Source of the DNA: Sulfuricellaceae bacterium
GTDB taxonomy: Bacteria; Pseudomonadota; Gammaproteobacteria; Burkholderiales; Sulfuricellaceae
DNA length: 64,000 bases
Reading direction: 5' to 3'
NCBI GenBank assembly: GCA_030690895.1
Contig: JAUYFQ010000073.1
Span: 1-64,000 of the forward strand
In this document: positions 1 to 64,000 of the stretch, one piece after another
How the letters are laid out: each line of letters opens with the position of its first letter
How positions within the stretch are numbered: the stretch's first letter is position 1
Made by a program: the position numbers and the translations under genes
Notes under the pieces: generated by a model
Database searches by the model: none
What the model saw: only the letters and a program-made list of their open reading frames with translations
What the model was told of the DNA's origin: nothing

Positions 1-59
1 GGAGGAAAGCGGAGTTGTTCTGGGGTAGAATTGGCATCAGGGCGAGTACAAGTAGTCAT
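1..59 (-). CDS. possible 5' end of a gene leaving the window
   Basis: On the minus strand an ATG at 59 opens a frame of 19 codons that stays open to the window edge and begins M-T-T-C-T-R-P-D-A. No convincing ribosome binding site lies upstream, and the stretch is too short to identify. The only support is that a divergent gene upstream of hisB would explain the 400-base gap. It could equally be chance. Confidence 0.25.
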   Translation of the reverse strand, partial: MTTCTRPDANSTPEQLRFP

Positions 60-163
60 TTTTTACGAATATGTTTTTTGATAACTCGTATTATATCAAA
101 TGCTTACTTTGTTATTCGCCCTGTTTGTGCAAAATTCGGGCTAACCAGGTAAATAAATAAGGT

Positions 164-336
164 ATCGTCGATATTTCTGCGCTGCTCAATGGGCGGGATG
201 CGGGCGTATTCGAGGCGTTGCGCATTCCTGCTTTCTTTGCGAAAGGCTATCTTGATTATGGAGCGGCCACTTGGCCCAATGGGGCGGACTTGGCGCCTGA
301 TATGATGTACAAGGAAATTTGCCGTATTTTGGATTG
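164..336 (+). pseudogene. DUF2442-like C-terminal remnant
   Basis: The frame from 164 to the TGA at 334-336 reads like the C-terminal half of a DUF2442 protein (the small family often found beside DUF4160 proteins). Features are an I-V-D-I-S-A-L-L start, a G-V-F-E-A-L turn, then A-T-W-P-N-G-A-D-L-A-P-D near the end. There is no start codon, and a TAA (158-160) stands directly upstream in frame. The N-terminal half is not seen in any frame of the preceding 150 bases. I read it as a decayed, truncated copy. The family match is from memory of the motif, not from a search. Confidence 0.55.
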
Positions 337-409
337 ATGCCGTTTCATTCGTCACTATTCCATTCAGGGGGTGTGGCGTCGCGGTCGGGCGAGTTAAACC
401 TCAAACGCT

Positions 410-437
410 TTGCCCCTCGGTAGTGCTGGGTTAGAAT
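410..437 (+). promoter_or_regulatory. candidate sigma70 promoter of the hisB-led group
   Basis: TTGCCC at 410-415 and TAGAAT at 432-437 are separated by 16 bases and end 26 bases before the hisB start. Both boxes deviate from consensus, so this is only a candidate. An upstream operon promoter outside the window is possible if hisB is not the first gene. Confidence 0.35.
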
Positions 438-463
438 GAACCCCCTTTCGGTGATTTGCTTTT

Positions 464-1051
464 ATGCGTACAGCCTCGATTACTCGCAATACCCTTGAAA
501 CCCAGGTAAGCGTTACGCTTGATCTTGATGGCAGCGGCCAGGCCAATTTGGTTTCCGGCGTGCCATTTCTCGACCACATGCTGGACCAGATTGCCCGTCA
601 TGGGCTGATGGATCTGGATGTATCGGCCACGGGCGACCTGCATATCGACGCCCACCACACGGTGGAGGATGTTGGCATCACGCTGGGGCAGGCATTTGCC
701 AAAGCCATCGGCGACAAGAAGGGGGTGCGCCGTTATGGCCACGCCTATGTGCCGCTGGACGAAGCCTTGTCGCGCGTGGTGCTGGATCTTTCCGGACGGC
801 CGGGATTGGTGTTCGAGGTGGAATTCACGCGCGCCCGCATCGGTGAATTCGATGCTGACCTGATCCGCGAATTTTTCCAGGGCTTCATCAACCACGCTGG
901 CGTGACTTTGCACGTGGATTGTCTGCGCGGGATCAATGCGCACCATCAAGCGGAGACGATATTCAAGGCATTCGGGCGAGCCCTGCGCATGGCGGTGGAA
1001 ATGGACGAGCGCATGGCTGGTGCGATGCCGTCAACCAAAGGGTGTTTGTGA
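464..1051 (+). CDS. hisB: imidazoleglycerol-phosphate dehydratase
   Basis: 195 residues, the usual length for the monofunctional (non-fused) bacterial enzyme. It dehydrates imidazole glycerol phosphate to imidazole acetol phosphate, the sixth step of histidine synthesis. The two manganese-binding histidine motifs are present, HHTVED at residues 64-69 and HHQAE at 160-164, together with the FLDHML stretch near residue 35. The start begins R-T-A-S-I-T-R-N-T, as in other betaproteobacterial HisB. hisH follows after one base, so the two are likely translationally coupled. Confidence 0.96.
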
Positions 1052-1052
1052 C

Positions 1053-1733
1053 ATGAGCGCGGATATCGCCATTATCGATTACGGTATGGGCAATCTGCGC
1101 TCGGTTGCCAAGGCCTTCGAGCACGTGGCGCCGAGTGCCAGCGTGGTGGTCACGGCTGATCCCGATGTGATTCTGGCTGCCCGGCGGGTGGTTTTCCCCG
1201 GGCAGGGCGCAGCACCTGATTGCATGCGTGAAATCGATGCGCGCGGTCTGCGTGATGTGATTGTGCAGGCAGCGACCAGTAAGCCCTTTCTGGGGATTTG
1301 CATGGGGCAGCAGGTGCTGTTCGAGCATAGCGAGGAGGGCGATACAACTTGTCTGGGTATTCTGCCTGGCCGCGTGTTGCGTTTTCCTGCCGATGCGATG
1401 AAGGACGACAAGGGCAACAAGCTCAAGGTGCCGCACATGGGCTGGAATGAAGTTCATCAGGCCAGCGAGCACCCGATGTGGGCGGGCATTGCGCCAGGTT
1501 CACGGTTTTATTTTGTACACAGCTACTATGTCGAGGCGGGCGAGCCTGACCTGGTGGCCGGATTTACGCTGTATCCTTTTGCGTTTACCTCGGCGGTGGC
1601 GCGGGATAACATTTTTGCAGTCCAGTTTCACCCTGAAAAAAGCCAGTCGGCGGGTTTGACGCTGCTGGGCAATTTTGTGCTGTGGGATGGGTCGGTCAAT
1701 CCGGGCGCTTGCGCTTCTGATTCCTGCCTGTAG
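1053..1733 (+). CDS. hisH: imidazole glycerol phosphate synthase, glutaminase subunit
   Basis: 226 residues. It hydrolyses glutamine and channels ammonia to HisF for formation of imidazole glycerol phosphate and AICAR. The class I amidotransferase triad is visible: Cys83 in GICMGQQ, and His193 and Glu195 in FHPEKS. The start at 1053 is chosen because the protein then begins M-S-A-D-I-A-I-I-D-Y-G-M-G-N; an upstream in-frame ATG at 936 lies inside hisB and would add an unrelated tail. It lies one base after hisB and 30 bases before hisA. Confidence 0.96.
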   Translation: MSADIAIIDYGMGNLRSVAKAFEHVAPSASVVVTADPDVILAARRVVFPGQGAAPDCMREIDARGLRDVIVQAATSKPFLGICMGQQVLFEHSEEGDTTCLGILPGRVLRFPADAMKDDKGNKLKVPHMGWNEVHQASEHPMWAGIAPGSRFYFVHSYYVEAGEPDLVAGFTLYPFAFTSAVARDNIFAVQFHPEKSQSAGLTLLGNFVLWDGSVNPGACASDSCL

Positions 1734-1763
1734 TCAATTAATTCATTACGATTAGATGCCGCC

Positions 1764-2504
1764 ATGCTAGTGATTCCAGCGATAGATTTGAAAGATGGCC
1801 ATTGTGTTCGCCTGAAACAGGGCGAAATGGATTCGGCCACTGTTTTTTCCGAGAACCCGGCTGAAATGGCGCGTCATTGGGTCAATCAGGGTGGGCGACG
1901 CCTGCATCTGGTCGATCTGAATGGCGCTTTTGCCGGCAAGCCGATCAACGAGGAGGCCATCCGAGCGATTATTGCTGAGGTCGGAAACGAAATTCCGGTG
2001 CAACTGGGTGGCGGCATTCGCGATCTGGCGACTATCGAGCGCTATCTGGATGATGGCATCAGCTACGTCATTATCGGCACGGCGGCAGTGAAAAACCCCG
2101 GTTTCCTGCATGAAGCCTGCGACGCTTTTCCCGGCCACATCATCGTCGGATTGGACGCCAAGGATAGCAAAGTGGCCGTGGATGGCTGGTCAAAGCTGAC
2201 CGGGCACGACGTGATCGATCTGGCAAAACGCTTTGAAGGTTATGGCGTCGAAGCCATCGTCTATACCGATATTGGCCGCGATGGCATGCTCTCCGGTGTG
2301 AATATCGATGCCACCGTGGCATTGGCTCGCGCCTTGACGATCCCCGTGATTGCCAGCGGCGGCGTGACCAATCTGGATGACATCCGCCGACTCAGCGAAG
2401 TGGAAGCCGAGGGCATCATGGGCGCGATTACCGGGCGTGCCATCTATGAAGGCACGCTGGATTTTGCGGCGGCGCAAAAACTCTCCGACGAGCTGGCCGC
2501 CTGA
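1764..2504 (+). CDS. hisA: ProFAR isomerase
   Basis: 246 residues, full length for 1-(5-phosphoribosyl)-5-[(5-phosphoribosylamino)methylideneamino]imidazole-4-carboxamide isomerase, a (beta/alpha)8 barrel of the histidine pathway. The N-terminal strand [10 protein letters not shown] supplies the first catalytic aspartate, and Y-T-D-I-G-R-D-G-M carries the second. The phosphate-binding GGG and ASGGV loops are present. The hisF start lies one base after its stop. Confidence 0.96.
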
Positions 2505-2505
2505 C

Positions 2506-3279
2506 ATGGGCTTGGCCAAGCGCATCATTCCCTGTCTCGATGTGACCGCCGGTCGGGTGGTGAAGGGCGTTAACTTCGTCGGCCTGCGCGATGCGGGCGA
2601 CCCGGTCGAGATTGCGAGGCGCTACGACGAGCAGGGCGCGGACGAACTGACCTTTCTGGATATTACCGCGACCTCGGATGACCGCGACCTGATCCTGCAC
2701 ATCATCGAGGACGTGGCGAATCAGGTTTTCATTCCGTTGACCGTGGGCGGTGGCGTGCGCAGCGTGGATGACGTGCGGCGCCTGCTGAACGCGGGGGCGG
2801 ATAAGGTCGGCATCAATACGGCGGCGGTGACCAACCCGCAACTGGTAGCTGATGCCTCGTCCCGTTTCGGTTCGCAGTGCATCGTGGTGGCGATTGACGC
2901 CAAACAGGTGTCTGCGCAAGGCCAGCCTCTGGAATGGCATGTCTTTACCCACGGCGGGCGCAAGGATACCGGACTGAACGCGGTCGAATGGGCATTAAAA
3001 ATGGAATCGCTGGGTGCGGGCGAAATTCTGCTGACCAGCATGGATAGAGACGGCACCAAGATCGGCTTTAATCTTGATCTGACGCGCGCCATTTCGGATA
3101 CAGTCAATATCCCCGTCATCGCCAGCGGCGGGGTGGGAAACCTCGACCATCTGGTGGATGGAGTCAAAAAAGGTCATGCAGATGCCGTGCTGGCGGCCAG
3201 TATTTTTCATTATGGCGAATACACGGTGCAGCAAGCCAAGGCTTACATGGCAAAAAATGGTATAGAAGTGAGGTTGTAA
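2506..3279 (+). CDS. hisF: imidazole glycerol phosphate synthase, cyclase subunit
   Basis: 257 residues; the barrel partner of HisH. The start at 2506 gives the family-typical [13 protein letters not shown]; a longer frame from 2377 runs within hisA and is not used. The two catalytic aspartates are visible in PCLDV (residue 11) and in VAIDAK near residue 130. It follows hisA with a one-base gap. Unlike the other his junctions, its 3' side is followed by a 262-base spacer that holds the repeat element described next. Confidence 0.96.
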
Positions 3280-3339
3280 GACGTGAGCACCTCTAAAAAT
3301 CCAACTTTCGTCGCGATGTACCCGCAAGGGGCATCACCA

Positions 3340-3370
3340 CCACTGTAACCGGCTGAAGCCGGAACAGTGG
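3340..3370. repeat. REP-like hairpin, copy 1
   Basis: CCACTGT, AA, CCGGCT, loop GA, AGCCGG, A, ACAGTGG: a nearly perfect stem-loop. It is followed by a weaker second stem (GAGCGAC...GTTGCTC). The same unit recurs 101 bases downstream with only a few substitutions. Confidence 0.75.
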
Positions 3371-3440
3371 AGCGACCGCGTTGCTCACAAAAAATCACTC
3401 CTTACATATCAAGCATATGTACCCGTAAAGGGCATCACCG

Positions 3441-3471
3441 CCACTGTAACCGGCTAAAGCCGGAACAGTGG
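3441..3471. repeat. REP-like hairpin, copy 2
   Basis: Second copy of the stem-loop, with loop AA instead of GA, followed by the compact stem GCGAC-GGC-GTCGC. The changes between copies keep pairing, which suggests that structure rather than sequence is maintained. Confidence 0.75.
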
Positions 3472-3541
3472 CGCGACGGCGTCGCAATTTTTTGCTCGCG
3501 CCTTGCCTAGCTTAGAAACTTGAATTTTTAGAGATGCCCAC

Positions 3542-3961
3542 ATGTCTGACGCTTGGTTGAACAAGGTAAACTGGACGCATGATGGCCTGGTTCCGGTGAT
3601 TGCGCAGGACAAGGATAGCGGCGCGGTGCTGATGCTCGCCTGGATGAATCGAGAGGCGCTCAAACGCACGCTGGAAAGCGGCGAAGCCGTGTACTGGTCG
3701 CGCTCGCGCAAGAAGCTGTGGCACAAGGGCGAGGAATCCGGCCATGTGCAAAAGGTGGCCGAAATCCGGCTGGATTGCGATGAAGATGTCATTCTTCTCA
3801 AGGTCGAACAGATGGGCGGAATTGCCTGTCACACTGGGCGGCATAACTGTTTTTTCCAGAAATTGGAAAATAAGGAGTGGATTTCGATTGAGCCGGTTTT
3901 GAAAGACCCTGCCGAGATATACCGCCTGGCGCAGGCCACCGCCGTAAAGGGCGAAGTATGA
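3542..3961 (+). CDS. hisI: phosphoribosyl-AMP cyclohydrolase
   Basis: 139 residues, the stand-alone cyclohydrolase type (HisI and HisE are separate genes here, as usual in Betaproteobacteria). It opens the purine ring of phosphoribosyl-AMP. The signature stretch [15 protein letters not shown] is near residue 60; the metal ligands D-C-D-E-D and C-H-T-G-R-H-N-C follow. The start is preceded by the repeat element, and only a weak GAG-type ribosome site is seen at 3531-3533. hisE overlaps its stop by four bases. Confidence 0.95.
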
Positions 3962-4275
3962 GCGAGATACTCTCGCGCCTGGCGGAAACGCTGGAAAGCC
4001 GGAAACAGGCCGACCCGTCCTCCTCTTACGTGGCCAAACTGTACGCCAAGGGTTTGGACGCCATTCTCAAGAAGATCGGGGAAGAAGCAACCGAAACCGT
4101 GATTGCCGCGAAAGGTGGCGACCGGGAGCAAGTGGTTTATGAAATGGCGGATCTGTGGTTTCATTGTTCGGTGCTGCTGGCACAACAGGGACTTCATCCC
4201 GATGATGTCCTGGCCGAACTGGCGCGCCGTGAAGGCTTGTCCGGTCTGGTCGAGAAGGCCAGCCGCAAGTCATGA
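3958..4275 (+). CDS. hisE: phosphoribosyl-ATP pyrophosphatase
   Basis: 105 residues, a MazG-like all-alpha pyrophosphatase acting one step before HisI. The [12 protein letters not shown] metal-binding helix and the Y-E-M-A-D-L-W-F-H helix are present. It overlaps hisI by ATGA, indicating translational coupling. It is the last his gene; hinT follows after 23 bases. Confidence 0.95.
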
Positions 4276-4298
4276 CTATTCTGGTCTGAGGAGGTACT

Positions 4299-4637
4299 AT
4301 GCTGGACTGCATTTTCTGCAAGATTCTGAAAAACCAGATTCCAAGTAAGAAGATTTTCGAGGACGAAGATTTTCTGGCGTTTCATGATATCCACCCGATT
4401 GCCCGGATTCACTTTCTGATCATTCCCAAGTTGCATGTCGATTCGCTCGTCCAATGCACTCACGTTCATCAGGCGATGCTGGGGCGCATGCTTTTGCTGG
4501 GCGCTGAACTGGCCAGCCAGCAGGGGATGAACGATGGTTTCCGAACCATGATCAATACCGGTCACGGCGGGGGGCAAGAAGTATTTCACCTGCATGTCCA
4601 TGTCTTTGGCGGCGAAACCGTCATTCCCAAGTTATAG
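4299..4637 (+). CDS. hinT: HIT-family purine nucleoside phosphoramidase
   Basis: 112 residues. The C-terminal histidine triad appears as F-H-L-H-V-H-V-F-G-G after the glycine-rich G-H-G-G-G-Q-E. The N-terminal C-I-F-C-K-I start is typical of HinT/protein-kinase-C-interacting proteins. A strong ribosome site (GAGGAGGT) sits seven bases upstream. It lies between hisE and tatA, an order widely kept in Betaproteobacteria. It hydrolyses AMP-lysine or adenosine phosphoramidates; the physiological substrate is not settled for the family. Confidence 0.93.
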   Translation: MLDCIFCKILKNQIPSKKIFEDEDFLAFHDIHPIARIHFLIIPKLHVDSLVQCTHVHQAMLGRMLLLGAELASQQGMNDGFRTMINTGHGGGQEVFHLHVHVFGGETVIPKL

Positions 4638-4652
4638 CTCAGGAGAGAAAAA

Positions 4653-4874
4653 ATGGGTTCATTCAGCATCTGGCACTGGCTGATCGTTTTGGTTGTTGTA
4701 CTGGTGGTGTTCGGCACCAAGAAACTGCGCAACATTGGTGGTGACCTGGGAGGCGCAGTTAAAGGCTTCAAGGAAGCCGTCAAGGAAGAGAACGCCCCAC
4801 CAGCCAAGGTTGAAGACACTTCCACAGGGCAGACCATCGAAGGCGAAATCAAGGAAAAGTCCAAGGCTCAGTGA
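4653..4874 (+). CDS. tatA: Sec-independent protein translocase TatA
   Basis: 73 residues. One N-terminal membrane helix (about residues 5-20) is followed by the [14 protein letters not shown] hinge and amphipathic helix, then a charged tail. TatA oligomerises to form the translocation pathway for folded proteins with twin-arginine signals; DsrO in this window carries such a signal. The ribosome site AGGAGAG is at 4642-4648. The 62-base gap to tatB contains a short CACTCATCACTCATCAC-type simple repeat. Confidence 0.95.
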
Positions 4875-4936
4875 GAAGCGGCGGGTGAGACCTAATACAG
4901 CGTCTCCTCACTCATCACTCATCACGCCTCACTCAA

Positions 4937-5443
4937 ATGTTCGATATCGGTTTTTCTGAATTACTGGTCATTGGCGTCGTCGCGTTGATCGTGATCGGCC
5001 CGGAGCGCCTGCCGCGCGTAGCTCGCACGGCGGGCCATCTGTATGGCCGCTTTCAGCGCTATGTGTCCGATGTCAAAATGGATATCAATCGCGAAATGCA
5101 TCTCGACGAATTGCGCAAGATGCAGGACGAGTTGAAAACCTCCGTCAACTCGCTGGAGCAGTCGGTTCACGCCGAGTTGAAGCAAGGCGCTCAGGCCGTG
5201 CAGGAAGTGACGGAGCAAATCCACGAGATTATCGAGATTCCACATCAAACCACTGCGACTGAAGTAAAGCCGGAAGGTTTGCCTGAACCCGTTTCCCTCT
5301 CTCCTGGCGCGCTCCCAGAGGTCGGCCCTCTTCCCAACCCTCTCCCGCAAGCGGGCGAGGGGGAAAACGTGAAGGGCGATTGTTTTGACTTGAGGGACGT
5401 AGACTCGCTGCGCGAGTTGCACGTTAACGAAAAGAAAGTCTGA
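4937..5443 (+). CDS. tatB: Sec-independent protein translocase TatB
   Basis: 168 residues. The M-F-D-I-G-F-S-E-L-L start, transmembrane helix to about residue 20 and G-P-E-R-L-P motif identify TatB, the signal-peptide receptor partner of TatC. The poorly conserved tail holds an in-frame palindromic DNA repeat (about residues 131-143, P-L-P-N-P-L-P-Q-A-G-E-G-E), which probably reflects insertion of a dispersed repeat. The stop overlaps the tatC start by one base. Confidence 0.95.
   Translation: MFDIGFSELLVIGVVALIVIGPERLPRVARTAGHLYGRFQRYVSDVKMDINREMHLDELRKMQDELKTSVNSLEQSVHAELKQGAQAVQEVTEQIHEIIEIPHQTTATEVKPEGLPEPVSLSPGALPEVGPLPNPLPQAGEGENVKGDCFDLRDVDSLRELHVNEKKV
5338..5362. repeat. palindromic repeat inside tatB
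   Basis: CCCTCTCCCGC followed by AA and GCGGGCGAGGGG forms a strong hairpin. The translated form (PNPLPQAGEGE) is a recognisable product of a common proteobacterial dispersed palindrome. A related CCCTCTCCCTCC/GGGGGAGGG hairpin occurs at about 31519-31550 upstream of birA. Confidence 0.7.
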
Positions 5444-6261
5444 TGACATCGGAAATTGCAGACAGCTTCATCTCGCACCTGATCGAGCTGCGAACCCGCC
5501 TGCTACGCGCGCTGGTGGCTATTCTGGTCGTGTTCGTTTGCCTGTTCCCGTTTGCCAAGGATATTTACGCTTTGCTGGCTCAGCCCATGCTGGCGTCCTT
5601 GCCCGTTGGCGGCCAGATGATTGCGACCGATGTCACGACCCCATTTTTCGTGCCCATGAAAGTCACGATGATGGCGGCTTTCCTGATTTCATTGCCTTAT
5701 GTGCTTTATCAGGCCTGGGCATTCGTTGCCCCCGGTCTTTACACCCACGAAAAGCGTCTGGCCGTGCCATTGATCGCCGCAAGTACTTTCCTGTTTCTGT
5801 GTGGCATGGCCTTCGCCTATTTTCTGGTGTTTCCGGTGGTGTTCGGTTTCGTTGCCTCTGTCGCGCCGGAAGGCGTGGCGGTGATGACGGATATCGACAA
5901 ATATCTGAATTTCGTCCTGACACTGTTCATGGCCTTCGGCATCACCTTCGAAGTGCCGATCGCGGTGATTCTGCTGGTCAAGATGAACATGGTCAGTATT
6001 GAAAAACTGAAGGAAGTCCGCCCCTATGTCGTCGTCGGCGCCTTTATCCTCGGCGCAATTTTTACCCCGCCGGACGTGGTCTCACAGATCATGCTGGCGT
6101 TTCCCCTGTGGCTGCTCTATGAGCTGGGTATCATCATCGCCTCGATGATGACGCGCCCACAAGTTGAAAAAACGGTTCATGTCCTGAGTGACGAGGAATT
6201 GAAGCAGGAACTCAGGGAATTCGAAGCGCTGGAATCAGAGGCGACCAAGAAGGATTCGTAG
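5443..6261 (+). CDS. tatC: Sec-independent protein translocase TatC
   Basis: 272 residues, six predicted membrane helices. The first cytoplasmic segment F-I-S-H-L-I-E-L-R-T-R-L-L, the P-F motif in T-T-P-F-F-V-P-M-K, and F-G-I-T-F-E-V-P are TatC hallmarks; it binds the twin-arginine signal together with TatB. The acidic C-terminal tail, rich in Glu, extends past the last helix. It is coupled to tatB (one-base overlap) and followed after 12 bases by the TM2 gene. Confidence 0.96.
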   Translation: MTSEIADSFISHLIELRTRLLRALVAILVVFVCLFPFAKDIYALLAQPMLASLPVGGQMIATDVTTPFFVPMKVTMMAAFLISLPYVLYQAWAFVAPGLYTHEKRLAVPLIAASTFLFLCGMAFAYFLVFPVVFGFVASVAPEGVAVMTDIDKYLNFVLTLFMAFGITFEVPIAVILLVKMNMVSIEKLKEVRPYVVVGAFILGAIFTPPDVVSQIMLAFPLWLLYELGIIIASMMTRPQVEKTVHVLSDEELKQELREFEALESEATKKDS

Positions 6262-6273
6262 AAGGGAAAATCC

Positions 6274-6624
6274 ATGACAGACGCTGTTCAAAAAGCCGTT
6301 GATGAGAAATTCTGCTCTGATTGTGGTTCTGTCATCAAAGCCAAAGCAGAAATATGCCCCAAATGCGGCATTCGCCAGTCCGCGCCGCCCAACGGCTTCT
6401 TTGCCATCGCGCCCAATGGCAAGAGCAAACTGGCTGCCGCTTTATTCGCGCTATTTCTGGGTGGCATCGGCATACACAAGTTCTACCTCGGCAGCATTGG
6501 CTGGGGCATTATATATTTGCTGTTTTGTTGGACATTTATCCCCACCATCATTGGTTTTATCGAGGGGATACTGTTACTGGTCATGAGCGAAAGCGACTTC
6601 AACAGAAAGTATGGCAACGACTAA
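6274..6624 (+). CDS. zinc-ribbon and TM2 domain membrane protein
   Basis: 116 residues. An N-terminal zinc ribbon (Cys14, Cys17, Cys28, Cys31) is followed by a TM2 domain: about residues 50-105, two membrane helices with G-G-I-G-I-H-K-F-Y-L-G between them. TM2 proteins are common but of unknown biochemical role. It lies 12 bases after tatC on the same strand and probably shares its transcript, although nothing in it suggests a role in Tat export. Confidence 0.85.
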   Translation: MTDAVQKAVDEKFCSDCGSVIKAKAEICPKCGIRQSAPPNGFFAIAPNGKSKLAAALFALFLGGIGIHKFYLGSIGWGIIYLLFCWTFIPTIIGFIEGILLLVMSESDFNRKYGND

Positions 6625-6639
6625 ATCATGAAACCGTAG

Positions 6640-6705
6640 GTAGGGGCGAATTCACTTGTGCCCGCTTTCTGGGTATTCGCCAAAGGCGGTTAAAACCGCC
6701 CCTAC
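6640..6705. terminator. inverted repeat between convergent genes, possible terminator
   Basis: GTAGGGGCG (6640-6648) pairs with CGCCCCTAC (6697-6705). Inside lies a compact stem GGCGGT-TAAA-ACCGCC (6685-6700). It sits between the convergent TM2 and protease genes, where a two-way terminator would be expected, but there is no clear T-run. It also resembles dispersed GTAGGGGCGAATTC-type repeats. Confidence 0.45.
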
Positions 6706-6713
6706 ATCTAAGT

Positions 6714-7853
6714 TTAACGCTGATTCATCTTCGGTCGCTTGCCCACACTGACCTGAATCGCCATTTCCGTTTTATTGCGTAGCAACTTCAGCGTGGCGGG
6801 TTGGCCGGGTTCCAGGGTGGAAATCTGGTTGAGCATGCCGGACGAATCGGTAACTTGCTTGTCGTTGATGGCGGTCAGAATGTCTCCCGGCTTGATGCCA
6901 GCACGGTCGGCGGGGCCGCCGCGCAGCACGCCGGCGATGATGGTGCCATTGCTGGTTGGCAGTTTGAAGGACTCTGCCAGTTCCGGCGTGATGTCCTGAA
7001 CCTCCACACCGATCCAGCCGCGAGTCACCGCGCCGTTCTTGATGATTTGTTCCATGACCTGTCTGGCCAGGCTGGCCGGGATGGCGAAGCCGATACCCAG
7101 AGACCCGCCGCTTTTCGAAAAAATCGCGCTATTGATGCCGATCAGGTCGCCATTGCTGTCCACCAGCGCGCCACCCGAATTGCCGGGGTTGATGGCCGCA
7201 TCGGTCTGGATGAAATTCTCATAGGTGTTGATGCCCAGATGCGTCCTGCCGAGTGCGCTGACGATGCCCATGGTAACCGTCTGGCCGACACCGAACGGGT
7301 TGCCGATCGCCAGCACGATGTCGCCCACTTGTGCTTCTTCTGTCCGTCCGAAGGTTAGCGAGGTCAGGTTGGGGAGGTTGATCTTGAGGACGGCTAAATC
7401 GGTTTCCGGGTCTGTGCCAATGATGCGAGCGGATGTCGTTCGCCCATCGGCCAAGGCAACCTCGATTTCGTCGGCGGCATCCACCACATGGTGGTTGGTC
7501 AGAATATAACCATCCTTGCTGACGATCACGCCCGAGCCCAGGCTGTTTTGCGGCTGGGTTTCCTGTTCCTGCGGGTCACCAAAGAAATGCCTGAAAATCG
7601 GATCATCCATCAAGGGGTGGCGAGGAATGGCGGTTTCCTTGCTGGTGAAAATGTTGACCACGCCTGGCATGGCCTTTTTGACAGCGCTATTGAGCGGCGT
7701 CAGTTTGGCGCCGTCCGGTCTGGGCGGGGCTTCCTGGATCAACAGGCTTCCGCCCTGCCTGGTCAGCAGGTCGGGCCGCAGGACCGACAGGGCGAGCAGT
7801 ATTCCCAGTGCGATGGTTGCGCTTTGTGCAAAGATCAGCCAGAGTTTACGCAT
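6714..7853 (-). CDS. periplasmic trypsin-like serine protease with one PDZ domain (DegS/AlgW/DegQ type)
   Basis: 379 residues from the ATG at 7853. An N-terminal membrane anchor (about residues 5-25) puts the protease in the periplasm. The HtrA triad is complete: His122 in TNHHV, Asp152 in TDLAVL and Ser226 in GNSGGAL. A single PDZ domain follows (about 285-370, G-G-P-A-D-R-A-G-I-K-P-G-D-I-L). One PDZ domain and an uncleaved-looking anchor favour a DegS-like regulatory protease. The alternative longer start inside the Nif3 gene would hide the anchor, so it is not used. Divergent from the Nif3-like gene with only 20 bases between starts. Confidence 0.9.
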   Translation of the reverse strand: MRKLWLIFAQSATIALGILLALSVLRPDLLTRQGGSLLIQEAPPRPDGAKLTPLNSAVKKAMPGVVNIFTSKETAIPRHPLMDDPIFRHFFGDPQEQETQPQNSLGSGVIVSKDGYILTNHHVVDAADEIEVALADGRTTSARIIGTDPETDLAVLKINLPNLTSLTFGRTEEAQVGDIVLAIGNPFGVGQTVTMGIVSALGRTHLGINTYENFIQTDAAINPGNSGGALVDSNGDLIGINSAIFSKSGGSLGIGFAIPASLARQVMEQIIKNGAVTRGWIGVEVQDITPELAESFKLPTSNGTIIAGVLRGGPADRAGIKPGDILTAINDKQVTDSSGMLNQISTLEPGQPATLKLLRNKTEMAIQVSVGKRPKMNQR

Positions 7854-7873
7854 TGAATTTGGGAGGCATCCGT

Positions 7874-8620
7874 ATGTTATTGAATGAACTGGAAAGCTAT
7901 ATTGCCCAATTGCTGGATATTTCAAGCTTCCGGGATTATTGCCCAAATGGGGTGCAAGTGGAAGGGCGTGCAGAAATCGGCAAGATCGTCACCGGCGTCA
8001 GTGCCAGCATGGACGTGTTGCAGGCGGCAAGTAGCGCGGGTGCCGATGCGGTGCTGGTACACCATGGCTATTTCTGGAAAAACGAGCAACCCGTTATCAC
8101 TGGTGTCAAGCGCAAGCGCATCGGCCACCTGATCTCGCATGACATCAGCCTGCTGGCTTATCACCTGCCTTTGGATGCGCATCCGACGCTGGGCAATAAT
8201 GCCCAGTTGGCCAATTTGCTGGACTTTCAATGCGAGCGCCTGTTTGGTGATCAAAACATCGCGGCAGCAGGAAGCCTGGCTGAGCCCATGAGACTGAGCG
8301 CATTGGCCGGGCGAATTGAAGAGAAGTTACAGCGTCGGCCACTGGTTTTCGGTCGGGATGATGCACCCATCCGCCGTATCGCCTGGTGCAGTGGCGCGGC
8401 TCAGGATTATCTGGGTGCAGCCATCGCGCTAGGAGTGGACGCTTTTCTGACGGGGGAGGTCTCCGAGCAGACCGTGCACCTGGCGCGCGAATCCGGCGTG
8501 GCTTTCATCTCGGCTGGGCACCACGCCACCGAGCGTTATGGAATCCAGGCGCTGGGGGCGCACCTGGCTGAGCAGTTCGGCCTGCAGCACACCTTTATCG
8601 ATGCGGACAATCCGGTTTGA
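7874..8620 (+). CDS. Nif3-like dinuclear metal centre hexameric protein
   Basis: 248 residues. Start at 7874 with a GGGAGG ribosome site at 7860-7865, giving M-L-L-N-E-L-E-S-Y-I. The Nif3/DUF34 metal-binding histidines appear in V-H-H-G-Y-F-W, in Y-H-L-P-L-D-A-H-P near residue 100, and in the C-terminal S-A-G-H-H-A-T-E-R-Y-G. Nif3 family proteins bind two metal ions; a GTP cyclohydrolase-like or metal-handling role has been suggested but not settled. It is often found beside a DegQ-type protease in Betaproteobacteria, as here. Confidence 0.9.
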   Translation: MLLNELESYIAQLLDISSFRDYCPNGVQVEGRAEIGKIVTGVSASMDVLQAASSAGADAVLVHHGYFWKNEQPVITGVKRKRIGHLISHDISLLAYHLPLDAHPTLGNNAQLANLLDFQCERLFGDQNIAAAGSLAEPMRLSALAGRIEEKLQRRPLVFGRDDAPIRRIAWCSGAAQDYLGAAIALGVDAFLTGEVSEQTVHLARESGVAFISAGHHATERYGIQALGAHLAEQFGLQHTFIDADNPV

Positions 8621-8714
8621 TTGCTGCAAGCAGTTTCGGGCGATGCGGGGTAAACTATGTGCATATCATTATGACGAGAGTTTTTCAGGCGTTAGCCAAA
8701 GTCCGCATGAGTTC

Positions 8715-10166
8715 ATGAGCACAAATTTTACCCAATCTTCGCCCCCGCCATTAAAGAGTCGACCCAGGTTGATGATCGTCGACGACGATCCTCTCATTAC
8801 CGACACGCTGCATTTTGCGTTGAGCAAGGATTTTGAGGTTTATGTGGCGGATTCTCGCGAGCAGACGGCGAGTCTGTTGCGCCAGATGGAGTCACCGCCC
8901 GAACTGGCTTTGATCGATCTTGGGCTTCCGCCCTTGCCGCATCGCCCAGACGAGGGATTTCGGTTGATCAGCGATTTGCTGGCGCTTGCCCCGGATATAC
9001 GCATCGTGGTCTTGTCTGGCCAGAATGGCGAGGCTAACGCCCGTCACGCCCGGACGCTGGGTGCGGTGGAATTCGTGGCCAAACCGTGTGAACCGTCGCG
9101 GCTTAAATCGCTGTTGTTTGATGTGATGCGCATCGCCGAGCCAGTTCGGCCAGTGGCGGATTCACCTTGTGGCATTTTGGGCGAGAGTTTCCATATTGAA
9201 AAACTGCGCCAGCAGATCGGCCAGTTTGCCAACGCGCCTTTCCCTGTTTTGATCGAGGGTGAGTCAGGCAGCGGCAAGGAACTGGTGGCCGGGTGTCTGC
9301 ACCGCATGAGCGGACGCGCTACACAGCCTTACTTGGCGCTGAACTGCGCCGCCATTGCGCCGACGCTGGTCGAGCCGACCCTGTTCGGCTATTGCAAAGG
9401 GGCGTTCACGGGCGCCAACACCACGCGCTCCGGTTATTTCGAAGACGCAAGTGATGGCGCGTTGTTTCTCGATGAAATTGGTGAGTTGCCGGTCGAGTTG
9501 CAGGCCAAGTTGCTGCGCGTGCTGGAGAACGGAGAATACCAGCGCGTGGGTGAAACCCAGACTCGACGCAGCAATGCGCGCATTATCGCGGCAACCAACC
9601 GGGACATTCGCCAGGAGATACGGGCGGGGCGTTTTCGCGCTGATCTTTATCATCGCCTGAGCGTGTTTACCCTGAATGTGCCCCCCTTGCGCGATCTGGG
9701 GGACGACCGTTTGCAATTGCTGAGTCACTTCTGTTCGTTGTATGCCAGTCAGGGAAATTGCGCGTCCTTCGTCCTTGATGCGGGCGCACGGGAACTTTGG
9801 CTGGCCTATCACTTCCCGGGTAACGTCAGGGAACTGCGCAATATCGTCATTCGCCTGATTACCAAACATTCCGGTACCGTTGTTTCGCGCGCGCAGTTAC
9901 AGATGGAACTGGAGATGGACCCAGACTCGGTGGGCGGGTTACTGCCGCTCAATGACGCACTTTCCATGGAAGAAATGGCGCGCAAGCATTTACAGGTTCA
10001 GGTCAATTTCAATCTGGATCAGACGCTGAAAACCTGGGAGCAGGCCTATGTCGAAGCCGCACTCAAGATAACCAGTGGAAATCTGAGCCAAGCGGCCAAG
10101 TTGCTGGGCATCAATCGCACCACGCTTTACAGTCGCATGCAATCGTATTCTGACGGGGAACTCTAA
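8715..10166 (+). CDS. sigma54-dependent response regulator, NtrC family
   Basis: 483 residues. It has a receiver domain (residues 18-135, acidic pocket D-D-D at 23-25, phospho-acceptor Asp68 in LIDLG). A sigma54 AAA+ domain follows, with Walker A G-E-S-G-S-G-K-E (182-189), the GAFTGA loop (229-234) that contacts sigma54, and F-L-D-E-I-G. A Fis-type helix-turn-helix lies near the C-terminus (G-N-L-S-Q-A-A-K-L-L-G-I-N-R-T-T-L). The start at 8715 removes an upstream extension overlapping the Nif3 gene. It directly abuts the ExeA-like gene, so it may control the pilus operon it heads. No partner kinase lies beside it. Confidence 0.92.
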   Translation: MSTNFTQSSPPPLKSRPRLMIVDDDPLITDTLHFALSKDFEVYVADSREQTASLLRQMESPPELALIDLGLPPLPHRPDEGFRLISDLLALAPDIRIVVLSGQNGEANARHARTLGAVEFVAKPCEPSRLKSLLFDVMRIAEPVRPVADSPCGILGESFHIEKLRQQIGQFANAPFPVLIEGESGSGKELVAGCLHRMSGRATQPYLALNCAAIAPTLVEPTLFGYCKGAFTGANTTRSGYFEDASDGALFLDEIGELPVELQAKLLRVLENGEYQRVGETQTRRSNARIIAATNRDIRQEIRAGRFRADLYHRLSVFTLNVPPLRDLGDDRLQLLSHFCSLYASQGNCASFVLDAGARELWLAYHFPGNVRELRNIVIRLITKHSGTVVSRAQLQMELEMDPDSVGGLLPLNDALSMEEMARKHLQVQVNFNLDQTLKTWEQAYVEAALKITSGNLSQAAKLLGINRTTLYSRMQSYSDGEL

Positions 10167-11566
10167 TGTATCTCGCGCATTTCGGCCTTTTCCAGCCCCC
10201 TTTCAAAATCACCGCCCATACCGATTTCTTTTATGCAGGCGGAAACCGGGGCGCCGTCCTGGATGCACTGATCTACGCTATCCGGAACGGCGAGGGCATC
10301 GTCAAGATCAGCGGCGAGGTGGGAACCGGGAAAACCATGCTGTGCCGCATGTTGCAGGAACGCTTGCCGGAAGAGGTGGAAACGGTTTACCTGGCCAACC
10401 CCAGTGTTTCGCCGGACGAAATTTTGCACGCCATTGCCTTTGAAATGCAGTTGTCTCTGCCGCGTGAGGCGTCCCGGCTTGAAGTGCTACAGGCGCTTCA
10501 GGATTATTTGCTGGAGCGGCACGCCCAGGGCAAGCAGGTCGTGGTGTTCGTCGAAGAGGCGCAAAGTATGCCGCTGGCCACGCTGGAAGAAATCCGGCTT
10601 TTGTCGAATCTGGAAACACGGCAATACAAACTCCTGCAGATTGCGCTATTCGGACAACCGGAACTGGACACGCACCTGGCCTTGCCGGAAATTCGCCAGC
10701 TCAAGGAGCGCATCACCCACAGTTTTACCCTCAAACCGTTGACTGCCCCGGAAATCCGCGACTACCTGATGTTTCGCATGCGCGCGGCCAATTATCATGG
10801 GCCAGACTTGTTCAGCCACGAGGGGATCAAGCTGATCGCGCGCGCATCACAGGGCTTGACCCGGCGCGTCAATATCATCGCCGACAAGATACTGCTGGCG
10901 GCTTTTTCGGAAAATACCCATACCCTGACCACGAAACATGCACGTGCAGCGATTCTGGATAGCGACTACGAATTGGCGACACCCGCCTGGGACTGGCGAA
11001 AACTGGCCGCAGGCGTAGCCTTGCTGGCGGTCGGGATTGTCGTCGGCGTGGCGATTCACGCCGGGATGCAGGCTGCGCCGGATAAAGCCAAACCTGTCGC
11101 ACCTGCCTCGCCCAGACAGGGCTTGCCGACGAAACCAGATGCAACGCCCCCTGTCAGCACTCCTGCCGCCCCCCTTCCTGCCGCCGCTCCGGCGCCCGCT
11201 CCGGTCGTGCTGGATGTCGTCGAGCAGCGTCTGGCTGCAACGCTGAAATGGCTGGATGCAGAACCCCCGGATACCAGCAGCATGCAGCTCATGGTGGCGC
11301 ATGACATGCAGAATTTGCGGCAACGTCTGGAGAAGATTGGCCGCCAGGTTGAAATTGACAAGATTTATGTGTACCGTACTCAGGCAGGAGGGCGCGCCGC
11401 GTGGGCGGTTTTGTACGGCAGCTACCCCAGCCGGAAAGAGCTGTATATTGCGATGCAGCAATTGCCGGCATCGCTCAAGTCGTACAGTCCCTATTTGCGG
11501 ACCGTCCAGGGAATTCGAGCTGAAATTGGCAGCTTCCATGATGAGGCCATAAATGATGCCAAATAA
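10166..11566 (+). CDS. ExeA/MshM-like AAA ATPase with membrane helix
   Basis: 466 residues. The start M-Y-L-A-H-F-G-L-F-Q-P-P-F matches GspA/ExeA/MshM proteins. Walker A G-E-V-G-T-G-K-T is at 50-57 and a Walker B-like V-V-V-F-V-E-E-A near 130. A membrane helix (about 274-297) is followed by a Pro/Ala-rich linker and a periplasmic tail that resembles a SPOR-like fold. This ATPase type helps place the secretin in the envelope. It overlaps the regulator stop by one base and the secretin start by 14 bases. The mshM assignment rests on neighbours (secretin, TPR, GspE, GspF). Confidence 0.87.
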   Translation: MYLAHFGLFQPPFKITAHTDFFYAGGNRGAVLDALIYAIRNGEGIVKISGEVGTGKTMLCRMLQERLPEEVETVYLANPSVSPDEILHAIAFEMQLSLPREASRLEVLQALQDYLLERHAQGKQVVVFVEEAQSMPLATLEEIRLLSNLETRQYKLLQIALFGQPELDTHLALPEIRQLKERITHSFTLKPLTAPEIRDYLMFRMRAANYHGPDLFSHEGIKLIARASQGLTRRVNIIADKILLAAFSENTHTLTTKHARAAILDSDYELATPAWDWRKLAAGVALLAVGIVVGVAIHAGMQAAPDKAKPVAPASPRQGLPTKPDATPPVSTPAAPLPAAAPAPAPVVLDVVEQRLAATLKWLDAEPPDTSSMQLMVAHDMQNLRQRLEKIGRQVEIDKIYVYRTQAGGRAAWAVLYGSYPSRKELYIAMQQLPASLKSYSPYLRTVQGIRAEIGSFHDEAINDAK

Positions 11567-13442
11567 CAAACTGTGGATCGCCTTGCTGGCAGCCATGCTT
11601 GCCGGGTGCGCCGCTTATTCACCCCCGCAGCCGTCGTCGGTCTACCCGCCGACTTTGCCGCCTTCGAGTAATCATATTCAGGCTGATCAGGATGCGCCGC
11701 GCGGAAATATCCCCGATCCGGTCATGACTGCTTCATTCGTTCCACCACCCAAACCTTCGGCCAAACCACAGACCTATAGCGTGGTGGTGAACGAAGTGCC
11801 GGTCAAGGAACTGCTGTTTGCGCTGGCGCGCGACAGCGGAATGAATATCGATGTTTACCCCACTATCCGGGGCGTGGTCACGCTGAACGCGATCGATGAA
11901 ACCCTTACCGCTATTCTCGACCGGGTTGTCAAGCAACTGGACGATCTGCGTTACGAAATTGACGGCAAGGTCATCCGGGTCATGCCTGATACGCCGTATC
12001 TGCAAACTTACCGGGTCAATTATGTCAATATCGAGCGCGAAACCATCCTTGAATCCACCGTGGATACTGGCGTTGCCAAAACCGGCGTAGTGGGTACCGG
12101 TGCGGGGGGCGGCGTCAATGCGTTGAGCACCAAGATCAAAAGCACCTCCAAGAGCAAGTTCTGGGAAAATTTGAAGCAAAATGTAGAGCAACTGTTAAGA
12201 GATACTGACAAGCGGGTGGAGCAGGATTCTGTACAGGCATCCGTCAAGGATTTTGCCTCGCAAAATATGTCCGGTACGACAGCGGCGAGCGGCACGGGCA
12301 GCGCGGGTTTCAATGCCGGTGGTGCAGGCGGGACGCAGGTCAAGGGCGATAAGAACACCGTGACGGGCAGTTCCGGGTCGGGCGCTGCGGGTGCGGGCGA
12401 ACAACTGGTCCAGTCTGATGCGGAAGCTTCCCAGAAAAGAGCCCATGAAGCGGGCGTGCAACGCTTCTTGTTTCGCGAGAAGGCTTCCGTGATCGCCAAC
12501 CCGGAAACCGGCATGTTGGCGGTGCGCGCGACCTCCCGGCAGCACCAGGCCATGCAGGATTTTCTCAAGGGCGTCCTGGAGGTGGCAAAACGGCAGGTGC
12601 TGATCGAGGCGACCATCGTCGAGGTCAAACTGAGCGATGCCTACCAGGGGGGCGTGGACTGGGCGCGCGTGGCGGACACCGGAAAAATGGCTCAGGATCT
12701 CATTCCCGTCAAACCGGGTGTTCCTGCTGGTTTTACCCCACATGGTTTTTCATTTGTTTTCAAAACCAACAGTGCAACTTTCGGCAATATCAGCACGGCG
12801 GTCAAGCTACTGGAAACTTTCGGCGATCTCAAGGTGCACTCCAGTCCCAAGCTGATGGCGCTGAATAACCAGACGGCAGTGCTGCAGGCCGTCGTTAACC
12901 AGATCTACTTTAATGTGAAGGTGACGCCAGGCTCCTTGTCGACTACGGGCACAATGCTGACGCCGACTGTTTATGAAACTCTGCCTCAGAGTGTCGCAGA
13001 GGGTGTGGTGATGGCCGTGACACCGCAAATAAACGAAAACGGGCGCGTTGCGCTGACCATCCGCCCTACCATTACCCGGATTGTCAGTTACGTCAATGAT
13101 CCCAACCCGGATCTCGCCAAAGAGGGCGTCACTAACCCGGTGCCGGTTCTTCAGGTGCAGACCATGGAATCAGTGTTGCAGGTCAAGAGCGGGCAGGTGT
13201 TGGTGATGGGTGGCCTGATGCAGGACAAGATTATCAAGAAGCGGGATGGCTTACCCATTTTGTCCAGAATCCCGACTTTTGGGGATATTTTCAGTTACCG
13301 CGACGATGTCAGCGAGAAAAGTGAGCTGGTGATTTTTCTCAAGCCGACTGTGCTCGACAGCGTCGGAACAGAGGACGAAGACCGGTTGATGGCGGATTAC
13401 CTGCATCTGTTGCCCAAGCCAACTGCTGCTTCCAGAAGATGA
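11553..13442 (+). CDS. mshL: MshL-type secretin lipoprotein
   Basis: 629 residues. A lipoprotein signal with lipobox L-A-G-C is followed by a Pro-rich spacer, a STN/secretin N domain (V-P-V-K-E-L-L-F-A-L-A-R-D-S-G-M-N), a Gly/Ser-rich insert around residues 235-295, and the secretin domain. The closing motif V-L-V-M-G-G-L-M-Q-D near residue 550 is typical. It forms the outer-membrane channel of MSHA-type pili. The start could be the ATG at 11553 or the next codon (11556). Its stop overlaps the TPR-protein start by four bases. Confidence 0.92.
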   Translation: MMPNNKLWIALLAAMLAGCAAYSPPQPSSVYPPTLPPSSNHIQADQDAPRGNIPDPVMTASFVPPPKPSAKPQTYSVVVNEVPVKELLFALARDSGMNIDVYPTIRGVVTLNAIDETLTAILDRVVKQLDDLRYEIDGKVIRVMPDTPYLQTYRVNYVNIERETILESTVDTGVAKTGVVGTGAGGGVNALSTKIKSTSKSKFWENLKQNVEQLLRDTDKRVEQDSVQASVKDFASQNMSGTTAASGTGSAGFNAGGAGGTQVKGDKNTVTGSSGSGAAGAGEQLVQSDAEASQKRAHEAGVQRFLFREKASVIANPETGMLAVRATSRQHQAMQDFLKGVLEVAKRQVLIEATIVEVKLSDAYQGGVDWARVADTGKMAQDLIPVKPGVPAGFTPHGFSFVFKTNSATFGNISTAVKLLETFGDLKVHSSPKLMALNNQTAVLQAVVNQIYFNVKVTPGSLSTTGTMLTPTVYETLPQSVAEGVVMAVTPQINENGRVALTIRPTITRIVSYVNDPNPDLAKEGVTNPVPVLQVQTMESVLQVKSGQVLVMGGLMQDKIIKKRDGLPILSRIPTFGDIFSYRDDVSEKSELVIFLKPTVLDSVGTEDEDRLMADYLHLLPKPTAASRR

Positions 13443-14662
13443 GCCTATTGATGCAGGCCTTGAAAAAGGCCGAAGAAAAGCAGCAGGAAGCGCCGGATGG
13501 CCCAAAGGGGGAGACTGAGCCGACATTGCGTGAACTGGCGGATGAACTGTCCCTGGAACCGGCTGTGGTCGCCGCGCCGGATGGCCATGCAGAAGATCGA
13601 TCTGGCGTGCGGAAAGATGCATCAAAAAGCGGGCGTGAGGATTTTCAGACTGCTGCCAACGTATTCTCAGCCAAAGCGCCTCCAGGTGGCGGGCAGAGGC
13701 GTCTGACCCCCGTACTGATTGGGGTCGCCGCGCTGGTTCTGGCCGTGGGTGGCGCCTATGTCTATGTTGAAATCAACCACCCGTCCTTGTTGCGCAATCT
13801 GATCAAGGGATTAACGTCCGGATCGGTTGCCGTGGTTCCGCAGAATGCGCCTGTGCAAACCGTCCAGTCTGGCGATGCCGGGGGTGCGGTCCACATGGTT
13901 CCGGCGGATGAGTTGCCTCAAGCGGAAAGCGGGCCTGAATCTGCGCTTCACGCAGCACGCGACGTTGCACCAATTAAAACTGAAGCCGGGAGAGAACCCC
14001 AAACAGAACCACGTTTTAGTCATAAAGCGGCCACGTCTCCCGTGTCTTCTGGCCAACCTGAAACGGGTATCAGGATATTTCGTGCTGAGCCAGGGGTTAT
14101 CAACCCGGAGCTGTCGAAAGCCTACGAGGCCATGCAGGCGGGACGTCTGGAGGCCGCTCGGGCGCATTACCAGCGGGTGTTGCAGCAGGAGCCGCGCAAT
14201 CTGGATGCCTTGCTGGGTCAGGCGGCCATTGAGGCGAGAACGGGCCAGGCAAGTGAAGCAGGCAGGCTGTATTTGCGCGTACTGGAAGTGGAGCCTGGGA
14301 ACCTGTACGCCCAGGCCGGGTTTCTGGGGTTGATGGGCGGCGCCGATCCGGCTGGCAGTGAAGCGCGCCTCAAGCAGTTGCTGGCGACTCAACCGGCGGC
14401 TTTCCTGTATTTTGCCCTCGGCAACCTGTACGCCGGGCATGGTCGCTGGCCGGAGGCGCAGCAGGCTTATTTCCAGGCTTTTCATCTGGAACCGGCGAGT
14501 GCCGACCATGCTTACAATCTGGCGGTCAGCCTGGATCAGCTCAATCAACCCAGGCAGGCGCTGGACTATTACAAACAGGCCTTGATGCTTTCAAGGGGGC
14601 GCGGCGCGAGTTTTGATGTGCGTGCGCTGGAAGCGAGGATTTCCCAGTTGCAGGGGGGGTGA
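13439..14662 (+). CDS. MshN-like TPR protein, inner-membrane anchored
   Basis: 407 residues. The N-terminus M-S-L-L-M-Q-A-L-K-K-A-E-E-K is shared with MshN/GspB-like proteins. One membrane helix lies at about 95-115. The C-terminal half (from about residue 225) is tetratricopeptide repeats (A-Y-E-A-M-Q-A-G-R-L-E-A-A; A-L-G-N-L-Y-A-G-H-G-R-W). It probably bridges the assembly platform and secretin. Coupled to mshL through an ATGA overlap. Confidence 0.82.
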   Translation: MSLLMQALKKAEEKQQEAPDGPKGETEPTLRELADELSLEPAVVAAPDGHAEDRSGVRKDASKSGREDFQTAANVFSAKAPPGGGQRRLTPVLIGVAALVLAVGGAYVYVEINHPSLLRNLIKGLTSGSVAVVPQNAPVQTVQSGDAGGAVHMVPADELPQAESGPESALHAARDVAPIKTEAGREPQTEPRFSHKAATSPVSSGQPETGIRIFRAEPGVINPELSKAYEAMQAGRLEAARAHYQRVLQQEPRNLDALLGQAAIEARTGQASEAGRLYLRVLEVEPGNLYAQAGFLGLMGGADPAGSEARLKQLLATQPAAFLYFALGNLYAGHGRWPEAQQAYFQAFHLEPASADHAYNLAVSLDQLNQPRQALDYYKQALMLSRGRGASFDVRALEARISQLQGG

Positions 14663-14681
14663 CGATGCAAAAAACTCAGTT

Positions 14682-14786
14682 AACCACGGGGTACACGGGG
14701 CGCACGGGGGAAAATCTATGCGGGCACAAAAAACGGGGACAAGAGATACCTTGGTATTCCCCGTGCTCCCCGTGTGCCCCGTGGTT
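14682..14786. repeat. long inverted repeat of CACGGGG units between TPR and GspE genes
   Basis: The left arm 14682-14710 (ACCACGGGG, TACACGGGG, CGCACGGGG units) is complementary to the right arm 14759-14786 with very few mismatches, around a loop of about 48 bases. RNA from it could form a very stable stem within the operon. It may be a dispersed repeat, a transcript-stability element, or a partial terminator; no T-run follows. Confidence 0.75.
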
Positions 14787-14803
14787 CAAATAAGGTTTTC
14801 AGT

Positions 14804-16507
14804 ATGACTGAGCAGCGAAAAAAACTCCGGTTAGGCGAGTTGCTGGTACAGCAGGGGCTGATCAGCCAGGACCAGCTGCGCATTGCCCTGATGGAGCAGA
14901 CCGAGCACGATATGCCGCTCGGGCGGCAACTGGTGCGGCTGGGCTTCGTTACCGAAGCCATGATTCGCGACATCCTGGCGCATACCATTGGTCAGGAAGG
15001 GATAGATCTATCCAATGTGGTGGCCGATTCCGATGCCCTGAACATGGTTCAGGAAGATTTTGCGCGGCGCTACCGCTTGTTGCCCATCGCCTACAACAAG
15101 ACGCGCAGCGAGCTTCTGGTCGCCATGAGCGACGTATTCAATGTCGTTGCGCTGGACTTGTTGCGCGCGCAACTAGGCGGCCACATCGAGATTCGCACAG
15201 TACTGGCGGGCGAGGCGCAACTGGAAGAATGGATCGACCGCTTTTATGGTTTCGAGCTTTCCGTCGATGGCATCCTGCGCGAGATCGAAACCGGCGAAAT
15301 CGACTACCAGAGCCTGTCTTCCGGTAACGAGGAATACACCCAGCCGGTTGTTCGCCTGGTTGGCGCACTGCTGGTCGATGCGGTCAAGCGCGGTGCATCG
15401 GACATTCACTTTGAGCCTGAATATGCTTTCTTGCGTGTTCGCTATCGTATCGACGGTGTGCTGGAACAGGTGCGCAGCTTGCACAAGACCTACTGGCCTG
15501 GCATTGCCGTGCGGCTGAAAGTGATTAGCGGCATGAATATCGCCGAAACGCGCGCGCCTCAGGATGGACGCCTGTCCCTGAATTTGAATGGGCGGCCGAT
15601 CGATTTTCGCGTGGCATCCCAGCCGACGATCTACGGCGAGAACATCGTGCTGCGCGTGCTGGATCGGGAGAAATCCATCATCCCGCTCAACCGGATGGGC
15701 CTGGGTGATGATACCCAGTCCAAACTCAAACTCATGATGGCCAGGCCTGAGGGCATCATGATCGTGACCGGCCCGACGGGCAGCGGCAAGACCACCACGC
15801 TGTATTCCATGTTGAGCCACCTGAATACCGAGTCGGTGAACATCATGACGCTGGAAGACCCGGTGGAATACCCGGTGACCATGATGCGCCAGACATCGGT
15901 CAACGAGCTGGCCAAAATCGATTTTGCCAACGGTATTCGCTCGATGATGCGCCAGGACCCGGACATTATCCTGGTCGGCGAAGTGCGCGACCGGGAAACG
16001 GCCGACATGGCTTTCCGGGCGGCCATGACCGGCCATCAGGTTTTTACCACGCTACACACCAATTCGGCTCTGGGCACATTCCCCCGCCTGCTGGATATTG
16101 GCATTCTGCCCGACATCATGGCGGGCAATATCATCGGCGTCATCGCTCAGCGTTTGGTTCGCCTGCTCTGCCTGCATTGTCGTGAGAGTTATCAGCCGGG
16201 GGCAGGTGAAAAGCTGCTGCTGGGACTTCATCCGGATGATACGCAGCAGATTTTTGAAGCCAGGGGCTGCCCGCGTTGCAACTTCAAAGGGTACAGCGGC
16301 AGGATGGCGCTGATGGAGCTGTTGCACATGGACGGCGATCTGGATGAACTGGTGGCGCGCCGCGCCACCGCGCGCGAACTGCGTTATGTGGCGCTGGAAA
16401 AAGGTTTTCAGACGCTGATGGATGACGGTATCCGGCGGATTCTGGATGGGAGCACCAGCCTGGCAGAGGTTTCGCGCGTGATCGATATGACCGGGCGGTT
16501 GCATTGA
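14804..16507 (+). CDS. mshE: MshE/GspE-type pilus assembly ATPase
   Basis: 567 residues. The N-terminal MshEN domain (L-G-E-L-L-V-Q-Q-G-L-I; L-G-R-Q-L-V-R-L-G-F-V) is a fold known to bind cyclic di-GMP in some MshE proteins. The core carries Walker A G-P-T-G-S-G-K-T-T-T, Walker B D-P-D-I-I-L-V-G-E-V-R-D, the His box, and a C-terminal four-cysteine zinc site (C-L-H-C and C-P-R-C). Start 14804 is used because the upstream extension is encoded by the inverted repeat. It powers extension of the pilus. Confidence 0.93.
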   Translation: MTEQRKKLRLGELLVQQGLISQDQLRIALMEQTEHDMPLGRQLVRLGFVTEAMIRDILAHTIGQEGIDLSNVVADSDALNMVQEDFARRYRLLPIAYNKTRSELLVAMSDVFNVVALDLLRAQLGGHIEIRTVLAGEAQLEEWIDRFYGFELSVDGILREIETGEIDYQSLSSGNEEYTQPVVRLVGALLVDAVKRGASDIHFEPEYAFLRVRYRIDGVLEQVRSLHKTYWPGIAVRLKVISGMNIAETRAPQDGRLSLNLNGRPIDFRVASQPTIYGENIVLRVLDREKSIIPLNRMGLGDDTQSKLKLMMARPEGIMIVTGPTGSGKTTTLYSMLSHLNTESVNIMTLEDPVEYPVTMMRQTSVNELAKIDFANGIRSMMRQDPDIILVGEVRDRETADMAFRAAMTGHQVFTTLHTNSALGTFPRLLDIGILPDIMAGNIIGVIAQRLVRLLCLHCRESYQPGAGEKLLLGLHPDDTQQIFEARGCPRCNFKGYSGRMALMELLHMDGDLDELVARRATARELRYVALEKGFQTLMDDGIRRILDGSTSLAEVSRVIDMTGRLH

Positions 16508-16601
16508 TTAACCTGCCGTTCTCAGCTATCAGCTATCAGTTTTCAGGAATAGCTGCGATGCCTTGGCTGATAACTGATGCCTGAAGACTGACGACTCATA
16601 C
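16508..16601. repeat. imperfect inverted repeat between GspE and GspF genes
   Basis: A CAGCTATCAGCTATCAG-type arm (16523-16545) faces a CTGATAACTGAT/CTGAAGACTGA arm (16567-16591). Pairing is partial. The pattern belongs to the common TCAGCTATCAG class of short intergenic repeats. No gene is present in the 94 bases. Confidence 0.5.
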
Positions 16602-17804
16602 ATGCTGAGTTTCCAATATACCGCTATCGACAAGGACGGCAATCAGGCACGCGGGAAGCTGAGCGCGGTGAACGAGGTCGATCTGGAACTGCGCTTGCAG
16701 CGCATGGGGATGGACCTGATCACGGCCAGCAAGCTGGGGCAGTCCAGGCATTTGGGCGGCATGGCGGTGACGAGACAGGATCTCATCACCTTCTGTTTCC
16801 ACATGGAGCAATTGTCGCGTGCGGGTATCCCCGTGCTGGAAGGGTTAACCGACTTGCGCGATAGTATCGAACAGCCGAGATTCAGGGAGGTGCTGTCCGC
16901 CATGCTGGAAGACATGGAAGGCGGAAAAACCCTGTCGCAAGCCATGGCGGAGCATCCTGCCGTATTCGACAGTCTGTTTGTCAGCCTGATTCGCGCGGGC
17001 GAGCAGAGTGGAATGATGACGGAAGTGTTCCAGAACCTGGCGACGACTTACCGTTGGCAGGACGAGCTGGTTGCCCAGACGCGACGTTTGCTGATGTATC
17101 CGGCCATGGTGTTTGTGGTGGTCGGCGCCGTCATCGTTTTTCTGATGATGTACCTTGTCCCGCAACTGGTTTCCTTCCTGAAAAATATGGGGCAGGCGCT
17201 GCCCCTCCAGACGCGGGTGCTGATATTTGTGTCCGATGTGTTTGTCCATTACTGGCCGCTGGTATTCGGCCTGCCCATCGCACTGGTGGTCGCGGCCATG
17301 GTCGCGATACAGAAAAGTGACGGTGCACGCTATGCCTGGGACGGTATGAAGCTGCGCCTGCCCTTTGTCGGGCCAATCTTGAAAAAGATCATTCTTGCCC
17401 GTTTCGCCAATTTTTTTGCACTCATGTATCAGTCCGGGATTACCGTTCTTGACGCGATGAAAACCAGTGAAGGGATCGTCGTCAATCGGGTCATTGCCGA
17501 CGGACTGGCTCGCGCGGGCCAGCAGATTGCGGCCGGAGACAGTGTGGCGGGCAGTTTTGAAACAACCGGTATTTTTCCACCGCTGGTCATACGCATGTTG
17601 CGCGTGGGCGAGGCGACCGGCGGACTGGATACGGCCCTGCTTAATGTCACGTATTTTTACAACCGCGAAGTCAAGGAGTCCACCGAAAAACTGCTCAAAA
17701 TGCTGGAACCCGCGTTGACGGTTGGGCTGGGAATCGTCCTGGCGATCATCATGTTTTCAGTATTGACCCCGATTTACGACATTCTTGGAAAAATGAAGTT
17801 CTGA
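16602..17804 (+). CDS. mshG: GspF/PilC/MshG-type inner-membrane platform protein
   Basis: 400 residues, the usual length. Two repeated GspF domains (about 65-185 and 270-390) are each preceded by cytoplasmic helices, with three membrane segments, including V-F-V-V-V-G-A-V-I-V-F-L-M-M near 175 and the final one near 380. The L-S-R-A-G-I-P-V-L-E-G-L and M-L-R-V-G-E-A-T-G-G-L-D motifs are family signatures. It is the platform on which MshE acts. The next gene starts two bases after its stop. Confidence 0.93.
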   Translation: MLSFQYTAIDKDGNQARGKLSAVNEVDLELRLQRMGMDLITASKLGQSRHLGGMAVTRQDLITFCFHMEQLSRAGIPVLEGLTDLRDSIEQPRFREVLSAMLEDMEGGKTLSQAMAEHPAVFDSLFVSLIRAGEQSGMMTEVFQNLATTYRWQDELVAQTRRLLMYPAMVFVVVGAVIVFLMMYLVPQLVSFLKNMGQALPLQTRVLIFVSDVFVHYWPLVFGLPIALVVAAMVAIQKSDGARYAWDGMKLRLPFVGPILKKIILARFANFFALMYQSGITVLDAMKTSEGIVVNRVIADGLARAGQQIAAGDSVAGSFETTGIFPPLVIRMLRVGEATGGLDTALLNVTYFYNREVKESTEKLLKMLEPALTVGLGIVLAIIMFSVLTPIYDILGKMKF

Positions 17805-17806
17805 TC

Positions 17807-19330
17807 ATGGCATCCCAGATCATCATATGCATCACGCTGGATATTGCTTTCGTTGCCGTTATTCGCGACGACGTGCCGGTCGATTACCAGAATTTTCATG
17901 CCACAGACGAGGGATTTCGCACGTTTGGCGACTTTTTGAAAGCGCATGACGAGTTGCCGATCCATCTTATGGTGGACTCGGTCGAAGAGGATTACCACAT
18001 GGAAACCTTGCCGCATGTGGGCGGATCTGCGCGGCATGAATTGGTGAACCGCAAGCTCAGGCAGGTATATCGTAACGGTTTTTTCTGCGCGGCCTGGATT
18101 CAGGGGCGGGATGCGGGCAAGCGCCGCGACGACCATTATCTTTTTGTCGCGGTGACAAACACCGATATCCTGAAACCCTGGCTTGGCGTGATAGAAGCCA
18201 GCCAGGCAGCGTTGGCCGGCGTGTATCTTCTGCCCATGGTGACCGAAGCGGTGCTGGCTTATATGGGGTTCGGCCAAAGTACCTTGCTGGTGGTGACGTG
18301 GCACAACCTGGGTTTGCGGCAAAGTTATTTTCAGAATGGCAAACTCCGGGCAAGCCGGATTGCAGTGCATGACAACGATGGCGCGCCAGAGCATTTTTTC
18401 AGGGATGAAATCGGGAAAACCCGCTTGTACCTCAACAGTTTGCGCCTGACGGCGCGAGATGAGCGTCTTGACCTGCTGTTGATTGACCCGCGCGATTTGC
18501 TGGGTGGCTTGCAGCAACTGCTGGATGCTGACCCCACTCTTGATTGCGTCCGATTTGGGCAGGACAAGTTGGCTTCCTGGTTCCCCGGCATCCTCAATAA
18601 TGCCAGTTCGTACATGCTCCATCTGTTAATGCTGGCGCGTCGTCGCCCCGCGCGCAGCCTTGCGCCGGATTCTGTCATCCGGCGTTACTGGCAATGTCAG
18701 CAGCGCCGATTGCTCTATCGTATCAGCGTGGTGACACTTGCGTTGTCATGTGCCTGGATTGGAACCAATGTGGTGTTGAAGCATCAGGCAGAGGCAAAAA
18801 TACAGGAAATCGAGCGGCAAATTCAGTTGCAACGATCGGCATACCAGACCGAGGCCCGGAGTTTCCCATTGGCGCCTGCTTCGGCAGACGACATGGGAAA
18901 GGCGGTTGAGCTTGCTGCGGCCATCCAGCGGGGAAACAGAACCCCGGAACGACTGATGCAAACGGCCAGTCGTGCAATGGAACATCATCCGGAAATCATG
19001 CTGATGCGCCTGGACTGGTATCGGGAGGGGGCAGACCCCGGAGGGAGCACGCTCCAACCCTCTGCTTCTAACAACGGCGAGCATGAATCGGGTGAGTTGC
19101 GAGGTGAAATCAAACACTTCAGGGGGGATTATCGTTCGGCAGTGGGCAACGTCCAGGCGTTTGTCGGGCATTTGCGTCAGGACCGTGAAGTCGAAAGCGT
19201 TTCGGTGACACAGTTGCCACTGAATGCGCGCTCCAGTTCGGTGTTGAGCGGGAACACGCTGGATACGCTGGCGACCGGCGAGATGCGAGCTGAATTTGGC
19301 GTTCGCCTGACGCTCAAGGGACGGCCATGA
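17807..19330 (+). CDS. PilM/PilN- or MshI-like pilus assembly protein
   Basis: 507 residues. The N-terminal 290 or so residues look like a cytoplasmic actin-like/GspL-type region with weak sequence identity. One membrane helix follows at about 300-325 (V-V-T-L-A-L-S-C-A-W-I-G-T), then a coiled-coil-like segment (I-Q-E-I-E-R-Q-I-Q-L-Q) and a PilN-like C-terminal domain. The position between GspF and a PilO-like gene fits an MshI/PilM-PilN fusion. The call rests mainly on topology and context. It overlaps the next gene by four bases. Confidence 0.65.
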   Translation: MASQIIICITLDIAFVAVIRDDVPVDYQNFHATDEGFRTFGDFLKAHDELPIHLMVDSVEEDYHMETLPHVGGSARHELVNRKLRQVYRNGFFCAAWIQGRDAGKRRDDHYLFVAVTNTDILKPWLGVIEASQAALAGVYLLPMVTEAVLAYMGFGQSTLLVVTWHNLGLRQSYFQNGKLRASRIAVHDNDGAPEHFFRDEIGKTRLYLNSLRLTARDERLDLLLIDPRDLLGGLQQLLDADPTLDCVRFGQDKLASWFPGILNNASSYMLHLLMLARRRPARSLAPDSVIRRYWQCQQRRLLYRISVVTLALSCAWIGTNVVLKHQAEAKIQEIERQIQLQRSAYQTEARSFPLAPASADDMGKAVELAAAIQRGNRTPERLMQTASRAMEHHPEIMLMRLDWYREGADPGGSTLQPSASNNGEHESGELRGEIKHFRGDYRSAVGNVQAFVGHLRQDREVESVSVTQLPLNARSSSVLSGNTLDTLATGEMRAEFGVRLTLKGRP

Positions 19331-19947
19331 AGTTCTCGAATGCTGACTGGCTGGCGCTAAGGATGCCCATCGCGGTAATTGTAGTGGTCATGCTGTCCGG
19401 TGCTGCTCTGGTGGCAGGCACGCATGCTGCGCTTAAAAAAACCAACGCTAACGTCATCGCGAGCGAGAAGTCATTGAAAGAAGCACGTGACCAGCTTTAC
19501 AAGTCTGGAGAGGAGAAAAACCGGATTTTGCGTTTTAGCCAGTCTTACCTCGACTTGCAGCAAGCAGGGTTTGTCGGCGAGGAGGAGCGCATCAACTGGG
19601 TCGATGCCTTGCGAGCCACCAGCCTGCAACTCAAGCTATTCGGCGCCAATTATCAGATCGAAGCCCGTCAGGCATACAAGCCACAGGGTTTGCCGGATAC
19701 GGGAAATTTCCACCTGTATCGCTCAGTCATGAAGCTGGATCTGGGTTTGCTGCATGAAGAGGACTTGATGCGGTTTCTTGGCGCGTTGGCCAACCAGAAA
19801 GTTGGCTTGTTCTCGTTGCAGACCTGTTCCCTGCAAAACAGCCGGTCGGGCGGCGCAGTGCAGACAAAGGGGCAGCCCAATCTCAAGGCCGATTGCACGA
19901 TAGACTGGATCACCCTTTCCGAAAGCAAAGAGCAGGAATCGCCGTGA
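19327..19947 (+). CDS. PilO/MshJ-like pilus assembly protein
   Basis: 206 residues. One N-terminal membrane helix (about residues 14-34) is followed by a coiled coil (about 40-75) and a small globular domain, the architecture of PilO/MshJ. Sequence conservation is low. It starts inside the stop of the preceding gene and ends in a GTGA overlap with the next, so the three are a tightly coupled unit of inner-membrane alignment proteins. Confidence 0.65.
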   Translation: MKFSNADWLALRMPIAVIVVVMLSGAALVAGTHAALKKTNANVIASEKSLKEARDQLYKSGEEKNRILRFSQSYLDLQQAGFVGEEERINWVDALRATSLQLKLFGANYQIEARQAYKPQGLPDTGNFHLYRSVMKLDLGLLHEEDLMRFLGALANQKVGLFSLQTCSLQNSRSGGAVQTKGQPNLKADCTIDWITLSESKEQESP

Positions 19948-20456
19948 AAGTCGCCACTATCCTCCTTCTTGTTGCACTCATGCCTATCTCGCCAGTTCAG
20001 GCGGAACCTAATGCGCCAGTTCCTGCGGCGCCCAAGGCAACTATTTTAGCCGCGCCCAAGGCGCTGGGTCGTTTGTTTTTTACGCCTGAGCAGCGCGCCA
20101 GAATGGATGTGGCCAGGCAGAGCGAGCGTAGCGTCACCCTGGATCCCGAGCAGGAAGCGCCCGAACCTGCGCCGTCAACCGTTACCCTGAACGGCATCAT
20201 CACCCCCAGCAACGGGCAACCCATGGTCTGGATCAATGGTCGTCTGCAGGAGCAGGGGCGTGCGCCCGCCCCAGTCGTCATGCCGAAAACAGGTCGCCAG
20301 GTCAGCGTGGTTTCCCCCGATGGCAGCAACCGGATTTCCTTGAAAGTCGGCCAAAGCATCGATACCGGTAGTGGCAAAGTGGAGGAGGGGTGGCGTCAAA
20401 ACACGTCCGCCACGCAAGCAGAACCCCGAGAACCAGATAAAAATGATCGCCAATGA
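19944..20456 (+). CDS. MshK-like periplasmic pilus protein
   Basis: 170 residues from the GTG at 19944, which overlaps the previous stop. An N-terminal signal peptide (K-V-A-T-I-L-L-L-V-A-L-M-P-I-S-P-V-Q-A, cleavage after QA) is followed by a Pro/Ala-rich region and a small C-terminal domain with V-T-L-N-G-I-I-T-P-S-N-G-Q-P-M-V-W-I-N-G, like the GspC/MshK beta domain that contacts the secretin. An ATG upstream at 19893 would bury the signal peptide and is rejected. It overlaps the next gene by 14 bases. Confidence 0.65.
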   Translation: MKVATILLLVALMPISPVQAEPNAPVPAAPKATILAAPKALGRLFFTPEQRARMDVARQSERSVTLDPEQEAPEPAPSTVTLNGIITPSNGQPMVWINGRLQEQGRAPAPVVMPKTGRQVSVVSPDGSNRISLKVGQSIDTGSGKVEEGWRQNTSATQAEPREPDKNDRQ

Positions 20457-22881
20457 TCCTCATTCTCGCCCTGGAAATTCGCAGCGCGGCGTGGCCTTGA
20501 TTCTCCTGCTCATGCTGGTCAGCGTGGGGGCGTTGGCGGTGTTTGTGACTGGACTGAATCGGGCGTCGCAGCAGTTGGAACGCGACAGGATTACCAATCA
20601 AGCGCTGGCTCAGGCAAAGGATGCGTTGATTGGGTATGCGGTAACGTATCGGGATAAGCATCCTGACGAGGTGTTCGGTTATTTGCCCTGCCCGGATGCT
20701 GATGGCAACGGCGTGGCCGAATCGCCCTGTGGCGGCACAGATGTTTCTGTGATTGGCCGCTTACCTTGGAAAACGCTAGGCTTACCGCCAATTCGGGATG
20801 GCGACGGGGAGTGTCTATGGTACGCAGTCTCCGGACACGCAAAAAACAACCCCAAAACAGATGAATTGAATTGGGATACCGTTGGCCAGTTTGAAATCAG
20901 AAATGCCGCCAACACCGTACTTGTTAACGCAGGCGTCCACAATACCCCCTGGGCTGTGATAATGGCTCCACGCTCTGTTATCAGCAGTCAAGACCGTTTT
21001 GCAGGGGGGGGGGGCTCCGAATGTGGGGGCAACAATACTGTTGCCGCCTATTTGGATGGCGCCGATCCTATTTATGCTGGCACAACCCCAGCAGCCAATG
21101 CGAACACTGTTCTGACGTTTTCAACAGCAGAAAGCATTCTCAGCAACACCAATAATGATCGAGGGCTATGGATTGCGGCCAGGGAAATTTTTGATCCCAT
21201 AAAAAAACGTAGCGATTTTTTGAAACAAATCAGAAGCCTGTTGAATGATCCGTACTTTGGCATGGTCGGCATTTCTGGTGTTACTAAGGGCACGGACAGC
21301 ATCTCATGCACCGACCTTAATTTGAGTATTGAAAACCAGGGTTTTTGTAAAAACTGGAAGGAAATGTTGTTACTAAGTCAGTTGCCTTCACCGTCATCTA
21401 TCACGATAGATGGCATGGCATCGGCTACATGTACGCGAGTTCTCCTCTTTGGAGGACAGCAAATAGCCAGTCAGATCCGTTTGACCTTGGCCGACAAGGG
21501 AAAATCACTCAATTACCTGGAAGACCCAAATCTGGCTGTATTCAAGGCGCCGATCGCAGATGGCAGCACCTTTAGTGGTATCTATGATTTCGATAAAGCC
21601 ACCCCAAGTTCTGATGTCATTCGATGCATCAATGGGGGCGCAGTACAAAAGTCATTTGCAGGTAATTTTGATACTTTCTCTGCTACCGGTACTCTGGTGA
21701 GCAACATTGACGGCATTAAAACTTACGATACTGGCGTCACCACCAATACGACAGACAAGACGCTCACCATGAGTGGCGTCACAGGTACTGCGGGCGCTTG
21801 TTTCTGGTATCCCGACGCCATTCCTCTCGCAGGTAAAACCCTGCGAGCCTTTTACGATTACCGGTTTTCCACTCCAGATACTTACGCAACGACGGGTGCC
21901 GCCAGGGATCGTGGAAATGGCTTTACCTTTCAGATGGTACGCAGCGATTTCGGTTACTTCCCGGACGAATGCGGTTCGGAAGCCGATATGGGCGCATTGA
22001 CACTGGGCGGGTCTGGATGGAACAGCGACTCCCTTCTCATTGAAACCGATGTCCGCAAAAATTCCACGAAGGATGACCCTGCTGAAAATCATACCGCCAT
22101 CATGTATGGCGGCAACCTGACTCATTCGCTTACCAATGGCAACCCCACTACTGCTTGTAATGGCACTGCCGCAGGCTGCCGCCATAATCCAGCCAACAAA
22201 TTTGAAGAATCACCGGGTACGCTTTCGCACAACCAGCGTATCGAAATTCATACCGGTTGCAATTCGACTTGTTCCACTTGTAACCCGGCCAGCCATGTCG
22301 CACCCAACACTTATGCCAGGATCAGCACCTGGGTCGATTGCATTGACTGCGATGATGTGGCCACCAATGTGCGGGATGCCGAACTCATAACATATCAGCA
22401 GAACAGGGATTTTAGTGCGCCAGGAAACTGGGGCGGAACAAGCTGGATGCTGGGGAGTAGCGTTTTCTCTCATGTGGCGGGAGCATATGCAGCCACACTC
22501 CCGAATACAGCACTGAGAAGCCCCCCTTTTGCAGGAACAACTTTTGAAGTGGCCATGAAAATTGCAACCAGTAGCCCAGGGAAACTTGTGATTTCAATTG
22601 GCGGGGTCTCCGCTACAGCCATCGATCTGGTGGCGGGGAGCATCGATCATGTGGCGCGAATTACCGCAACGTCGACCGGCGCGCTGACGTTGAAGCCCGA
22701 TGCCACATGGGAAGGGAGCATTGACAATGTCAGCGTTAAACGCCTGCCAACTATTCAGCGTTGCGTTGCGCTCGACCCAAAACTAAATTCAATGTATTTC
22801 GGGTTTACCGGTGGATTCCGTTCCAGCGTTAATGACAGCCAAGGCGTGACCTTCCGAAATTTCTACCTGCGTAGTGAATAA
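20443..22881 (+). CDS. large pilin-associated protein with lectin-like domain
   Basis: 812 residues. It has a single hydrophobic N-terminal helix (Q-R-G-V-A-L-I-L-L-L-M-L-V) of PilX/MshP type. A domain then follows that is shared with the downstream pilin (D-A-L-I-G-Y, L-P-C-P-D, G-R-L-P-W-K-T-L-G-L). From about residue 410 comes a ConA-like/L-type-lectin-like region (R-G-N-G-F-T-F-Q; S-L-L-I-E-T-D-V-R; N-H-T-A-I-M-Y; closing Y-F-G-F-T-G-G-F). About 120 residues resembling a carbohydrate-binding beta-sandwich interrupt that region just before its last strands. It is Cys-rich. I infer a tip or minor-pilin adhesin. An 11-G tract interrupts the early part (21004-21014). Confidence 0.7.
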   Translation: MIANDPHSRPGNSQRGVALILLLMLVSVGALAVFVTGLNRASQQLERDRITNQALAQAKDALIGYAVTYRDKHPDEVFGYLPCPDADGNGVAESPCGGTDVSVIGRLPWKTLGLPPIRDGDGECLWYAVSGHAKNNPKTDELNWDTVGQFEIRNAANTVLVNAGVHNTPWAVIMAPRSVISSQDRFAGGGGSECGGNNTVAAYLDGADPIYAGTTPAANANTVLTFSTAESILSNTNNDRGLWIAAREIFDPIKKRSDFLKQIRSLLNDPYFGMVGISGVTKGTDSISCTDLNLSIENQGFCKNWKEMLLLSQLPSPSSITIDGMASATCTRVLLFGGQQIASQIRLTLADKGKSLNYLEDPNLAVFKAPIADGSTFSGIYDFDKATPSSDVIRCINGGAVQKSFAGNFDTFSATGTLVSNIDGIKTYDTGVTTNTTDKTLTMSGVTGTAGACFWYPDAIPLAGKTLRAFYDYRFSTPDTYATTGAARDRGNGFTFQMVRSDFGYFPDECGSEADMGALTLGGSGWNSDSLLIETDVRKNSTKDDPAENHTAIMYGGNLTHSLTNGNPTTACNGTAAGCRHNPANKFEESPGTLSHNQRIEIHTGCNSTCSTCNPASHVAPNTYARISTWVDCIDCDDVATNVRDAELITYQQNRDFSAPGNWGGTSWMLGSSVFSHVAGAYAATLPNTALRSPPFAGTTFEVAMKIATSSPGKLVISIGGVSATAIDLVAGSIDHVARITATSTGALTLKPDATWEGSIDNVSVKRLPTIQRCVALDPKLNSMYFGFTGGFRSSVNDSQGVTFRNFYLRSE
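21004..21014 (+). repeat. G11 homopolymer in the adhesin reading frame
   Basis: Eleven consecutive G encode Gly-Gly-Gly and part of a fourth glycine near residue 190 of the lectin-like protein. A tract this long is prone to slipped-strand change; a gain or loss of one base would truncate the protein. Confidence 0.9.
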
Positions 22882-22953
22882 CACACCGAATTGCATAGTG
22901 ACTTGTACATTAAAGTATGGCCAGATAAGATGACCATATTTAAGGAGGCATCC

Positions 22954-23181
22954 ATGAGTCAGTTCAATATTGCAGAAGCAAAATCACATTTCTCCGAACT
23001 GGTGAAAAAGGCCATGTTGGGCGAGGAAGTGGTGATTGCCAAGGGCAACAAGCCTGTCCTGAAGCTGGTGCTGGTGGCCGAGGCGGCAAGGGAAAGAATG
23101 CCGGGGTCGGCAAAAGGCAAAATTACTTATTTGGCGCCGGATTTTGGCAATATTCCGGAAGATTTTCAGGATTACGTCTGA
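22954..23181 (+). CDS. Phd/YefM-family antitoxin
   Basis: 75 residues. The fold starts M-S-Q-F-N-I-A-E-A-K-S-H-F-S-E-L-V and continues G-E-E-V-V-I-A-K-G-N-K-P-V, the DNA-binding part of Phd antitoxins. The short C-terminal tail would bind the toxin. The strong ribosome site AAGGAGG at 22942-22948 fixes the start at 22954. Its last base is the first base of the toxin gene. A weak promoter-like pair (TTGTAC 22903, TAAGAT 22926, 17-base spacer) lies upstream; such pairs are usually autoregulated. Confidence 0.88.
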   Translation: MSQFNIAEAKSHFSELVKKAMLGEEVVIAKGNKPVLKLVLVAEAARERMPGSAKGKITYLAPDFGNIPEDFQDYV

Positions 23182-23567
23182 TGCGTCTTCTACTGGATAC
23201 CCCTGTTTTTCTGTGGTGGGTTAGCGATGCGCCGGAGTTGTCCGCCAAGGCCCGTGCGACGATCCGGAAGGGACAGAACGAGTGTTTCCTGAGCGTCGCG
23301 AGCGCGTGGGAAATAGCGATCAAAGTGAGTACGGGAAAGCTGGCCTTGTCACAACCGGTTGAACGCTTCGTTCCAGAACAGCTTGCCGCCAATGGTTTTC
23401 GGCTGCTGGGCATCGATTTTCGGCATGTCGCAAGAGTGGAAACCCTGCCATTTCACCACCGTGACCCATTTGACCGCTTGCTCGCGGCACAGGCCATGAG
23501 CGAGAAGATGCCTGTCGTTTCGGCTGATGCGGCGCTATCCGAATATGGTATCAAGCGAATCTGGTGA
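23181..23567 (+). CDS. PIN-domain (VapC-like) toxin ribonuclease
   Basis: 128 residues. The PIN-domain acidic residues are visible: Asp6 in R-L-L-L-D-T, Glu in A-W-E-I-A-I-K (near 48), Asp in H-R-D-P-F-D-R-L-L (near 93), and Asp in V-V-S-A-D (near 115). It is of the subgroup that pairs with Phd-type antitoxins. VapC enzymes cleave RNA; the target cannot be told from sequence. One-base overlap with the antitoxin. Confidence 0.9.
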   Translation: MRLLLDTPVFLWWVSDAPELSAKARATIRKGQNECFLSVASAWEIAIKVSTGKLALSQPVERFVPEQLAANGFRLLGIDFRHVARVETLPFHHRDPFDRLLAAQAMSEKMPVVSADAALSEYGIKRIW

Positions 23568-23621
23568 ATTCCATCGGGGGCACAGGGTGGGATGGTCATA
23601 AACGTGCAAAAAGGAGACATC

Positions 23622-24188
23622 ATGAATCTTGCCATGCCAGAACACCCCATTGATGTCCTGGAATATCTGGAAGGGGAGCTTCAAAGCGACATCCGCCACG
23701 AATACCTTGCCGGGCAGGTTTATGCCATGGCCGGCGCGGGAGAAAAGCATAACCGCATCAGCCTGAATGTCGCCTTCCACCTGCGCGCTGCCGCGCGCGG
23801 CAAGCCTTGTGGCGTATTCATTAGCGACATGAAAGTGCGGGTGGAGCAAAACGATGCTTTTTATTACCCCGACGTGATGGTGACATGCGACCCACAAGAC
23901 ACGGAATCCCTCTATAAACGATCCCCTTGCCTGATCGTCGAAGTGCTCTCTCCTTCCACGGAAGCTATCGACCGGCGAGAGAGATTTTTTGCCTACCGCA
24001 ATCTGCCCTCGTTGCGCCATTATCTGCTGGTTTCACAGGATCAGCGCCGGGTCGAGTGGCATAGTCGCGGCGAGGGTGGCGGCTGGCTACGCGCTGTGCT
24101 TGAAAACACAGGAACGATGGAAATTTCCTGCGAGGGCTTGGATGCCGTTTTTTCATTGGACGATATCTATGAAGATGTGTCGCTTTAA
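23622..24188 (+). CDS. Uma2-family (DUF820) PD-(D/E)XK nuclease-like protein
   Basis: 188 residues from the ATG at 23622 (ribosome site AAAGGAG just upstream). Uma2 core motifs are H-E-Y-L-A-G-Q-V-Y-A-M-A-G near residue 35, Y-Y-P-D-V-M-V near 85 and L-I-V-E-V-L-S-P-S-T near 108; these carry the D and E-X-V residues of the nuclease fold. The family is abundant in cyanobacteria and scattered elsewhere, of unknown function, and often near TA pairs or mobile genes. Its 3' end overlaps the next pilin gene by 20 bases in another frame. Confidence 0.85.
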   Translation: MNLAMPEHPIDVLEYLEGELQSDIRHEYLAGQVYAMAGAGEKHNRISLNVAFHLRAAARGKPCGVFISDMKVRVEQNDAFYYPDVMVTCDPQDTESLYKRSPCLIVEVLSPSTEAIDRRERFFAYRNLPSLRHYLLVSQDQRRVEWHSRGEGGGWLRAVLENTGTMEISCEGLDAVFSLDDIYEDVSL

Positions 24189-24885
24189 GCCGTCTGGCTT
24201 TACGCTGATCGAACTGGCGCTGGTGCTGGTTGTCGTGGCTTTGCTGATGGGGGGGCTATTGGTTCCGTTGTCCATGCAGATCGAGCAGCAGAAGACCCGT
24301 GAAACTTTGAAAGCGATGGAGGAAATCAAGGAGGCGTTGATTGGGTATTCAGTTGCCAATGACCGCCTCCCCTGTCCGGCAACCGTTGCAAGTAACGGTG
24401 CCGAGGCACCAGTTGGGGGTGGTGTTTGCACGCAAACAGAGGGGTTTGTGCCTGTTCAAACGCTAGGCTTGAGTCTGCCAGTTGATACTCAGGGGCTACT
24501 ACTGGACTCGTGGGGAAATCGAATTCGCTATCGCGTTACTGATTCCAATACGAATGCCTTTACTACTACGAATGGCATGAAGACAGCAACCATGAGCACT
24601 CTCTCACCAGACTTGCATGTGTGCGCGAGTAATGTCGGCATCACCGGCGTCACCTGTGGCACAGCGCTGTCATTGGTGAATACAGCCCCAGTACTTATTC
24701 TTTCCCAAGGAAAAAACTGGGCAAGCGTTCCATCAATTGACGAAGCTGCCAATATCAATGGCGATATTGTGTTTGTCAGTCACACCCTAAGTGATGCAGT
24801 CGGCAATGAATTCGACGACCTCGTTACCTGGCTTTCCCCCAACATTCTGTTCAACCGCATGGTGGCTGCAGGACGTTTGCCCTGA
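24169..24885 (+). CDS. type IV pilin-like minor pilin
   Basis: 238 residues. Prepilin signal M-K-M-C-R-F-K-P-S-G followed by F-T-L-I-E-L; cleavage after Gly10, with Glu at mature position 5. Then a hydrophobic helix and a globular domain starting K-E-A-L-I-G-Y-S-V-A-N-D-R-L-P-C-P. The same domain, down to a L-D-S-W-G-N-R-I-R-Y segment, occurs in the lectin-like protein upstream, so the two are likely partners. The start lies within the Uma2 gene with no clear ribosome site; the ATG at 24175 is an alternative. It probably ends the pilus operon. Confidence 0.83.
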   Translation: MKMCRFKPSGFTLIELALVLVVVALLMGGLLVPLSMQIEQQKTRETLKAMEEIKEALIGYSVANDRLPCPATVASNGAEAPVGGGVCTQTEGFVPVQTLGLSLPVDTQGLLLDSWGNRIRYRVTDSNTNAFTTTNGMKTATMSTLSPDLHVCASNVGITGVTCGTALSLVNTAPVLILSQGKNWASVPSIDEAANINGDIVFVSHTLSDAVGNEFDDLVTWLSPNILFNRMVAAGRLP

Positions 24886-24918
24886 CAGGGGTTCGCAGCC
24901 GCAAAGGTCGCGCCCCTT

Positions 24919-25845
24919 TTACTCATTGGTCTCTACTTCAGCCTTAGCCTGTTTATCCTCCTTACTCGAAGATGTTTTTCTGCTCAAGTGTGCTGCCAGC
25001 ATGTCGCTCCGACTCCCTGGCGTTTCCAGGCTGATGCGGCCCAGCGCGCCGGTGCGGTAGTCGGTGAGCAGGGCGAGGGCGGCTTTTTCAATATCCAGAT
25101 CACCACCCTTGACGCGGAAGCCGCGCCGTTTGGCGACCATTTCGATCACGCCAACACCGTCCAGGCCTTCTACAGAAAGTCCATAACGGGCGACTAGCAG
25201 GCTCGGGTAGCGGGCGAGCAGAAGATTGGCCAGAAATTCGGCCACGTCTTCGTCGATCACGGCATTGCGACCGATGGAGTGGCTGGCGGCCAGCATGTAG
25301 CCGTCGCTGTCGTGTTCGATTTTGGGCCACATCAGGCCGGGGGTGTCGACCAAGGTCATGCTGTCGCTCAGATCATGGCTCTGCTGGTTCTTGGTGACGG
25401 CGGGTTCGTTGCCGACTGCGGCGATCCGTCGTTTCACCAGGGCGTTCATCAGGGTGGATTTTCCAACGTTGGGAACGCCCATGATCATCATGCGCAGGGG
25501 TTTGAGATTGGTGCCGCGATGAGAGGCGATAGCGAGACACAGCTTGGGCACCTTGACGGTGTCGGATGCTTTCTTGCAGGACAGCGCGACTGCCTTGACG
25601 CCGGGCTGTTGATTATAGAAATCAATCCAGGCCTGAGTGGCGGCGGGGTCGGCTAAATCAGCCTTGTTGAGGATTTTGAGGCAGGGGCGCTGGCGGTGCA
25701 GGCGCAGATCCTTGATGACCGGGTTGCTGCTGGCTTCGGGCAGGCGCGCATCCAGAACCTCGATGACGATGTCGGTTTTCTCCATGGTTTCGGCGGCTTT
25801 CTTGCGCGCCGTAACCATGTGGCCGGGGTGCCAGTTGATGGACAT
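24919..25845 (-). CDS. circularly permuted GTPase, RbgA/YlqF type
   Basis: 308 residues. The GTP-binding motifs occur in permuted order: N-K-A-D-L (G4) near residue 60, then G-V-P-N-V-G-K-S-T (G1) near 125, then D-T-P-G (G3) near 168. The N-terminus H-W/N-W-H-P-G-H-M matches RbgA, a GTPase in 50S ribosome assembly. The tail is Lys/Glu-rich. It converges with the pilin gene (33-base gap). Confidence 0.9.
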   Translation of the reverse strand: MSINWHPGHMVTARKKAAETMEKTDIVIEVLDARLPEASSNPVIKDLRLHRQRPCLKILNKADLADPAATQAWIDFYNQQPGVKAVALSCKKASDTVKVPKLCLAIASHRGTNLKPLRMMIMGVPNVGKSTLMNALVKRRIAAVGNEPAVTKNQQSHDLSDSMTLVDTPGLMWPKIEHDSDGYMLAASHSIGRNAVIDEDVAEFLANLLLARYPSLLVARYGLSVEGLDGVGVIEMVAKRRGFRVKGGDLDIEKAALALLTDYRTGALGRISLETPGSRSDMLAAHLSRKTSSSKEDKQAKAEVETNE

Positions 25846-25920
25846 GCGAATTTGATCTATATGAACTAAAGCGACATTTTACCCCGCCATCCGTGTTCCC
25901 CTATTTATTTCTTGGCTTGT

Positions 25921-26763
25921 TTACTTTTTTCCCAGCATGTTTTGAACGGTCTGCATGATGTCTGCCGGCAGGACGACTGTCTTGCTGTTTGTGGAGGAAG
26001 CGAGTTTTTCCATGGCATGGATGTATTTTTCGCCGAGCAGGTAATAAGCAGGAAATTCCCGGTCTGGAATGGCTTCCGTGATCTTGCGAATGGCTTCGGC
26101 GGCACCCTGCGCTAGTGCAATCTGGGCGGCGGCATCTCGTTTTGCTGCCTCGTAACGGGCTTCAGCTTCAAGAATGGCAGCCTGTTTGTCGCCTTCGGCC
26201 TTGGTGACAGTAGCCTTGCGTTCCCGTTCTGCGGCGGCCTGGCGTTCCATGGAGTCCTGCATCGACGCTGACGGTTTGATGTCCTGTATTTCCACCGATT
26301 TGAGCGTCAGTCCCCAGTCTGCCACGTCGTCGGAAATGGACTCCTTGAGGCGAACCTTGATTTTCTCCCGCGAAGACAATGCCTGATCCAGCTCCATTTC
26401 GCCAACAATGGAGCGCAAGGTGGTCTGGATAATGTTGACGATGGCCAGTTCAAAACTGGTGACGCCATACACGGCATTCTGGGTGTCGGTTACTTTGACA
26501 AAAGCGATGGCATTGACGACCAGCACGGCGTTGTCCTTGGTAATGACTTCCTGCTGCGGAATGTCCATGATCAGATCTTTGGTCGGCACCTTGTAGCCCA
26601 CCCGATCGACGTAGGGAACGATGACATGCAGGCCGGGAAGCATGGTGGTGAGATACTTGCCCAGTCTCTCGACCACCCACTCTTCACCCTGTGGGACGAT
26701 GCGCACGCCTTTGGCAATGGTGACTGCGACAAAAACGAAAAATATGATTGCGACGAATTCCAT
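25921..26763 (-). CDS. SPFH/band-7 membrane protein (QmcA-like)
   Basis: 280 residues. One N-terminal membrane helix (residues 3-18) is followed by an SPFH domain (R-I-V-P-Q-G-E-E-W-V-V-E-R-L-G-K-Y) and a coiled-coil Ala/Glu/Arg-rich segment (residues 185-230). It is a little shorter than E. coli QmcA. SPFH proteins form large membrane-associated rings and usually pair with NfeD proteins, as here: the nfeD-like gene lies 21 bases upstream on the same strand. Confidence 0.88.
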   Translation of the reverse strand: MEFVAIIFFVFVAVTIAKGVRIVPQGEEWVVERLGKYLTTMLPGLHVIVPYVDRVGYKVPTKDLIMDIPQQEVITKDNAVLVVNAIAFVKVTDTQNAVYGVTSFELAIVNIIQTTLRSIVGEMELDQALSSREKIKVRLKESISDDVADWGLTLKSVEIQDIKPSASMQDSMERQAAAERERKATVTKAEGDKQAAILEAEARYEAAKRDAAAQIALAQGAAEAIRKITEAIPDREFPAYYLLGEKYIHAMEKLASSTNSKTVVLPADIMQTVQNMLGKK

Positions 26764-26784
26764 GATTGATTCTCCGTGTTCTGC

Positions 26785-27222
26785 TTATTTTTTCTGAACT
26801 TTCAATAACTGCCCGATGACGTCGATGATCGTAGCACGCTCACCCGCCGGAATCTTGCTATCGGCGATGACCGGCCAGGTTTCAGAGCCGAGTATGGGTT
26901 TCTGGAAGCGGATTTCGCCTTTTTGTAGCTCGGTTACTTCTTTTACGATCAGGCCGGTTTCACCCAGAAAGGCGTCCTTGGCGAGGCCAGACTTGGTGCG
27001 ATCCGGGCTTTTGACCAATCTGAACCACAGAAATACCATCATGATCGAGGCCGCAGCCCAAAGCAGAAACTGCGCTGTCAGGTTCATTGGGATGACCAGC
27101 ATGAGCAGACCCACCAGCAGGGCGCCAAGGCCGAACCAGATCAAAAAGAAGGCGGGGACCGCCAGTTCCAGCAGGGCGATCAGCAATCCGCCAACAATCC
27201 AGTGCCACCAAGCGATTTCCAT
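26785..27222 (-). CDS. NfeD-like membrane protein
   Basis: 145 residues from the ATG at 27222, preceded by GGAGGAATATT, a clear ribosome site. Two or three membrane helices (about 8-30, 33-48 and 50-68) are followed by a C-terminal OB-fold (F-L-G-E-T-G-L-I-V-K-E-V) of the short NfeD1b type. It is the obligate neighbour of the SPFH protein; the pair probably organises membrane domains. Divergent from apaH with 51 bases between starts. Confidence 0.88.
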   Translation of the reverse strand: MEIAWWHWIVGGLLIALLELAVPAFFLIWFGLGALLVGLLMLVIPMNLTAQFLLWAAASIMMVFLWFRLVKSPDRTKSGLAKDAFLGETGLIVKEVTELQKGEIRFQKPILGSETWPVIADSKIPAGERATIIDVIGQLLKVQKK

Positions 27223-27273
27223 AATATTCCTCCGGTAGAATGGCGACTTCACAATAGCAAAAAACATGAAGTC

Positions 27274-28101
27274 ATGCCTACCTATGTTATCGGGGATCTA
27301 CAGGGTTGCCATGTAGCCCTGCAAAAACTGCTCGCCACTCTTTCCTTCAATCCCGCGAAGGACCGGATCTGGCTGGTTGGCGATCTGGTCAATCGCGGCG
27401 TTGGTTCGGCAGAAGTGCTGCGCTGGGCGATGGGCATGGGCGATGCGCTGGTGGCTGTGCTGGGTAACCATGACCTGCATACGCTGGCGGTTGCGGCGGG
27501 GTATGTGCCTTTGCATCGCAGCGATACCATACAGGACATACTGGATGCACCGGATCGGGACGAGTTGTTGACCTGGCTGCGTCACCGCCCGCTCGTGCAT
27601 TTCGAGCTCGGCCACTTGATGGTTCATGCCGGACTATTGCCTCAGTGGACTGTTCAACAAGCGGTTTCGCTGGCCTCTGAAGTCGAGTCGGCATTGCGAG
27701 GACCGGACTGGCCGAATTTCTTGCAGCACATGTATGGAAATGAGCCGCGCTTCTGGCACGAGGGGTTGCATGGCATGAGCCGTTTGCGGCTGATTACCAA
27801 TGCCATGACGCGTCTGCGTTTCTGCTCCCCAACGGGAGATATCGAGTTTGCACACAAGGGCAAACCGGGCAGTCAGCCCAAGCCGCTGTTGCCCTGGTTT
27901 GAGGTGCCGGACCGCGCCAGCCGGGATGTGACTATCCTGTTCGGCCATTGGTCGGCGTTGGGCTTCATGGTGAGTTCCAATGTGGTTGCGCTGGATAGCG
28001 GCTGCCTTTGGAGCGGGCAGCTTACGGCCTTGCGCCTTGAGGATCACCGGGTTTTTCAGGTTTCGTGCGAGGATCTGCCAGGTTCAAAGCGCTGGAAATG
28101 A
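27274..28101 (+). CDS. apaH: diadenosine tetraphosphatase (symmetrical)
   Basis: 275 residues. The metallophosphatase motifs G-D-L-Q-G-C (residue 7), G-D-L-V-N-R-G (near 37) and G-N-H-D (near 66) are intact, as is the C-terminal D-S-G-C-L-W-S-G-Q. It hydrolyses Ap4A to two ADP and also decaps NpnN-RNA in E. coli. The start at 27274 gives M-P-T-Y-V-I-G-D. Its 3' end overlaps the convergent plsC gene by 80 bases. Confidence 0.94.
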   Translation: MPTYVIGDLQGCHVALQKLLATLSFNPAKDRIWLVGDLVNRGVGSAEVLRWAMGMGDALVAVLGNHDLHTLAVAAGYVPLHRSDTIQDILDAPDRDELLTWLRHRPLVHFELGHLMVHAGLLPQWTVQQAVSLASEVESALRGPDWPNFLQHMYGNEPRFWHEGLHGMSRLRLITNAMTRLRFCSPTGDIEFAHKGKPGSQPKPLLPWFEVPDRASRDVTILFGHWSALGFMVSSNVVALDSGCLWSGQLTALRLEDHRVFQVSCEDLPGSKRWK

Positions 28102-28819
28102 TGTGTTCAGCCTGGCGCGCCAGCGTTTTACGGTTATGGCCTTTGCTTTCCATGCGTGACAGGAAAGATACCTCGGCTTGCGTGCATCGTTGTCCCATGA
28201 TTTGTTTCAGGGTTTCGGCCAGCGAAATATCGCCATAATAGGCCGGCGCCAGATCGGGCGAGCCATCCGCTTTGAAATATCGGAGCGCGATAGGCTGCAA
28301 TTGGGCTTCCGCATCAATCGCAGGCTGGAATAATGAAGCGAGAAAAGGTTTGATTTCTCGTCCGTCTGTGGTGCTGCCTTCCGGGAAAAAAGCCAGGCAT
28401 TCTCCTCGTGATAAAGCACCCGTAATTAGTTTGTTGACGCGCGCCGTGTCCCGTTGTCTGGCGCGTTCGATATAGAGCGTGCCTGTCAGCGTGGCGAGCC
28501 AGCCTAGTAGCGGCCATGAGCGCACTTCGGATTTCGAGATGAAACGAATGGGATGGATGGCGCTGAGCAGAAAAATATCCAGCCACGACACATGGTTGGC
28601 GATGATAATCAGGCCACGTTCTTCCCTCCGCCCGATTGATCCGTTGATGCTCGTGCGAACGCCCAGTATGCGAAGCAGGTTTCGAGACCAGAGCAGGGTC
28701 AGCGCATGCCTTATGCCTGCGCCTGCCCAGCCGAAAATCAGGGCGGCAATCACGATGCCGCCCAGCAGATGAAGTCCCAGGGCTATGGAGCGGAGCGCGC
28801 GCAGAATCAAAGACATCAA
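28022..28819 (-). CDS. plsC: 1-acyl-sn-glycerol-3-phosphate acyltransferase
   Basis: 265 residues. One or two N-terminal membrane segments are followed by the acyltransferase motifs N-H-V-S-W-L-D (HX4D) near residue 75 and F-P-E-G-S-T-T-D-G near 150. It adds the second acyl chain in phosphatidic acid synthesis. The last 25 or so residues are Pro/Lys-rich and lie antisense within the apaH 3' end. It overlaps the pfkB stop by four bases, so it is cotranscribed with birA-coaX-pfkB. Confidence 0.9.
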   Translation of the reverse strand: MMSLILRALRSIALGLHLLGGIVIAALIFGWAGAGIRHALTLLWSRNLLRILGVRTSINGSIGRREERGLIIIANHVSWLDIFLLSAIHPIRFISKSEVRSWPLLGWLATLTGTLYIERARQRDTARVNKLITGALSRGECLAFFPEGSTTDGREIKPFLASLFQPAIDAEAQLQPIALRYFKADGSPDLAPAYYGDISLAETLKQIMGQRCTQAEVSFLSRMESKGHNRKTLARQAEHIISSALNLADPRTKPEKPGDPQGARP

Positions 28820-29751
28820 TCCATGCTGTAACCAAAGTTCTGCTTGAATCGGGCTGTAATGTCAGCGCGTGAGTGAGCGTGGTTTTGCCCCCCCAGACTG
28901 GCAATCTTGAGCGAGCCCATCAGTGCCGCCAGTCGCCCAGTCATTTCCCAGTCCATACCGTTGACGATGCCGTACAGCAGGCCGGAGCGGTATGCGTCGC
29001 CACAACCAGTGGGGTCTTGCACCTGTTCAGCTTGCACGCAGGGGATCTCGAGCGTTTTTCCATCGGTATAAATCATCGAACCCTTGGCACCCAGCGTGAC
29101 GACCAGCGCGCGAACATTTTTTGCCAGTTGTTCAAGCGTCTGGCCGGTACGATCCTGCAACAGTTGCGCTTCATAATCGTTCAGCGCGACATAATCGGCC
29201 AGCGTGACAAAGTTCAGTAAATCCTCGCCATTGAACATGGGCAGGCCCTGGCCGGGATCGAATACAAACGGAATGCCTTTTTCGTGGAATTCGCGAGCAT
29301 GCTGGATCATGCCGTCACGTCCATCTGGGGCGATGATGCCGAGCGCGACATTACTGGCGTCCTGCACGTGATTCTGATGTGAGGCGCTCATTGCCCCAGG
29401 GTGAAAAGCCGTGATCTGGTTGTCGTCGAGATCGGTGGTGATGAAGGCTTGAGCCGTGTAGCTTCCGGCCACGCGGCGGACATGGGTCTGGGCGATCCCC
29501 TGCTTGTCCAGGCGTTGTGAATAGGGCTCAAAATCGTCGCCAACTGTGGCCATGACCAGCGGCTTGCCTTCCAGCAGCTTGAGGTTGTAGGCGATGTTGC
29601 CCGCGCAACCGCCGAATTCTCGCCGCATTTCGGGCACCAAAAACGCGACATTCAGGATGTGGATCTGCTCAGGCAGAATGTGGTTTTTGAAGCGGTCCTG
29701 GAAAACCATGATGCTGTCGTAGGCCAGCGAGCCGCAAATCAGTGTATTCAT
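28816..29751 (-). CDS. PfkB-family carbohydrate/adenosine kinase
   Basis: 311 residues. The PfkB C-terminal signature D-P-T-G-C-G-D-A-Y-R-S-G contains the catalytic Asp near residue 255, and the N-terminal G-G-C-A-G-N-I-A-Y-N segment is present. It is closest in feel to the adenosine-kinase-like subgroup found widely in Betaproteobacteria; the actual sugar or nucleoside substrate cannot be fixed from sequence. Four-base overlaps with coaX upstream and plsC downstream. Confidence 0.88.
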   Translation of the reverse strand: MNTLICGSLAYDSIMVFQDRFKNHILPEQIHILNVAFLVPEMRREFGGCAGNIAYNLKLLEGKPLVMATVGDDFEPYSQRLDKQGIAQTHVRRVAGSYTAQAFITTDLDDNQITAFHPGAMSASHQNHVQDASNVALGIIAPDGRDGMIQHAREFHEKGIPFVFDPGQGLPMFNGEDLLNFVTLADYVALNDYEAQLLQDRTGQTLEQLAKNVRALVVTLGAKGSMIYTDGKTLEIPCVQAEQVQDPTGCGDAYRSGLLYGIVNGMDWEMTGRLAALMGSLKIASLGGQNHAHSRADITARFKQNFGYSMD

Positions 29752-30488
29752 TTTGATCCTTCTTGAGCAATTAGGATGATGCCTTCCAGAACCAGATCAT
29801 CCACGCGTTGGATCGGTATATCCAGCGTCGGTATATCCAGTAAAGGCAGCAGAATATCGGCATCTCCGCCGCTTAGCAAACACAGCGGGTTGTTCTTGAG
29901 TAGCCTGAAGCGCCGTTCGATCCCCCCGGCGATGGCGTTGAGGATGCCGCTCTGCATCGCGTCGGCGGTATTGCGCGGGTAAACGTTAAATTTTCCTTGC
30001 TGCAGTCCAAGTTTCGCGGCGCCTTGCGTGAGCGCCTGCCACATGAGCTGTACGCCGGGAAGGATGAGTCCGCCCGGGAAAAAACCCGATGCATCCAGCG
30101 TATCGATGGTTGTTGCTGTGCCGGACTGGACAACCAGCAGGTCACGTCCCGGAAATAGATGTCTGGCGCCGACCAGAGCAGCCCAGCGGTCGCTGCCAAG
30201 CTGGGTCGGGTCGTCATAACCGTTTCTGACGCCGCATTGTGTTGCCTGGGCCGTAATCAGTTGAAGCTGAGTCGGCCAGGACTGGCATAGTCGGGTGACC
30301 TGGTCGGTTTTTTTCGTGTGAGCCACGCTGGAAATAATGATGTGTCCCGGTGCGGGAATCCCTGCCCACTGGCCTGCCAGGACAGCATGCTCGTTGCTGG
30401 AGGCGGCGCCTCTGTCCAGCCAGTTTGTATTGTTGGAGAGCCCCCACTTGATGCGGGTGTTGCCAATATCAATGGCAAGTATTAGCAC
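29748..30488 (-). CDS. coaX: type III pantothenate kinase
   Basis: 246 residues from a GTG at 30488; the protein then begins V-L-I-L-A-I-D-I-G-N-T-R-I-K-W-G, the ASKHA phosphate-1 motif. The L-G-S-D-R-W-A-A-L-V-G-A-R motif near residue 105 is the CoaX hallmark. It phosphorylates pantothenate in coenzyme A synthesis and needs a monovalent cation. A longer frame to 30659 is antisense-like within birA and is not used. The start overlaps the birA stop by seven bases, the conserved birA-coaX pair of Betaproteobacteria. Confidence 0.93.
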   Translation of the reverse strand: MLILAIDIGNTRIKWGLSNNTNWLDRGAASSNEHAVLAGQWAGIPAPGHIIISSVAHTKKTDQVTRLCQSWPTQLQLITAQATQCGVRNGYDDPTQLGSDRWAALVGARHLFPGRDLLVVQSGTATTIDTLDASGFFPGGLILPGVQLMWQALTQGAAKLGLQQGKFNVYPRNTADAMQSGILNAIAGGIERRFRLLKNNPLCLLSGGDADILLPLLDIPTLDIPIQRVDDLVLEGIILIAQEGSK

Positions 30489-31462
30489 GCGTGGCCCCTC
30501 AGGCTGATTTCTCCCGAATTGAAGCGCCGTTCCTTGCCGTCGTGCTCGACCAGCAGTGATCCGTCTGGCGCGACGCCTGTGACAATGCCGGGCTCTTTGC
30601 GTCCATCGGGCATCAGCAGGGTGACGGTCTGGCCGTGGTAGCGGTGGTGCCTGATCCACTCTTCCTGAAACCCGGAAAATCCGCTGTCCTCAAACTGGTG
30701 CAGTACTTCAGCAAGGTGGTTCAGCAGCGTGGCCAGTAACAGGTTTCTGTCTGGCAAGTCGGGGCTGATGGCGGCCAGGTCGATGACAGGCTGGTCGATT
30801 TCTGAATACGCCCGGTCCGGCAGTTTGTAGTTGACGCCGATGCCGATAACGGCTGCACTGGGGCCGTGCATATCACCTTGCAGCTCGATCAGAATGCCGG
30901 CCAGTTTGCGCTGGTCATGAAGAATGTCGTTGGGCCATTTGAGACTGAGGCCAGGGATGGCCAGTTGCTTGAACGCACGCAAGAGCGCGATGCCGACCAC
31001 CAGGCTGAGCCCGGACAGGAATCCGGCCCCCTGATTAAAGCGCCAGAGCAGGGAAAAAGAAAGGCTGCCGCCTAGCGTGGAGCGCCAGACCCGTCCGCGC
31101 CGCCCCCGTCCATGGGTCTGAAGTTCTGCGGTCAGGCAACTTCCATGTGTGGCGCCCAGCGCAGTTTTTTGCATCAGGGTGGTATTGGTGGATTCGGTGA
31201 CGGCCACGATCTCGAGGTCGATCAGGGCTGCCTTGTCGCCCAGCGCAGCCTTGATTCCATCGGCATCCAGCCACTGAACCGGTTCGCTGAGACGATAGCC
31301 CTGCCCCGGGAGGCGGAATAGTTTGATGCCGTGTTCGTCGATATCCTTAAGCGCCTGCCAGACAGAAGCCCGCGAAATGCCGAGATTTTCGGCGATGCTT
31401 TCGCCGGAGCGAAATGACTGGCTGGATAGTTGGCGCAGAATAGCGAAGGCGAGTGGCTTCAC
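30482..31462 (-). CDS. birA: biotin-[acetyl-CoA-carboxylase] ligase / biotin repressor
   Basis: 326 residues. An N-terminal helix-turn-helix (residues 15-50, S-I-A-E-N-L-G-I-S-R-A-S-V-W) is followed by the ligase domain with G-R-G-R-R-G-R-V-W near 117 and the K-W-P-N-D-I motif near 178. The SH3-like C-terminal domain is complete. The HTH suggests it also represses biotin genes, though no bio gene lies nearby. Confidence 0.93.
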   Translation of the reverse strand: MKPLAFAILRQLSSQSFRSGESIAENLGISRASVWQALKDIDEHGIKLFRLPGQGYRLSEPVQWLDADGIKAALGDKAALIDLEIVAVTESTNTTLMQKTALGATHGSCLTAELQTHGRGRRGRVWRSTLGGSLSFSLLWRFNQGAGFLSGLSLVVGIALLRAFKQLAIPGLSLKWPNDILHDQRKLAGILIELQGDMHGPSAAVIGIGVNYKLPDRAYSEIDQPVIDLAAISPDLPDRNLLLATLLNHLAEVLHQFEDSGFSGFQEEWIRHHRYHGQTVTLLMPDGRKEPGIVTGVAPDGSLLVEHDGKERRFNSGEISLRGHAC

Positions 31463-31489
31463 ACAGTATCTTTGGATACGGCGTTAGTG

Positions 31490-31627
31490 TGAAACAACGC
31501 GAAGCGTTGCCCTCGTCCCCCTCTCCCTCCGGGGGAGGGCGGGGGAGGGGGAAACGGTCATACCCAAAAGGGCGCAAGTGGCGAAGTGTTGTTTCATGAT
31601 TTTGGGTGGCGATTCGCCATGACCGTT
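31490..31627. repeat. nested palindromic region upstream of birA
   Basis: Several interlocking inverted repeats occur. TGAAACAAC (31490-31498) pairs with GTTGTTTCA (31588-31596); AACGGTCAT (31553-31561) with ATGACCGTT (31619-31627); ACCCAAAA (31562-31569) with TTTTGGGT (31600-31607). There is also a TGGCGA-T-TCGCCA stem (31607-31619). Between them lies a CCCTCTCCCTCC/GGGGGAGGG hairpin. The arms overlap, so not all can form at once. There is no gene in the stretch. It may be a dispersed mobile repeat or a terminator region. Confidence 0.65.
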
Positions 31628-32207
31628 AGCCGAACGTTCCGGATTCTTCCGAAAACAGGCCGCTCAGGCCGCGCCGGAGCAGTTCAAGCGCGTTGGGAAC
31701 CTCGATCTCAACGACCTGGTCGATGGTCCACGACTGGTCTTGCTTGGGCATCAGGCCAATGATCATGCTGCCAAGAAAGCGGCGGCACGGGTAGCCAGGT
31801 TCGCCATTTTCGTAGTCGAAGCCCGCATATTCGGCGAGACGTTCGTTGAGTAGCGTGATGAAGCGGGACTGGTAAGATGTGCCTTCTGGCTGCCCAATGT
31901 AGGTGAGCTGATTGTCTTCCAGAATTTCGGCTATGCGCTTGGCAATGGCGCCGATCAGGGCAGCGCGATATTCTTCTTCAACCCTGCCATAGATGAAGCG
32001 GTCGGTATATTGGAGCAGAAAAGCCAGATATTCGGAAATTATGGCAAATCCCTGTTCCTTGGAGCTGATCTGAAAGTCAGCCTGCTGCATGTGCGTCACT
32101 TTTTCTTCGGCAACCCGAAAAATCAGCGAAGCAACGACGGTCGCGACCTGCTGGGGGCTTTTCGCCTCTCCGGTGGTGTGCCACTGACTTCTTACACGAA
32201 TTGCCAT
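31626..32207 (-). CDS. conserved-looking protein of unknown function
   Basis: 193 residues; I do not recognise the family. It is soluble, mostly helical by composition, with an acidic centre (V-E-E-E-Y-R-A-A-L-I-G-A-I-A-K-R-I-A-E-I-L) and two Cys-poor halves, the second containing Y-P-C-R-R-F-L-G-S. It lies four bases after the rhodanese gene on the same strand, so it is very probably translated from the same transcript and may serve sulfur metabolism. Confidence 0.7.
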   Translation of the reverse strand: MAIRVRSQWHTTGEAKSPQQVATVVASLIFRVAEEKVTHMQQADFQISSKEQGFAIISEYLAFLLQYTDRFIYGRVEEEYRAALIGAIAKRIAEILEDNQLTYIGQPEGTSYQSRFITLLNERLAEYAGFDYENGEPGYPCRRFLGSMIIGLMPKQDQSWTIDQVVEIEVPNALELLRRGLSGLFSEESGTFG

Positions 32208-32211
32208 GCCG

Positions 32212-33060
32212 CTACTCTCCTGTTTCCACCGGTCTTCCTGGGTCGGTAATCCAGTCGCTCCATGATCCGGGGTAAAGCCGGGCGCCCTGGAGCCCGGCGT
32301 GTTCCATCGCGATCAGGCTGTGGCAGGCTGTGACACCCGAGCCGCACATGTGGATGACGTTTTCCGGCGCAGTGCCGTCCAGCAATTCCAGATAGGCTTC
32401 GCGCAATTCTTCGACGGGAAGATACGTGCTGTCCATGTCCAGATTATCCTCGAAAGGGTAATTGATGCTGCCCGGTATGTGTCCGGCTACCTTGTCCAGC
32501 GCTTCCCGCTCACCGCTGAACCGCTCTTCCGAACGTGCATCGATGATGAGGTTTTTCTGGTTGAGGATGGCCTGCTCTATACCGGCGGCGTCTACCCACA
32601 TCCGGTCGTCCGGTTGGGCAGTGAATGTCGTTGGCGCGGCATTCGGAATCTCGGTTGCCAGATTCTGTATTTGCTTGCTCCAGCGTTGTATGCCGCCATC
32701 CAGCAGGGCGACGGCATCGTGCCCCAGCCAGCGCAGCAACCACCACATCCGGCATGCCATGGAGCCGAAACTGTCGTCATATACGACTACCTGCTTATTG
32801 CGATCAACCCCCCATTCACCGAGTTTTTTTGCCAGCAAGCTCACATCAGGCAGCGGGTGACGGCCGGTGTTGGCGGTGACCTCTGCAGACAGATCGTTAT
32901 TCAGGTGAGCATAGCGTGCCCCCGGAATATGTCCTTTCAAGTATGCGCGGTATCCTGCCATATCGTCAGAAAGGGTGAACCGACAATCAAAAACGATCCA
33001 CTCGGGATCGTTCAAGTGCTGTGCAAGTTGTTCTGCACTAATCAGGGTGGTGAATTTCAT
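32212..33060 (-). CDS. two-domain rhodanese (thiosulfate/3-mercaptopyruvate sulfurtransferase)
   Basis: 282 residues from the ATG at 33060 (an ATG at 33093 is an alternative). Two rhodanese domains: the inactive N-terminal one (W-I-V-F-D-C-R-F) and the active C-terminal one, whose loop C-G-S-G-V-T-A-C carries the persulfide cysteine near residue 240. C-G-S-G-V-T-A is the SseA/3-mercaptopyruvate type loop. Next to dsr it could load sulfane sulfur onto TusA or DsrE. It is in a minus-strand operon with an RspA-like gene. Confidence 0.9.
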   Translation of the reverse strand: MKFTTLISAEQLAQHLNDPEWIVFDCRFTLSDDMAGYRAYLKGHIPGARYAHLNNDLSAEVTANTGRHPLPDVSLLAKKLGEWGVDRNKQVVVYDDSFGSMACRMWWLLRWLGHDAVALLDGGIQRWSKQIQNLATEIPNAAPTTFTAQPDDRMWVDAAGIEQAILNQKNLIIDARSEERFSGEREALDKVAGHIPGSINYPFEDNLDMDSTYLPVEELREAYLELLDGTAPENVIHMCGSGVTACHSLIAMEHAGLQGARLYPGSWSDWITDPGRPVETGE

Positions 33061-33147
33061 CAGGAACTCATTGCTTGTGGTGCGCAGCGACATCGCCGCC
33101 CACTTTGCGGGCAGCCATTTGGCCGCCGCTGCACGCCACTCGCTTTT

Positions 33148-33480
33148 TTAGTAGCCGCCTTTACCGAATGGCTTGGGCAGGCCGGCTACCTTTGCCGATT
33201 GGCGGTTGGGCTGCATGGGGAACAGGACGTAGAGGTGTTTTTTCCAGTCCGTGCCAGGATTCGATTCGTCAAAATCCTTGCACATATTGCGGAAATTTGG
33301 AGTCTGGCCATGCTCCTTGTACTGATCGCGCATGTAGTTGACCACGAGCCAATGCTCATCGGTCAGTTTGATGTTTTCGGCTTCTGCGATGACTGTCACT
33401 GCTTCATCACTGAAGTTTGCATCAATCAGGAAACCATCATCACATGTTTCAAGTTCTTCGCCGTTAATGACATAACCCAT
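33148..33480 (-). CDS. DsrC/TusE-superfamily protein lacking both redox cysteines (RspA-like)
   Basis: 110 residues, the same length as the DsrC at 38335. The N-terminus M-G-Y-V-I-N-G-E-E-L and the core L-T-D-E-H-W-L-V-V-N-Y-M-R match DsrC, as does K-V-A-G-L-P-K-P at the end. However, the CysB position is Ala96 (QSAKVAG against QACKIAG in DsrC) and the CysA position is not Cys (tail F-G-K-G-G-Y). Members without either cysteine have been called RspA and are thought to be regulatory. It cannot carry the DsrC trisulfide. The two remaining Cys (13 and 67) are elsewhere. Confidence 0.85.
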   Translation of the reverse strand: MGYVINGEELETCDDGFLIDANFSDEAVTVIAEAENIKLTDEHWLVVNYMRDQYKEHGQTPNFRNMCKDFDESNPGTDWKKHLYVLFPMQPNRQSAKVAGLPKPFGKGGY

Positions 33481-33516
33481 GAAAAATCTCCTTGTTTAAG
33501 GGTGGTTTAAGGGCGC

Positions 33517-34182
33517 TCAAGTGAGCGCGTTAATGGATTTGTGGGGTATGAAAATCCCACATCCTATCTTGCGGTAGTTGCCTAGCCCGCGTTGCTGCAC
33601 AAGAATCGAGTGTTCCACTGGCAAGCCGTGCAACATCAGGCTGTAGCCACTTGCTACGCCATCCGCAGTCCGGATGGACTGCCGCCTGCCACAAATGAAA
33701 CGGGAGTCGATTTCCATTTCATCCAGCAGGCGGATTATATCAGCCGCAAAGACCGTTTCGTCATCACTGCCCGTACTTACACAATGCGCGAAAAGAGGAG
33801 TGTGGCGAGTGAGCGGACGCATTTTACCTGCGCCAATCAGCAGCGGCACCCCATCAATTGCGATACTCTGGCCAGACAAGGCGAGAATCTCTTGAACCCG
33901 TATTCTAGGGATTCGGATACTCAATCGAGCCCGCCGATTGAGTATGATTTTAGTCAATCCAGGTTCGGGCGCATGTACAGAGTGGATGCCAGCCAGTTCT
34001 TCGTCGGGTAACCATGGCATCAGTTCGCAAAGTGCCTGAAAAAGCGCATAACCATTGTCGACAGGGATGGAGTGGCCGCTCAGTTCAAACTGCACATCCG
34101 TAACCAGTCCCTCATCTATCGTGGGTGATTCTGCTTGGTAAGCTAGCCAGCCGATTTTGTTTCTCCTTGTGTCTTTGACCAT
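33517..34182 (-). CDS. stand-alone Cas6-like (Cmx6-type) RAMP protein
   Basis: 221 residues. The pattern fits the Cas6/Cmx6 family annotated with type I-MYXAN systems. Points of match are I-P-V-D-N-G-Y-A-L-F-Q-A-L-C-E-L-M-P near the start, R-L-S-I-R-I-P in the middle, F-I-C-G-R-R-Q-S-I-R, and the C-terminal glycine-rich RAMP loop G-L-G-N-Y-R-K-I-G-C-G-I-F-I-P. No CRISPR array or other cas gene is in the window. The gene overlaps the small gene upstream by 40 bases and lies 36 bases before the RspA-like gene, so it belongs to a dsr-divergent operon. The family call is from memory of the motif. Confidence 0.62.
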   Translation of the reverse strand: MVKDTRRNKIGWLAYQAESPTIDEGLVTDVQFELSGHSIPVDNGYALFQALCELMPWLPDEELAGIHSVHAPEPGLTKIILNRRARLSIRIPRIRVQEILALSGQSIAIDGVPLLIGAGKMRPLTRHTPLFAHCVSTGSDDETVFAADIIRLLDEMEIDSRFICGRRQSIRTADGVASGYSLMLHGLPVEHSILVQQRGLGNYRKIGCGIFIPHKSINALT

Positions 34183-34367
34183 TCAAGCAATGCCGTTCCC
34201 CAGCGCTCAGCCGTCGTTGAATCTATCTCGAAAATGGTGAATCGCTTGATTTCTCGAAGCCTGAGCCTGAGTGTGCTAAAACCAGCCGCATGATTGATTT
34301 GCTGCAGTTCGATTTGCTGACGATAAGGCGTTGCCAGGAATTTGTCCAAATCTATAATTTCATCCAT
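34143..34367 (-). CDS. small protein of unknown function
   Basis: 74 residues, starting M-D-E-I-I-D-L-D-K-F-L-A-T-P-Y-R-Q-Q-I-E-L-Q-Q. No cysteine, no membrane helix. The string L-R-L-R-L-R-E-I-K-R-F-T-I-F-E-I-D followed by W-G-T-A-L-L-E-W looks like a small alpha/beta protein. It is the first gene of the minus-strand set divergent from dsrA and overlaps the Cas6-like gene by 40 bases in another frame, which argues for real coupled translation. Confidence 0.65.
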   Translation of the reverse strand: MDEIIDLDKFLATPYRQQIELQQINHAAGFSTLRLRLREIKRFTIFEIDSTTAERWGTALLEWSKTQGETKSAG

Positions 34368-34719
34368 AATGCAGCCTCTGATTTATTATTGCTAGGTTAT
34401 AGCGGGATAAATAAAGCTCATGTCACGGGTCTGCAAGGGATCTACTCCATATGGGTAGTTCTCAGCTAATCCAAGTGGGTGTGCGATCTACGCCCTGTCG
34501 TAGACCGGGGTAGCCGCGAAGAATGATGGTAATGAAAAATACAACGGCTGTAATATTGTCGGCTACTACTGAAGTTCAGATCGCCTGTGTAGTGGTGATA
34601 CTGCAGTTGTGAATTTAATACGAATATAAGCTCGCATAGAAGAGTTGATTAATTAACCTAGATGGCTAGGCCGGGTGAAACTGGCGCAGCTGGTTGTTAC
34701 TTTTTTTTGGAGAAAACGC
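34368..34719. promoter_or_regulatory. divergent dsr / RspA-operon control region
   Basis: 352 bases without a gene, AT-richer than the flanks. It holds three palindromes: CTACT-CCATATGG-GTAG (34442-34458, operator-like), TCTACG...CGTAGA (34487-34504) and CCTAG-ATGG-CTAGG (34657-34670). No convincing -35/-10 pair with good spacing was found; TATAAG (34625-34630) is the best -10 candidate for dsrA. The dsr operon of related bacteria is induced by reduced sulfur, so regulator sites are expected here. Confidence 0.6.
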
Positions 34720-36012
34720 ATGGCTAAAAAAATGCACGATACGCCTAACCTGGATCAACTTGAGAGCGGTCCTTGGCCAAGCTTCGTTACGGGCTTGAAG
34801 CGCGAGGCGGCTAAAAAAGACATCATGGTCGATCTGATGGGTCAACTTGAAGCGTCTTACAAGACCAAAAAAGGCTACTGGAAAGGCGGTACGGTCGGTG
34901 TGTTCGGTTACGGCGGCGGCGTGATTCCTCGCTTCACTGAACTGAAAGACGAAAACGAGAATCCGGTTTTTCCTGATGCAGCCGAATTCCACACGCTGCG
35001 CATTCAGCCTCCAGCAGGCATGCACTACGATACGGGCACGCTGCGCAAGTTCTGTGATATCTGGGATAAATATGGTTCCGGTTTGATTGCATTCCACGGT
35101 CAGTCTGGCGACATCATGTTCCAGGGCTGTACAACTGCAAACGTTCAGCCGTCCTGGGAAGAGTTCAACGCAATGGGTTTTGACCTGGGTGGCGCAGGTC
35201 CTGCGCTGCGTACTTCCATGTCTTGCGTTGGTGCTGCCCGCTGCGAAATGTCTTGCTACGATGAAGCCAAGGCTCTGCGCACCATTATCAACAACAATCT
35301 GGACGATATGCACCGTCCAGCATTGCCTTACAAATTCAAATTCAAATTCTCTGGCTGCCCGAATGACTGCGTAAATGCTATTCAGCGTTCCGACATGGCA
35401 ACCATCGGTACTTGGCGTGACAATATTCGTGTTGATGAGGCGATTGCCCGTGATTACATGAAAAGCCACGGCATGGACAAGTTGGTAAACGACGTGATCA
35501 GCAAGTGCCCAACCCGTGCAATCACCTTGCGTAACAAGGCTGATGCAGTTGGTGGCGATAGCGTGTCGACCGTTGCAGTCGACGATCAACATGTTATGCA
35601 AATTGAAAATCACGATTGTGTACGTTGCATGCACTGCCTGAATGTGATGCCGGGCGCGTTGTTGCCTGGTAACGATAAAGGCGTGACAATCCTGGTTGGC
35701 GGCAAGAGCGTTCTGAAAATCGGCGCAACCATGGGTACAGTCGTGATCCCGTTCATGAAGATGGAGTCCGATGAGGACTTCGAGAAGTTGAATGAACTGT
35801 CCCGCAATATTCTGGACTTCTTTGCTGAAAATGCGCTGGAACATGAGCGTACCGGCGAGATGATCGAGCGTATCGGTCTGGTGAACTTCCTTGAAGGTCT
35901 GGATATCGAGATTGATCCATCCATGATTTCGCACCCACGCTCTAACCCATATGTCCGTATGGATGATTGGGAAGAGGAAGCTGAAAAGTGGAACGAGCGT
36001 AAATCTGCCTAA
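34720..36012 (+). CDS. dsrA: reverse-type dissimilatory sulfite reductase, alpha subunit
   Basis: 430 residues, start at 34720 with a TTTGGAGA ribosome site. DsrA with DsrB forms the siroheme [4Fe-4S] enzyme that oxidises DsrC-bound sulfur to sulfite. The siroheme-cluster cysteines are C169-X5-C175 (S-C-V-G-A-A-R-C) and C213-X3-C217 (G-C-P-N-D-C). An added ferredoxin cluster is given by S-K-C-P-T-R-A-I and C-V-R-C-M-H-C (about 265-325). Direction (oxidative) is inferred from the gene set: dsrEFH and dsrL present, no dsrD seen. Confidence 0.97.
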   Translation: MAKKMHDTPNLDQLESGPWPSFVTGLKREAAKKDIMVDLMGQLEASYKTKKGYWKGGTVGVFGYGGGVIPRFTELKDENENPVFPDAAEFHTLRIQPPAGMHYDTGTLRKFCDIWDKYGSGLIAFHGQSGDIMFQGCTTANVQPSWEEFNAMGFDLGGAGPALRTSMSCVGAARCEMSCYDEAKALRTIINNNLDDMHRPALPYKFKFKFSGCPNDCVNAIQRSDMATIGTWRDNIRVDEAIARDYMKSHGMDKLVNDVISKCPTRAITLRNKADAVGGDSVSTVAVDDQHVMQIENHDCVRCMHCLNVMPGALLPGNDKGVTILVGGKSVLKIGATMGTVVIPFMKMESDEDFEKLNELSRNILDFFAENALEHERTGEMIERIGLVNFLEGLDIEIDPSMISHPRSNPYVRMDDWEEEAEKWNERKSA

Positions 36013-36057
36013 GAATTTGTTTGAGTTGCGTTGTTTAGATAATTTTGGAGAGAAATA

Positions 36058-37128
36058 ATGGCTGAATTGCGTGCTCCTGATGAGTGCGGCGTACCAGATC
36101 CGGCGCCCTTCATGCACCCTGCCCTGAAAAAGAATTACGGCAAGTGGGTGTTTCACAATCATCCCAAGCCCGGTGTGCTGTATCACCGTGCCGAAGGTGG
36201 TGACGAGGTTTGGACTGTTAAATGCGGTACTGCTCGTCAAATGGATCTTTATACCATCCGTCTGTTATGCGACATCGCTGACAAACACGCCGATGGCCAT
36301 ATGCGGTTTACAACCCGCAGCAACGTGGAGTTTATGGTCACAGCGGCCAGCAAGGTTGATCCGCTGATCAAGGAACTGAACGAGCATGGCTTCCCGGTTG
36401 GCGGCACGGCAAACTCCGTATCCATGATCGCGCATACTCAGGGCTGGTTGCATTGCGACATTCCTGGTACGGATGCATCCGGTGTGGTAAAGGCGCTGAT
36501 GGACGAGTTGTATGACGAATTCATCAAGTGTGAAATGCCTAACCGCGTGAAACTGTCGACTTCCTGCTGCGAAATCAACTGTGGTGGTCAAGCCGACATC
36601 GCGATTATTGTTCAGCATACCAAGCCGCCAAAAATCAACCATGACATCGTGGCAAACGTTTGTGAACGCCCGACCGTCGTGGCTCGTTGCCCAGTGGCTG
36701 CAATTCGCCCTGCCTTGGTCAACGGCAAGCCATCGCTGGAAGTGGATGAGAAGAAGTGCATTTGCTGCGGCGCCTGCTTCCCTCCATGCCCTCCAATGCA
36801 GATCAACGATCCAGAGCATTCCAAGATTGCGATCTGGGTGGGTGGCAAGAACTCCAATGCTCGATCCAAGCCGACTTTCCACAAGTTGGTGGCAGCTGGG
36901 CTTCCGAACAATTCGCCGCGCTGGCCTGAAGTTAGTGCCGTGGTCAAAAAAATTCTCGCGGTTTACAAGGCTGACGCTCAGGCTTGGGAACGCATTGGCG
37001 ACTGGATTGACCGCATTGGCTGGCCACGTTTCTTTGAAAAGACCGGTTTGCCGTTCACCAAGTTCCATATTGATGACTGGCGCGGTTCACGCTCTACCCT
37101 GAACGCATCTGCACATATCAGGTTTTAA
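36058..37128 (+). CDS. dsrB: reverse-type dissimilatory sulfite reductase, beta subunit
   Basis: 356 residues. The siroheme-region motif T-S-C-C-E-I-N-C-G-G is near residue 165. The ferredoxin-like insert C-I-C-C-G-A-C-F-P-P-C-P near 240 binds a [4Fe-4S] cluster. A GAGAG ribosome site lies directly upstream, 45 bases after dsrA. A strong hairpin follows the stop and may set the dsrAB to dsrE ratio. Confidence 0.97.
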   Translation: MAELRAPDECGVPDPAPFMHPALKKNYGKWVFHNHPKPGVLYHRAEGGDEVWTVKCGTARQMDLYTIRLLCDIADKHADGHMRFTTRSNVEFMVTAASKVDPLIKELNEHGFPVGGTANSVSMIAHTQGWLHCDIPGTDASGVVKALMDELYDEFIKCEMPNRVKLSTSCCEINCGGQADIAIIVQHTKPPKINHDIVANVCERPTVVARCPVAAIRPALVNGKPSLEVDEKKCICCGACFPPCPPMQINDPEHSKIAIWVGGKNSNARSKPTFHKLVAAGLPNNSPRWPEVSAVVKKILAVYKADAQAWERIGDWIDRIGWPRFFEKTGLPFTKFHIDDWRGSRSTLNASAHIRF

Positions 37129-37140
37129 TGTGGTTTGACG

Positions 37141-37180
37141 CTGATCACGGGATCAACCCGTGATCAGGGTTGATTTTTTT
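37141..37180 (+). terminator. strong hairpin with T-run between dsrB and dsrE
   Basis: A perfect 11-base stem CTGATCACGGG (37141-37151) / CCCGTGATCAG (37157-37167) with loop ATCAA. A run of seven T is reached seven bases further on. The T-run is slightly displaced, which suits a partial (read-through) terminator or an RNA-stability stem that protects the dsrAB message. Confidence 0.7.
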
Positions 37181-37206
37181 GGTTATTACATACGGGACAT
37201 TCAGGG

Positions 37207-37566
37207 ATGAAATTCGGAATTTTGGTAAATGAAGGCCCTTACAACCATCAGTCCGCCGACACCGCCTACCAGTTCTGCAAGGCAGCAATCGAGAAAGGGC
37301 ATACGATTGATCGCGTGTTCTTCTATCATGATGGCGTAAACAATGCCTCCAGTCTGACGGCGCCACCGCAGGATGATAGAAATATCGTTGCTCGCTGGAG
37401 CAAGTTGGCGGAAGAGCATGGCGTGGATCTGGTGGTGTGCGTGGCGGCCGCAATGCGGCGCGGCATTGTTGATAGCAATTTGGCGGCAGGGTTCAGGATT
37501 TCTGGTTTGGGGCAACTGGTTGAATCCGGTATCCAATCAGACCGCCTCGTGACCTTTGGCGACTAA
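37207..37566 (+). CDS. dsrE: sulfur relay protein DsrE (TusD-like)
   Basis: 119 residues. DsrE is the sulfur-binding subunit of the DsrE2F2H2 hexamer and passes sulfane sulfur to DsrC. The active cysteine is Cys78 in V-V-C-V-A-A-A-M-R-R-G, the same position as known for purple sulfur bacterial DsrE. The N-terminal M-K-F-G-I-L-V-N-E-G-P-Y strand is typical. It opens the dsrEFH group. Confidence 0.95.
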   Translation: MKFGILVNEGPYNHQSADTAYQFCKAAIEKGHTIDRVFFYHDGVNNASSLTAPPQDDRNIVARWSKLAEEHGVDLVVCVAAAMRRGIVDSNLAAGFRISGLGQLVESGIQSDRLVTFGD

Positions 37567-37581
37567 AGGGAAGGTTTGATT

Positions 37582-37989
37582 ATGACTGAAAGTACGGGTG
37601 GAATCGAAATGGATGACAGCGATTCAGGTATCGTAAAAAAATTCGCATTTATTAACCGTAAAGCGCCATATGGCACGATTTACGCGCTTGAGTCGCTTGA
37701 GGTCGTTCTGATCAGTGCGGCGTTTGATCAGGATGTCAGTCTGGTGTTCGCGGATGATGGCGTTTACCAGATCAAGAAGGGGCAGGCCACCAAGGCTGTT
37801 GGCATGAAAAACTTTTCACCGACTTACCGCGCCCTCGAAGGTTACGATATCGAAAAACTCTTCGTTGAAAAAGAATCCATGGAAGCTCGCGGTTTGACAG
37901 AAGATGACTTCGTCGTCGATGTAGAGGTCATGGACAAGGCGGCAATTGCGGCAATGCTCTCCGAGCAAGACGTAATTATAAGTTTCTAG
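37582..37989 (+). CDS. dsrF: sulfur relay protein DsrF (TusC-like)
   Basis: 135 residues. Structural subunit of DsrEFH, with the family motif K-F-A-F-I-N-R-K-A-P-Y-G near the start and A-L-E-S-L-E-V-V-L. No cysteine is present, as expected for DsrF, which does not itself carry sulfur. It sits between dsrE and dsrH with ribosome sites of its own. Confidence 0.95.
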   Translation: MTESTGGIEMDDSDSGIVKKFAFINRKAPYGTIYALESLEVVLISAAFDQDVSLVFADDGVYQIKKGQATKAVGMKNFSPTYRALEGYDIEKLFVEKESMEARGLTEDDFVVDVEVMDKAAIAAMLSEQDVIISF

Positions 37990-38002
37990 GAAGGGGATAC
38001 GC
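37582..38002 (+). promoter_or_regulatory. translation-initiation note for dsrF and dsrH
   Basis: dsrF uses the ATG at 37582 behind GGGAAGG (37568-37574); a TTG six bases earlier is in frame but unlikely. dsrH uses the ATG at 38003 behind AAGGGG (37991-37996). Both are independent of coupling: the gaps are 15 and 13 bases. Confidence 0.5.
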
Positions 38003-38302
38003 ATGTTGCACATCGTGAATAAATCGCCATTGGATAGAAATTCCCTTGAGGGCGCTCTGCGCCTGGCGGAATCTGGTAGTACCATTCTTCTGATTGAAGA
38101 TGGAATTTACGCCGTTACCAAAGGCAGTCAAGTTGAAAGCAAGGTCAAGGAAGCTATGAAGACATGCACAGTGTGCGCGCTTTGGCCTGACCTTGAGGCT
38201 CGTGGAATGCAAGATACCGTGATCGATGGTGTCAAGCAGGTAGACTACAGCGGTTTTGTAGACCTGGTAGCGGACAACAAAAACGTGATGTCCTGGTTGT
38301 AA
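38003..38302 (+). CDS. dsrH: sulfur relay protein DsrH (TusB-like)
   Basis: 99 residues. The start M-L-H-I-V-N-K-S-P and the G-S-T-I-L-L-I-E-D-G-I-Y-A-V segment match DsrH/TusB. The two cysteines occur as C-T-V-C near residue 55, whereas the N-terminal region where some DsrH carry a Cys has none. It completes the DsrEFH complex and lies 32 bases before dsrC. Confidence 0.94.
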   Translation: MLHIVNKSPLDRNSLEGALRLAESGSTILLIEDGIYAVTKGSQVESKVKEAMKTCTVCALWPDLEARGMQDTVIDGVKQVDYSGFVDLVADNKNVMSWL

Positions 38303-38334
38303 TTAAATCAAGCTTTAGAGTTAAGGAGAAATAA

Positions 38335-38667
38335 ATGGGCTTCGAAATTAACGGAAAGACCTACGAAACTGATGAAGAAGGTTACCTGGTTAACCTGGCT
38401 GAGTGGGACGAAGAGGCAGCCAAGTTCCTGGCAATTGAAGAAAAGGTCGAAATGACCGATCAACACTGGGAAGTGATCAATTTCCTGCGCGAATACTACA
38501 ACGACTACCAGATCGCACCTGCTGTTCGCGTTCTGACCAAGGCGATTGGCAAGAAGCTCGGGCCAGAAAAGGGCAACAGCAAATACCTGTACGAACTGTT
38601 TCCATACGGTCCAGCAAAACAGGCTTGTAAAATTGCTGGTTTGCCAAAGCCAACAGGCTGTATCTAA
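38335..38667 (+). CDS. dsrC: sulfur carrier protein DsrC
   Basis: 110 residues. Both redox cysteines are present in the flexible C-terminal arm: Cys98 (Q-A-C-K-I-A-G) and penultimate Cys109 (T-G-C-I). DsrC carries sulfur from DsrE to DsrAB and returns electrons through DsrK. A good ribosome site (AAGGAGA) precedes it. Two hairpins directly downstream could stabilise a separate, abundant dsrC message. Compare the cysteine-free paralogue at 33148. Confidence 0.97.
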   Translation: MGFEINGKTYETDEEGYLVNLAEWDEEAAKFLAIEEKVEMTDQHWEVINFLREYYNDYQIAPAVRVLTKAIGKKLGPEKGNSKYLYELFPYGPAKQACKIAGLPKPTGCI

Positions 38668-38675
38668 GCAATAAT

Positions 38676-38738
38676 CAGGTGCTGAGGGGGCTTAGTCCCC
38701 TCAACCTGTCAAAATAAATTGGCAAGAATGTTCTTGCC
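38676..38738 (+). terminator. two tandem hairpins between dsrC and dsrM
   Basis: The first stem is CAGGT...TGAGGGG / CCCCTCA...ACCTG (38676-38708, GC bulge). The second is a perfect GGCAAGAA-TG-TTCTTGCC (38721-38738). Neither is followed by a T-run, so they look more like transcript-end stabilisers or attenuators than full terminators. Confidence 0.65.
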
Positions 38739-38767
38739 GCTTGAAAAGTTTTTCCCAGGGGATGTAC

Positions 38768-39520
38768 ATGTCGATGTTGACCGTACTGTTTGCGAGCTTG
38801 TTTTACGCTGCGACCGCAATTCTGATTGTTGGTTTGTTTGTTAAGATACGTGGCTATGCCCGCACACCCGCACCATTGAAAATTCCAACGACGCCTGCGC
38901 CAACAACAAAAGCAGGGGTCGTTCTTCGCATGGCTCGAGAAGTAGGGTTGTTCGAGAGTCTCTTCAAATCCAATAAATGGATTTGGATATTTGGTTACAT
39001 GTTCCATGTGGCGCTTTTGTTAGTGACCCTGCGCCATTTGCGCTACTTCACGGAACCTGTCTGGTTCTGGGTTGAGTTTGTACAGCCTTTTGGCCTGTAT
39101 GCAGGTTTTGCCATGGTTGCCGGATTGGGTGGATTGTGGGCGCGGCGCTTTCTGGTGGATAGGGTGCGCTACATTTCTACCCCTTCCGACCATCTGATTT
39201 TGGCCTTGCTGGTGGCAATTGGGCTTTCAGGTCTGGGGATGAAATTTGTCGCACATACGGACATCATCGGCGTTAAGGATTTTATTCACGGTCTGATGAC
39301 GTTTAGTTTGCAGCCTATACCGGGTGATCCTGTACTTTTGATTCACCTCTCGCTTGTGGCGTTGCTGATGATAATCTTTCCAATCAGCAAACTCTTGCAC
39401 GCGCCAGGAATTTTCTTTAGTCCAACCCGTAATCAGGTAGATGACCCCAGAGATAGGCGACACATTGCACCTTGGGCCGTGGCTCGATTTGAGTCTGGCG
39501 CCCAGTCAAAGTCCGAATAG
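38768..39520 (+). CDS. dsrM: DsrM, cytochrome b-type (NarI-like) membrane subunit
   Basis: 250 residues from the ATG at 38768, seven bases behind AGGGG; ATG 38762 is an equal alternative, and an in-frame TTG at 38741 is unlikely. About five membrane helices with histidines in the first helices (Y-M-F-H-V-A-L-L; L-R-H-L-R-Y) and in L-I-H-L-S-L, which should bind heme b. DsrM is the quinone-reacting partner of DsrK in the DsrMKJOP complex. Confidence 0.93.
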   Translation: MSMLTVLFASLFYAATAILIVGLFVKIRGYARTPAPLKIPTTPAPTTKAGVVLRMAREVGLFESLFKSNKWIWIFGYMFHVALLLVTLRHLRYFTEPVWFWVEFVQPFGLYAGFAMVAGLGGLWARRFLVDRVRYISTPSDHLILALLVAIGLSGLGMKFVAHTDIIGVKDFIHGLMTFSLQPIPGDPVLLIHLSLVALLMIIFPISKLLHAPGIFFSPTRNQVDDPRDRRHIAPWAVARFESGAQSKSE

Positions 39521-39572
39521 TCAAAGTCTGAATAACTGTCCATCGTAAAGAATTTAGGACCCAGGAGGCATA

Positions 39573-41144
39573 GTGGCTGCACCGAAATTTGAGGTACCCA
39601 AGCTAACAGGATCAATTGATACTCCGGCGCTACAGATTGGTGCGTCGGAGCATATCAAATCCTTTCCGGCCAGCGTACCCATTCAGGAGCAAATTGGCTT
39701 TCCTGGCGTACTGGTAGAAGGTTGGCATGACAAGGCAATCGAGAAAATGGGTGACTTGCTGGATCGTTACCGCTCATTGCGCGTGTTTATGGATGCGTGC
39801 GTGCATTGCGGTGCGTGTACGGACAAATGCCACTACTTTCTGGGTACGGGCGACCCAAAGAACATGCCTGTTGCTCGTCAGGAGCTAATGCGCAGCGTTT
39901 ATCGCCGTCATTTTACGTTTGCAGGAAAATACTTTCCTTCGCTGGTTGGTGCGCGCGAACTGACAGAAGACGTACTGCAGGAATGGTACACGTATTACTA
40001 TCAATGCTCGGAGTGCCGCCGCTGTTCAGTGTATTGCCCTTACGGCATTGATACGGCAGAAGTGACGATGGCCGGTCGGGAAATTCTGGATACTGTCGGA
40101 ATTGGCCAGAAATATACCAACGAAATCATGGGCAAGCTGCACAGGATTGGCAACAACCTGGGTTTGCCAGGGCCAGCGCTCGAAGATACATTGCTCGGGC
40201 TGGAAGAAGATATTTTTGATGCAACTGGCGTGCCGGTTAAGTTACCTTTAGACGCTGAAGGTGCGGAAATAATGCTGGTAACGCCTTCAGCAGATTTCTT
40301 TTCTGAGCCTCATGTGGAAAGCCTGATCGGATACGCAAAAGTATTTCATGCCGCAGGCGTGAAGTGGACATTGAGTACTACGGCATCTGAGGCAGGCAAT
40401 TTCGGCCTGTTTATCGGCAGTTACGAGAACATGCGCCGTGCAGCGATGCGAATTCGCGATGCGGCATTGGAATTGGGCGTGAAGCGAATTGTCGTGGGTG
40501 AATGTGGCCACGCATGGCGCGTCGCGTATAGCTTCTGGAATACCTTGACCGGCGTTGGTCATGGCGGTCAGGATCCATACTCCATCGAATTACAAAAACA
40601 ACTGGATCCAAATTACCCGGCGCCCCAGCATATCTGCGAGTTTACCTACGAGCTGATCAAGCAGGGCAAGCTGAGCTTTGACAAGTCGAAAAACGACCAT
40701 CGTGTTGTTACCTTCCACGATTCGTGCAATGTTGCGCGCGGTTCCAGAATGGGTGATATGCCGGGCGGTCAGTTCATCATTCCACGCGAAGTTATTAAAG
40801 CGGTAGTAAACAATTATCAGGACATGGCATCTGAAACGATAGGTGAAGGCACATTCTGCTGTGGCGGCGGTGGCGGACTTCTGACAGATGACTTGTTGGA
40901 GATTCGCGTCAAAGGCGCAAAGCCTCGCATGGAAGCATTCAATAATGTGGTTCAGGAAGACAAGGTTAATTTCCTGGCGCTGATCTGTGCAATCTGCAAA
41001 GCACAATTTACCAAGGTTCTGCCCTATTATGGGTTTGACATGAGTATGGTGGGTGGCGTACATCAACTAGTTGGCGATGCCATCGTGCTGAAAGTGCCGG
41101 AAAGCTCGGATGCAGAGGAATCAGCAGAAGAAGTTGAAGCGTAA
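39573..41144 (+). CDS. dsrK: DsrK, HdrD-like iron-sulfur subunit
   Basis: 523 residues from a GTG behind a strong AGGAGG (39562-39567). Two 4Fe-4S ferredoxin motifs: C-V-H-C-G-A-C-T-D-K-C near residue 76 and C-S-E-C-R-R-C-S-V-Y-C-P near 147. The catalytic CCG-type cluster residues follow: F-H-D-S-C-N near 380 and C-C-G-G-G-G-G near 427. DsrK is thought to act on DsrC thiols at the cytoplasmic face and pass electrons to DsrM. Confidence 0.95.
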   Translation: MAAPKFEVPKLTGSIDTPALQIGASEHIKSFPASVPIQEQIGFPGVLVEGWHDKAIEKMGDLLDRYRSLRVFMDACVHCGACTDKCHYFLGTGDPKNMPVARQELMRSVYRRHFTFAGKYFPSLVGARELTEDVLQEWYTYYYQCSECRRCSVYCPYGIDTAEVTMAGREILDTVGIGQKYTNEIMGKLHRIGNNLGLPGPALEDTLLGLEEDIFDATGVPVKLPLDAEGAEIMLVTPSADFFSEPHVESLIGYAKVFHAAGVKWTLSTTASEAGNFGLFIGSYENMRRAAMRIRDAALELGVKRIVVGECGHAWRVAYSFWNTLTGVGHGGQDPYSIELQKQLDPNYPAPQHICEFTYELIKQGKLSFDKSKNDHRVVTFHDSCNVARGSRMGDMPGGQFIIPREVIKAVVNNYQDMASETIGEGTFCCGGGGGLLTDDLLEIRVKGAKPRMEAFNNVVQEDKVNFLALICAICKAQFTKVLPYYGFDMSMVGGVHQLVGDAIVLKVPESSDAEESAEEVEA

Positions 41145-41176
41145 TCAGACGACTTAATTTAGGTTTAGTAATCACG

Positions 41177-41197
41177 GCTGGCACAACTGAAGCCAGC
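41177..41197 (+). repeat. small stem-loop between dsrK and dsrL
   Basis: GCTGGC (41177-41182), nine-base loop, GCCAGC (41192-41197). There is no T-run. The 84-base gap otherwise holds only the dsrL ribosome site TAGGAGA. Confidence 0.35.
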
Positions 41198-41228
41198 ACC
41201 GCAAAATTGTAGATAGGAGATTTCATAA

Positions 41229-43235
41229 ATGTCAGCCTCATCCGAAGAAATCAAGAAGAAGACCTTCCGCCGTTACAAAGATGGTCAAAACACCAATGAC
41301 TGGAACCAGTATCAGGACAAAATTTTTGAGGCTGGCTGGACTCATAAGTGCCCAGAATACGTTCTGTCTACCCCGCCATGTCAGGGAAGTTGCCCGGCAG
41401 GCGAAGATATTCGTGGTTACCTTGATATTGCGCGCGGTATGGAAAAGCCCCCAGTCAAGGATATGCCATGGCAACAGTACGCTTTTGAGCGGATTACCAA
41501 GGCCAATCCATTCCCGTCCGTAATGGGTCGTGTTTGCCCTGCGCCATGCGAAAGTGGCTGTAACCGTAATCAGGTAGATGATTTCGTTGGCATCAATTCA
41601 GTCGAACATTTCGTGGGCGACTACGCCGTGGCCAACAAGCTTTCCTTGCCACAGGCCGGTGCCAGCACTGGTAAAAAAGTCGCATTGATCGGCGGCGGCC
41701 CAGCAAGCATGTCTGCTGCTTACCAGTTACGCCTCAAAGGCCATGCCTGCACCATCTTTGACGAGCATGAGTTTCTTGGCGGCATGATGCGCTACGGTAT
41801 TCCTGGCTTCCGTACCCCACGCGATGTTCTGGATGCAGAAATCCAGCGCATTCTTGATCTGGGCGTTGAAGTCAAATTGAAGACCCGTGTTGGCACAGAT
41901 GTCACGCTGGAACAGTTGGAAAAAGAATACGATGCGGTCTTCCTCGGTTTGGGCGCTCAGTCCGGACGCAGTCTGCCCGTTTCTGGTTTTGACGGCTCAC
42001 CTAATTGCGTTAATGCGATGGCATTTTTGCGTGCATTCAATGACGGTCGTCTGCAACATGTAGGCAAGCGTGTCGTCGTAATTGGCGGTGGTGATACATC
42101 AATCGACGTAGCAACGGTTGCCAGGCGTCTGGGTAATATTTCGAATTCAAATGCGGCAGATCGTCCTGAGCACGTCATTGCCGGCCAAGTAGCACATGAC
42201 GTTGCTGCAGTATCCGCTCGCGAAGGAGCGGAAGTCATTCTGGTTTCTCGTGCCGCGATTGACAAAATGAATGCCAACAAGCATGAAATTGAGCAGGCTC
42301 TGGCTGAAGGAATTGAGATCGTGGGCGGCGTAACGCCGGTTGCGGTTATCGTCGGTTCAGATGGCCGAGCTACTGCATTGCGCGTATCCGAATTCGATGT
42401 GGTTAAAGGTGAAACGATCCTGAAGGCGGGTACTGAGCGTGAGATTCCGGCTGACCTGATCGTTTCCGCGATTGGCCAGGCAGTAGACTTCTCCGGTTTT
42501 GAGGGCTTTGATAATGGCAAGGGCCTGATCACTGCCAACAAGAACTACGAAGTGCCAAACAAGAAAGGCTATTTTGTTGGCGGCGACGTGATACGTCCTC
42601 ATTTGCTGACAACCGCGATCGGTCACGGCTCCATTGCTGCGGAGAGTATCGATGTCTACCTGCGCGGTGAGGATATGGCAAAGCGTCCCAAGATTGACGT
42701 TCACCATTGGGACATGATTCGCAAGCTGGTTGAAGTCGAAAAAGCACCAGAAAAATTTACGAAAATGGATGCTGTGCAAGTCAAAAAAGATGAAGGTTTC
42801 GCCAAGGAAATCGACCTCGGTTTGCGCGGATCAGGGGACGCAAAGTACGCGGTGCATAACTTTGAGGATCGCTCCGATAAGTACGTGATTCCATCCAACG
42901 AGCTGTTTTTGGGTCACTTCCCATATGTGCCACGCAACATTCGCGAGCACATCACCTTGAATGCCGAGCAGGCGCTGGGTCACTTTGAAGAGCGTCTGAT
43001 GAAGCTGGACGACAAGCAGGTGGTTGCAGAAGCCAAGCGCTGCATGAGCTGTGGCCTGTGCTTCGAATGCGACAACTGCATTGTGTATTGCCCGCAAACG
43101 GCTGTATTCAAGGTCAAGCGCACTGACTCAACTACTGGCCGCTATGTGGATACCGACTATTCCAAATGTATCGGTTGCCACATATGTGCCGATGTCTGCC
43201 CCACTGGTTACATCAAAATGGGTATGGGTGATTAA
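41229..43235 (+). CDS. dsrL: DsrL, NAD(P)-linked iron-sulfur flavoprotein
   Basis: 668 residues. The N-terminal Cys-rich iron-sulfur region (C-Q-G-S-C-P; C-P-A-P-C-E-S-G-C) is of glutamate synthase small-subunit type. It is followed by a FAD domain (A-L-I-G-G-G-P-A-S) near 150 and an NAD(P) domain (V-V-I-G-G-G-D-T-S) near 285. At the C-terminus are two 4Fe-4S motifs (C-M-S-C-G-L-C-F-E-C-D-N-C; C-I-G-C-H-I-C-A-D-V-C-P). DsrL is the electron acceptor of rDsrAB in sulfur oxidisers; the C-terminal ferredoxin fits the oxidative type. Confidence 0.95.
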   Translation: MSASSEEIKKKTFRRYKDGQNTNDWNQYQDKIFEAGWTHKCPEYVLSTPPCQGSCPAGEDIRGYLDIARGMEKPPVKDMPWQQYAFERITKANPFPSVMGRVCPAPCESGCNRNQVDDFVGINSVEHFVGDYAVANKLSLPQAGASTGKKVALIGGGPASMSAAYQLRLKGHACTIFDEHEFLGGMMRYGIPGFRTPRDVLDAEIQRILDLGVEVKLKTRVGTDVTLEQLEKEYDAVFLGLGAQSGRSLPVSGFDGSPNCVNAMAFLRAFNDGRLQHVGKRVVVIGGGDTSIDVATVARRLGNISNSNAADRPEHVIAGQVAHDVAAVSAREGAEVILVSRAAIDKMNANKHEIEQALAEGIEIVGGVTPVAVIVGSDGRATALRVSEFDVVKGETILKAGTEREIPADLIVSAIGQAVDFSGFEGFDNGKGLITANKNYEVPNKKGYFVGGDVIRPHLLTTAIGHGSIAAESIDVYLRGEDMAKRPKIDVHHWDMIRKLVEVEKAPEKFTKMDAVQVKKDEGFAKEIDLGLRGSGDAKYAVHNFEDRSDKYVIPSNELFLGHFPYVPRNIREHITLNAEQALGHFEERLMKLDDKQVVAEAKRCMSCGLCFECDNCIVYCPQTAVFKVKRTDSTTGRYVDTDYSKCIGCHICADVCPTGYIKMGMGD

Positions 43236-43238
43236 ACA

Positions 43239-43757
43239 ATGGTCAGCCTTGCAAAATTGCGCGAGATGCTGACTTTCAGGAGGGCTGCCATCGTGGCCGC
43301 CCTGCTTGTTGGCAGCACGGTAGCGGTAGCATCAGGTATCGGTGGCAACGCTACCGGAGCAGGGGCGCATGCAGATAAGCCGGAAGGCCAATGCGTGAGA
43401 GAAGAATCCTATATGAAGCGTAATCATATGGATGAACTCAAGCACCACCGCGACGACACAATGCGCAAGGGAATTCGAACCAAGGAATTCAGCTTGCAAA
43501 ACTGCATCGATTGTCATGCCAGCAAAAAAACCAATAGCGTGCTGGGTAGTGATGGTTTTTGCCAGAAATGCCACACCAAAGCCGCTGTCAAGCTTGATTG
43601 TTTTGAATGTCATGCCAGCAAGCCCAAGTCGGCAACACCGTTTCACCGAGTGAAGGGTAATTTGGCTGGTTCTGGAAAAACATCCGAGTTGGCCGACAAG
43701 ATGAGAAGCGAGATTCAGCCTGTAGTTGAAGCACCAGCAGTCGAGGCAGCGAAATAA
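43239..43757 (+). CDS. dsrJ: DsrJ, periplasmic triheme cytochrome c
   Basis: 172 residues. An uncleaved-type signal/anchor (residues 12-32) is followed by three CXXCH heme sites at 89-93, 108-112 and 121-125. Cys52 upstream of the hemes may be the unusual Cys axial ligand known for DsrJ. The C-terminal tail is Pro/Ala/Glu-rich. It begins three bases after dsrL and overlaps dsrO by one base. Confidence 0.94.
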   Translation: MVSLAKLREMLTFRRAAIVAALLVGSTVAVASGIGGNATGAGAHADKPEGQCVREESYMKRNHMDELKHHRDDTMRKGIRTKEFSLQNCIDCHASKKTNSVLGSDGFCQKCHTKAAVKLDCFECHASKPKSATPFHRVKGNLAGSGKTSELADKMRSEIQPVVEAPAVEAAK

Positions 43758-44533
43758 TGAGCGATAACCTGGAAACCAAACAAAGCGAATGTGGACAGGA
43801 TGGTAACTGTGAGCAATCCAGCTCACGACGCCAGTTCCTGGGTTGGGGCGCGGCTGTGGCCGGTTTGGCTGTTGCGCCAGGTGTAACCCTATTTGACTTA
43901 GCCCATGGGCGCCCACCTGAAGAACCCGCGAGTTCAAAAATTCGTTGGGGCATGCTGGTCGATAGCCAGAAGTGCGCAACAGGTTGTAACGACTGCGTTT
44001 CTGCATGTGGCAAGGAAAATGGATTTTCTGGCAGCAAGGAAACCGACTCACAATGGATACGCAAGGTTGAACTCAAGGATTTGAAATCCGGGAATTCTCA
44101 CTCGCTGCCCATGATGTGCCAGCACTGCGAGAACCCGCCTTGCGTCGACGTTTGTCCGACAGGTGCGTCCTTCAAGCGCGCAGATGGAATCGTGCTGGTC
44201 GATCGCCATATTTGTATTGGCTGTCGCTACTGCATGATGGCTTGCCCATATAAAGCACGTTCCTTCGTTCACGAAGAATTGACTGAACAGAATCCTGATG
44301 TACCGCGTGGAAAAGGGTGCGTAGAATCCTGCACCCTGTGCGTCCATCGAGTGGATGAGGGTGGGCAGCCCGCCTGTGCTGACGCCTGTTCGGCGGCAGG
44401 ACATAACGCAATTCTGTTCGGAGATCTGAATGATCCCAACAGTGAAATTTCCAGGCGCATCGCGTCTACCGCCACAACTCAGGTTCGTGCGGATTTGAAA
44501 CTGAACGTTGGCGTTCGCTATCAGGGAATCTAA
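43757..44533 (+). CDS. dsrO: DsrO, periplasmic iron-sulfur protein with Tat signal
   Basis: 258 residues. A twin-arginine signal S-R-R-Q-F-L-G-W near residue 22 is followed by a hydrophobic stretch; the tatABC genes are in the same window. Four ferredoxin-type Cys groups (C-A-T-G-C-N-D-C; C-Q-H-C-E-N-P-P-C; C-I-G-C-R-Y-C; C-T-L-C) indicate up to four 4Fe-4S clusters, like PsrB/DmsB family proteins. It relays electrons between DsrJ and DsrP. One-base overlap with dsrJ; dsrP starts four bases after its stop. Confidence 0.94.
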   Translation: MSDNLETKQSECGQDGNCEQSSSRRQFLGWGAAVAGLAVAPGVTLFDLAHGRPPEEPASSKIRWGMLVDSQKCATGCNDCVSACGKENGFSGSKETDSQWIRKVELKDLKSGNSHSLPMMCQHCENPPCVDVCPTGASFKRADGIVLVDRHICIGCRYCMMACPYKARSFVHEELTEQNPDVPRGKGCVESCTLCVHRVDEGGQPACADACSAAGHNAILFGDLNDPNSEISRRIASTATTQVRADLKLNVGVRYQGI

Positions 44534-44537
44534 TCAA

Positions 44538-45740
44538 ATGAATTTTGGTGAGTTCAATCGATTTGAAGAGCGCGCATTTTACGCGCTTGCGGGACTGCTA
44601 GGTCTGATCGCTCTGATCGGTTTTGGTGCGTCACATTATATGGAAACTCACGGCCACATCGTGACCGGCATGAATAACCAGGTGGTTTGGGGCTTGCCCC
44701 ATGTGTTCGCGGTTTTCATGATTGTCGCGGCATCAGGTGTTTTGAATGTGGCGTCGATCGGTTCTGTGTTCGGAAAGCCGGTATACAAAGCTCGCGCACC
44801 TTTGTCTGGCTTGTTGGCCATCGCCTTGCTGTCGGGCGGACTGTTCGTTCTGATGCTGGATCTTGGTCGACCTGATCGCTTGATCGTGGCGATGACCAAT
44901 TTCAATTTCAAGTCCATCTTTGCCATGAATGTGATCCTCTATACTGGGTTTTTCGGTATTGTCGCCATCTATTTATGGACAATGCTGGACAAGAAAATGA
45001 AGTGCTACTCAAAGTACGCAGGCTTTGCTGCCTTCATTTGGCGTCTGGCTCTGACCACAGCTACTGGATCGATTTTCGGTTTTCTGGTTGCACGGCAAGG
45101 TTTCGATTCGGCCTTGCTTGCGCCGATGTTCATCATCATGTCTTTTTCCTACGGCCTGGCTTTCTTTATCCTGGTCCAGTCTTTCATGTACAAGTGGAAT
45201 AATATGGTTCTGGACGAAGCCATTTTGCGCCGCCTGAAAAATCTGCTGGCCACCTTTGTTGGTGCGGTTCTGTACATGACGATCGTCTATCACATCACAA
45301 ATCTGTATTTTGCCAAGCAATGGGACTTCGAGCGGTTTATTCTGGTGGATGGCGGACATCTCACTGCCATCTTCTGGTTCGGGCAAGTCGCGCTGGGTTC
45401 AATTCTGCCTATTGCCTTGCTGCTGCACCCCACGCTGGGAAAACAAGTCAAGACTGTTATCATTTCATCCGCATTGATCGTGGTGGGTGCGTTCTCACAG
45501 TTGTATGTTCTCATCATCGGTGGGCAGACGTACCCTCTGGACATTTTCCCCGGCATGCAGACCAGCAGTTCCTTCTTTGATGGCGTCATTCACTGGTATT
45601 CGCCATCGCTGCCTGAATTCCTGTTGGGTCTTGGTGGTCTGGGGGTTGCATTGTTGCTGACAACCATCGCTGTTCGCGTTCTGCAATTCGTTCCCAAAGA
45701 CGATCACTTGCATGAGCCAGGACACGCGGCTGCAGACTGA
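44538..45740 (+). CDS. dsrP: DsrP, NrfD/PsrC-family membrane subunit
   Basis: 400 residues, about ten membrane helices, the usual size for NrfD-family quinone-interacting proteins. The start at 44538 is used because an earlier ATG (44508) would overlap dsrO and add an unrelated tail. Segments such as L-D-L-G-R-P-D-R and G-S-I-L-P-I-A-L-L-L-H-P are typical of the family. It closes the DsrMKJOP membrane complex. Confidence 0.94.
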   Translation: MNFGEFNRFEERAFYALAGLLGLIALIGFGASHYMETHGHIVTGMNNQVVWGLPHVFAVFMIVAASGVLNVASIGSVFGKPVYKARAPLSGLLAIALLSGGLFVLMLDLGRPDRLIVAMTNFNFKSIFAMNVILYTGFFGIVAIYLWTMLDKKMKCYSKYAGFAAFIWRLALTTATGSIFGFLVARQGFDSALLAPMFIIMSFSYGLAFFILVQSFMYKWNNMVLDEAILRRLKNLLATFVGAVLYMTIVYHITNLYFAKQWDFERFILVDGGHLTAIFWFGQVALGSILPIALLLHPTLGKQVKTVIISSALIVVGAFSQLYVLIIGGQTYPLDIFPGMQTSSSFFDGVIHWYSPSLPEFLLGLGGLGVALLLTTIAVRVLQFVPKDDHLHEPGHAAAD

Positions 45741-45756
45741 ACACTTACACATACTA

Positions 45757-45802
45757 CCCGAGTGATCTGTGCTAACTGCACTGTTTTCACAGGTTTCTCG
45801 GG
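45757..45802 (+). repeat. two-stage stem-loop between dsrP and dsrN
   Basis: CCCGAG (45757-45762) pairs with CTCGGG (45797-45802), and inside it CTGTG (45767-45771) with CACAG (45788-45792). The 86-base gap has no clear ribosome site for dsrN, so the structure could affect dsrN translation. Confidence 0.45.
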
Positions 45803-45826
45803 AGATTAGTTTCAACAGCAAACTCA

Positions 45827-47245
45827 ATGGCTAGAGTCCTTATTTCGGCAGCGCATAAGTCCTCCGGCAAAACCACTATTTCAATCGGCCTTTGCGCAGC
45901 GCTTAACAAGCGCGGCTTGGTCGTCCAGTCATTCAAAAAGGGTCCAGATTACATCGACCCAATGTGGCTAAGCGCTGCTACCGGCCACTCATGCCATAAC
46001 CTCGATTTTTATTTGATGACGCCGGATGAGATTCAATCCAATTTCATTAGTCATTCTGCTGGTGCTGATATCTGCCTGATCGAGGGGAACAAGGGCCTGT
46101 ACGATGGCCTTGATCTGGATGGCAGCAATAGCAACGCAGCACTTGCCAAGCTTCTCAAAGCGCCAGTGGTTTTGGTTATTGATGCCAGGGGAATGACGAG
46201 GGGAATTGCTCCGCTCATTCTGGGATATCAGGCCTTCGATTCGGAAATCCAGATTGCTGGTGTGATTCTGAACAATCTTGGAGGTGGCCGGCATGAGGCG
46301 AAATTAAGAGCCGTCATCGAGCACTACACGGATGTACCTGTACTGGGTGCGGTACACCATGATCCAAGATTACAGATCACGGAACGGCACCTGGGTTTGA
46401 TGCCCAGTAATGAGGCGCAACAGGCTGCCCAGCATGTCAGCATGATCGGCGATATTATTGCGTCCAGTGTGGATCTGGACAGATTCATTCAGGTGGCAGA
46501 ATCAGCTCCAGACCGCAAACTCGTCTTGCCAACATTCCCCACTGAAAATAGTGATCCACAAGGCTATGGGCAGAAAAGACTGCGTATTGGAATTGCGAGA
46601 GATCGCGCCTTCGGGTTCTATTATGCGGATGATCTTGAAGCCATGGCATTGGCGGGCGCCGACATCGTTCCATTTAATACCCTCACTGACTCCTCTCTTC
46701 CGGAGGCGATCGACGGCGTATTTATAGGCGGCGGATTTCCCGAGTTATTCATGCGCGAGTTAGAGGCCAACTCACAACTCAGGCATGAGCTAAATGCACG
46801 AATCGAGCAGGGACTGCCTGTTTATGCTGAGTGCGGTGGTTTGATGTACCTCGCGCGAACCATGGCTTACAGGGGAGAAAAGTACAATATGGTTGGCACA
46901 ATTCCGGGTGACGTGGAGATGCATGACAAACCAGTTGGACGCGGATACGTCAAGGTGCGCACGACAGGAGACGGAATCTGGCCAGAAGAAACACAAGGGA
47001 AAGAATTGTCGGCGCATGAGTTTCACTATTCGAGCCTGGAAAATTTACCATGCGACTTGAAATATGCATATGAAGTTATACGTGGTCATGGTATTGACGG
47101 TCGCCATGACGGGATCGTGTATAAAAATCTGCTGGCCTGCTATACGCACTTCAGGTCACTGAAGGGATATAACTGGGCAAGACGTTTTGTGGAATTTGTA
47201 CGGGAAGTTAAATTGCAGGCTAAACAAACAGGAGTGGCGAAATGA
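45827..47245 (+). CDS. dsrN: DsrN, siroheme amidase (cobyrinate a,c-diamide synthase-like)
   Basis: 472 residues. The N-terminal P-loop-like ATP-binding domain (V-L-I-S-A-A-H-K-S-S-G-K-T-T) is followed by a class I glutamine amidotransferase-like domain with the nucleophile in Y-A-E-C-G-G-L near residue 340 and H-E-F-H-Y-S near 400. It amidates siroheme for DsrAB. No ribosome site of strength was seen. It overlaps dsrR by four bases. Confidence 0.94.
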   Translation: MARVLISAAHKSSGKTTISIGLCAALNKRGLVVQSFKKGPDYIDPMWLSAATGHSCHNLDFYLMTPDEIQSNFISHSAGADICLIEGNKGLYDGLDLDGSNSNAALAKLLKAPVVLVIDARGMTRGIAPLILGYQAFDSEIQIAGVILNNLGGGRHEAKLRAVIEHYTDVPVLGAVHHDPRLQITERHLGLMPSNEAQQAAQHVSMIGDIIASSVDLDRFIQVAESAPDRKLVLPTFPTENSDPQGYGQKRLRIGIARDRAFGFYYADDLEAMALAGADIVPFNTLTDSSLPEAIDGVFIGGGFPELFMRELEANSQLRHELNARIEQGLPVYAECGGLMYLARTMAYRGEKYNMVGTIPGDVEMHDKPVGRGYVKVRTTGDGIWPEETQGKELSAHEFHYSSLENLPCDLKYAYEVIRGHGIDGRHDGIVYKNLLACYTHFRSLKGYNWARRFVEFVREVKLQAKQTGVAK

Positions 47246-47610
47246 TCAAAGTAACAGCAGAGGCGGCAGTGCAGATACAGAACGCGTCTGATCAAGCAGG
47301 TGCGCAAGGCATGGCACTCAGAGTTGCAGCCAAACAAGATTTTAGCGGCGGCATTCAGTACGGTATGGGCTTTGATGAACAAGCGGATGGAGATGCGCTC
47401 ATCGATTCGGAAGGAATCCAGGTTCTTGTCGCGGTCGAAAGCCAAGCTTTGTTGACCGGTGCGGTATTGGATTTTGTTGAATTGAATCCGGGCAACTTCC
47501 AGTTCGTATTCATCAACCCCAATGACACGGGCGGCTCGTCATGTGGTTCGGGTGGTGGCGGTGGCTGCGGGGGTGGTGGATGTGGTGGCGGTGGAGGTGG
47601 TTGCCACTAG
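47242..47610 (+). CDS. dsrR: DsrR, A-type-scaffold-like protein with a Gly/Cys-rich tail
   Basis: 122 residues. An IscA fold (I-K-V-T-A-E-A-A-V at the start, Q-F-V-F-I-N-P-N-D at residues 87-95) lacks the first scaffold cysteine: the equivalent region is F-S-G-G-I-Q-Y-G-M-G. The last 26 residues are nearly all Gly, with Cys101, 109, 114 and 121, ending C-H. Published DsrR has lost the scaffold cysteines, so this tail is unusual as far as I can recall. The coding DNA is a dense G-run that could fold as a quadruplex. It follows dsrN with a four-base overlap. Confidence 0.9.
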   Translation: MIKVTAEAAVQIQNASDQAGAQGMALRVAAKQDFSGGIQYGMGFDEQADGDALIDSEGIQVLVAVESQALLTGAVLDFVELNPGNFQFVFINPNDTGGSSCGSGGGGGCGGGGCGGGGGGCH

Positions 47611-47617
47611 GCAAGAT

Positions 47618-49108
47618 ATGGTCAACTATGACCTGATCGTCGTAGGAAGCGGGCCAGGGGGATACAAGGCCGCAATTACGGCGGCACACCTGGGGGCAAA
47701 GGTTGCACTGATCGAGAAGGGTATGCCGGGTGGAACCTGTCTGAATCAGGGATGCATTCCCAAGAAAACGCTGGTCCATCTGGCGTTGCTGATTGAGGAC
47801 GTCAATGCCCTGCATGGGCGAGGGCTGACAGGCAAAGTCAGTGGAGATTTTCACGCTGCCATGGCCCACAAAAATTCAGTTGTGGCGGGTATTCGGGATA
47901 ATTTCAATGTCTGGTTGAAAAGGCTGGGTATTCGGCTTATTCATGGAGATGCCAAATTCCTGACTGGAAACATCGTGGAAATCAGGACAACCGGGAAACA
48001 GGCTGAAGCAGAACACAGGCCAGGTGCGCCTGCAAATACAGCCATTCGATTGCAAGCTCCACGCATCATAATTGCAACCGGCGCCACACCAATAGAGCTA
48101 CCCGAGTGCATGACCGATGGTCGATTGATCATGAATTCACGAGACTTCATGTTCAATCTGGATGAACTGCCAGAATCGATACTGTGTGTGGGCGGCGGAG
48201 CGATTGGGGTGGAGCTTGGTTTTGTCATGCACCAATTTGGTTCGCGAGTCACGATCGTAGAACGGGGCGGACGCCTGCTCGATCAAGCTCAAATTTCCGA
48301 ACGCGCTAGCAACATCCTGGAGCGGAAATTCAAACGCATCGGGATAGAAGTTAAAAAAAATACCACAATTAAATATTGCGAGCGTCGAGAAAATAGCGTT
48401 GACGTAACCTTCAATGACGGCGTGCAGAAAAGCTACGCAAAAGTTCTGATAGCTGTCGGACGAAAGCCTTACACCGATGGGCTGGGACTGGCCGAGGCGG
48501 CAGTATCAGTGGATGAGAATGGCTTTATCGGCGTTTCTGAATACCTGGAAACCAGCACGCCAGGAATTTATGCGATTGGCGATGTGAAAGCCGGTCCGAT
48601 GACGGCGAATGCTGCTCTTCACGACGCAAAAGTGGCTGCAACGAACGCAGTCAATGGCAACTTGCTGAGCCCAAACTACCACAAGGTTCCTACGGTCTTT
48701 AATTCTGCGCTGGAAATAGCCGCAGTTGGCCTGACGGAAGAGCAGGCAGAGGCGGCAGGATTTACGCCAGATGTGGCACGGGCAAGCTTTGGCGGCTCCG
48801 GGAAGGCGCGGGCACAACACGATTTCGAAGGGTTCATCGAGATGGTTCACGATGAAGATAGTGGCCAGCTATTGGGTGGATGCATCGTAGGGCCAGAATC
48901 AGGCGAGCAGATACACATGATGTCCGCCGCCTGCCAGTCCGAACGAGGGCTATGGTTTTTCAAGGACATGAGTTATAGCCACCCCTCATGGTGCGAGGAG
49001 ATGGAAACGGCCATCGACCCTTACACCTCGGCCTTTTCCCGCTCCAGAAAAGATGCTGTTCCTGGAATCTACGCGGCCAACCCGGTGCGCAGGAGCAAGG
49101 GCGCCTGA
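47618..49108 (+). CDS. dihydrolipoamide dehydrogenase-like flavoprotein
   Basis: 496 residues. FAD motif V-V-G-S-G-P-G-G near residue 8; redox pair Cys41-X4-Cys46 in G-G-T-C-L-N-Q-G-C; NAD motif V-G-G-G-A-I-G-V-E near 190; C-terminal S-Y-S-H-P-S-W-C-E-E with the His that activates the thiol. Compared with ordinary Lpd, an insert around 125-145 holds an E-A-E-H-R-P-G-A-P stretch. Placed seven bases after dsrR, it is likely part of the dsr transcript. Lpd-like proteins work with lipoate-binding proteins in the sHdr pathway, but no such gene is seen here. Confidence 0.88.
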   Translation: MVNYDLIVVGSGPGGYKAAITAAHLGAKVALIEKGMPGGTCLNQGCIPKKTLVHLALLIEDVNALHGRGLTGKVSGDFHAAMAHKNSVVAGIRDNFNVWLKRLGIRLIHGDAKFLTGNIVEIRTTGKQAEAEHRPGAPANTAIRLQAPRIIIATGATPIELPECMTDGRLIMNSRDFMFNLDELPESILCVGGGAIGVELGFVMHQFGSRVTIVERGGRLLDQAQISERASNILERKFKRIGIEVKKNTTIKYCERRENSVDVTFNDGVQKSYAKVLIAVGRKPYTDGLGLAEAAVSVDENGFIGVSEYLETSTPGIYAIGDVKAGPMTANAALHDAKVAATNAVNGNLLSPNYHKVPTVFNSALEIAAVGLTEEQAEAAGFTPDVARASFGGSGKARAQHDFEGFIEMVHDEDSGQLLGGCIVGPESGEQIHMMSAACQSERGLWFFKDMSYSHPSWCEEMETAIDPYTSAFSRSRKDAVPGIYAANPVRRSKGA

Positions 49109-49153
49109 ATTATGTGGCTACATTGACATGTGAAACACAGACAAAGGATAGGT

Positions 49154-49717
49154 ATGTCAACGTCTGACAAAAAAACCGGTTCTGGAAAGAAAAAAACGAC
49201 AGGCAGCAAGCAAAAAAAAGCGGCCAGGAGGCCTGATCTGCTTGAGTTCCTGGCGCACCAGTATCTCAGCCAGTCGCTCACTGTTTCAGAAATCAGAAAC
49301 CTGCTGAAATACCTCACCCTGAGGCAATTTAATAACGGTGATATTCTGGCCGATATCGGCGAGGTTGGAGAGGCCCTCTATCTGGTCGTACAGGGGGAGA
49401 TCGCCTTGGTCGTGCATGACAACAAAAAAGAATATGAAATCGTGCATGAAGGGCCGGGAGAAATGCTGGGCATCATGTCGTTCTTTGACCGCAAACCCAG
49501 ATCGGTACGGCTGGTTGCGAGCGCACCGGATACGAAGGTATTACGCTTGTCCAGAGCCATGTACAAGCGCATGAAAATCGAAAAGCCATTTATAGCCATA
49601 CAACTGGTGGAACACGCCCTGATCAATCTTGACTGCATGTTCAGAAAAGTGAGCAACGATTTCGCGCAATTTGCCCATCATCTATATGGCGGCGCTTCCA
49701 ACGGCTCCGCAGAATAA
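49154..49717 (+). CDS. cyclic-nucleotide-binding-domain protein without helix-turn-helix
   Basis: 187 residues. A Lys/Ser/Thr-rich N-terminal tail (about 25 residues) is followed by a cNMP-binding beta-barrel (about 55-150; F-N-N-G-D-I-L-A-D-I-G-E; G-E-M-L-G-I-M-S-F-F-D-R-K-P-R-S-V-R). The second run carries a Glu and the phosphate-binding R-S-V-R. No DNA-binding domain follows, only a short helical tail. It is the last gene before a convergent junction and may sense a nucleotide for the sulfur region; the ligand is unknown. Confidence 0.83.
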   Translation: MSTSDKKTGSGKKKTTGSKQKKAARRPDLLEFLAHQYLSQSLTVSEIRNLLKYLTLRQFNNGDILADIGEVGEALYLVVQGEIALVVHDNKKEYEIVHEGPGEMLGIMSFFDRKPRSVRLVASAPDTKVLRLSRAMYKRMKIEKPFIAIQLVEHALINLDCMFRKVSNDFAQFAHHLYGGASNGSAE

Positions 49718-49738
49718 ACCGCCCCGCGCCCTCAATCG

Positions 49739-50389
49739 TCAGGCAATCAGCCCTTGCCGCACCAGAAAACTATGCAGAATTTCGATTCTCACCAGACTAT
49801 CATTCATTTCCAGCATGTTTTGCCGGGCCGAGCGTTTGAGCGGCAACAATTCCGCCAAGCGATAGCCAACCCAAACGGTGTCGTCATATTTGAATGGGGT
49901 CTGGAATCGCTCGTGTCCGAGGTGGTCGATAATACGTTTGAGCATGTCGGCACACGCGCGATACTTTGCGGGTAAGGCTAACGGGGGTTCTTCGGCAATG
50001 GTGCTGGCGCTGGCGAGCACCAACCCATTCGCTTCGACATGCGAGTGTTCGACAAAAAACCGCAGCCCTCCCGTGACCTGAATCTGCAAAATGCCCAATT
50101 CGGGCATGTCCCAACTTGAAATGCTTGCCAGACAACCAACTGGCTCAGGATCGGCAGGCGCCCCGGTTTCTTGTCCCGCACGGATTAGATTGATGCCAAA
50201 TGGCTTTTCTTCCCTCATGCAGTCGCTTACCAGTTCCACATAGCGGGGTTCGAATACCTTAAGCGGCAGGATTCCGCCGGGAAAGAGGACGGTATTGAGC
50301 GGAAACAGGGGAAGCTCGAATGTATCGTTTCGAGCCGTTTTTGCCAAAATGCGCCGTCCGAGATCAAGTGGGTTCAATGGCTTCCCCAC
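49739..50389 (-). CDS. LON substrate-binding domain protein
   Basis: 216 residues. The N-terminal LON domain has the start F-E-L-P-L-F-P-L-N-T-V-L-F-P-G-G-I-L-P-L-K-V-F-E-P-R-Y split across residues 24-48. There is no ATPase or protease domain. Stand-alone LON-domain proteins of this size are common in Proteobacteria and of unknown function. It overlaps the end of ubiX by 16 bases on the same strand. Confidence 0.88.
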   Translation of the reverse strand: MGKPLNPLDLGRRILAKTARNDTFELPLFPLNTVLFPGGILPLKVFEPRYVELVSDCMREEKPFGINLIRAGQETGAPADPEPVGCLASISSWDMPELGILQIQVTGGLRFFVEHSHVEANGLVLASASTIAEEPPLALPAKYRACADMLKRIIDHLGHERFQTPFKYDDTVWVGYRLAELLPLKRSARQNMLEMNDSLVRIEILHSFLVRQGLIA

Positions 50390-50985
50390 GGCGGCATGAG
50401 CTGATGGGAAATGCCGAGATGGTCCAGGATGCGGGCAACGACAAAATCAACCAGATCCTGAACTGATGCCGGGTGGTGGTAAAAGCCCGGATTGGCAGGC
50501 AGAATCAGCGCCCCCAGGCGAGCCAGTTTGAGCATGTTTTCCAGGTGCAGGGCTGAGAAAGGGGTCTCGCGCGGCACCAGGATCAGTTTGCGTTGCTCCT
50601 TGAGCGTTACATCGGCAGCCCGTTCAATCAGATTGTCACTCATGCCGGTCGCGATAGCGGCCAGCGTACCCATGGTGCAGGGACACACGACCATGGCATC
50701 CGCAACATTGCTTCCAGACGCAATCGGCGCGAACCATTCTTCCCTGCCATAGACGGTCAATGTTCCGGGCAGCCGGGAATGGCGTTCGCGCATTTGAACC
50801 TGAAGTTCTTTGCTGCTGGACGGCAGCGCAAGTGACATCTCCTGCTGGGCAACAATCTGGGCTGCCTGGCTTACCAGCAGGTTAACCGAGACGTTGGCGG
50901 CGAGCAGCGATTCCAGCAGTCTGAAGGCGTAGGGCATGCCAGAGGCGCCAGTGAGAGCAAGGGTAACAGTCGAGACAGGGGTCAT
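50374..50985 (-). CDS. ubiX: flavin prenyltransferase
   Basis: 203 residues. The start has V-T-L-A-L-T-G-A-S-G-M-P-Y-A, and V-V-C-P-C-T-M-G-T-L-A near residue 90 and R-E-T-P-F-S near 140 are UbiX motifs. It makes the prenylated FMN cofactor used by UbiD decarboxylase in ubiquinone synthesis. No ubiD in the window. It overlaps the LON gene; the next gene upstream is 35 bases away. Confidence 0.93.
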   Translation of the reverse strand: MTPVSTVTLALTGASGMPYAFRLLESLLAANVSVNLLVSQAAQIVAQQEMSLALPSSSKELQVQMRERHSRLPGTLTVYGREEWFAPIASGSNVADAMVVCPCTMGTLAAIATGMSDNLIERAADVTLKEQRKLILVPRETPFSALHLENMLKLARLGALILPANPGFYHHPASVQDLVDFVVARILDHLGISHQLMPPWGSH

Positions 50986-51020
50986 CTGGGGATTGTAGGG
51001 TGGTTGATGATATTGCTCAA

Positions 51021-51581
51021 CTATTGAGTGGGCGGTTTTTCGGGCGTGCTGTGTTTTTCCGCTCCCTGAGCGGTTACTTGTCCCGGTAATGGTGCCTGTG
51101 CCGCTGGTTCAGCTTGTGGGGGCGGGTTTGCTTTTACCTGCTCGGATGGCAGATTATCCATTCTGCGCTGCCGTTCATCTTGCCGTTGCCTGACCAGGGG
51201 GCAGGCCGTTTGCTCGAAAACATCTCCCAGCGTGTCGGGAATGATTGGGGCAGCATCGCCTTCGTGATTGGCGATGTATTCGATTGACCGGCCGTCAGTG
51301 GTGTAGAGCAGGTGACTGATCAGTTTCAGGGTATGTTCTGTGCAATGGATGCGTTCACGGTACAGGCCACTTGCGGCATATTGCCCATTGACTGGTTGGG
51401 GCGCTCTGAAAACAACTTTTTTCCAGTAGGTGATTTCTTCTCCGCTGACGAATAGCTTGGAGCGATCGTAATAATACAGATCGTTATCTCCCGGAGTACG
51501 CACCTGCACCCATTCGGCTGCAATCGCCGATACCGAAGTCATGAGCGTGAGCAATATTCCCAGCGGAAGAAAGGGTTTCAT
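51021..51581 (-). CDS. periplasmic protein resembling the surface-adhesin E domain
   Basis: 186 residues. A signal peptide (residues 1-21, cleavage after AIA) precedes a domain with E-W-V-Q-V-R-T-P-G-D-N-D-L-Y-Y-Y-D-R-S-K-L, the pattern of the surface-adhesin protein E family: a small beta-sheet domain found in many betaproteobacterial envelope proteins. The tail (from about 140) is low-complexity Pro/Gln/Ala. Overlaps the next upstream gene by four bases. The function is not known. Confidence 0.7.
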   Translation of the reverse strand: MKPFLPLGILLTLMTSVSAIAAEWVQVRTPGDNDLYYYDRSKLFVSGEEITYWKKVVFRAPQPVNGQYAASGLYRERIHCTEHTLKLISHLLYTTDGRSIEYIANHEGDAAPIIPDTLGDVFEQTACPLVRQRQDERQRRMDNLPSEQVKANPPPQAEPAAQAPLPGQVTAQGAEKHSTPEKPPTQ

Positions 51582-52120
51582 GAGGTGCTCAGGCGTGCTG
51601 GAGTAAAAGAGTTATTGTTCAAAATGCTGGAAACCACCCACCCGTTCACGCTGCCAAACAGCAAGGCGGCAGCCGAAAAAACCGGCGCCAATAAAACAAT
51701 GCCTGCGTGTGGAATGAACCATAAATAGGCCACTGAAAGTTGAGCGAAGATGTGCGCAAACGCAGCCAGTACGCTCAAGCTGACAGGCCCGAACCAGCGG
51801 GGCGGCAATTTTGTGGCGGGTGCCAGCACCATCAGGCTGGCTGCCGCACCCGCGAAACCAAGTACAAAACCAGGGGAGAGAAAGCTTCCAAGCATCAAGC
51901 TGCTGGCCACGACCCTCAGGAGGGAGACCCAGGCAGCGGCTCGCCAGCCATAACGATACAGAACCACCAGCGTGACGATATTCGCGATGCCTGGTTTGAT
52001 GCCAGGCAGGGGCGAGGGCAGAACCGATTCTGCCAGCGCCAGTGCAATGCCCAACGCGGCCAGCATGGCCAGTCGGTGATCGTCCGGGGTAGCCAGGAGC
52101 TTAATAGTTGAAGCTGTCAT
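51578..52120 (-). CDS. Gx-transporter-family membrane protein
   Basis: 180 residues from the ATG at 52120. Five or six membrane helices with L-P-S-P-L-P-G-I-K-P-G-I-A-N-I near residue 40, the pattern of proteins annotated Gx transporter or heptaprenyl diphosphate synthase component I. The latter name is misleading. It resembles the S components of ECF transporters. The partner gene upstream (NusG domain II protein) overlaps it by 20 bases, a pairing seen in many bacteria. Confidence 0.8.
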   Translation of the reverse strand: MTASTIKLLATPDDHRLAMLAALGIALALAESVLPSPLPGIKPGIANIVTLVVLYRYGWRAAAWVSLLRVVASSLMLGSFLSPGFVLGFAGAAASLMVLAPATKLPPRWFGPVSLSVLAAFAHIFAQLSVAYLWFIPHAGIVLLAPVFSAAALLFGSVNGWVVSSILNNNSFTPARLSTS

Positions 52121-52496
52121 AAGGCTTGTTGGCCCCGAGCACTTGCAGGCTGACCTGATTCGGCAGACACAGCGCCGTTTCTCCCTCGCGAGACAGCCAG
52201 CCCTGTTTGACGCAGTACTGGCGAGGGCTGGGGTCGCGGCTGATGCGGGCGCGCCCACCCTGAACGGTAATGGTGCTGACGCCCAGTGAGCCAGAGACTT
52301 GGAATTCCCGGTTTTCCAGCAAGCTGGATTCGGCAACGACTTTTCCGCCGCTGCGAATGATCAGACGGGTTCCAGTTGGCGTTCCCCACGTGCTCATGGC
52401 AAGCAGAGCGGACAGGATCGTTCCCAGCAGGATGATGGCGATATCCCCTAGTCTGAAATGAAGCACGAAGGTATGCAGATTATTCGCCGCCAGCAA
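52101..52496 (-). CDS. NusG domain II-containing membrane-anchored protein
   Basis: 131 residues. One N-terminal membrane helix (about 17-35) is followed by a NusG-II-like periplasmic domain containing [13 protein letters not shown] near residue 95 and a closing C-L-P-N-Q-V. Such proteins commonly occur with Gx transporters. The start overlaps rapZ by 17 bases on the same strand. Confidence 0.8.
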
Positions 52497-53331
52497 TGCC
52501 TAATTCCCTGTGCCGGAGCAGAACCTGGTATTCGCTCTGAAACTGGCTGGCCAGCGACTCGGTAAAATATACAGAGCGATGCTGTCCGCCCGTGCAACCC
52601 ACCGCTACCGTCAGGTAATTGCGGTTATCCCGGATAAAACAGGGCAACCAGTCCGAAACGAATAGGCGAATGTCACCCAGCATTTTCTGGACCGCGCTGT
52701 CTTTTTGCAGGAACTGGATGACCTCCGGGTCTTTCCCCGTCAGTGGCCTGAGCAGTGGGTCGTAATGAGGATTCGGCAGGCAGCGCACGTCGAATACATA
52801 ATCTGCATCGAGGGGAATGCCATGTTTGAAGCCGAAGGATTGAAACAGCAAGGTCAGGCGCGAGCGATCCAGCGCGATAAAATCCTTGATCCACGCCCGC
52901 AGCGTGTTGGGCGACAGCTCGCTGGTATCCATCCTGTGCCCCAGGTTGCTGACCGTTTCAAGCCGGTCATGTTCGAGTTGAATGCACTCGGTCAGCGTGC
53001 GACCTTCGTCGCTCAGGGGATGACGGCGGCGCGTCTCGCTGAAGCGTTTTACCAGGGTATCCGCCTTGGCTTCCAGAAACAGAATGCGAACATCAAACCC
53101 CTTCAGTCGCAAGGCGGCGATGTCCTGCGGGATTTGATCCAGATTGCTGCTGCTACGCGCATCCATGCTGATAGCGGCCAACTGGCATTGATTGTCAGCC
53201 AGGTAGGCGGCTGTCGGGAGCAACAGGGGGAGCGGCAGATTGTCGATGCAGAAAAAGCCGCTGTCTTCCAGCACATTCAGCGCGATACTTTTACCTGAAC
53301 CCGATAAGCCGCTGACCAGGACGAGTTGCAT
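52480..53331 (-). CDS. rapZ: RNase adapter protein RapZ
   Basis: 283 residues. Walker A G-L-S-G-S-G-K-S at residues 8-15, and a Walker B-like region M-D-A-R-S-S near 57. The C-terminal domain (C-T-G-G-Q-H-R-S-V near 248) is the conserved RapZ sensor domain. In E. coli it controls GlmZ small RNA; in Betaproteobacteria it sits, as here, with hprK, ptsN, hpf and rpoN. Confidence 0.93.
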
Positions 53332-53333
53332 GA

Positions 53334-54278
53334 TTAGTGTTCGGCTGCCTGCGAGAGCAATTGATCGTGGCGTTCGATAAATTGCTGTGTGCTGTTGATG
53401 CCGCGCGCCTGGAGAATATGGTTGCGCACGGCAACTTCGACCAGCACCGCGATGTTGCGCCCGGCGGCAACGGGAATGCGGACTTCGGGGATGGTTACAT
53501 CCAGTATCTGCTGAGAAGAGGCATCGAGCCTGAGCCTGTCCTGAGCCATTGTTTTTTCTGTCATTTTTTCCAGATGGACGACCAGCTTGATATTTTTCTT
53601 GAGCTTGACCGCAGTTTCCCCAAACAGGGCCCGGATATTCAATACCCCTAGCCCACGCACTTCCAGAAAATCCTGCAGGACAGGGGGGCAGCGTCCCTCC
53701 AGTGTGTCGGGAGCGACCTGGTAAAACTCCACCACATCGTCGGCGATCAGGCGATGCCCACGGGTAATCAGTTCCAGCGCCAGCTCACTTTTTCCGACCG
53801 CGCTGTCCCCCGTGATCATGACGCCGGTACCTTGGACTTCCATGAATACGCCGTGGCGTACCGTCGATTCTGCCAGTACCTGAGCCAGGTAGTGGCGCAG
53901 CACATCCATCAGTTCGGGGCTCTGCCTGGGGGAGGTGAAAAGCGGCGTCTGGGTCCGTTCTGCGGAATCGCGCAGTTCCTGCGGAACGGTTTCGCCATTG
54001 GTTATGATAATAGCGGCCAGCTCGGTGCTGAAGAGATTGCCGATAGCCAGGGAGAGTTCCTGTGGCTGAAGATTGCGCAGGTAATCCATTTCGGCGCAAC
54101 CGAGTATCTGAACGCGATTGGGGTGGACGAAGTTGAGAAACCCTATCAAAGCCAGTGAGAGTTTTTGCACCGTTTCGCTGGTCAGCAGACGTTCTCCACC
54201 GCTGCGCCCAGCCAGCCAGTCCAGCGCCAGGGACTCACCCTTGTCGCTGTACAGCCGGTTAACGCTAATCTGCGGCAC
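53334..54278 (-). CDS. hprK: HPr kinase/phosphorylase
   Basis: 314 residues. The P-loop G-D-S-A-V-G-K-S is at 157-164, followed by the L-I-A-D-D-V region and the [11 protein letters not shown] signature near 205. It phosphorylates a serine of HPr and reverses this. ptsN is in the same operon but no HPr gene is visible. It overlaps ptsN by 14 bases and precedes rapZ by two. Confidence 0.94.
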
Positions 54279-54732
54279 GGGGTTTCCAGCTTGTCAGCAG
54301 GCGGTGCGTTTCCGCCTGATCCTGACAAGCATTGAGGTGGTCTCGCAGGCCACGATCACTGAACATTTGAGCCAGCTCTCCCAAAATCTGCAAGTGCAGG
54401 TCGGTAGCCTGCTCGGGCACCAACAAGGCGAAAATAAGCGAAACCGGGAGGCTGTCGGGCGCATCAAAAGGGATGGGGCTCTTCGTATGCACGAAAATCC
54501 CCACGGCTTCCTTCAATCCCTTGATACGTCCGTGGGGGATGGCAACGCCGTGCCCGAGACCTGTGGAGCCAAGCTTCTCACGTGCGATCAGGCTATCGAA
54601 AATTTTCCCTCGGCCCAACTGGAGGTTATCTTCCAGTAATTGGCCGACGTATTCAAATGCCCGCTTCTTGCTGCCGACGTCGAGATCAGTGATGACATTA
54701 CCGACAGGCAGTATTTGTGCGATGAGTTCCAT
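54265..54732 (-). CDS. ptsN: nitrogen-regulatory PTS IIA protein
   Basis: 155 residues. The phosphorylated histidine is His67 in V-A-I-P-H-G-R-I. The EIIA-Ntr fold is full length. It regulates nitrogen and potassium processes by its phosphorylation state and is classically encoded beside rpoN, as here with hpf between them. Confidence 0.94.
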   Translation of the reverse strand: MELIAQILPVGNVITDLDVGSKKRAFEYVGQLLEDNLQLGRGKIFDSLIAREKLGSTGLGHGVAIPHGRIKGLKEAVGIFVHTKSPIPFDAPDSLPVSLIFALLVPEQATDLHLQILGELAQMFSDRGLRDHLNACQDQAETHRLLTSWKPRAAD

Positions 54733-54761
54733 TTTCGCTTCCTGATGGCCGTGTGATGGGT

Positions 54762-55082
54762 TTATGACTCGGCGGCCTGATATTTCATGTTGTTATGGTG
54801 CTCGCCGTGTTTTTCCTTGTATTTCAGGATTTGGCGATCCAGTTTGTCGGCCAGCGCGTCAATGGCGGCGTACAGGTTGGTATCCTCTGATTCGACATGG
54901 ATGTCATTGCCGCGCAGATGAACGTTGACTTCGGCTTTTTGTACCAGTTTTTCGACCGACAGGATGACCTTGACATCAATGACCTGATCGAAGTGGCGGG
55001 TGATGCGATCCAGCTTCGACATGACATATTCGCGAATGGCGGGGGTTACGTCGATATGGTTTCCGGTAATGTTCAGGTTCAT
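54762..55082 (-). CDS. hpf: ribosome hibernation promoting factor, short form
   Basis: 106 residues, short HPF/YhbH type without the long dimerisation tail. It starts M-N-L-N-I-T-G-N-H-I-D-V-T and carries the V-E-S-E-D-T-N-L-Y-A-A-I-D segment. It promotes 100S ribosome dimers in stationary phase. 19 bases downstream of rpoN on the same strand. Confidence 0.93.
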   Translation of the reverse strand: MNLNITGNHIDVTPAIREYVMSKLDRITRHFDQVIDVKVILSVEKLVQKAEVNVHLRGNDIHVESEDTNLYAAIDALADKLDRQILKYKEKHGEHHNNMKYQAAES

Positions 55083-55101
55083 GATTTACACTCCTTTTGT
55101 T

Positions 55102-56574
55102 TTAAAGGGACTTACGCAGGTTGGCAGCAGGGATTTGCATCCCCTCGCGGTATTTGGCGACAGTACGACGGGCGACTACGATGCCCTGTTGCGCCAGAAT
55201 CTCGGTGATTTGGGAGTCGCTCAATGGTTTCTTGCCATCTTCAGCCCCGACCAGTTGCTTGATCAGCGCGCGAATGGCGGTTGCCGAGCAGGCGCCCCCC
55301 GTTTCGGTGGCGACGTGGCTACCGAAAAAGTACTTTAGTTCGAAAATTCCTCGTGGAGTAAACATGTACTTCTGTGTGGTTACTCTTGAAATGGTGGATT
55401 CATGTAATCCGACTTCCTCCGCGATTTCGCGCAGCACGAGCGGCCGCATGGCGACTTCGCCGTGCTCGAAAAAACGTTTCTGCCGATCCACGATCGCCTG
55501 AGAAACGCGCAAAATCGTATCGAAGCGCTGCTGGATGTTCTTGATCATCCAGCGTGCTTCCTGTAACTGGCTGCTCAGATTCTGGCTGCCTTCCCCGCGC
55601 TGACGCTGGAGAATGTTGGCGTACATCCGATTGACCCGCAGTTTTGGCATGGCCTCCCGGTTCAGGTTGGCAAGCCACACCCCCTTGATATTTTTGACAA
55701 TGATGTCGGCCACGATGTAGCGCGTATTGACAACCGCAAAGGCCGACCCCGGGCGCGGGTTCAGGTGAGTGATCAACTGCTGCGCCTGACGCAGAGTATC
55801 GTCGTCACAGTGCAGCAGTTTTTTTAGCCTGCTGAAATCCCTGCTTGCCAGAAGTTCCAGGTGTTTATGGGCAATCAGGGTGGCTTGCTCGATGGCGGCA
55901 GTATTTTTCGGTAGTAGTGCCAGTTGCAGTGTCAGGCATTCGCTGAGATTTCTCGCGCCGACGCCGACCGGATCAAGGTTTTGCAAATGTTTGAGCGCCG
56001 TGTCGAGTTCCAGCGGATCAATCTCCAGTTCTGGCGGCAGCATTTCAGCAATTTCTGCCAAAGGCTGGGTCAGGTAGCCGTCCTCATCCAGTGCATCGAT
56101 CAGCAAAGCGACGATGGTCTGGTCGCGTTGCGATAGCGGCATGAGATTGAGTTGCCAGAGCAGATGATCGCGCAAGCTGGTTGATTCTGCCGCGAGCTGC
56201 GGGTAGTCCGACTCGTCATTTTCATCTCTCGGGGCGGAAGAGGGCGCTGTGTCGTTCCAGAAATCGTCGTCGGTCGATGGTGTGTCGGCCTGCCTGTCTT
56301 CTTCCCGGCTGTTTTCTTCCCGATTATTTTCTTCGCGGCCTTCCGGCGTGGCGACCGACTCGGTCTTGTCCCCCGACTGGTAGCTGGGCGTCTCTTCGGC
56401 GGGTGAGTCGTCCTGGCTGGGCTCAATACGCTCCAGCAAAGGGTTGTTCTCGATAAAGAGTTCAAGCTCCTGGTTGAGATCCAGCGTCGAGAGCTGTAGC
56501 AGCCGAATGGACTGCTGGAGCTGCGGCGTCAGGGTCAGATGCTGGGAGAGTTTGAGTTGTAGGCTTTGTTTCAT
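55102..56574 (-). CDS. rpoN: RNA polymerase sigma54 factor
   Basis: 490 residues. Region I (Q-S-L-Q-L-K-L-S-Q-H-L-T-L-T) is Gln/Leu-rich. Region II is acidic with E-E-N-N-R-E-E-N repeats (about 75-105). The DNA-binding core is followed by the RpoN box A-R-R-T-V-A-K-Y-R near residue 470. It would serve the NtrC-family regulator upstream of the pilus genes. The order rpoN-hpf-ptsN-hprK-rapZ is conserved in Betaproteobacteria. Confidence 0.95.
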   Translation of the reverse strand: MKQSLQLKLSQHLTLTPQLQQSIRLLQLSTLDLNQELELFIENNPLLERIEPSQDDSPAEETPSYQSGDKTESVATPEGREENNREENSREEDRQADTPSTDDDFWNDTAPSSAPRDENDESDYPQLAAESTSLRDHLLWQLNLMPLSQRDQTIVALLIDALDEDGYLTQPLAEIAEMLPPELEIDPLELDTALKHLQNLDPVGVGARNLSECLTLQLALLPKNTAAIEQATLIAHKHLELLASRDFSRLKKLLHCDDDTLRQAQQLITHLNPRPGSAFAVVNTRYIVADIIVKNIKGVWLANLNREAMPKLRVNRMYANILQRQRGEGSQNLSSQLQEARWMIKNIQQRFDTILRVSQAIVDRQKRFFEHGEVAMRPLVLREIAEEVGLHESTISRVTTQKYMFTPRGIFELKYFFGSHVATETGGACSATAIRALIKQLVGAEDGKKPLSDSQITEILAQQGIVVARRTVAKYREGMQIPAANLRKSL

Positions 56575-56612
56575 GGAAGATGGCGGTTACGAAGGTAGCA
56601 ACCGGAGCCCGT

Positions 56613-57335
56613 TCAAAGGCGGAAGTGCTCGCCGAGATAAACTTTTCTCACGGCCTCATTATAAACGATTTCCTCCGGTTTGCCGCTGGCCAGAACCAGA
56701 CCGTCATTGATGATATAGGCGTGATCGCAAATACCCAAAGTTTCTCGCACATTGTGGTCTGTAATCAGCACGCCGATGTTGCGCTGGGTCAGGAAACGGA
56801 TGATTTTCTGAATATCCAGCACGGCGATCGGGTCAACGCCGGCAAAAGGTTCGTCCAGCAAAATGAAACGGGGGTCGGAAGCCAGCGCCCGAGCGATTTC
56901 CACCCGCCGGCGTTCTCCGCCCGACAGGCTGGGCGCAGGGCTGTTACGCAAATGGCCGACATGCAGCTCTGCGAGTAGCTCACTGGTTTTTTCTTCGACT
57001 TGCGCAGCATCCAGACCGCGCAGTTCCAGGATGGCAGCGACGTTCTCTGCAACGGTCAGTTTGCGGAAAATGGAGGCTTCCTGGGGAAGGTAGCTGAGTC
57101 CCATGCGCGCACGTTTGTGAATCGGCAAGCGGCTCAACTCAACTCCATCCAGAAGAATGCTCCCGCCATCCAGCGGAACCAGTCCGACCATCATGTAAAA
57201 GCTGGTGGTTTTGCCGGCGCCGTTCGGCCCCAGCAGGCCCACCACCTCGCCGCTGGTCACGCTCAGCGAGACATCCTTGACGACATGGCGTGATTTGTAG
57301 CGTTTTTTGAGCCCGGTAACGACGAGTTCGCTCAT
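56613..57335 (-). CDS. lptB: lipopolysaccharide export ATPase LptB
   Basis: 240 residues from the ATG at 57335. Walker [10 protein letters not shown] near 37, signature L-S-G-G-E-R-R-R near 137, Walker [12 protein letters not shown] near 157. It is the cytoplasmic ATPase of the LptB2FG extractor. Start eight bases after the lptA stop. LptF/G are not in the window. Confidence 0.95.
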
Positions 57336-57342
57336 GTCGTGA

Positions 57343-57948
57343 TCATTCCTGTTGCGGCTGGGCAATGTTGGCCGCACCTTTCAGCGGTATTGGGGTGAGG
57401 CTTTCGGGTGGCGTGTCTTTTTTTACTTTTGGCTGGATAACCGCTCTGACTCGTCCGGTTTCCCTGCCAGGGGGCGCCGCTTCCTTGCCGCCTCCCAGAA
57501 CCTTGAATAGCTCGGTTTTGCCATCGTAGGAAATAAAGTTTCCCCGCACTTCATCTTGGTTGCGCTTCATGCGCGCCTGGGTGAACAGTTCGAGCTTGTC
57601 ACTTCGGCTGTCATATTCGATGCGCTGCCCATAGCCTTCAACATACTCGTCCACACCCTCGCGTTTTTGTCTGAAGCTGGCCGGGTTGCCGCGTGCCGAG
57701 CCATGGCTGAAGCCATCCTTGTCTTCAGTTACGATCAGCGTGTCAGCCAGAATCAACAGTGTGCCCTGGCTGAGGCGTACATGCCCCTGATAGGTGCTGA
57801 CCCTGGCAAGATCATCCACCGTGACGGTATCGGCTTCCAGATTGATGGGTTTGCTGCGATCCGCATTCTCGGCCAGCGTGACGCCTGACCAGGCTGTTAT
57901 CAGGGCCGCAGCCATCAATGTCAATAAATCAAGTTCAAGGTTGCGCAT
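57343..57948 (-). CDS. lptA: periplasmic LPS-binding protein LptA
   Basis: 201 residues. An N-terminal signal peptide (about 1-26) is followed by the OstA-type beta-jellyroll ([23 protein letters not shown]). The C-terminal 40 residues are Pro/Lys-rich and poorly conserved. It bridges LptC and the outer membrane LptD. It overlaps lptC by 14 bases. Confidence 0.93.
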
Positions 57949-58504
57949 ATTGCCCTTTTACGCTGGAGAGCAGTTTAAGAACTTGCGATTTGTTATTCAT
58001 TTCCATCCCGGTCGCAGTAATCACCGTGCTGGGCGTGCGTATGGTCACGGGGCGGTGCGTTTTGGCGAACTGATTATCTGGCTCGACTTGCAGAAAATCT
58101 GTGGAAAGCGTCAGCCAGCTGCTGTCTTTTTGCGCTTCGCGCCTGACTTCCACGTTGTCGGAAAAAACAATTTTTTCTCCCCGCCCTGTCAGGAGGCCCT
58201 GGCGAGCCTTGATTTCGACGGCGGGCCGTGATTTGTCCAGAGAGACGAAACGGGGGTTAATCAGCTCACTCGTATCATTGTCCGGAAAGTGCATCATTTT
58301 TGCTGCGGTCAGCATGTTCAATGGCAATCCATCCTCACCCAATTGCTGCGCCGAGAAGTTTTCTATCCAGTAATCCTGCGCGTGGCGCGTATTTTGGCCA
58401 CGCTGGGACTGGGGATCCTGCACGGTCTGATCCAGCCAGAATGTGAGCATGGCCAGCATGGTCATCAATACGACCGGAAACCAGGTGGTCAGGCGACCGC
58501 TCAT
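57935..58504 (-). CDS. lptC: LPS export protein LptC
   Basis: 189 residues. One N-terminal membrane helix (about 7-27) is followed by an OstA-like periplasmic domain (R-P-A-V-E-I-K-A-R-Q-G-L-L-T-G-R-G-E). It relays LPS from LptFG to LptA. Overlaps kdsC by four bases and lptA by 14. Confidence 0.92.
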   Translation of the reverse strand: MSGRLTTWFPVVLMTMLAMLTFWLDQTVQDPQSQRGQNTRHAQDYWIENFSAQQLGEDGLPLNMLTAAKMMHFPDNDTSELINPRFVSLDKSRPAVEIKARQGLLTGRGEKIVFSDNVEVRREAQKDSSWLTLSTDFLQVEPDNQFAKTHRPVTIRTPSTVITATGMEMNNKSQVLKLLSSVKGQYAQP

Positions 58505-59025
58505 GCCAGGTAAGCGGCCATCTGGGTATTGAACGTGCCTTGCGCCTGCATGATCAGTTCACAAATTTCCCTGGCCGCGCCTTTGCCCCCTTCGTACTGA
58601 GTGACATAGTGAGCGTGTTGCCTGACCAGTGCTGGCGCGCGTGGAACAGTCAAAGCCAGACCGCAGCGGCGCATGGCCGGCAGGTCAACCACGTCGTCCC
58701 CCATGAAGGCGCATGCTTCGTGGCGGATGTTGAGCGCTTCGGTCAAGTGCTGGAAGGCTGTCAGTTTGTCTTCAACGCCCTGATACAGGTGCGGGATACC
58801 CAGATTTTTGGCGCGATGCACCACCACATTTGAAGTGCGTCCGGTAATGATCGCAATTTCCACGCCGCTTTTCCGGAGCATCTTGATGCCGTGCCCATCG
58901 AGAGAATTGAATGCCTTGTATTCCTGGCCATCGTCGCCGAGATAGAGACTACCATCGGTCAATACGCCATCCACATCAAAAATCAGCAACTGGATATTGC
59001 GCGCGAGTTCATAGACTGATTGCAT
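58501..59025 (-). CDS. kdsC: 3-deoxy-D-manno-octulosonate 8-phosphate phosphatase
   Basis: 174 residues from the ATG at 59025, seven bases behind ACAGGA; an upstream in-frame TTG at 59040 is possible but weaker. HAD motif I: L-I-F-D-V-D-G-V-L-T-D-G near residue 19. Motif IV: M-G-D-D-V-V-D near 115. It removes phosphate from Kdo-8-P in lipid A core synthesis. kdsD lies 17 bases upstream on the same strand. Confidence 0.94.
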   Translation of the reverse strand: MQSVYELARNIQLLIFDVDGVLTDGSLYLGDDGQEYKAFNSLDGHGIKMLRKSGVEIAIITGRTSNVVVHRAKNLGIPHLYQGVEDKLTAFQHLTEALNIRHEACAFMGDDVVDLPAMRRCGLALTVPRAPALVRQHAHYVTQYEGGKGAAREICELIMQAQGTFNTQMAAYLA

Positions 59026-59042
59026 GTTTTTCCTGTCCAATT

Positions 59043-60017
59043 TTATACAACGCCCGCACGCAGCAGATCATGCATGTTGAAAGCCCCGACCAGATGTCCG
59101 TCGTCATCTGCCACCAGCAGACCGTTGATCTTGTGCTTTTCCATGAACTGAACCGCCTCGGCGGCAAGCCGATTCGGCTTGATCGTGTGGGGGTTGGCTG
59201 ACATGACTTCGCGGATGGGCGTCTGGCGGATATCTAGCGGCCGGTCGAGATGCCGCCGCAAATCACCGTCCGTGAAGACGCCCAGGATGCGGTTGTCGGC
59301 ATCGATAATCGCGGCCATGCCCAAACCCTTGTTGGTCATTTCCAGCAGGGCATCGCTCAGGGTGGCGTCATGGCGGACGCTTGGCAGTCGCTCTCCCCGG
59401 TGCATGACGTCTTCCACATGCACCAGAAGACGGCGGCCAAGCGCCCCCCCTGGATGCGAGCGCGCAAAATCCTCCTTGCCAAAGCCGCGTGCATCCAGTA
59501 GCGCAACTGCCAGCGCGTCGCCCAGTGCCAGCGCGGCGGTGGTGCTGGCGGTCGGTGCCAGACCCAGCGGGCAGGCTTCCTGCGTGACGCTGGCGTCCAG
59601 ATGCACATCCGCTTCCATCGCCATGGTGGAAAGCGGATTGCCTGTCATGGCAATCAATTTCGCGCCCAGGCGCTTGATCAGCGGCAGAATAGCGATCACT
59701 TCCGGACTTTCGCCCGAGTTGGACAGGGCGATCACGACATCCTCAGCTGTAATCATCCCCAGATCTCCATGGCTGGCCTCGCCGGGGTGAACAAAAAAGG
59801 CGGGTGTGCCAGTGCTGGCCAGTGTGGAGGCGATCTTGCCTGCAACATGCCCTGATTTGCCCATGCCGCTGAGGATGATGCGGCCTTTACATGCCAGGCA
59901 GCTCTCGACAGCCATGACGAAGTGGTCGTCAAGGCGCTGACTCATGTCGCGGATCGCGTCGGCTTCTATGGAGAGCACTTGGCGAGCCAAGGCTAATGTC
60001 TTGTTTTTGTCTGTCAT
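59043..60017 (-). CDS. kdsD: arabinose-5-phosphate isomerase
   Basis: 324 residues. A SIS sugar-isomerase domain (about 40-180; G-M-G-K-S-G-H-V-A; S-N-S-G-E-S-P-E) is followed by two CBS domains (about 205-320). It makes arabinose-5-phosphate, the Kdo precursor. First gene of the kdsD-kdsC-lptCAB-rpoN set, divergent from the KefC-type gene. Confidence 0.95.
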   Translation of the reverse strand: MTDKNKTLALARQVLSIEADAIRDMSQRLDDHFVMAVESCLACKGRIILSGMGKSGHVAGKIASTLASTGTPAFFVHPGEASHGDLGMITAEDVVIALSNSGESPEVIAILPLIKRLGAKLIAMTGNPLSTMAMEADVHLDASVTQEACPLGLAPTASTTAALALGDALAVALLDARGFGKEDFARSHPGGALGRRLLVHVEDVMHRGERLPSVRHDATLSDALLEMTNKGLGMAAIIDADNRILGVFTDGDLRRHLDRPLDIRQTPIREVMSANPHTIKPNRLAAEAVQFMEKHKINGLLVADDDGHLVGAFNMHDLLRAGVV

Positions 60018-60147
60018 CCAGAAAGGCCGCTTGGTTGGGCAAGAGTGAAATTTAAGTCATGATAGTATAAGTCTGTTCGCATTACCGATAAAGGGCACTT
60101 CCAAGTCGGGCGTCTATTTTCCAACCAGACCGGGAACCCAGATTTCA

Positions 60148-62124
60148 ATGCCGCACGATTCCCCATCCACACTCCTGTCCGTATTGGTGTTGCTCGGCGC
60201 CGCCGTCATCTCGGTTGCCGTGTTTCGCAGTCTGCGCTTGCCGCCGCTTCTGGCCTATCTGCTGGTCGGGATTGTGGCCGGGCCGCACGCGCTCGGTTGG
60301 ATTGCGGATAGTGGCGAAGCCCGGTACCTGGCAGAGTTTGGCGTGGTATTCCTGATGTTCAGCATCGGGCTTGAATTCAGCCTGCCCCAATTCAAAGCCA
60401 TGCGTGGCGTGGTGTTTGGGCTGGGCGGGGCACAAGTGGGCGTCACCATGGCGCTGGTGCTGCTTGCCGCCATGCTGGTCGGATTGCCCTGGCAGGCGGG
60501 GGTGGCGCTGGGCGGGGTGGTCGCCATGTCGTCAACCGCCATTGTGATCAAAATGATGTCGGAACGTCTGGAACTTCAGTCCCGACATGGAAAACCGATC
60601 CTGGGTGTGCTGCTTTTTCAGGATCTGGCTGTCGTTCCTCTGCTGATTCTGATCCCCGCCCTGGCGAGCGATGGGGGCGACTTGCCAGCGACAGTCGGCG
60701 CCGCCTTTCTAAAGGCGGCGCTCGCACTTTTTCTATTGCTTTACATCGGTCAGCGCCTGATGCGTCCCTGGTTCCATTGGGTGGCCGAGCGAAAATCACC
60801 CGAACTGTTCATGCTCAACGTGTTGCTGGTGACACTCGGGCTGGCCTGGCTGACCGAGCAGGCCGGCTTGTCCTTGGCGTTGGGCGCCTTCATGGCTGGC
60901 ATGCTGATTTCGGAAACCGAATATCGGTATCAGGTGGAGGCTGATATTCAGCCCTTTCGGGACGTGCTGCTTGGCCTGTTCTTTATCACCATCGGCATGC
61001 TCCTGAATCCGTCCACGGTGCTTTCCAACCTGGTTTGGGTGTTGTTGACGCTGATGTTGCTGATGGTTGGCAAGGCCGCCATCGTGACTTTGCTGAGCCG
61101 CATGTTCGGTCATGATCTTAACGTGTCACTCAGGGCGGGACTGTCGTTGGCGCAGGCGGGGGAGTTCGGCTTTGTGTTGTTGACTCTGACCAGTCAGGCA
61201 GCCCTGCTGCCACCCCACCTCGCTCAGATCGTGCTGGCGGCGATGCTGCTTTCCATGCTGCTGGCGCCGCTGATTTTGCATAATAGTGGTGCGATCGCCA
61301 GGTTCATGAGCCAGGATGACTGGCAGTTGAGGGCGCTGGAGTTGCATCAGATTGCAGTCAGGAGCGCCAGTTCGGACGGGCACGTCATCTTGTGCGGCTA
61401 TGGACGAAGCGGGCAGAATCTGGCGCGGATACTGGAGCTGGAAGGCGTTGCCTTCTTTGCGCTGGATCTTGACCCGCAGCGGGTAAAAGAGGCGGCAGCA
61501 GCGGGTGACAGCGTGGTGTACGGCGATGCCGCGCGCCGCGAAGTCTTGCTGGCGGCGGGTTTGCACCGCGCCAGGGCAGTGGTGGTGACCTATGCCGATG
61601 CGACAGCCGCGATCAAGGTGCTCAGCCTGATTCAGGAGTTGCGTCCTGAGATTCCGGTGATCGTGCGGACACTGGATGACACGGAACTGGAGCGATTGCA
61701 GCAGGCTGGTGCAGCAGAGGTGGTGCCGGAAATACTGGAAGGCTCGCTGATGCTGGCTTCGCACGCACTCATGTTGCTCGGCATGCCGCTGACGCAGGTT
61801 CTGCGCCGTATCAGGGAAGTGCGCGCGCAACGCTATGGTTTGTTTCGCGGTATGTTTCGTGGGGAAGCTGACATTTCCGGAGAGGGTTCTGGCCAACCCC
61901 GCCTGGTATCCGTTGCGCTGGGTGAGCATGCCACGGCGATAGGAAAAACACTGGCTGAGATTGAGCTGGATTCGCTATCCGCTGAAGTGACGGCCATTCG
62001 CCGGCGCGGGATCAGGGGACTGGAACCTTCACCTGAAATGGTGCTGGTTGCGGGCGATGTGCTGGTGCTGCTAGGAACGGAAGCGTGCCTGGTCGAAGCG
62101 GAAATGCGGCTGATGAAAGGGTAG
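60148..62124 (+). CDS. KefC/YbaL-type monovalent cation:proton antiporter with RCK domain
   Basis: 658 residues. A CPA2 membrane domain (about 12 helices, residues 5-390) is followed by a TrkA-N domain (V-I-L-C-G-Y-G-R-S-G-Q-N-L near 405) and a TrkA-C domain at the end. The G-V-V-F-L-M-F-S-I-G-L-E motif is in the antiporter. It probably exchanges potassium or sodium for protons under redox or pH control. The 130-base divergent gap to kdsD holds a possible -10 TATAAG. Confidence 0.88.
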   Translation: MPHDSPSTLLSVLVLLGAAVISVAVFRSLRLPPLLAYLLVGIVAGPHALGWIADSGEARYLAEFGVVFLMFSIGLEFSLPQFKAMRGVVFGLGGAQVGVTMALVLLAAMLVGLPWQAGVALGGVVAMSSTAIVIKMMSERLELQSRHGKPILGVLLFQDLAVVPLLILIPALASDGGDLPATVGAAFLKAALALFLLLYIGQRLMRPWFHWVAERKSPELFMLNVLLVTLGLAWLTEQAGLSLALGAFMAGMLISETEYRYQVEADIQPFRDVLLGLFFITIGMLLNPSTVLSNLVWVLLTLMLLMVGKAAIVTLLSRMFGHDLNVSLRAGLSLAQAGEFGFVLLTLTSQAALLPPHLAQIVLAAMLLSMLLAPLILHNSGAIARFMSQDDWQLRALELHQIAVRSASSDGHVILCGYGRSGQNLARILELEGVAFFALDLDPQRVKEAAAAGDSVVYGDAARREVLLAAGLHRARAVVVTYADATAAIKVLSLIQELRPEIPVIVRTLDDTELERLQQAGAAEVVPEILEGSLMLASHALMLLGMPLTQVLRRIREVRAQRYGLFRGMFRGEADISGEGSGQPRLVSVALGEHATAIGKTLAEIELDSLSAEVTAIRRRGIRGLEPSPEMVLVAGDVLVLLGTEACLVEAEMRLMKG

Positions 62125-62131
62125 AAGACGT

Positions 62132-62160
62132 AAAAAAGCCCGCAAGCTGCGGGCTTTTTT
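62132..62160. terminator. intrinsic bidirectional terminator
   Basis: AAAAAA, GCCCGCA stem (62138-62144), loop AGC, TGCGGGC (62148-62154), TTTTTT. A textbook GC stem with T-runs on both sides, between the convergent KefC-type and pilin genes. Confidence 0.92.
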
Positions 62161-62174
62161 AAAATGGACGGCTA

Positions 62175-62858
62175 TCAGAAGATGCTTGCGCCACCACAGT
62201 TGTTGGACTCCATAGCAACATTCCATTGAGCATCAGCAGGTGTGGCGCCAAGGACAATGCAGTCCGCAACGGTCGGCGCGGTTCCGACCGGGCCAACATA
62301 GTCGGAGAATTGAAAAGCGCCGGTGTAGGGTTTCCCATCATCAACCTTGCGGTCTACTTCAGCCAGAATATTGACGGGGACCTGATTGCCTGTTTTTAAG
62401 TTGTGGCGATTGGAGCCGCTCTCGTCACCGTATTGATTGTCATATATCAATTGAAGAAAACCGGCATAGGGGTTCTTGAGCGTATTGGCATCACTAATGG
62501 CTGCGCCAGCTACATAAGTGTAAGCGCCATTGATGAATCCCGCCTTGCCCAATTGATCCCACACCGCCAAACTTTCATTACCTGACTCAATTTGACCGTC
62601 GCCATCTCCTGGTGCGGCTGTGACTCCCTTGATATTGGCAGTGGCGCTCGCCGCTAAATAATCCCCCGGTAGCGCGCGGTAGCGATCCAGAAAGCCGAAA
62701 TAGGCTGCCTTGATGCCGTCTTGTTGAGCGATCAGATTTCGGACGCGGGCACTGGTGATCAGCTCCTGTCCCTTGAGTACTCCACCCAATAGCAGACCGA
62801 TGATTACCAGTACGATCGCGATCTCGATCAGTGTGAAGCCGGATTGATGTGTTTTCAT
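62175..62858 (-). CDS. type IV pilin / pseudopilin
   Basis: 227 residues. Prepilin leader M-K-T-H-Q-S-G then F-T-L-I-E-I-A-I: cleavage after Gly7, with Glu at mature position 5, then a hydrophobic helix. The C-terminal half holds a two-Cys loop (A-D-C-I-V-L and N-N-C-G-G). It could be the major pilin for the MSHA-type operon, which lacks an obvious mshA, but it lies 38 kb away, so this is inference. Ribosome site AAGGGG upstream. Ends 14 bases from the terminator. Confidence 0.88.
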   Translation of the reverse strand: MKTHQSGFTLIEIAIVLVIIGLLLGGVLKGQELITSARVRNLIAQQDGIKAAYFGFLDRYRALPGDYLAASATANIKGVTAAPGDGDGQIESGNESLAVWDQLGKAGFINGAYTYVAGAAISDANTLKNPYAGFLQLIYDNQYGDESGSNRHNLKTGNQVPVNILAEVDRKVDDGKPYTGAFQFSDYVGPVGTAPTVADCIVLGATPADAQWNVAMESNNCGGASIF

Positions 62859-63066
62859 TTTGCGCCCCTTGTATAGTGTTTTTCATAAATAAAGCAGAAT
62901 TCATTCCACCCAAGTTTTGGCGATATTGAGCTGAATATTGGCTTTATTGGCCAGATTGTGTCGCGTTATCGACGCTGGTGACGATATATTGACACCCTGC
63001 CTCGCGCCCAGGTCATTTGTTAGCCAAGTGATAGAATATTGTTTCCAAATCAGGGTGATCCCGCAC
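62859..63066. promoter_or_regulatory. divergent spacer between pilin and sensor-kinase-like gene
   Basis: 208 bases with no gene. It contains AT-rich stretches on both sides of the pilin start and a weak ribosome site GATC-poor region before 63067. No convincing promoter pair was identified. A highly expressed pilin would be expected to have a strong promoter here. Confidence 0.35.
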
Positions 63067-64000
63067 ATGTCCGCCAAACTGTCCGTTCCTATTCAGTACG
63101 TCGCGGCCAACTATCCTCAGTGGCTTCTGGGGGCGCTGCTTCTGAGTTTGCATGTGATTATTGTGTGGGGAGCGGGTGCTTGGTGGGCTGGCGCTGCGGT
63201 ATTGGTTCATCTGGGCCTGTTTCTGGTTTGGCAACCAGTTCTGAGCGGTGAGCAGCGGCTTTCATTCAAGACCGTTGTGCTGGTGTTCCTGGCTGGAGCA
63301 CTGGCTTTTCAATGGTGGCAAAACGGCTGGGGGATAACACTCTGGCTGGGGATACTGGTCGGATTGGTGGGGGGCAATGTGGCCGGAATCAGGGAGAAGC
63401 GGCAGCGCCTTGGGTATCTTTTTGCCTTGCTGTATTTGCTGGGCATTCTGTTGCTTTGGGTGGTGCCGCACCTGTTTGCAGGTGAACAGGGCATGGATGC
63501 CATGGGGATTGTCGTCCGTTATGGCTTGCCGGTGTTGCCTGTCCTGGTTGCGTTGGTGCCGCGTAGCGTTCAGGCGCCAAGAACCTTCTACGCGGTCGAT
63601 TTTTTCTACAGCCTGATGCTTTTTCTGCTGGTTGTGATTCTGGTGCTGGGCAGCTTTACCCTCAAGATGCTCAATCAAAGCAATTATCCGATGGCGCTTA
63701 CCCAAGCGCTTCTGGTCATGGCTGGGATACTGCTGGTTTTGAGGTGGCTCTGGAACCCGCATGGCGGCTTTGCGGGAGGCGGGCACATGATGTCGCGCTA
63801 TTTGCTGAGCGTGGGTTTGCCGTTTGAGCACTGGCTTCGCAATCTGGCTACGCTGGCCGAGAGTGAAGAGGACCCCCAGGATTTTTTGAGGCTGGCCCTA
63901 AGAGATATTGCTGAATTGCCATGGGTAACGGGCGGAAAATGGAGTACGCCAACGGGAGGAGACGTTTTCGGCAGTACTTCCCGATATTTTGTCGAGTTTA
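63067..64000 (+). CDS. membrane sensor-kinase-like protein, 3' end beyond window
   Basis: At least 311 codons from the ATG at 63067, open to the window end. Residues 1-245 or so are hydrophobic with about eight membrane segments (W-L-L-G-A-L-L-L-S-L; L-G-Y-L-F-A-L-L-Y-L-L). A soluble part then begins F-E-H-W-L-R-N-L-A-T-L-A and continues I-A-E-L-P-W-V-T-G-G-K-W. That pattern resembles the GAF-like region of betaproteobacterial membrane histidine kinases, but no kinase motif is reached. It may pair with a regulator beyond the edge. Confidence 0.6.
   Translation, partial: MSAKLSVPIQYVAANYPQWLLGALLLSLHVIIVWGAGAWWAGAAVLVHLGLFLVWQPVLSGEQRLSFKTVVLVFLAGALAFQWWQNGWGITLWLGILVGLVGGNVAGIREKRQRLGYLFALLYLLGILLLWVVPHLFAGEQGMDAMGIVVRYGLPVLPVLVALVPRSVQAPRTFYAVDFFYSLMLFLLVVILVLGSFTLKMLNQSNYPMALTQALLVMAGILLVLRWLWNPHGGFAGGGHMMSRYLLSVGLPFEHWLRNLATLAESEEDPQDFLRLALRDIAELPWVTGGKWSTPTGGDVFGSTSRYFVEF

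Follow-up and report, generated by a model that had tools for sequence, protein, structure and literature searches.

In Neisseria, the pilC1 and pilC2 genes carry a poly-G tract of 9–20 nucleotides within the reading frame of a pilus adhesin, where slipped-strand mispairing is described (PMC5953494, PMC13190605); a length of at least 9 is the usual criterion for phase-variable poly-G/C tracts (PMC5953494). In Bordetella, bvgS, the fim promoters and bapC are homopolymer-tract genes, reported in an analysis that used a second-order model (PMC1891110), and in Campylobacter G11 tracts tend toward deletion (PMC8355987). The poly-G switches of these three genera belong to host-adapted bacteria. In Streptococcus sanguinis, the lectin module of the modular pilin PilC is concanavalin A-like, and a location of this pilin at the pilus tip was proposed (PMC9934059). 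All these statements follow excerpts of the cited reports. Among the literature matches listed, none concerned a lectin modular pilin switched by poly-G and none phase variation in the genus considered here, which is not a proof of absence.

The window analysed here, a stretch of 64,000 nucleotides, belongs to a MAG (G000) of 3.54 Mb in 186 contigs, 97.9% complete. A run of eleven G occupies positions 21004–21014 of the plus strand, exactly as given in the preliminary description, and forms the longest homopolymer of the window, in which no second G run exceeds 7. It lies in frame within an 812-residue ORF (20443–22881, +) that encodes a pilus protein, in agreement with the surface-type protein proposed initially. 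The in-frame context reads GCA GGG GGG GGG GGC TCC (Ala-Gly4-Ser), with the run beginning at the first base of codon 188 and supplying the four glycines of codons 188–191. The length is above the threshold of at least 9 G or C used for phase-variable loci (PMC5953494), which speaks for a switch.

The reading frame stays open with G8, G11 and G14, giving 811, 812 and 813 residues, respectively. With G10 or G13 the products have 223 or 224 residues, and with G9 or G12 they have 236 or 237. The stop codons are found at 21113–21115 (+) in the case of G10 and at 21153–21155 (+) in the case of G12, and the out-of-frame tail added after a slip comprises 33–47 residues. A change of a single base in the run turns the frame off, as is expected of slipped-strand loci. 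A truncation after about 190 residues had been predicted; the frame is indeed lost there, but the products continue to residue 223 (G10) or 237 (G12).

The tract-bearing gene (P0001) encodes, according to its structural model and its relatives, a modular type IV minor pilin with a C-terminal legume-lectin fold, and it is placed in an MSHA-like cluster. The AlphaFold model calculated with 82 sequences has a pLDDT of 83.6 (an earlier model from 6 sequences, with a pLDDT of 44.5, was set aside) and consists of a helix at residues 17–67, a globular pilin module and a C-terminal module. The pilin module comprises residues 1–397 (20443–21633, +), with a prepilin-type N-terminus in which the long hydrophobic helix starts directly after the conserved Gly16, the putative prepilin cleavage site; there is no Glu at +5. 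The glycine run is situated in a coil (residues 176–199) that is among the less confident stretches of the modelled pilin module and whose length varies among the relatives, the latter being a point in favor of a switch. The remaining residues, 398–812 (21634–22878, +), are modelled as a legume-lectin fold. Superposition on the legume-lectin domain of Methanocaldococcus jannaschii (7elv) gives a Z score of 21.9 and an rmsd of 2.4 over 203 aligned residues, plant lectins reach a Z score of about 20, and the best Foldseek match of the module has an E value of 5e-7. An extra segment of ~120 residues within the lectin module (aa 646–766; 22378–22740, +) is missing in the five relatives of alignment A1.

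At the level of sequence families, the whole protein matches no Pfam family at E ≤ 0.1, hence no PilC/PilY1 family, and the sole NCBIfam match is GspK, below threshold, with nothing over the cut-off. The single match in the PDB sequence search (E 0.23) was judged to be due to chance, and a tblastn search of plasmid records with the protein gave no match.

The lectin fold is located wholly downstream of the tract, and consequently a slip in either direction would remove it. The lectin-like nature of the region, as first proposed, is supported by the model and by the structure matches. With 3n+2 G's in the run (8, 11, 14), the full protein would be made, combining a pilin module entering the filament with a legume-lectin module able to bind glycans. 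A one-base slip during replication would leave the 223- or 237-residue fragment, lacking half of the pilin module and the entire lectin, so that the pili would be without this lectin until a second slip restored the frame. We consider it plausible from the sequence that the lectin pilin is phase-variable through the G11 run, and we assign a probability of roughly 45% to the reading in which the run acts as a mutable switch for the translation of a modular minor type IV pilin, probably situated at the pilus tip. Some slippage is expected at any G11; a rate sufficient for switching, and a use of switching beyond its mere possibility, are presumed here. The target would be a typical one, a lectin-bearing pilin, which argues against the coincidental origin of the run considered below.

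The gene follows a series of pilus assembly genes on the plus strand. The series starts with an AAA ATPase with a SPOR-like end (10166–11566; PF13401), which we take to be MshM/ExeA-like, and continues with an MshL-like secretin (11553–13442; PF00263), a TPR protein found by profile search (13439–14662), presumably MshN-like by its position, an MshE-like extension ATPase (14774–16507; PF00437, with NF053729 above the cut-off) and a GspF/PilC-type platform protein (16602–17804; PF00482). The extension ATPase contains an MshEN domain of the c-di-GMP type, scoring 57.9 bits against a cut-off of 23.1 for PF05157. Three further assembly genes (17807–20456) show no confident family match and are assumed, by position only, to be MshI/J/K-like. 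A prepilin gene (24169–24885, +) with PF07963 and TIGR02532 above their cut-offs is located downstream. The modular pilin is encoded together with pilus assembly genes. Since the MshL model TIGR02519 scores 240.9 bits, below the cut-off of 250.2, the cluster is named only MSHA-like.

Between the lectin pilin and the next prepilin gene, the region 22954–24188 contains a Phd/YefM-type antitoxin gene, a PIN-domain toxin-like gene and a Uma2-family gene. This region looks like an insertion because in two congeners (G003 and G006) the prepilin gene follows almost directly after the tip-type gene. In a separate family member (G016), the TPR (MshN-like) gene has a GC-rich repeat-like insertion that contains an in-frame G10 run, at positions 4041–4050 of locus L159.

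In respect to the reliability of the run itself, a homopolymer error in sequencing or assembly, with a true length other than 11, would be conceivable in a MAG of 186 contigs, and this assembly does show G-run artefacts: contig C44 ends in a run of 47 G, which is probably of such origin. The G11 run, on the other hand, is internal to a 75-kb contig, and with exactly 11 G the ORF aligns over its length with five relatives, whereas a length wrong by one or two bases would disrupt the frame; an error of three bases, however, would pass unnoticed. We regard such an error as very improbable.

Runs of this length are rare within the window, where Markov models of orders 1–5 predict 0.005–0.037 G/C runs of at least 11. 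Genome-wide, whether they are in excess depends on the null model. Seventeen G/C runs of at least 9 were counted, namely 16 internal ones and the G47 at the contig end, and the 16 compare with 49, 29, 6.6 and 10.3 expected under orders 0, 1, 2 and 3. For runs of at least 11, 4 internal ones were found, with 3.9, 2.0, 0.29 and 0.52 expected, respectively. Either the window or 145 kb served as the training set of these models, in place of the whole genome, and both versions are much alike. An excess of long runs is therefore present under the second- and third-order models only, which weakens the case for a switch, and the 2–4 runs of at least 11 expected under orders 0 and 1 are compatible with a purely coincidental tract. 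In such a case the run would be just four glycine codons in a tolerant loop, mutable in principle, with slips being harmful and purged and with no selected switch. For the gene itself, 20,000 synonymous shuffles that kept the protein and the codon usage of the gene gave runs of at least 11 G in 0.7% of cases (P 0.007), which favors the switch over coincidence.

Other long runs in the same genome were used for comparison; besides those named below, the genome has G/C runs such as intergenic C11, G12, C13. The genes cheA (C10), addA (C9) and mnmG (C9) have no run of at least 8 in any of the seven congeners (0/7 for each), a result counted on the side of the switch; some of the addA orthologues are incomplete or divided in two, and a contig end truncates one mnmG. 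In the cheA-like gene (contig C88), the in-frame C10 encodes Pro-Pro-Pro, and the prolines are kept in 8/8 species, with the C10 spelling occurring in this genome only. The C9–C10 runs of these three genes look unselected, and long runs of this kind in conserved genes, none of them common to the congeners, count against a switch and in favor of coincidence. A DNA methylase gene (N6_N4_Mtase, contig C74) has an in-frame G9 run. Methylase genes of this type of function are frequent phase-variable targets elsewhere. The gene was tried as a further tract control and dropped, as it has no full-length counterpart in the seven congeners.

In the case of mismatch repair, MutS is found above the cut-off and MutL is not found in the MAG, a combination that was counted as favorable to switching. 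A weak MutL match (20 bits) was discarded, as the ORF containing it was judged to encode a sensor-kinase-like protein. With the MAG being 97.9% complete, the absence of MutL is possibly a gap; a real loss is also possible.

Relatives of the gene were detected by six-frame search in 61 of 100 near genomes, its own included, and the GTDB genomes yielded 250 confirmed relatives, the best 80 being kept. Those from the same genus are labelled Sulfurimicrobium (L083, L114) or Nitrosomonadales FeB_15 (L109). The tract site was compared in 84 loci (including the best 80 of 250), in 30 loci (L012–L041) that include the gene itself, and in L055; some of these represent one gene taken from two collections, for example L013/L070 and L019/L109. 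Only one of the seven congeners, G001, has a run at the site, where PGGGAECGG with G8 corresponds to AGGGGSECGG with G11 in the window, both in frame. The match itself argues for a switch, and its restriction to 1/7 congeners against. The other aligned loci have no G/C run above 5 at the site, except for one C7 (L148), which is likewise unfavorable. When a sample of 399 genomes of the order was searched by pattern, the G run followed by ECGG was found solely in G000 and G001, with 397 others lacking it, and an 18-base pattern at the tract was not found in viral contigs. The conservation of the site no further than G001 is consistent with coincidence.

This distribution also bears on programmed slippage of the RNA polymerase or the ribosome, by which full and short products would be made side by side in a constant proportion and no heritable switch would exist. 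Long homopolymers can indeed cause transcript slippage, but the run is missing in nearly all relatives, and we regard this explanation as very improbable.

The gene of G001 is divided between two contigs with 23 bases in common just past the tract, and its second half shows no match to the lectin part. The contig break just past the G8 might reflect length variation but was put aside as ambiguous. In a tree of the pilin module (21 rows), G000 and G001 are not resolved as sisters, G001 being nonetheless the most similar row (69% identity). The module composition varies on a shared pilin base, as seen in L018, L055 and L105, with other or shorter C-termini and frames of about 350 to 1300 residues. 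In Accumulibacter bin_122 (L089, 7100–7260) a tandem duplication of ~22 bases, just before the lectin module, carries a frameshift that disrupts the gene.

Within the genus, G runs recur in this gene, contrary to what coincidence would suggest. Runs of at least 8 G are present in 4 of 8 species, as compared with 0.47 expected from synonymous shuffles (none of 500 shuffles reached 4), which supports a switch. G11 (G000) and G8 (G001) share one site, and the G8 runs of G003 and G006 lie at two further sites; these last two runs arose separately, as the two species are close relatives with differing sites. The other 97 relatives show no G run of at least 8 (1.09 expected). The shuffled set comprised 106 genes, with duplicates removed, N replaced by A and start codons assigned by rule; the split gene of G001 makes two rows, giving 9 rows for the 8 species. 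In 143 kb of cluster DNA (121 kb from the seven congeners and 22 kb from the window), four G/C runs of at least 8 are found, all of them within the lectin pilin gene, which makes up ≈8% of this DNA, again in favor of a switch. The recurrence is taken as moderate support, because the test was conceived after the tract had been seen and G8 is below the criterion of at least 9.

The proposal of a candidate phase-variable locus is thus upheld in respect to the anatomy and the length of the tract, but it is weakened by the scarcity of runs at the site (G8 in 1/7 congeners) and by comparable runs in conserved genes. We put coincidence somewhat short of an even chance. If the G11 run is a switch, as in our preferred reading, it would suggest bet-hedging of attachment outside a host, in an environmental lineage, with respect to surfaces, biofilm and perhaps pilus-dependent phages. 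The broader proposal, that in the free-living relatives of Sulfurimicrobium slippage of poly-G runs in the lectin pilin produces mixed populations with sticky and non-sticky pilus tips, with G runs having arisen repeatedly in this gene and the missing MutL raising the switching rate, is unlikely though compatible with the observations.

In comparison with the known systems, as far as excerpts of the reports describe them, the locus resembles Neisseria pilC in having an in-frame poly-G run in a gene for a pilus-associated adhesin. The pilC run is located in the signal-peptide region, whereas here it lies ~190 codons into a pilin-lectin gene; Neisseria PilC is PilY1-like, belongs to host-adapted bacteria and is known to switch, whereas the present case is a candidate recognized from sequence. 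The PilC of S. sanguinis is similar in architecture, with the lectin module placed after the pilin part, and in its proposed location at the tip, but it comes from another phylum, has no homopolymer switch in its description, and its pilin module is much smaller than the one found here. As in Bordetella, G/C runs above 8 in betaproteobacteria are tied to surface structures, but there the lengths of the tracts come from measurements on many isolates, and here from one MAG. The cluster is akin to the MSHA-type type IV pilus of Vibrio and Shewanella in its similar gene set, its secretin close to MshL and its ATPase with an MshEN domain, differing in that the MshL model stays just under the cut-off. 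The principle of a pilus adhesin switched by poly-G is already known from Neisseria pilC; a lectin-bearing modular pilin as its target would be new.

Follow-up and report, generated by a model that had tools for sequence, protein, structure and literature searches.

What is the function of five minus-strand genes that face the dsr operon, and do they act together in sulfur oxidation? The reverse Dsr pathway is a major biological route of sulfur oxidation, animal symbionts included, and its control is poorly understood. The locus lies in a 64,000-nt stretch of Sulfuricellaceae bacterium (GCA_030690895.1, contig JAUYFQ010000073.1, positions 1 to 64,000), referred to here as the window. The initial annotation had described a closely spaced set of five genes beside dsr and suggested for them a common sulfur-linked job. 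The open reading frames and protein families recovered for this set (Table 1) bear out the description, as does the orientation divergent from dsrAB; the spacing was also as described, with a 40-base overlap (34143-34182) and gaps of 36, 87 (from the inner Met of the rhodanese) and 4 bases. Around the divergent intergenic region, 6 promoter-like matches were observed versus 2.8 expected (wider stretch), and an Rfam scan of the whole window returned 0 matches.

Table 1. Features of the five-gene set and the adjoining part of the dsr operon.
Feature	Position	Strand	Basis or remark
Helical 193-aa protein	31626..32207	-	ORF; no Pfam/NCBIfam family
Two-domain rhodanese, mercaptopyruvate-sulfurtransferase-like	32212..33093, or inner Met start 33060	-	PF00581
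DsrC-family paralog (RspA-like in the initial annotation), 110 aa	33148..33480	-	PF04358
Cas6-family protein, 221 aa	33517..34182	-	PF09559, TIGR02807
DUF6967 protein, 74 aa	34143..34367	-	First gene of the set; PF22295
Divergent intergenic region, five-gene set to dsrA	34368..34719		Read directly
dsrA	34720..36012	+	TIGR02064, 523.5 bits
dsrB	36058..37128	+	TIGR02066, 509.3 bits
11-bp perfect hairpin, dsrB-dsrE gap	37141..37167	+	Read from sequence
dsrC proper, tail GLPKPTGCI	38335..38667	+	ORF
GC-rich hairpin, dsrC-dsrM gap	38676..38708	+	Excess folding in sampled beta and gamma loci

Scattering of the five genes in relatives, which would have spoken against a unit, was not seen. Among the closest betaproteobacterial loci (best 80 of 190), the full order is kept in 64, the Cas6-like gene is followed by the DsrC-like gene in 78, and the DUF6967 gene lies immediately ahead of the Cas6-like gene in 71. 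Gamma neighbourhoods were compared for 88 of the 91 genomes of the class with a Cas6-like match, the source genome being omitted together with G280 and G285, in which the Cas6-like matches are broken. In these loci, the DsrC-like gene adjoins the Cas6-like gene in 67 of 88, the DUF6967 gene precedes it directly in 3 of 88, and a rhodanese gene is present in 4 of 88. A 65-residue family in 73 gamma loci was dropped as a shadow frame within a TauD-like gene.

The distribution of the Cas6-like gene was compared with that of dsrA in 274 genomes of Gammaproteobacteria (in the GTDB sense). Both genes were found in 87 genomes, the Cas6-like gene only in 4, dsrA only in 7, and neither in 176 (Fisher p 2e-57). 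In all four genomes with only the Cas6-like gene, the contig ends 0.9-2.3 kb from it on the dsr side, and five of the seven with only dsrA have a contig end on its 5' side at a distance of at most 2 kb; in G232, 6.7 kb 5' of dsrA are present and the five-gene set is absent there. Within the Sulfuricellaceae, 18 of 22 genomes carry both genes, G008 and G013 only the Cas6-like gene, and G009 and G012 only dsrA. For the gene of the 193-residue protein, the corresponding counts in 234 genomes were 72, 4, 8 and 150 with dsrA (p 1e-45) and 74, 2, 4 and 154 with the Cas6-like gene. DUF6967 was present in 7 of the 274 genomes, two of which lack dsrA. At the level of gene content, the dedication of the module to dsr is demonstrated.

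The sulfur-linked job postulated for all five genes is thus strongly supported for the Cas6-like gene and the 193-residue protein, and fairly for the DsrC-like gene given its place beside the Cas6-like gene in gamma loci. Because the link to sulfur is weak for DUF6967 and the rhodanese, the five genes, as judged by gene order, form a single unit in betaproteobacteria alone. Across the broader group, the core consists of the Cas6-like protein, the DsrC paralog and the 193-residue protein, usually with a TauD-like oxygenase, and DUF6967 and the rhodanese are mostly betaproteobacterial additions. The TauD-like oxygenase was missed by the initial annotation because its gene sits elsewhere in the source genome, outside the set.

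Linkage of this kind could also be passive: vertical inheritance and joint horizontal transfer would then carry the genes along with dsr in the absence of any functional coupling. The distances of Cas6-like proteins and DsrA are correlated (Spearman 0.76, 131 loci), as would also be expected from linked inheritance, and the beta and gamma groups of Cas6-like sequences each fall on one side of a branch. However, the 193-residue gene co-occurs with dsr even in the many genomes in which it is distant from dsr or on a separate contig, and reduced genomes of 1.0-1.6 Mb retain both the Cas6-like gene and dsrA, which makes passive linkage improbable. Since no Cas6-family match was found in 48 dsrA-bearing genomes from other classes of the phylum, some Dsr systems evidently work without the Cas6-like protein. 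Among these 48, ten neighbourhoods were inspected; four of them show no dsrEFH within the stretch and are possibly reductive.

The Cas6-like protein matches PF09559 (Cas6) with 199.5 bits (cut-off 26.7) and TIGR02807, named cas6_cmx6, with 146.3 bits (cut-off 98.85). Its AlphaFold2 model (pLDDT 87.3) is closest to 8fcj_B, a type I-B CAST Cas6 (Foldseek E 3.3e-17; VIA Z 26.0, rmsd 1.9 over 199 residues), other Cas6 chains giving Z 16.6 and below, and a Cas6 fold of the tandem ferredoxin-like type is confidently predicted. The NCBIfam name, a Cas1 encoded on a different contig of the source genome and a weak association with Cas1 across the 274 genomes (both 43, Cas6-like only 48, Cas1 only 62, neither 121; odds ratio 1.75, p 0.035) would fit an ordinary Cas6 that lies beside dsr by chance and acts in crRNA processing for a CRISPR system at another site of the same genome. 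However, 48 of the 91 carriers of the Cas6-like gene have no Cas1 match, and the place beside dsrAB is conserved. Moreover, when 188 stretches were scanned with 13 cas queries to test for cas3, cas5, cas7 and cas8 in the neighbourhood, no further cas gene was detected, the same queries giving matches in 6 of 7 CRISPR controls. Array-like repeats were absent from the window and occurred, with 3 copies, in 1 of 171 loci, a weak test in which only 2 of 7 controls were detected. The ordinary-CRISPR reading is hence already contradicted and is scarcely credible.

Comparison with the Cas6/Cmx6 proteins that belong to CRISPR-Cas types I-MYXAN and I-B showed both retained and divergent features. In alignments in which the residue counts include rows with gaps, the Gly-rich C-terminal loop (G199, G201, G207 and G209) is conserved in 98-100% of the dsr-linked proteins, and D42 and R90 are shared with Cas6/Cmx6, whereas W57, R84, E142, G165, H214 and K215 are near-invariants specific to the dsr-linked proteins. 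The helix-1 His, which we take to be the catalytic residue of Cas6, is not universal: position 43 is His in 133 of 169 sequences, N, S or D in others and N in the window protein, and 8fcj_B likewise aligns N there. In a Thiobacillus-type clade, position 43 is N or S and position 67 is Q; the window protein combines N43 with H67, and a gamma form combines H43 with H67. Unlike CRISPR-linked Cas6, the dsr-linked proteins are not basic, the core pI being 6.76 for the window protein and 7.0 as the median of 169 dsr-linked sequences versus 9.5 for 7 CRISPR-linked ones. The dsr-linked sequences form one side of a branch with support 100/99 in a small tree of 65 rows, in which the only seven CRISPR-linked sequences all come from cyanobacterial plasmids. 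Since the basic charge is lost, and the helix-1 His is also lost in some clades, RNA cleavage is unlikely to be the common function of these proteins. The dsr-specific R84, H214 and K215, together with R90 and the Gly-rich loop, would also suit an RNA ligand. In viral contigs, none of 34 pattern matches was related to the Cas6-like protein.

The DsrC paralog matches PF04358 with 102.9 bits (cut-off 24.9), exceeds the cut-off of TIGR03342 (DsrC/TusE family) and shares the LYxLFP...P.KQ core. Its tail, AKVAGLPKPFGKGGY, has neither the penultimate Cys nor the second Cys of the C-terminal arm. The column of the penultimate Cys holds Tyr in 145 of 147 paralogs versus Cys in 116 of 117 true DsrC proteins, and both cysteines are replaced in nearly all paralogs, which end in KGGY instead of TGC(I/V). 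With the Tyr of the KGGY tail standing where DsrC has its penultimate Cys, the paralog is presumably unable to carry sulfur. Cys-less DsrC paralogs of sulfur oxidizers were reportedly described as RspA by Venceslau et al. in 2014. The window gene fits the definition of that type, a DsrC family protein lacking the redox Cys in a dsr genome, and is probably RspA; the invariant KGGY tail and a coupling to a Cas6-family gene and the 193-residue protein are not known to be described in that work. Membership in the TusE family, together with the RNA-binding ancestry of the Cas6 fold, would also accommodate a role in tRNA thiolation, or another Tus-type role, in place of sulfur oxidation. The loss of the sulfur-carrying Cys, and partner genes that track dsrA rather than being generally distributed, render such action on tRNA highly improbable.

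The 193-residue protein has no Pfam or NCBIfam family over the cut-off. Its AlphaFold2 model (pLDDT 89.5) is entirely helical and gave no Foldseek match at E < 0.001; among the VIA rows, a Cbp3 homolog ranks first (Z 9.0, rmsd 4.7, 159 residues), a likeness that may reflect just a common helical arrangement. DUF6967 was assigned with 89.1 bits (cut-off 27). The rhodanese (PF00581, 110.7 bits, cut-off 22.2) contains two stretches of rhodanese type, and its sequence shows a CGSGVTA loop; it falls below the cut-off of the SseA 3-mercaptopyruvate sulfurtransferase equivalog (NF008557, 145.1 bits versus 250).

Additional genes beside the dsr operon are known in dsrN, dsrR and dsrS; they belong to unrelated families, and the window set differs further in being divergent from dsrA. 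The set is read here as a dsr-dedicated accessory module outside CRISPR that would tune or assemble the reverse sulfite reductase, which has about an even chance of being correct. Weighing against it are the dsrA-bearing genomes of other classes, the incomplete adjacency of the paralog in gamma loci, the Sulfuricellaceae genomes with only one of the two genes, G232, and the residues that would suit an RNA ligand. As to mechanism, we infer an action through protein contacts of a DsrC decoy or through RNA binding. The paralog would keep the DsrC fold, carry no sulfur and serve as a decoy, assembly aid or gate by docking on partners of DsrC (DsrAB, DsrEFH or DsrMKJOP). Its own partners would be the Cas6-like and 193-residue proteins, which would couple the state of the paralog to expression of dsr or assembly of the enzyme. 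More tentatively, a Cas6 endoribonuclease might have left CRISPR immunity once, either before the split of beta and gamma lineages or in one lineage spreading with dsr, and become obligatory in oxidative Dsr metabolism alongside a redox-dead DsrC mimic and a helical protein, reading the state of DsrC and setting dsr RNA or enzyme assembly; it would then be an energy-pathway regulator of Cas origin.

Control at the RNA level is a rival possibility, by which the Cas6-like protein would still bind, and in most clades cleave, a hairpin in dsr mRNA. The Cas6 fold, the retained Gly-rich loop and the predominance of His in helix 1 are in its favour. Folding of the intergenic regions, assessed against 15 mononucleotide shuffles per sequence in up to 25 loci per group, was in excess in the dsrC-dsrM gap (median z -3.8 in beta and -3.4 in gamma, 25 loci each) and, in beta only, in the dsrB-dsrE gap, the hairpin of which has a similar position in most beta loci and is absent from most gamma loci. 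On sulfide, dsrEFH and dsrC mRNA exceed that of dsrA, according to PMC3397948, which cites Grimm 2010, and cleavage could conceivably set such differing levels of dsrAB, dsrEFHC and dsrMKL mRNA from one operon. However, dsrC of A. vinosum has a separate promoter (PMC11267869). The small-genome loci L232, L237 and L244 have the Cas6-like gene but no dsrC-dsrM hairpin, whereas L285, L286, L287 and L289 have the hairpin in genomes with no Cas6-like match. No common motif was seen by eye among the hairpin sequences, and the near-neutral charge and the residues of the Thiobacillus-type clade also speak against this mechanism. Both the binding of a dsr hairpin and the setting of transcript levels by cleavage are accordingly less likely than not. 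The hairpins themselves were not adopted as the target of the Cas6-like protein because their occurrence does not follow its gene.

No description of the module was found in the literature searched, which was mostly open-access. Of the two families that track dsrA in this class as closely as pathway components would, one carries a CRISPR annotation and the other has none; both are absent from the pathway accounts examined. If confirmed, the two would offer concrete gene targets for assembly or regulation of reverse Dsr, show that metabolism can recruit a Cas protein, and caution against reading every 'type I-MYXAN Cas6' annotation in a sulfur oxidizer as a CRISPR gene. In a lucinid symbiont, the top-100 transcripts, as given in PMC13137333, include a DsrC/TusE gene six gene numbers past the inferred position of dsrA, and this highly expressed gene would presumably be the KGGY paralog.

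The ORF reading of the window confirmed the positions, the overlap and the gaps of all five minus-strand genes that the initial annotation had grouped as a sulfur-linked unit. Pfam and NCBIfam assigned four of them to DUF6967, Cas6 (cas6_cmx6), the DsrC/TusE family and rhodanese, and the opposite-strand neighbours to dsrA and dsrB; the fifth gene, encoding a 193-aa protein, was assigned to no Pfam or NCBIfam family. The Cas6-like gene is present as a single copy in the genome. The inverted stretch next to the 193-aa gene (see table) may be where the transcript ends.

Features located in the window and in other sequences
Feature	Sequence	Positions	Remark
Five-gene set, minus strand	window	31626-34367	
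G+C-rich inverted stretch	window	31500-31560	between 193-aa gene and birA
Hairpin, 11 bp	window	37141-37167	between dsrB and dsrE
Hairpin, GC-rich	window	38676-38708	after dsrC
TauD-like 2-oxoglutarate oxygenase gene	own genome, contig C158 (L309), outside window	577-1452	E 2e-131; away from dsr
Cmx6	Gloeobacter plasmid (L273)	5974-6765	not within an annotated cas operon

When GTDB genomes were searched with the Cas6-like protein, the gene order proved to be kept in relatives. The best 80 of 190 were chiefly Sulfuricella, Sulfurimicrobium, Thiobacillus, Hydrogenophilales or unclassified proteobacteria, and among these 80 the full order DUF6967, Cas6-like, DsrC-like, rhodanese and 193-aa was found in 64. 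The last four genes stand in order in 72 of the 80, a DsrC-like gene comes after the Cas6-like one in 78, and dsrA lies upstream on the opposite strand in 75. In the family of the window (22 genomes), PF09559 and dsrA were each present in 20 genomes and together in 18. Six family members (G016, G003, G005, G007, G010 and G011) carry two full dsrA copies each, only one of which is, by coordinates, close to the Cas6-like gene.

In an evenly drawn sample of 274 Gammaproteobacteria in the GTDB sense, PF09559 was found in 91 genomes and dsrA (E <1e-25) in 94; both were present in 87, the Cas6-like gene only in 4, dsrA only in 7, and neither in 176. The corresponding counts for the Cas6-like gene and Cas1 were 43, 48, 62 and 121, and Cas1 is no partner comparable to dsrA. 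In the four genomes with only the Cas6-like gene, the contig breaks off on the dsr side after 0.9-2.3 kb. Among the seven with only dsrA, the contig ends <2 kb 5' of dsrA in five, G259 is 55% complete, and G232 includes 6.7 kb upstream of dsrA without a Cas6-like gene. The 193-aa family, searched for in 234 of the 274 genomes, was found in 76, of which 72 have dsrA and the remaining four are exactly the Cas6-only genomes; it was absent from eight dsrA genomes of those searched. DUF6967 occurred in only 7 of the 274, two of them without dsrA.

Gammaproteobacterial neighbourhoods (88 loci fetched, out of 91 genomes) usually comprise a divergent dsrA, a TauD-like gene, often a 235-aa protein, the Cas6-like protein, the DsrC paralog and often a 69-aa protein. 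The 193-aa gene is nearby in about 35 of the 88, and rhodanese and DUF6967 are beside the cluster in 4 and 3, respectively. In 43/88 loci the DsrC paralog is followed, about 1.2 kb past the start of the Cas6-like gene, by the 69-aa family (LIxxMLEMQKKF core), and in 34/88 the 235-aa family directly precedes the Cas6-like gene (both L162-L249); one representative of each had no Pfam match. Of the best 80 of 190 betaproteobacterial loci, 61 have the TauD-like gene beside the Cas6-like cluster, as do 64 of the 88 gamma loci.

Looking beyond the class, 299 genomes of the phylum include 4 with the Cas6-like gene, all of which bear dsrA and belong to the taxonomic order of the window, and 48 further dsrA genomes among the 299 have no Cas6-like gene. 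Nineteen regions were inspected, from ten other-class dsrA genomes, six gamma genomes that lack a match and three members of the window's taxonomic order. Four of the ten other-class loci have DUF6967 and an adjoining TauD-like gene divergent from dsrA, with no Cas6-like gene or DsrC paralog at the same locus; the contig of a fifth begins 1.1 kb upstream, four have no dsrEFH within the fetched stretch, and one has dsrEFH and no gene of the set.

The AlphaFold2 model of the Cas6-like protein is confident (pLDDT 87.3, pTM 0.82), and its best solved-structure match is the type I-B CAST Cas6, 8fcj_B (Foldseek E 3.3e-17, TM 0.81; superposition Z 26.0, rmsd 1.9, 199 residues). Of the seven plasmid relatives that were examined, six belong to real cas operons, whereas 13 cas queries gave zero matches in 188 stretches. 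The dsr-linked and CRISPR-linked plasmid proteins share a Gly-rich loop and R90, but the former are set apart by the near-invariants W57, R84, E142, G165, H214 and K215 and by a neutral rather than basic protein core. At position 43, where helix 1 begins and other Cas6 proteins have their catalytic His, 133 of 169 dsr-linked proteins have His, 29 have Asn and 5 have Ser; a clade of the Thiobacillus type combines N/S43 with Q67, and the window protein N43 with H67. A tree of 65 rows, with long branches flagged, places the seven CRISPR-linked sequences on one side (support 100/99). The Gloeobacter plasmid Cmx6, with uncharacterised genes on one side and a PAPS-reductase-family gene on the other, may represent a further role of the family outside CRISPR.

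Among the 147 DsrC paralogs adjoining the Cas6-like gene, the column of the penultimate Cys holds Tyr in 145 and the tail is KGGY, whereas true DsrC ends in GC(I/V) in 116/117. At the second Cys position most paralogs have A, G or V, and 15 have Cys. Judged from these residues, the DsrC redox cycle would be beyond the reach of the paralog, which may have a docking or decoy role. A study of A. vinosum on pyrite (PMC11267869) reports the DsrC-family paralog Alvin_1508, a possible counterpart of the KGGY protein, down with the dsr genes and three other DsrC-family paralogs up.

The strict link to dsr is firm and the mechanism is not. The presence and order of the genes, the fold and the residue changes are directly observed; both the partner contacts of the set and its effect on dsr are putative. 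A protein-level decoy or assembly role is weighed slightly above RNA control, because neither the basic charge nor the helix-1 His is retained and because the candidate hairpins do not track the Cas6-like gene. A GC-rich hairpin comes after dsrC in most beta and gamma loci, and most beta loci have a hairpin between dsrB and dsrE, the stem being kept and the sequences differing.

Follow-up and report, generated by a model that had tools for sequence, protein, structure and literature searches.

The DNA analysed here, a 64-kb stretch taken over its whole length and referred to below as the window, encodes a Cas6 family protein, Cas6L, whose gene faces dsrA. Cas6L belongs to the Cas6 family by profile and by fold, co-occurs and is syntenic with dsrA, is independent of cas1, is paired with a DsrC paralogue that ends in Lys-Gly-Gly-Tyr (KGGY), and is kept under purifying selection. 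The explanation that best accounts for these features overall, which we offer tentatively and at just short of an even chance, is that Cas6L left CRISPR immunity and is now an accessory of the oxidative Dsr pathway, present in one copy and passed on largely by vertical descent. The subfamily is labelled as a CRISPR protein in the databases, yet it is tied, independently of CRISPR, to a pathway central to the energy metabolism of sulfur oxidizers. If the explanation is true, the CRISPR annotation is misleading in hundreds of genomes, the oxidative Dsr pathway gains an overlooked, near-universal component in the class, and tractable bacteria offer a direct test of how a Cas protein evolved into metabolism or its regulation, with the KGGY tail and a candidate operator motif at dsrA as precise handles; the tie between Cas6L and dsr suggests that sulfur handling includes an unexplored step, possibly one based on RNA. 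We found no paper in the open-access literature on a link between Cas6 and dsr, or on a relevant use of Cmx6, an absence that does not prove novelty. The passages searched in papers that treat the genome of A. vinosum, sulfur transfer by Dsr proteins and Dsr evolution make no mention of a Cas6 at the dsr locus (PMC3368242, PMC3397948, PMC11406059, PMC10504309).

The Cas6L operon lies divergent from dsr

The locus consists of two divergent operons, dsrABEFHCMKL on the + strand, starting at position 34720 with dsrA (34720..36012; TIGR02064, 518.6 bits), and the Cas6L operon on the − strand; the promoter region between them (34368..34719) measures 352 bases from start codon to start codon. The − strand operon opens with a small gene coding for a 74-aa protein of the DUF6967 family (34143..34367; PF22295, 89.1 bits in Pfam), which overlaps by 40 bases the gene for Cas6L (33517..34182; 221 aa), assigned by profiles and an AlphaFold model to the Cas6 family (PF09559/TIGR02807) and representing a dsr-dedicated subfamily. 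Located 36 bases downstream of the Cas6L gene is that of a KGGY-tailed, RspA-like DsrC paralogue of 110 aa (33148..33480, −; PF04358, the DsrC family, 102.9 bits). It is followed by a gene for a rhodanese or 3-mercaptopyruvate sulfurtransferase-like protein (32212..33057, −; PF00581, 111 bits, and synteny), which is a downstream operon member in most Betaproteobacteria-type loci, and by p156 (31626..32096, −), a conserved downstream gene assigned by synteny, which codes for at least 156 aa and whose start is uncertain, the ORF reaching 32207; profile searches with p156 gave zero families above the cut-off. The gene positions and the operon layout facing dsrA, as described in the initial annotation, were correct when the coordinates were rechecked. 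That annotation also held that the window carries no CRISPR array and no other cas gene; this stands as regards the array, and has to be read beside the type I-C locus that the genome carries on another contig (C3; see below). The window has no Rfam matches and no array-like direct repeats. A 69-base sequence is present at 3316-3485 as two direct copies, 101 bases apart and 90% alike.

Cas6L is a Cas6 family protein

Cas6 is a crRNA-processing enzyme. Cas6L scored 199.5 bits against PF09559 (cut-off 26.7) and 146.3 bits against TIGR02807 (cut-off 98.85), an equivalog model whose family is named type I-MYXAN Cas6. An AlphaFold (AF2) model built with 69 relatives as input (mean pLDDT 92.1, pTM 0.87) has the tandem ferredoxin-like (RAMP) fold of Cas6, and the top matches in both Foldseek and VIA were Cas6 proteins. 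The best solved match, and thus the nearest solved structure, is the Cas6 of a type I-B CRISPR-associated transposon (CAST; PDB 8fcj, chain B; Z 25.6, 2.4 Å over 197 residues, 27% identity), the remaining Cas6 structures matching with a Z of 16.5 or lower; unlike Cas6L, however, that protein acts inside Cascade/CAST and is basic, with a pI of 9.5. The glycine-rich loop near the C-terminus is present. Cas6L is, by profile and by fold, a true Cas6 family protein, and the call of a Cmx6-type RAMP protein with a Cas6-like fold was borne out by the searches against both Cas6/Cmx6 profiles and by the comparison of the predicted structure with Cas6, in which the RAMP fold is present. Among eight close relatives Cas6L is under purifying selection (dN/dS about 0.10), and no stop was seen inside any match to the family in the searches of the order and class genomes. 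Viral or phage carriage was not detected in IMG/VR, queried with a close relative, or in INPHARED.

Cas6L co-occurs with dsrA across the class

A sample of 250 genomes of the order was searched for PF09559 and dsrA. PF09559 was found in 46 genomes, in a single copy each, and all 46 are dsrA-positive, two of them by fragments; expressed the other way, Cas6L is present in 46 of the 51 dsrA-positive genomes and in none of the 199 others. In all 45 family-positive genomes other than that of the window, Cas6L is divergent from dsrA and the DsrC paralogue follows it. Five genomes of the order are dsrA-positive and Cas6L-negative. In one (G145) the second dsr cluster is broken in the assembly and another (G122) is heavily fragmented; in the remaining three (G083, G217 and G132) both Cas6L and the adjacent KGGY-tailed DsrC paralogue are gone, and the rest of the operon is kept. 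For the class, a sample of 369 genomes gave PF09559 in 118, dsrA in 119 and both in 111 (p 7e-75), so that Cas6L is present in 111 of 119 dsrA-positive genomes, vs 7 of the 250 others. dsrA is divergent from Cas6L in 27 of the 35 larger gamma-type neighbourhoods; of the eight exceptions one is at a contig end and others lie away from dsr, with no I-C cas genes nearby and, in the five inspected by eye, no cas-like neighbour. The layout is the same in 78 of 80 named loci, from Sulfuricella, Sulfurimicrobium, Thiobacillus, Sulfuriferula, Tepidiphilus, Rhodocyclaceae and others, the other two being at contig ends. At least 583 relatives of Cas6L were found in our scan, and in a phylum sample of 170 genomes the only PF09559 match was in the window's own genome. 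The conservation of the Cas6L/dsr layout is far beyond chance, and the claim that Cas6L is tied to dsr was sustained at both taxonomic levels. One genome of the order (G241, locus L052) has a gamma-type Cas6L and a dsrA that scores like those of the wider class, which suggests that dsr and Cas6L were transferred together as one block.

Cas6L is independent of CRISPR-Cas

The window's own genome has a single cas1, in a type I-C locus on contig C3 with cas3, cas5c, cas8c, cas7, cas4 and cas1 and at least 14 repeats; the only PF09559 member of the genome is Cas6L, and the I-C locus holds none. In type I-C systems Cas5 matures the crRNA, and the array on C3 therefore needs no Cas6. The initial annotation had proposed a protein that stands alone from CRISPR and named an array with matching repeats, elsewhere in the genome and served by this protein, as evidence to the contrary; an array does exist, but since it is of type I-C and processed by Cas5, the proposal holds in substance. 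Bona fide type I-MYXAN loci have Cas6 accompanied by a cas set. We sought the context of such a locus (cas3, cas8, cas7, cas5 and cas1, with an array) for Cas6L and found it absent, the only cas1 being that of the I-C locus on the other contig; lacking the defining genomic context, the Cas6L system is not CRISPR-Cas. In the class sample, cas1 was found in 43 of 118 Cas6L-positive and in 78 of 251 Cas6L-negative genomes (p 0.34). Of the 118 Cas6L-positive genomes, 75 lack cas1; Cas6L is also retained by five small genomes (1.0-1.1 Mb; G288, G390, G502, G534 and G597) that have no cas1. Outside the class, a plasmid of Gloeobacter morelensis (L153) codes at 7971-8762 for a PF09559-type Cas6 with no annotated cas genes within 8 kb, its neighbours being phosphoadenosine phosphosulfate reductase-family genes, a methyltransferase gene and genes for hypothetical proteins.

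dsr-type and CRISPR-type proteins differ in residues and charge

In a quick tree, 102 dsr-type proteins were separated from eight CRISPR-type proteins, seven encoded on cyanobacterial plasmids, mostly within type I-MYXAN loci, and the solved Cas6, by a branch with an SH-aLRT of 99. Both types have in common a core formed by P56, R90, G104, Q196 and the glycines G199, G201, G207 and G209, the last four in the glycine-rich loop. Specific to the dsr type are R84, E142, G165 and K215, and mostly also H214; R84, R90, K215 and the glycine-rich loop are invariant or nearly so in this type. Thus, Cas6L and the type I-MYXAN Cas6 (Cmx6) belong to the same profile family and have the same two-RRM-like fold with a glycine-rich loop, but Cas6L lies beside dsrA without adjoining cas genes or array, has its own invariants (R84, E142, G165 and K215) and, in the window copy, Asn43, and its core is near neutral: the median net charge of the core is +6 in the CRISPR type vs 0 or −1 in the dsr type. 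This loss of charge is substantive evidence against the dsr type having an overall RNA-binding surface like that of the CRISPR type. Gamma members moreover carry an acidic N-terminal extension, M[FY]W-[QE]-E.

Position 43, where helix 1 begins, is occupied in all seven CRISPR members scored by a His, which by analogy would be the catalytic residue in PF09559. His43 is found in 84 of the 102 dsr-type proteins, that is, in 55 of 56 gamma members and in 29 of 46 order members; the other order members have Tyr (14) or Asn (three, the window copy included). The loss of charge and Asn43 speak against ordinary crRNA-type cleavage by the window copy. However, Asn43 does not prove inactivity, because the solved CAST Cas6 also has an Asn at the aligned position.

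The KGGY-tailed DsrC paralogue and the small neighbours of Cas6L

The DsrC paralogue ends in PKPFGKGGY. The KGGY tail replaces the redox cysteine motif GLPKPTGC, so that both redox cysteines of the C-terminal arm are missing; the protein had been described as cysteine-free, which needs correction, since Cys13 and Cys67 are present. Equivalent tails, in the form GKGGY in the order and RRKGGY in most gamma members, are found at nearly all Cas6L loci. Of 158 class genomes, 46 gave a match to a degenerate DNA pattern written for the gamma-type tail, and 45 of these are Cas6L-positive; the remaining one (G358) is dsr-positive and has the tail gene at a contig end, and among the 158 genomes none that lacks both dsr and Cas6L has the pattern. 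A KGGY DsrC paralogue is present without Cas6L in G217, and the link between the two proteins is therefore strong and not absolute. Their rates show no excess covariation beyond that with the dsr core (partial r −0.06). The name RspA-like follows the initial annotation, and we take the protein to be of the same sort as the RspA-like DsrC paralogues, that is, members of the TusE/DsrC family without redox cysteines, among which it is marked by the K-G-G-Y C-terminus and by the linkage to Cas6L; no paper on RspA-like DsrC paralogues was found in the open-access literature.

The AF2 model of DUF6967 (pLDDT 92.9) has a ββββα topology, which fits that of PC4, Pur-alpha and YdbC proteins. The solved structures that rank highest against it are Pur-alpha, PC4 and related domains that bind single-stranded nucleic acids, and the matches are weak (Z of 7.7 or lower, Foldseek E of 0.58 or higher), no sequence relationship being shown. 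A PUR/PC4-like nucleic-acid-binding fold is therefore a lead only; matches at Z 7.7 are below the level that excludes a common arrangement, and this counts against an RNA reading. In 28 gamma-type loci the slot of DUF6967 is filled by an unrelated-looking gene of 62-66 aa, and in 19 a second gene, of 64-67 aa and with the motif MQ.KFI.YEH, follows the DsrC paralogue; neither is above any Pfam cut-off (examples of small genes around Cas6L are in loci L134, L142, L147 and L129). Three dsr clusters without Cas6L (L108, L109 and L110) keep DUF6967 and p156, with TusA-like genes between them in L108 and L110.

Possible roles of Cas6L in the Dsr pathway

Cas6L and the KGGY-tailed DsrC paralogue probably serve the Dsr pathway as a trans-acting accessory. 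That Cas6L and its KGGY neighbour were lost together from the operon in G083, G217 and G132 counts for this reading, and the persistence of a single copy of Cas6L even in genomes with duplicated dsr suits a trans-acting factor. As to how Cas6L acts, we lean, with somewhat less than even confidence, to the binding, and perhaps in His43 lineages the cleavage, of a specific structured RNA, with DUF6967 as a second partner in Betaproteobacteria-type operons. In such a mechanism the domesticated Cas6L would form a Dsr-dedicated RNA-binding complex with the redox-dead KGGY DsrC paralogue; where the operon is of the Betaproteobacteria type, DUF6967, if PUR/PC4-like, would be a further member that binds nucleic acid. 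The DsrC paralogue would signal the condition of the sulfur relay, and expression of dsr, or of some other RNA that responds to sulfur, would be set by the complex. That Cas6L, the KGGY DsrC and a small partner that binds nucleic acid together form a CRISPR-independent complex, one that processes or binds RNA and is a sulfur-state-dependent post-transcriptional regulator of sulfur oxidation across the dsr-bearing Gammaproteobacteria (GTDB), very reduced genomes included, is a bolder reading that we consider rather unlikely. An RNA role is plausible, if unproven, because of the fold, the conserved glycine-rich loop and basic residues, and the PUR/PC4-like neighbour; these sustain in part the suggestion of the initial annotation that Cas6L takes part in RNA processing or RNA-based control of dsr, against which stand the near-neutral charge and Asn43.

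The same annotation had pointed to hairpins in the dsr transcript as the RNA processed. Strong hairpins are found in the dsrC-dsrM gap (38676-38708) and in the dsrB-dsrE gap (about 37141-37167). The structure of the dsrC-dsrM hairpin is kept, with a sequence that differs by species, in nearly all dsr clusters examined, Cas6L-positive or -negative; since it exists without Cas6L, it cannot serve as specific evidence of what Cas6L acts on, and with its sequence not conserved either, this part of the proposal was abandoned. The hairpin may stabilise, or in part terminate, a highly expressed dsrC message. No RNA substrate for Cas6L emerged from the dsr hairpins examined.

The main rival, close behind the RNA-complex reading although we hold it doubtful, is a protein-only adaptor, in which the Cas6 fold would be reused to bind the KGGY DsrC (or DsrAB, DsrEFH or DsrMKJOP) in sulfur transfer or assembly, RNA activity having been lost. 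The disappearance of the strong positive charge seen in CRISPR-type proteins, the variability of His43, the acidic N-terminal extension of the gamma members and the neighbours of Cas6L (the DsrC paralogue, the rhodanese and, in several loci, TusA-like proteins) all suit an adaptor; the fold features of the RNA side, however, are kept (the glycine-rich loop and R90, along with the dsr-specific invariants R84 and K215), the overlapping DUF6967 gene codes for a protein that resembles single-strand nucleic-acid-binding domains, and an excess of rate covariation between Cas6L and the KGGY DsrC is missing. Cas6 folds, as known for the family, bind small stem-loops, which would fit a tRNA-linked role, an improbable one in our judgement, with Cas6L and a DsrC/TusE-like protein coupling the sulfur relay to the thiolation or binding of tRNA. 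In favour of this role, DsrEFH and DsrC are homologous to TusBCD and TusE, the relay proteins for thiolating tRNA (PMC3397948). Nevertheless, Cas6L is strictly linked to dsrA and missing from dsr-negative genomes that also thiolate tRNA, and the KGGY paralogue has no sulfur-carrying cysteine.

Processing of crRNA in trans, for an array elsewhere, has in its favour the family name (type I-MYXAN Cas6) and the array on contig C3, but we disfavour it as very improbable: the C3 system is of type I-C with Cas5c and does not require a Cas6, most Cas6L genomes, those of 1.0-1.1 Mb included, lack cas1, with which Cas6L is not correlated, and the dsr-type lineage is separate from the CRISPR-linked proteins in the quick tree. 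Least likely of all is passive hitchhiking beside dsr. Cas6L distances do follow dsrA distances (r 0.71), as a hitchhiker's would; against this, Cas6L is single copy across the class, reduced genomes included, is under purifying selection without a stop inside any family match, and is retained even where it lies away from dsr, for example about 42 kb from dsrA in G357.

A recurrent inverted repeat in the dsr promoter region

The divergent promoter region (34368..34719) contains blocks that are conserved in eight relatives. Within it lies an operator-like inverted repeat, CTACTCCATATGGGTAG (34442..34458, without strand), whose class-wide form is TAYCCC-N4-GGGRTA; this is the form found in gamma members, and the order has TA.CCC-N4-GGG.TA forms. 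At least about half of the loci (including L113-L146) have the repeat, some 130-300 bases upstream of dsrA. A relaxed pattern was found in 74 of 119 loci of the order, vs 7 in shuffles, and the repeat is present in 18 of 32 loci of the class set. Complete gamma genomes contain 0-3 copies of the exact motif, one of which usually lies near dsrA. The repeat is a candidate class-wide dsr operator.
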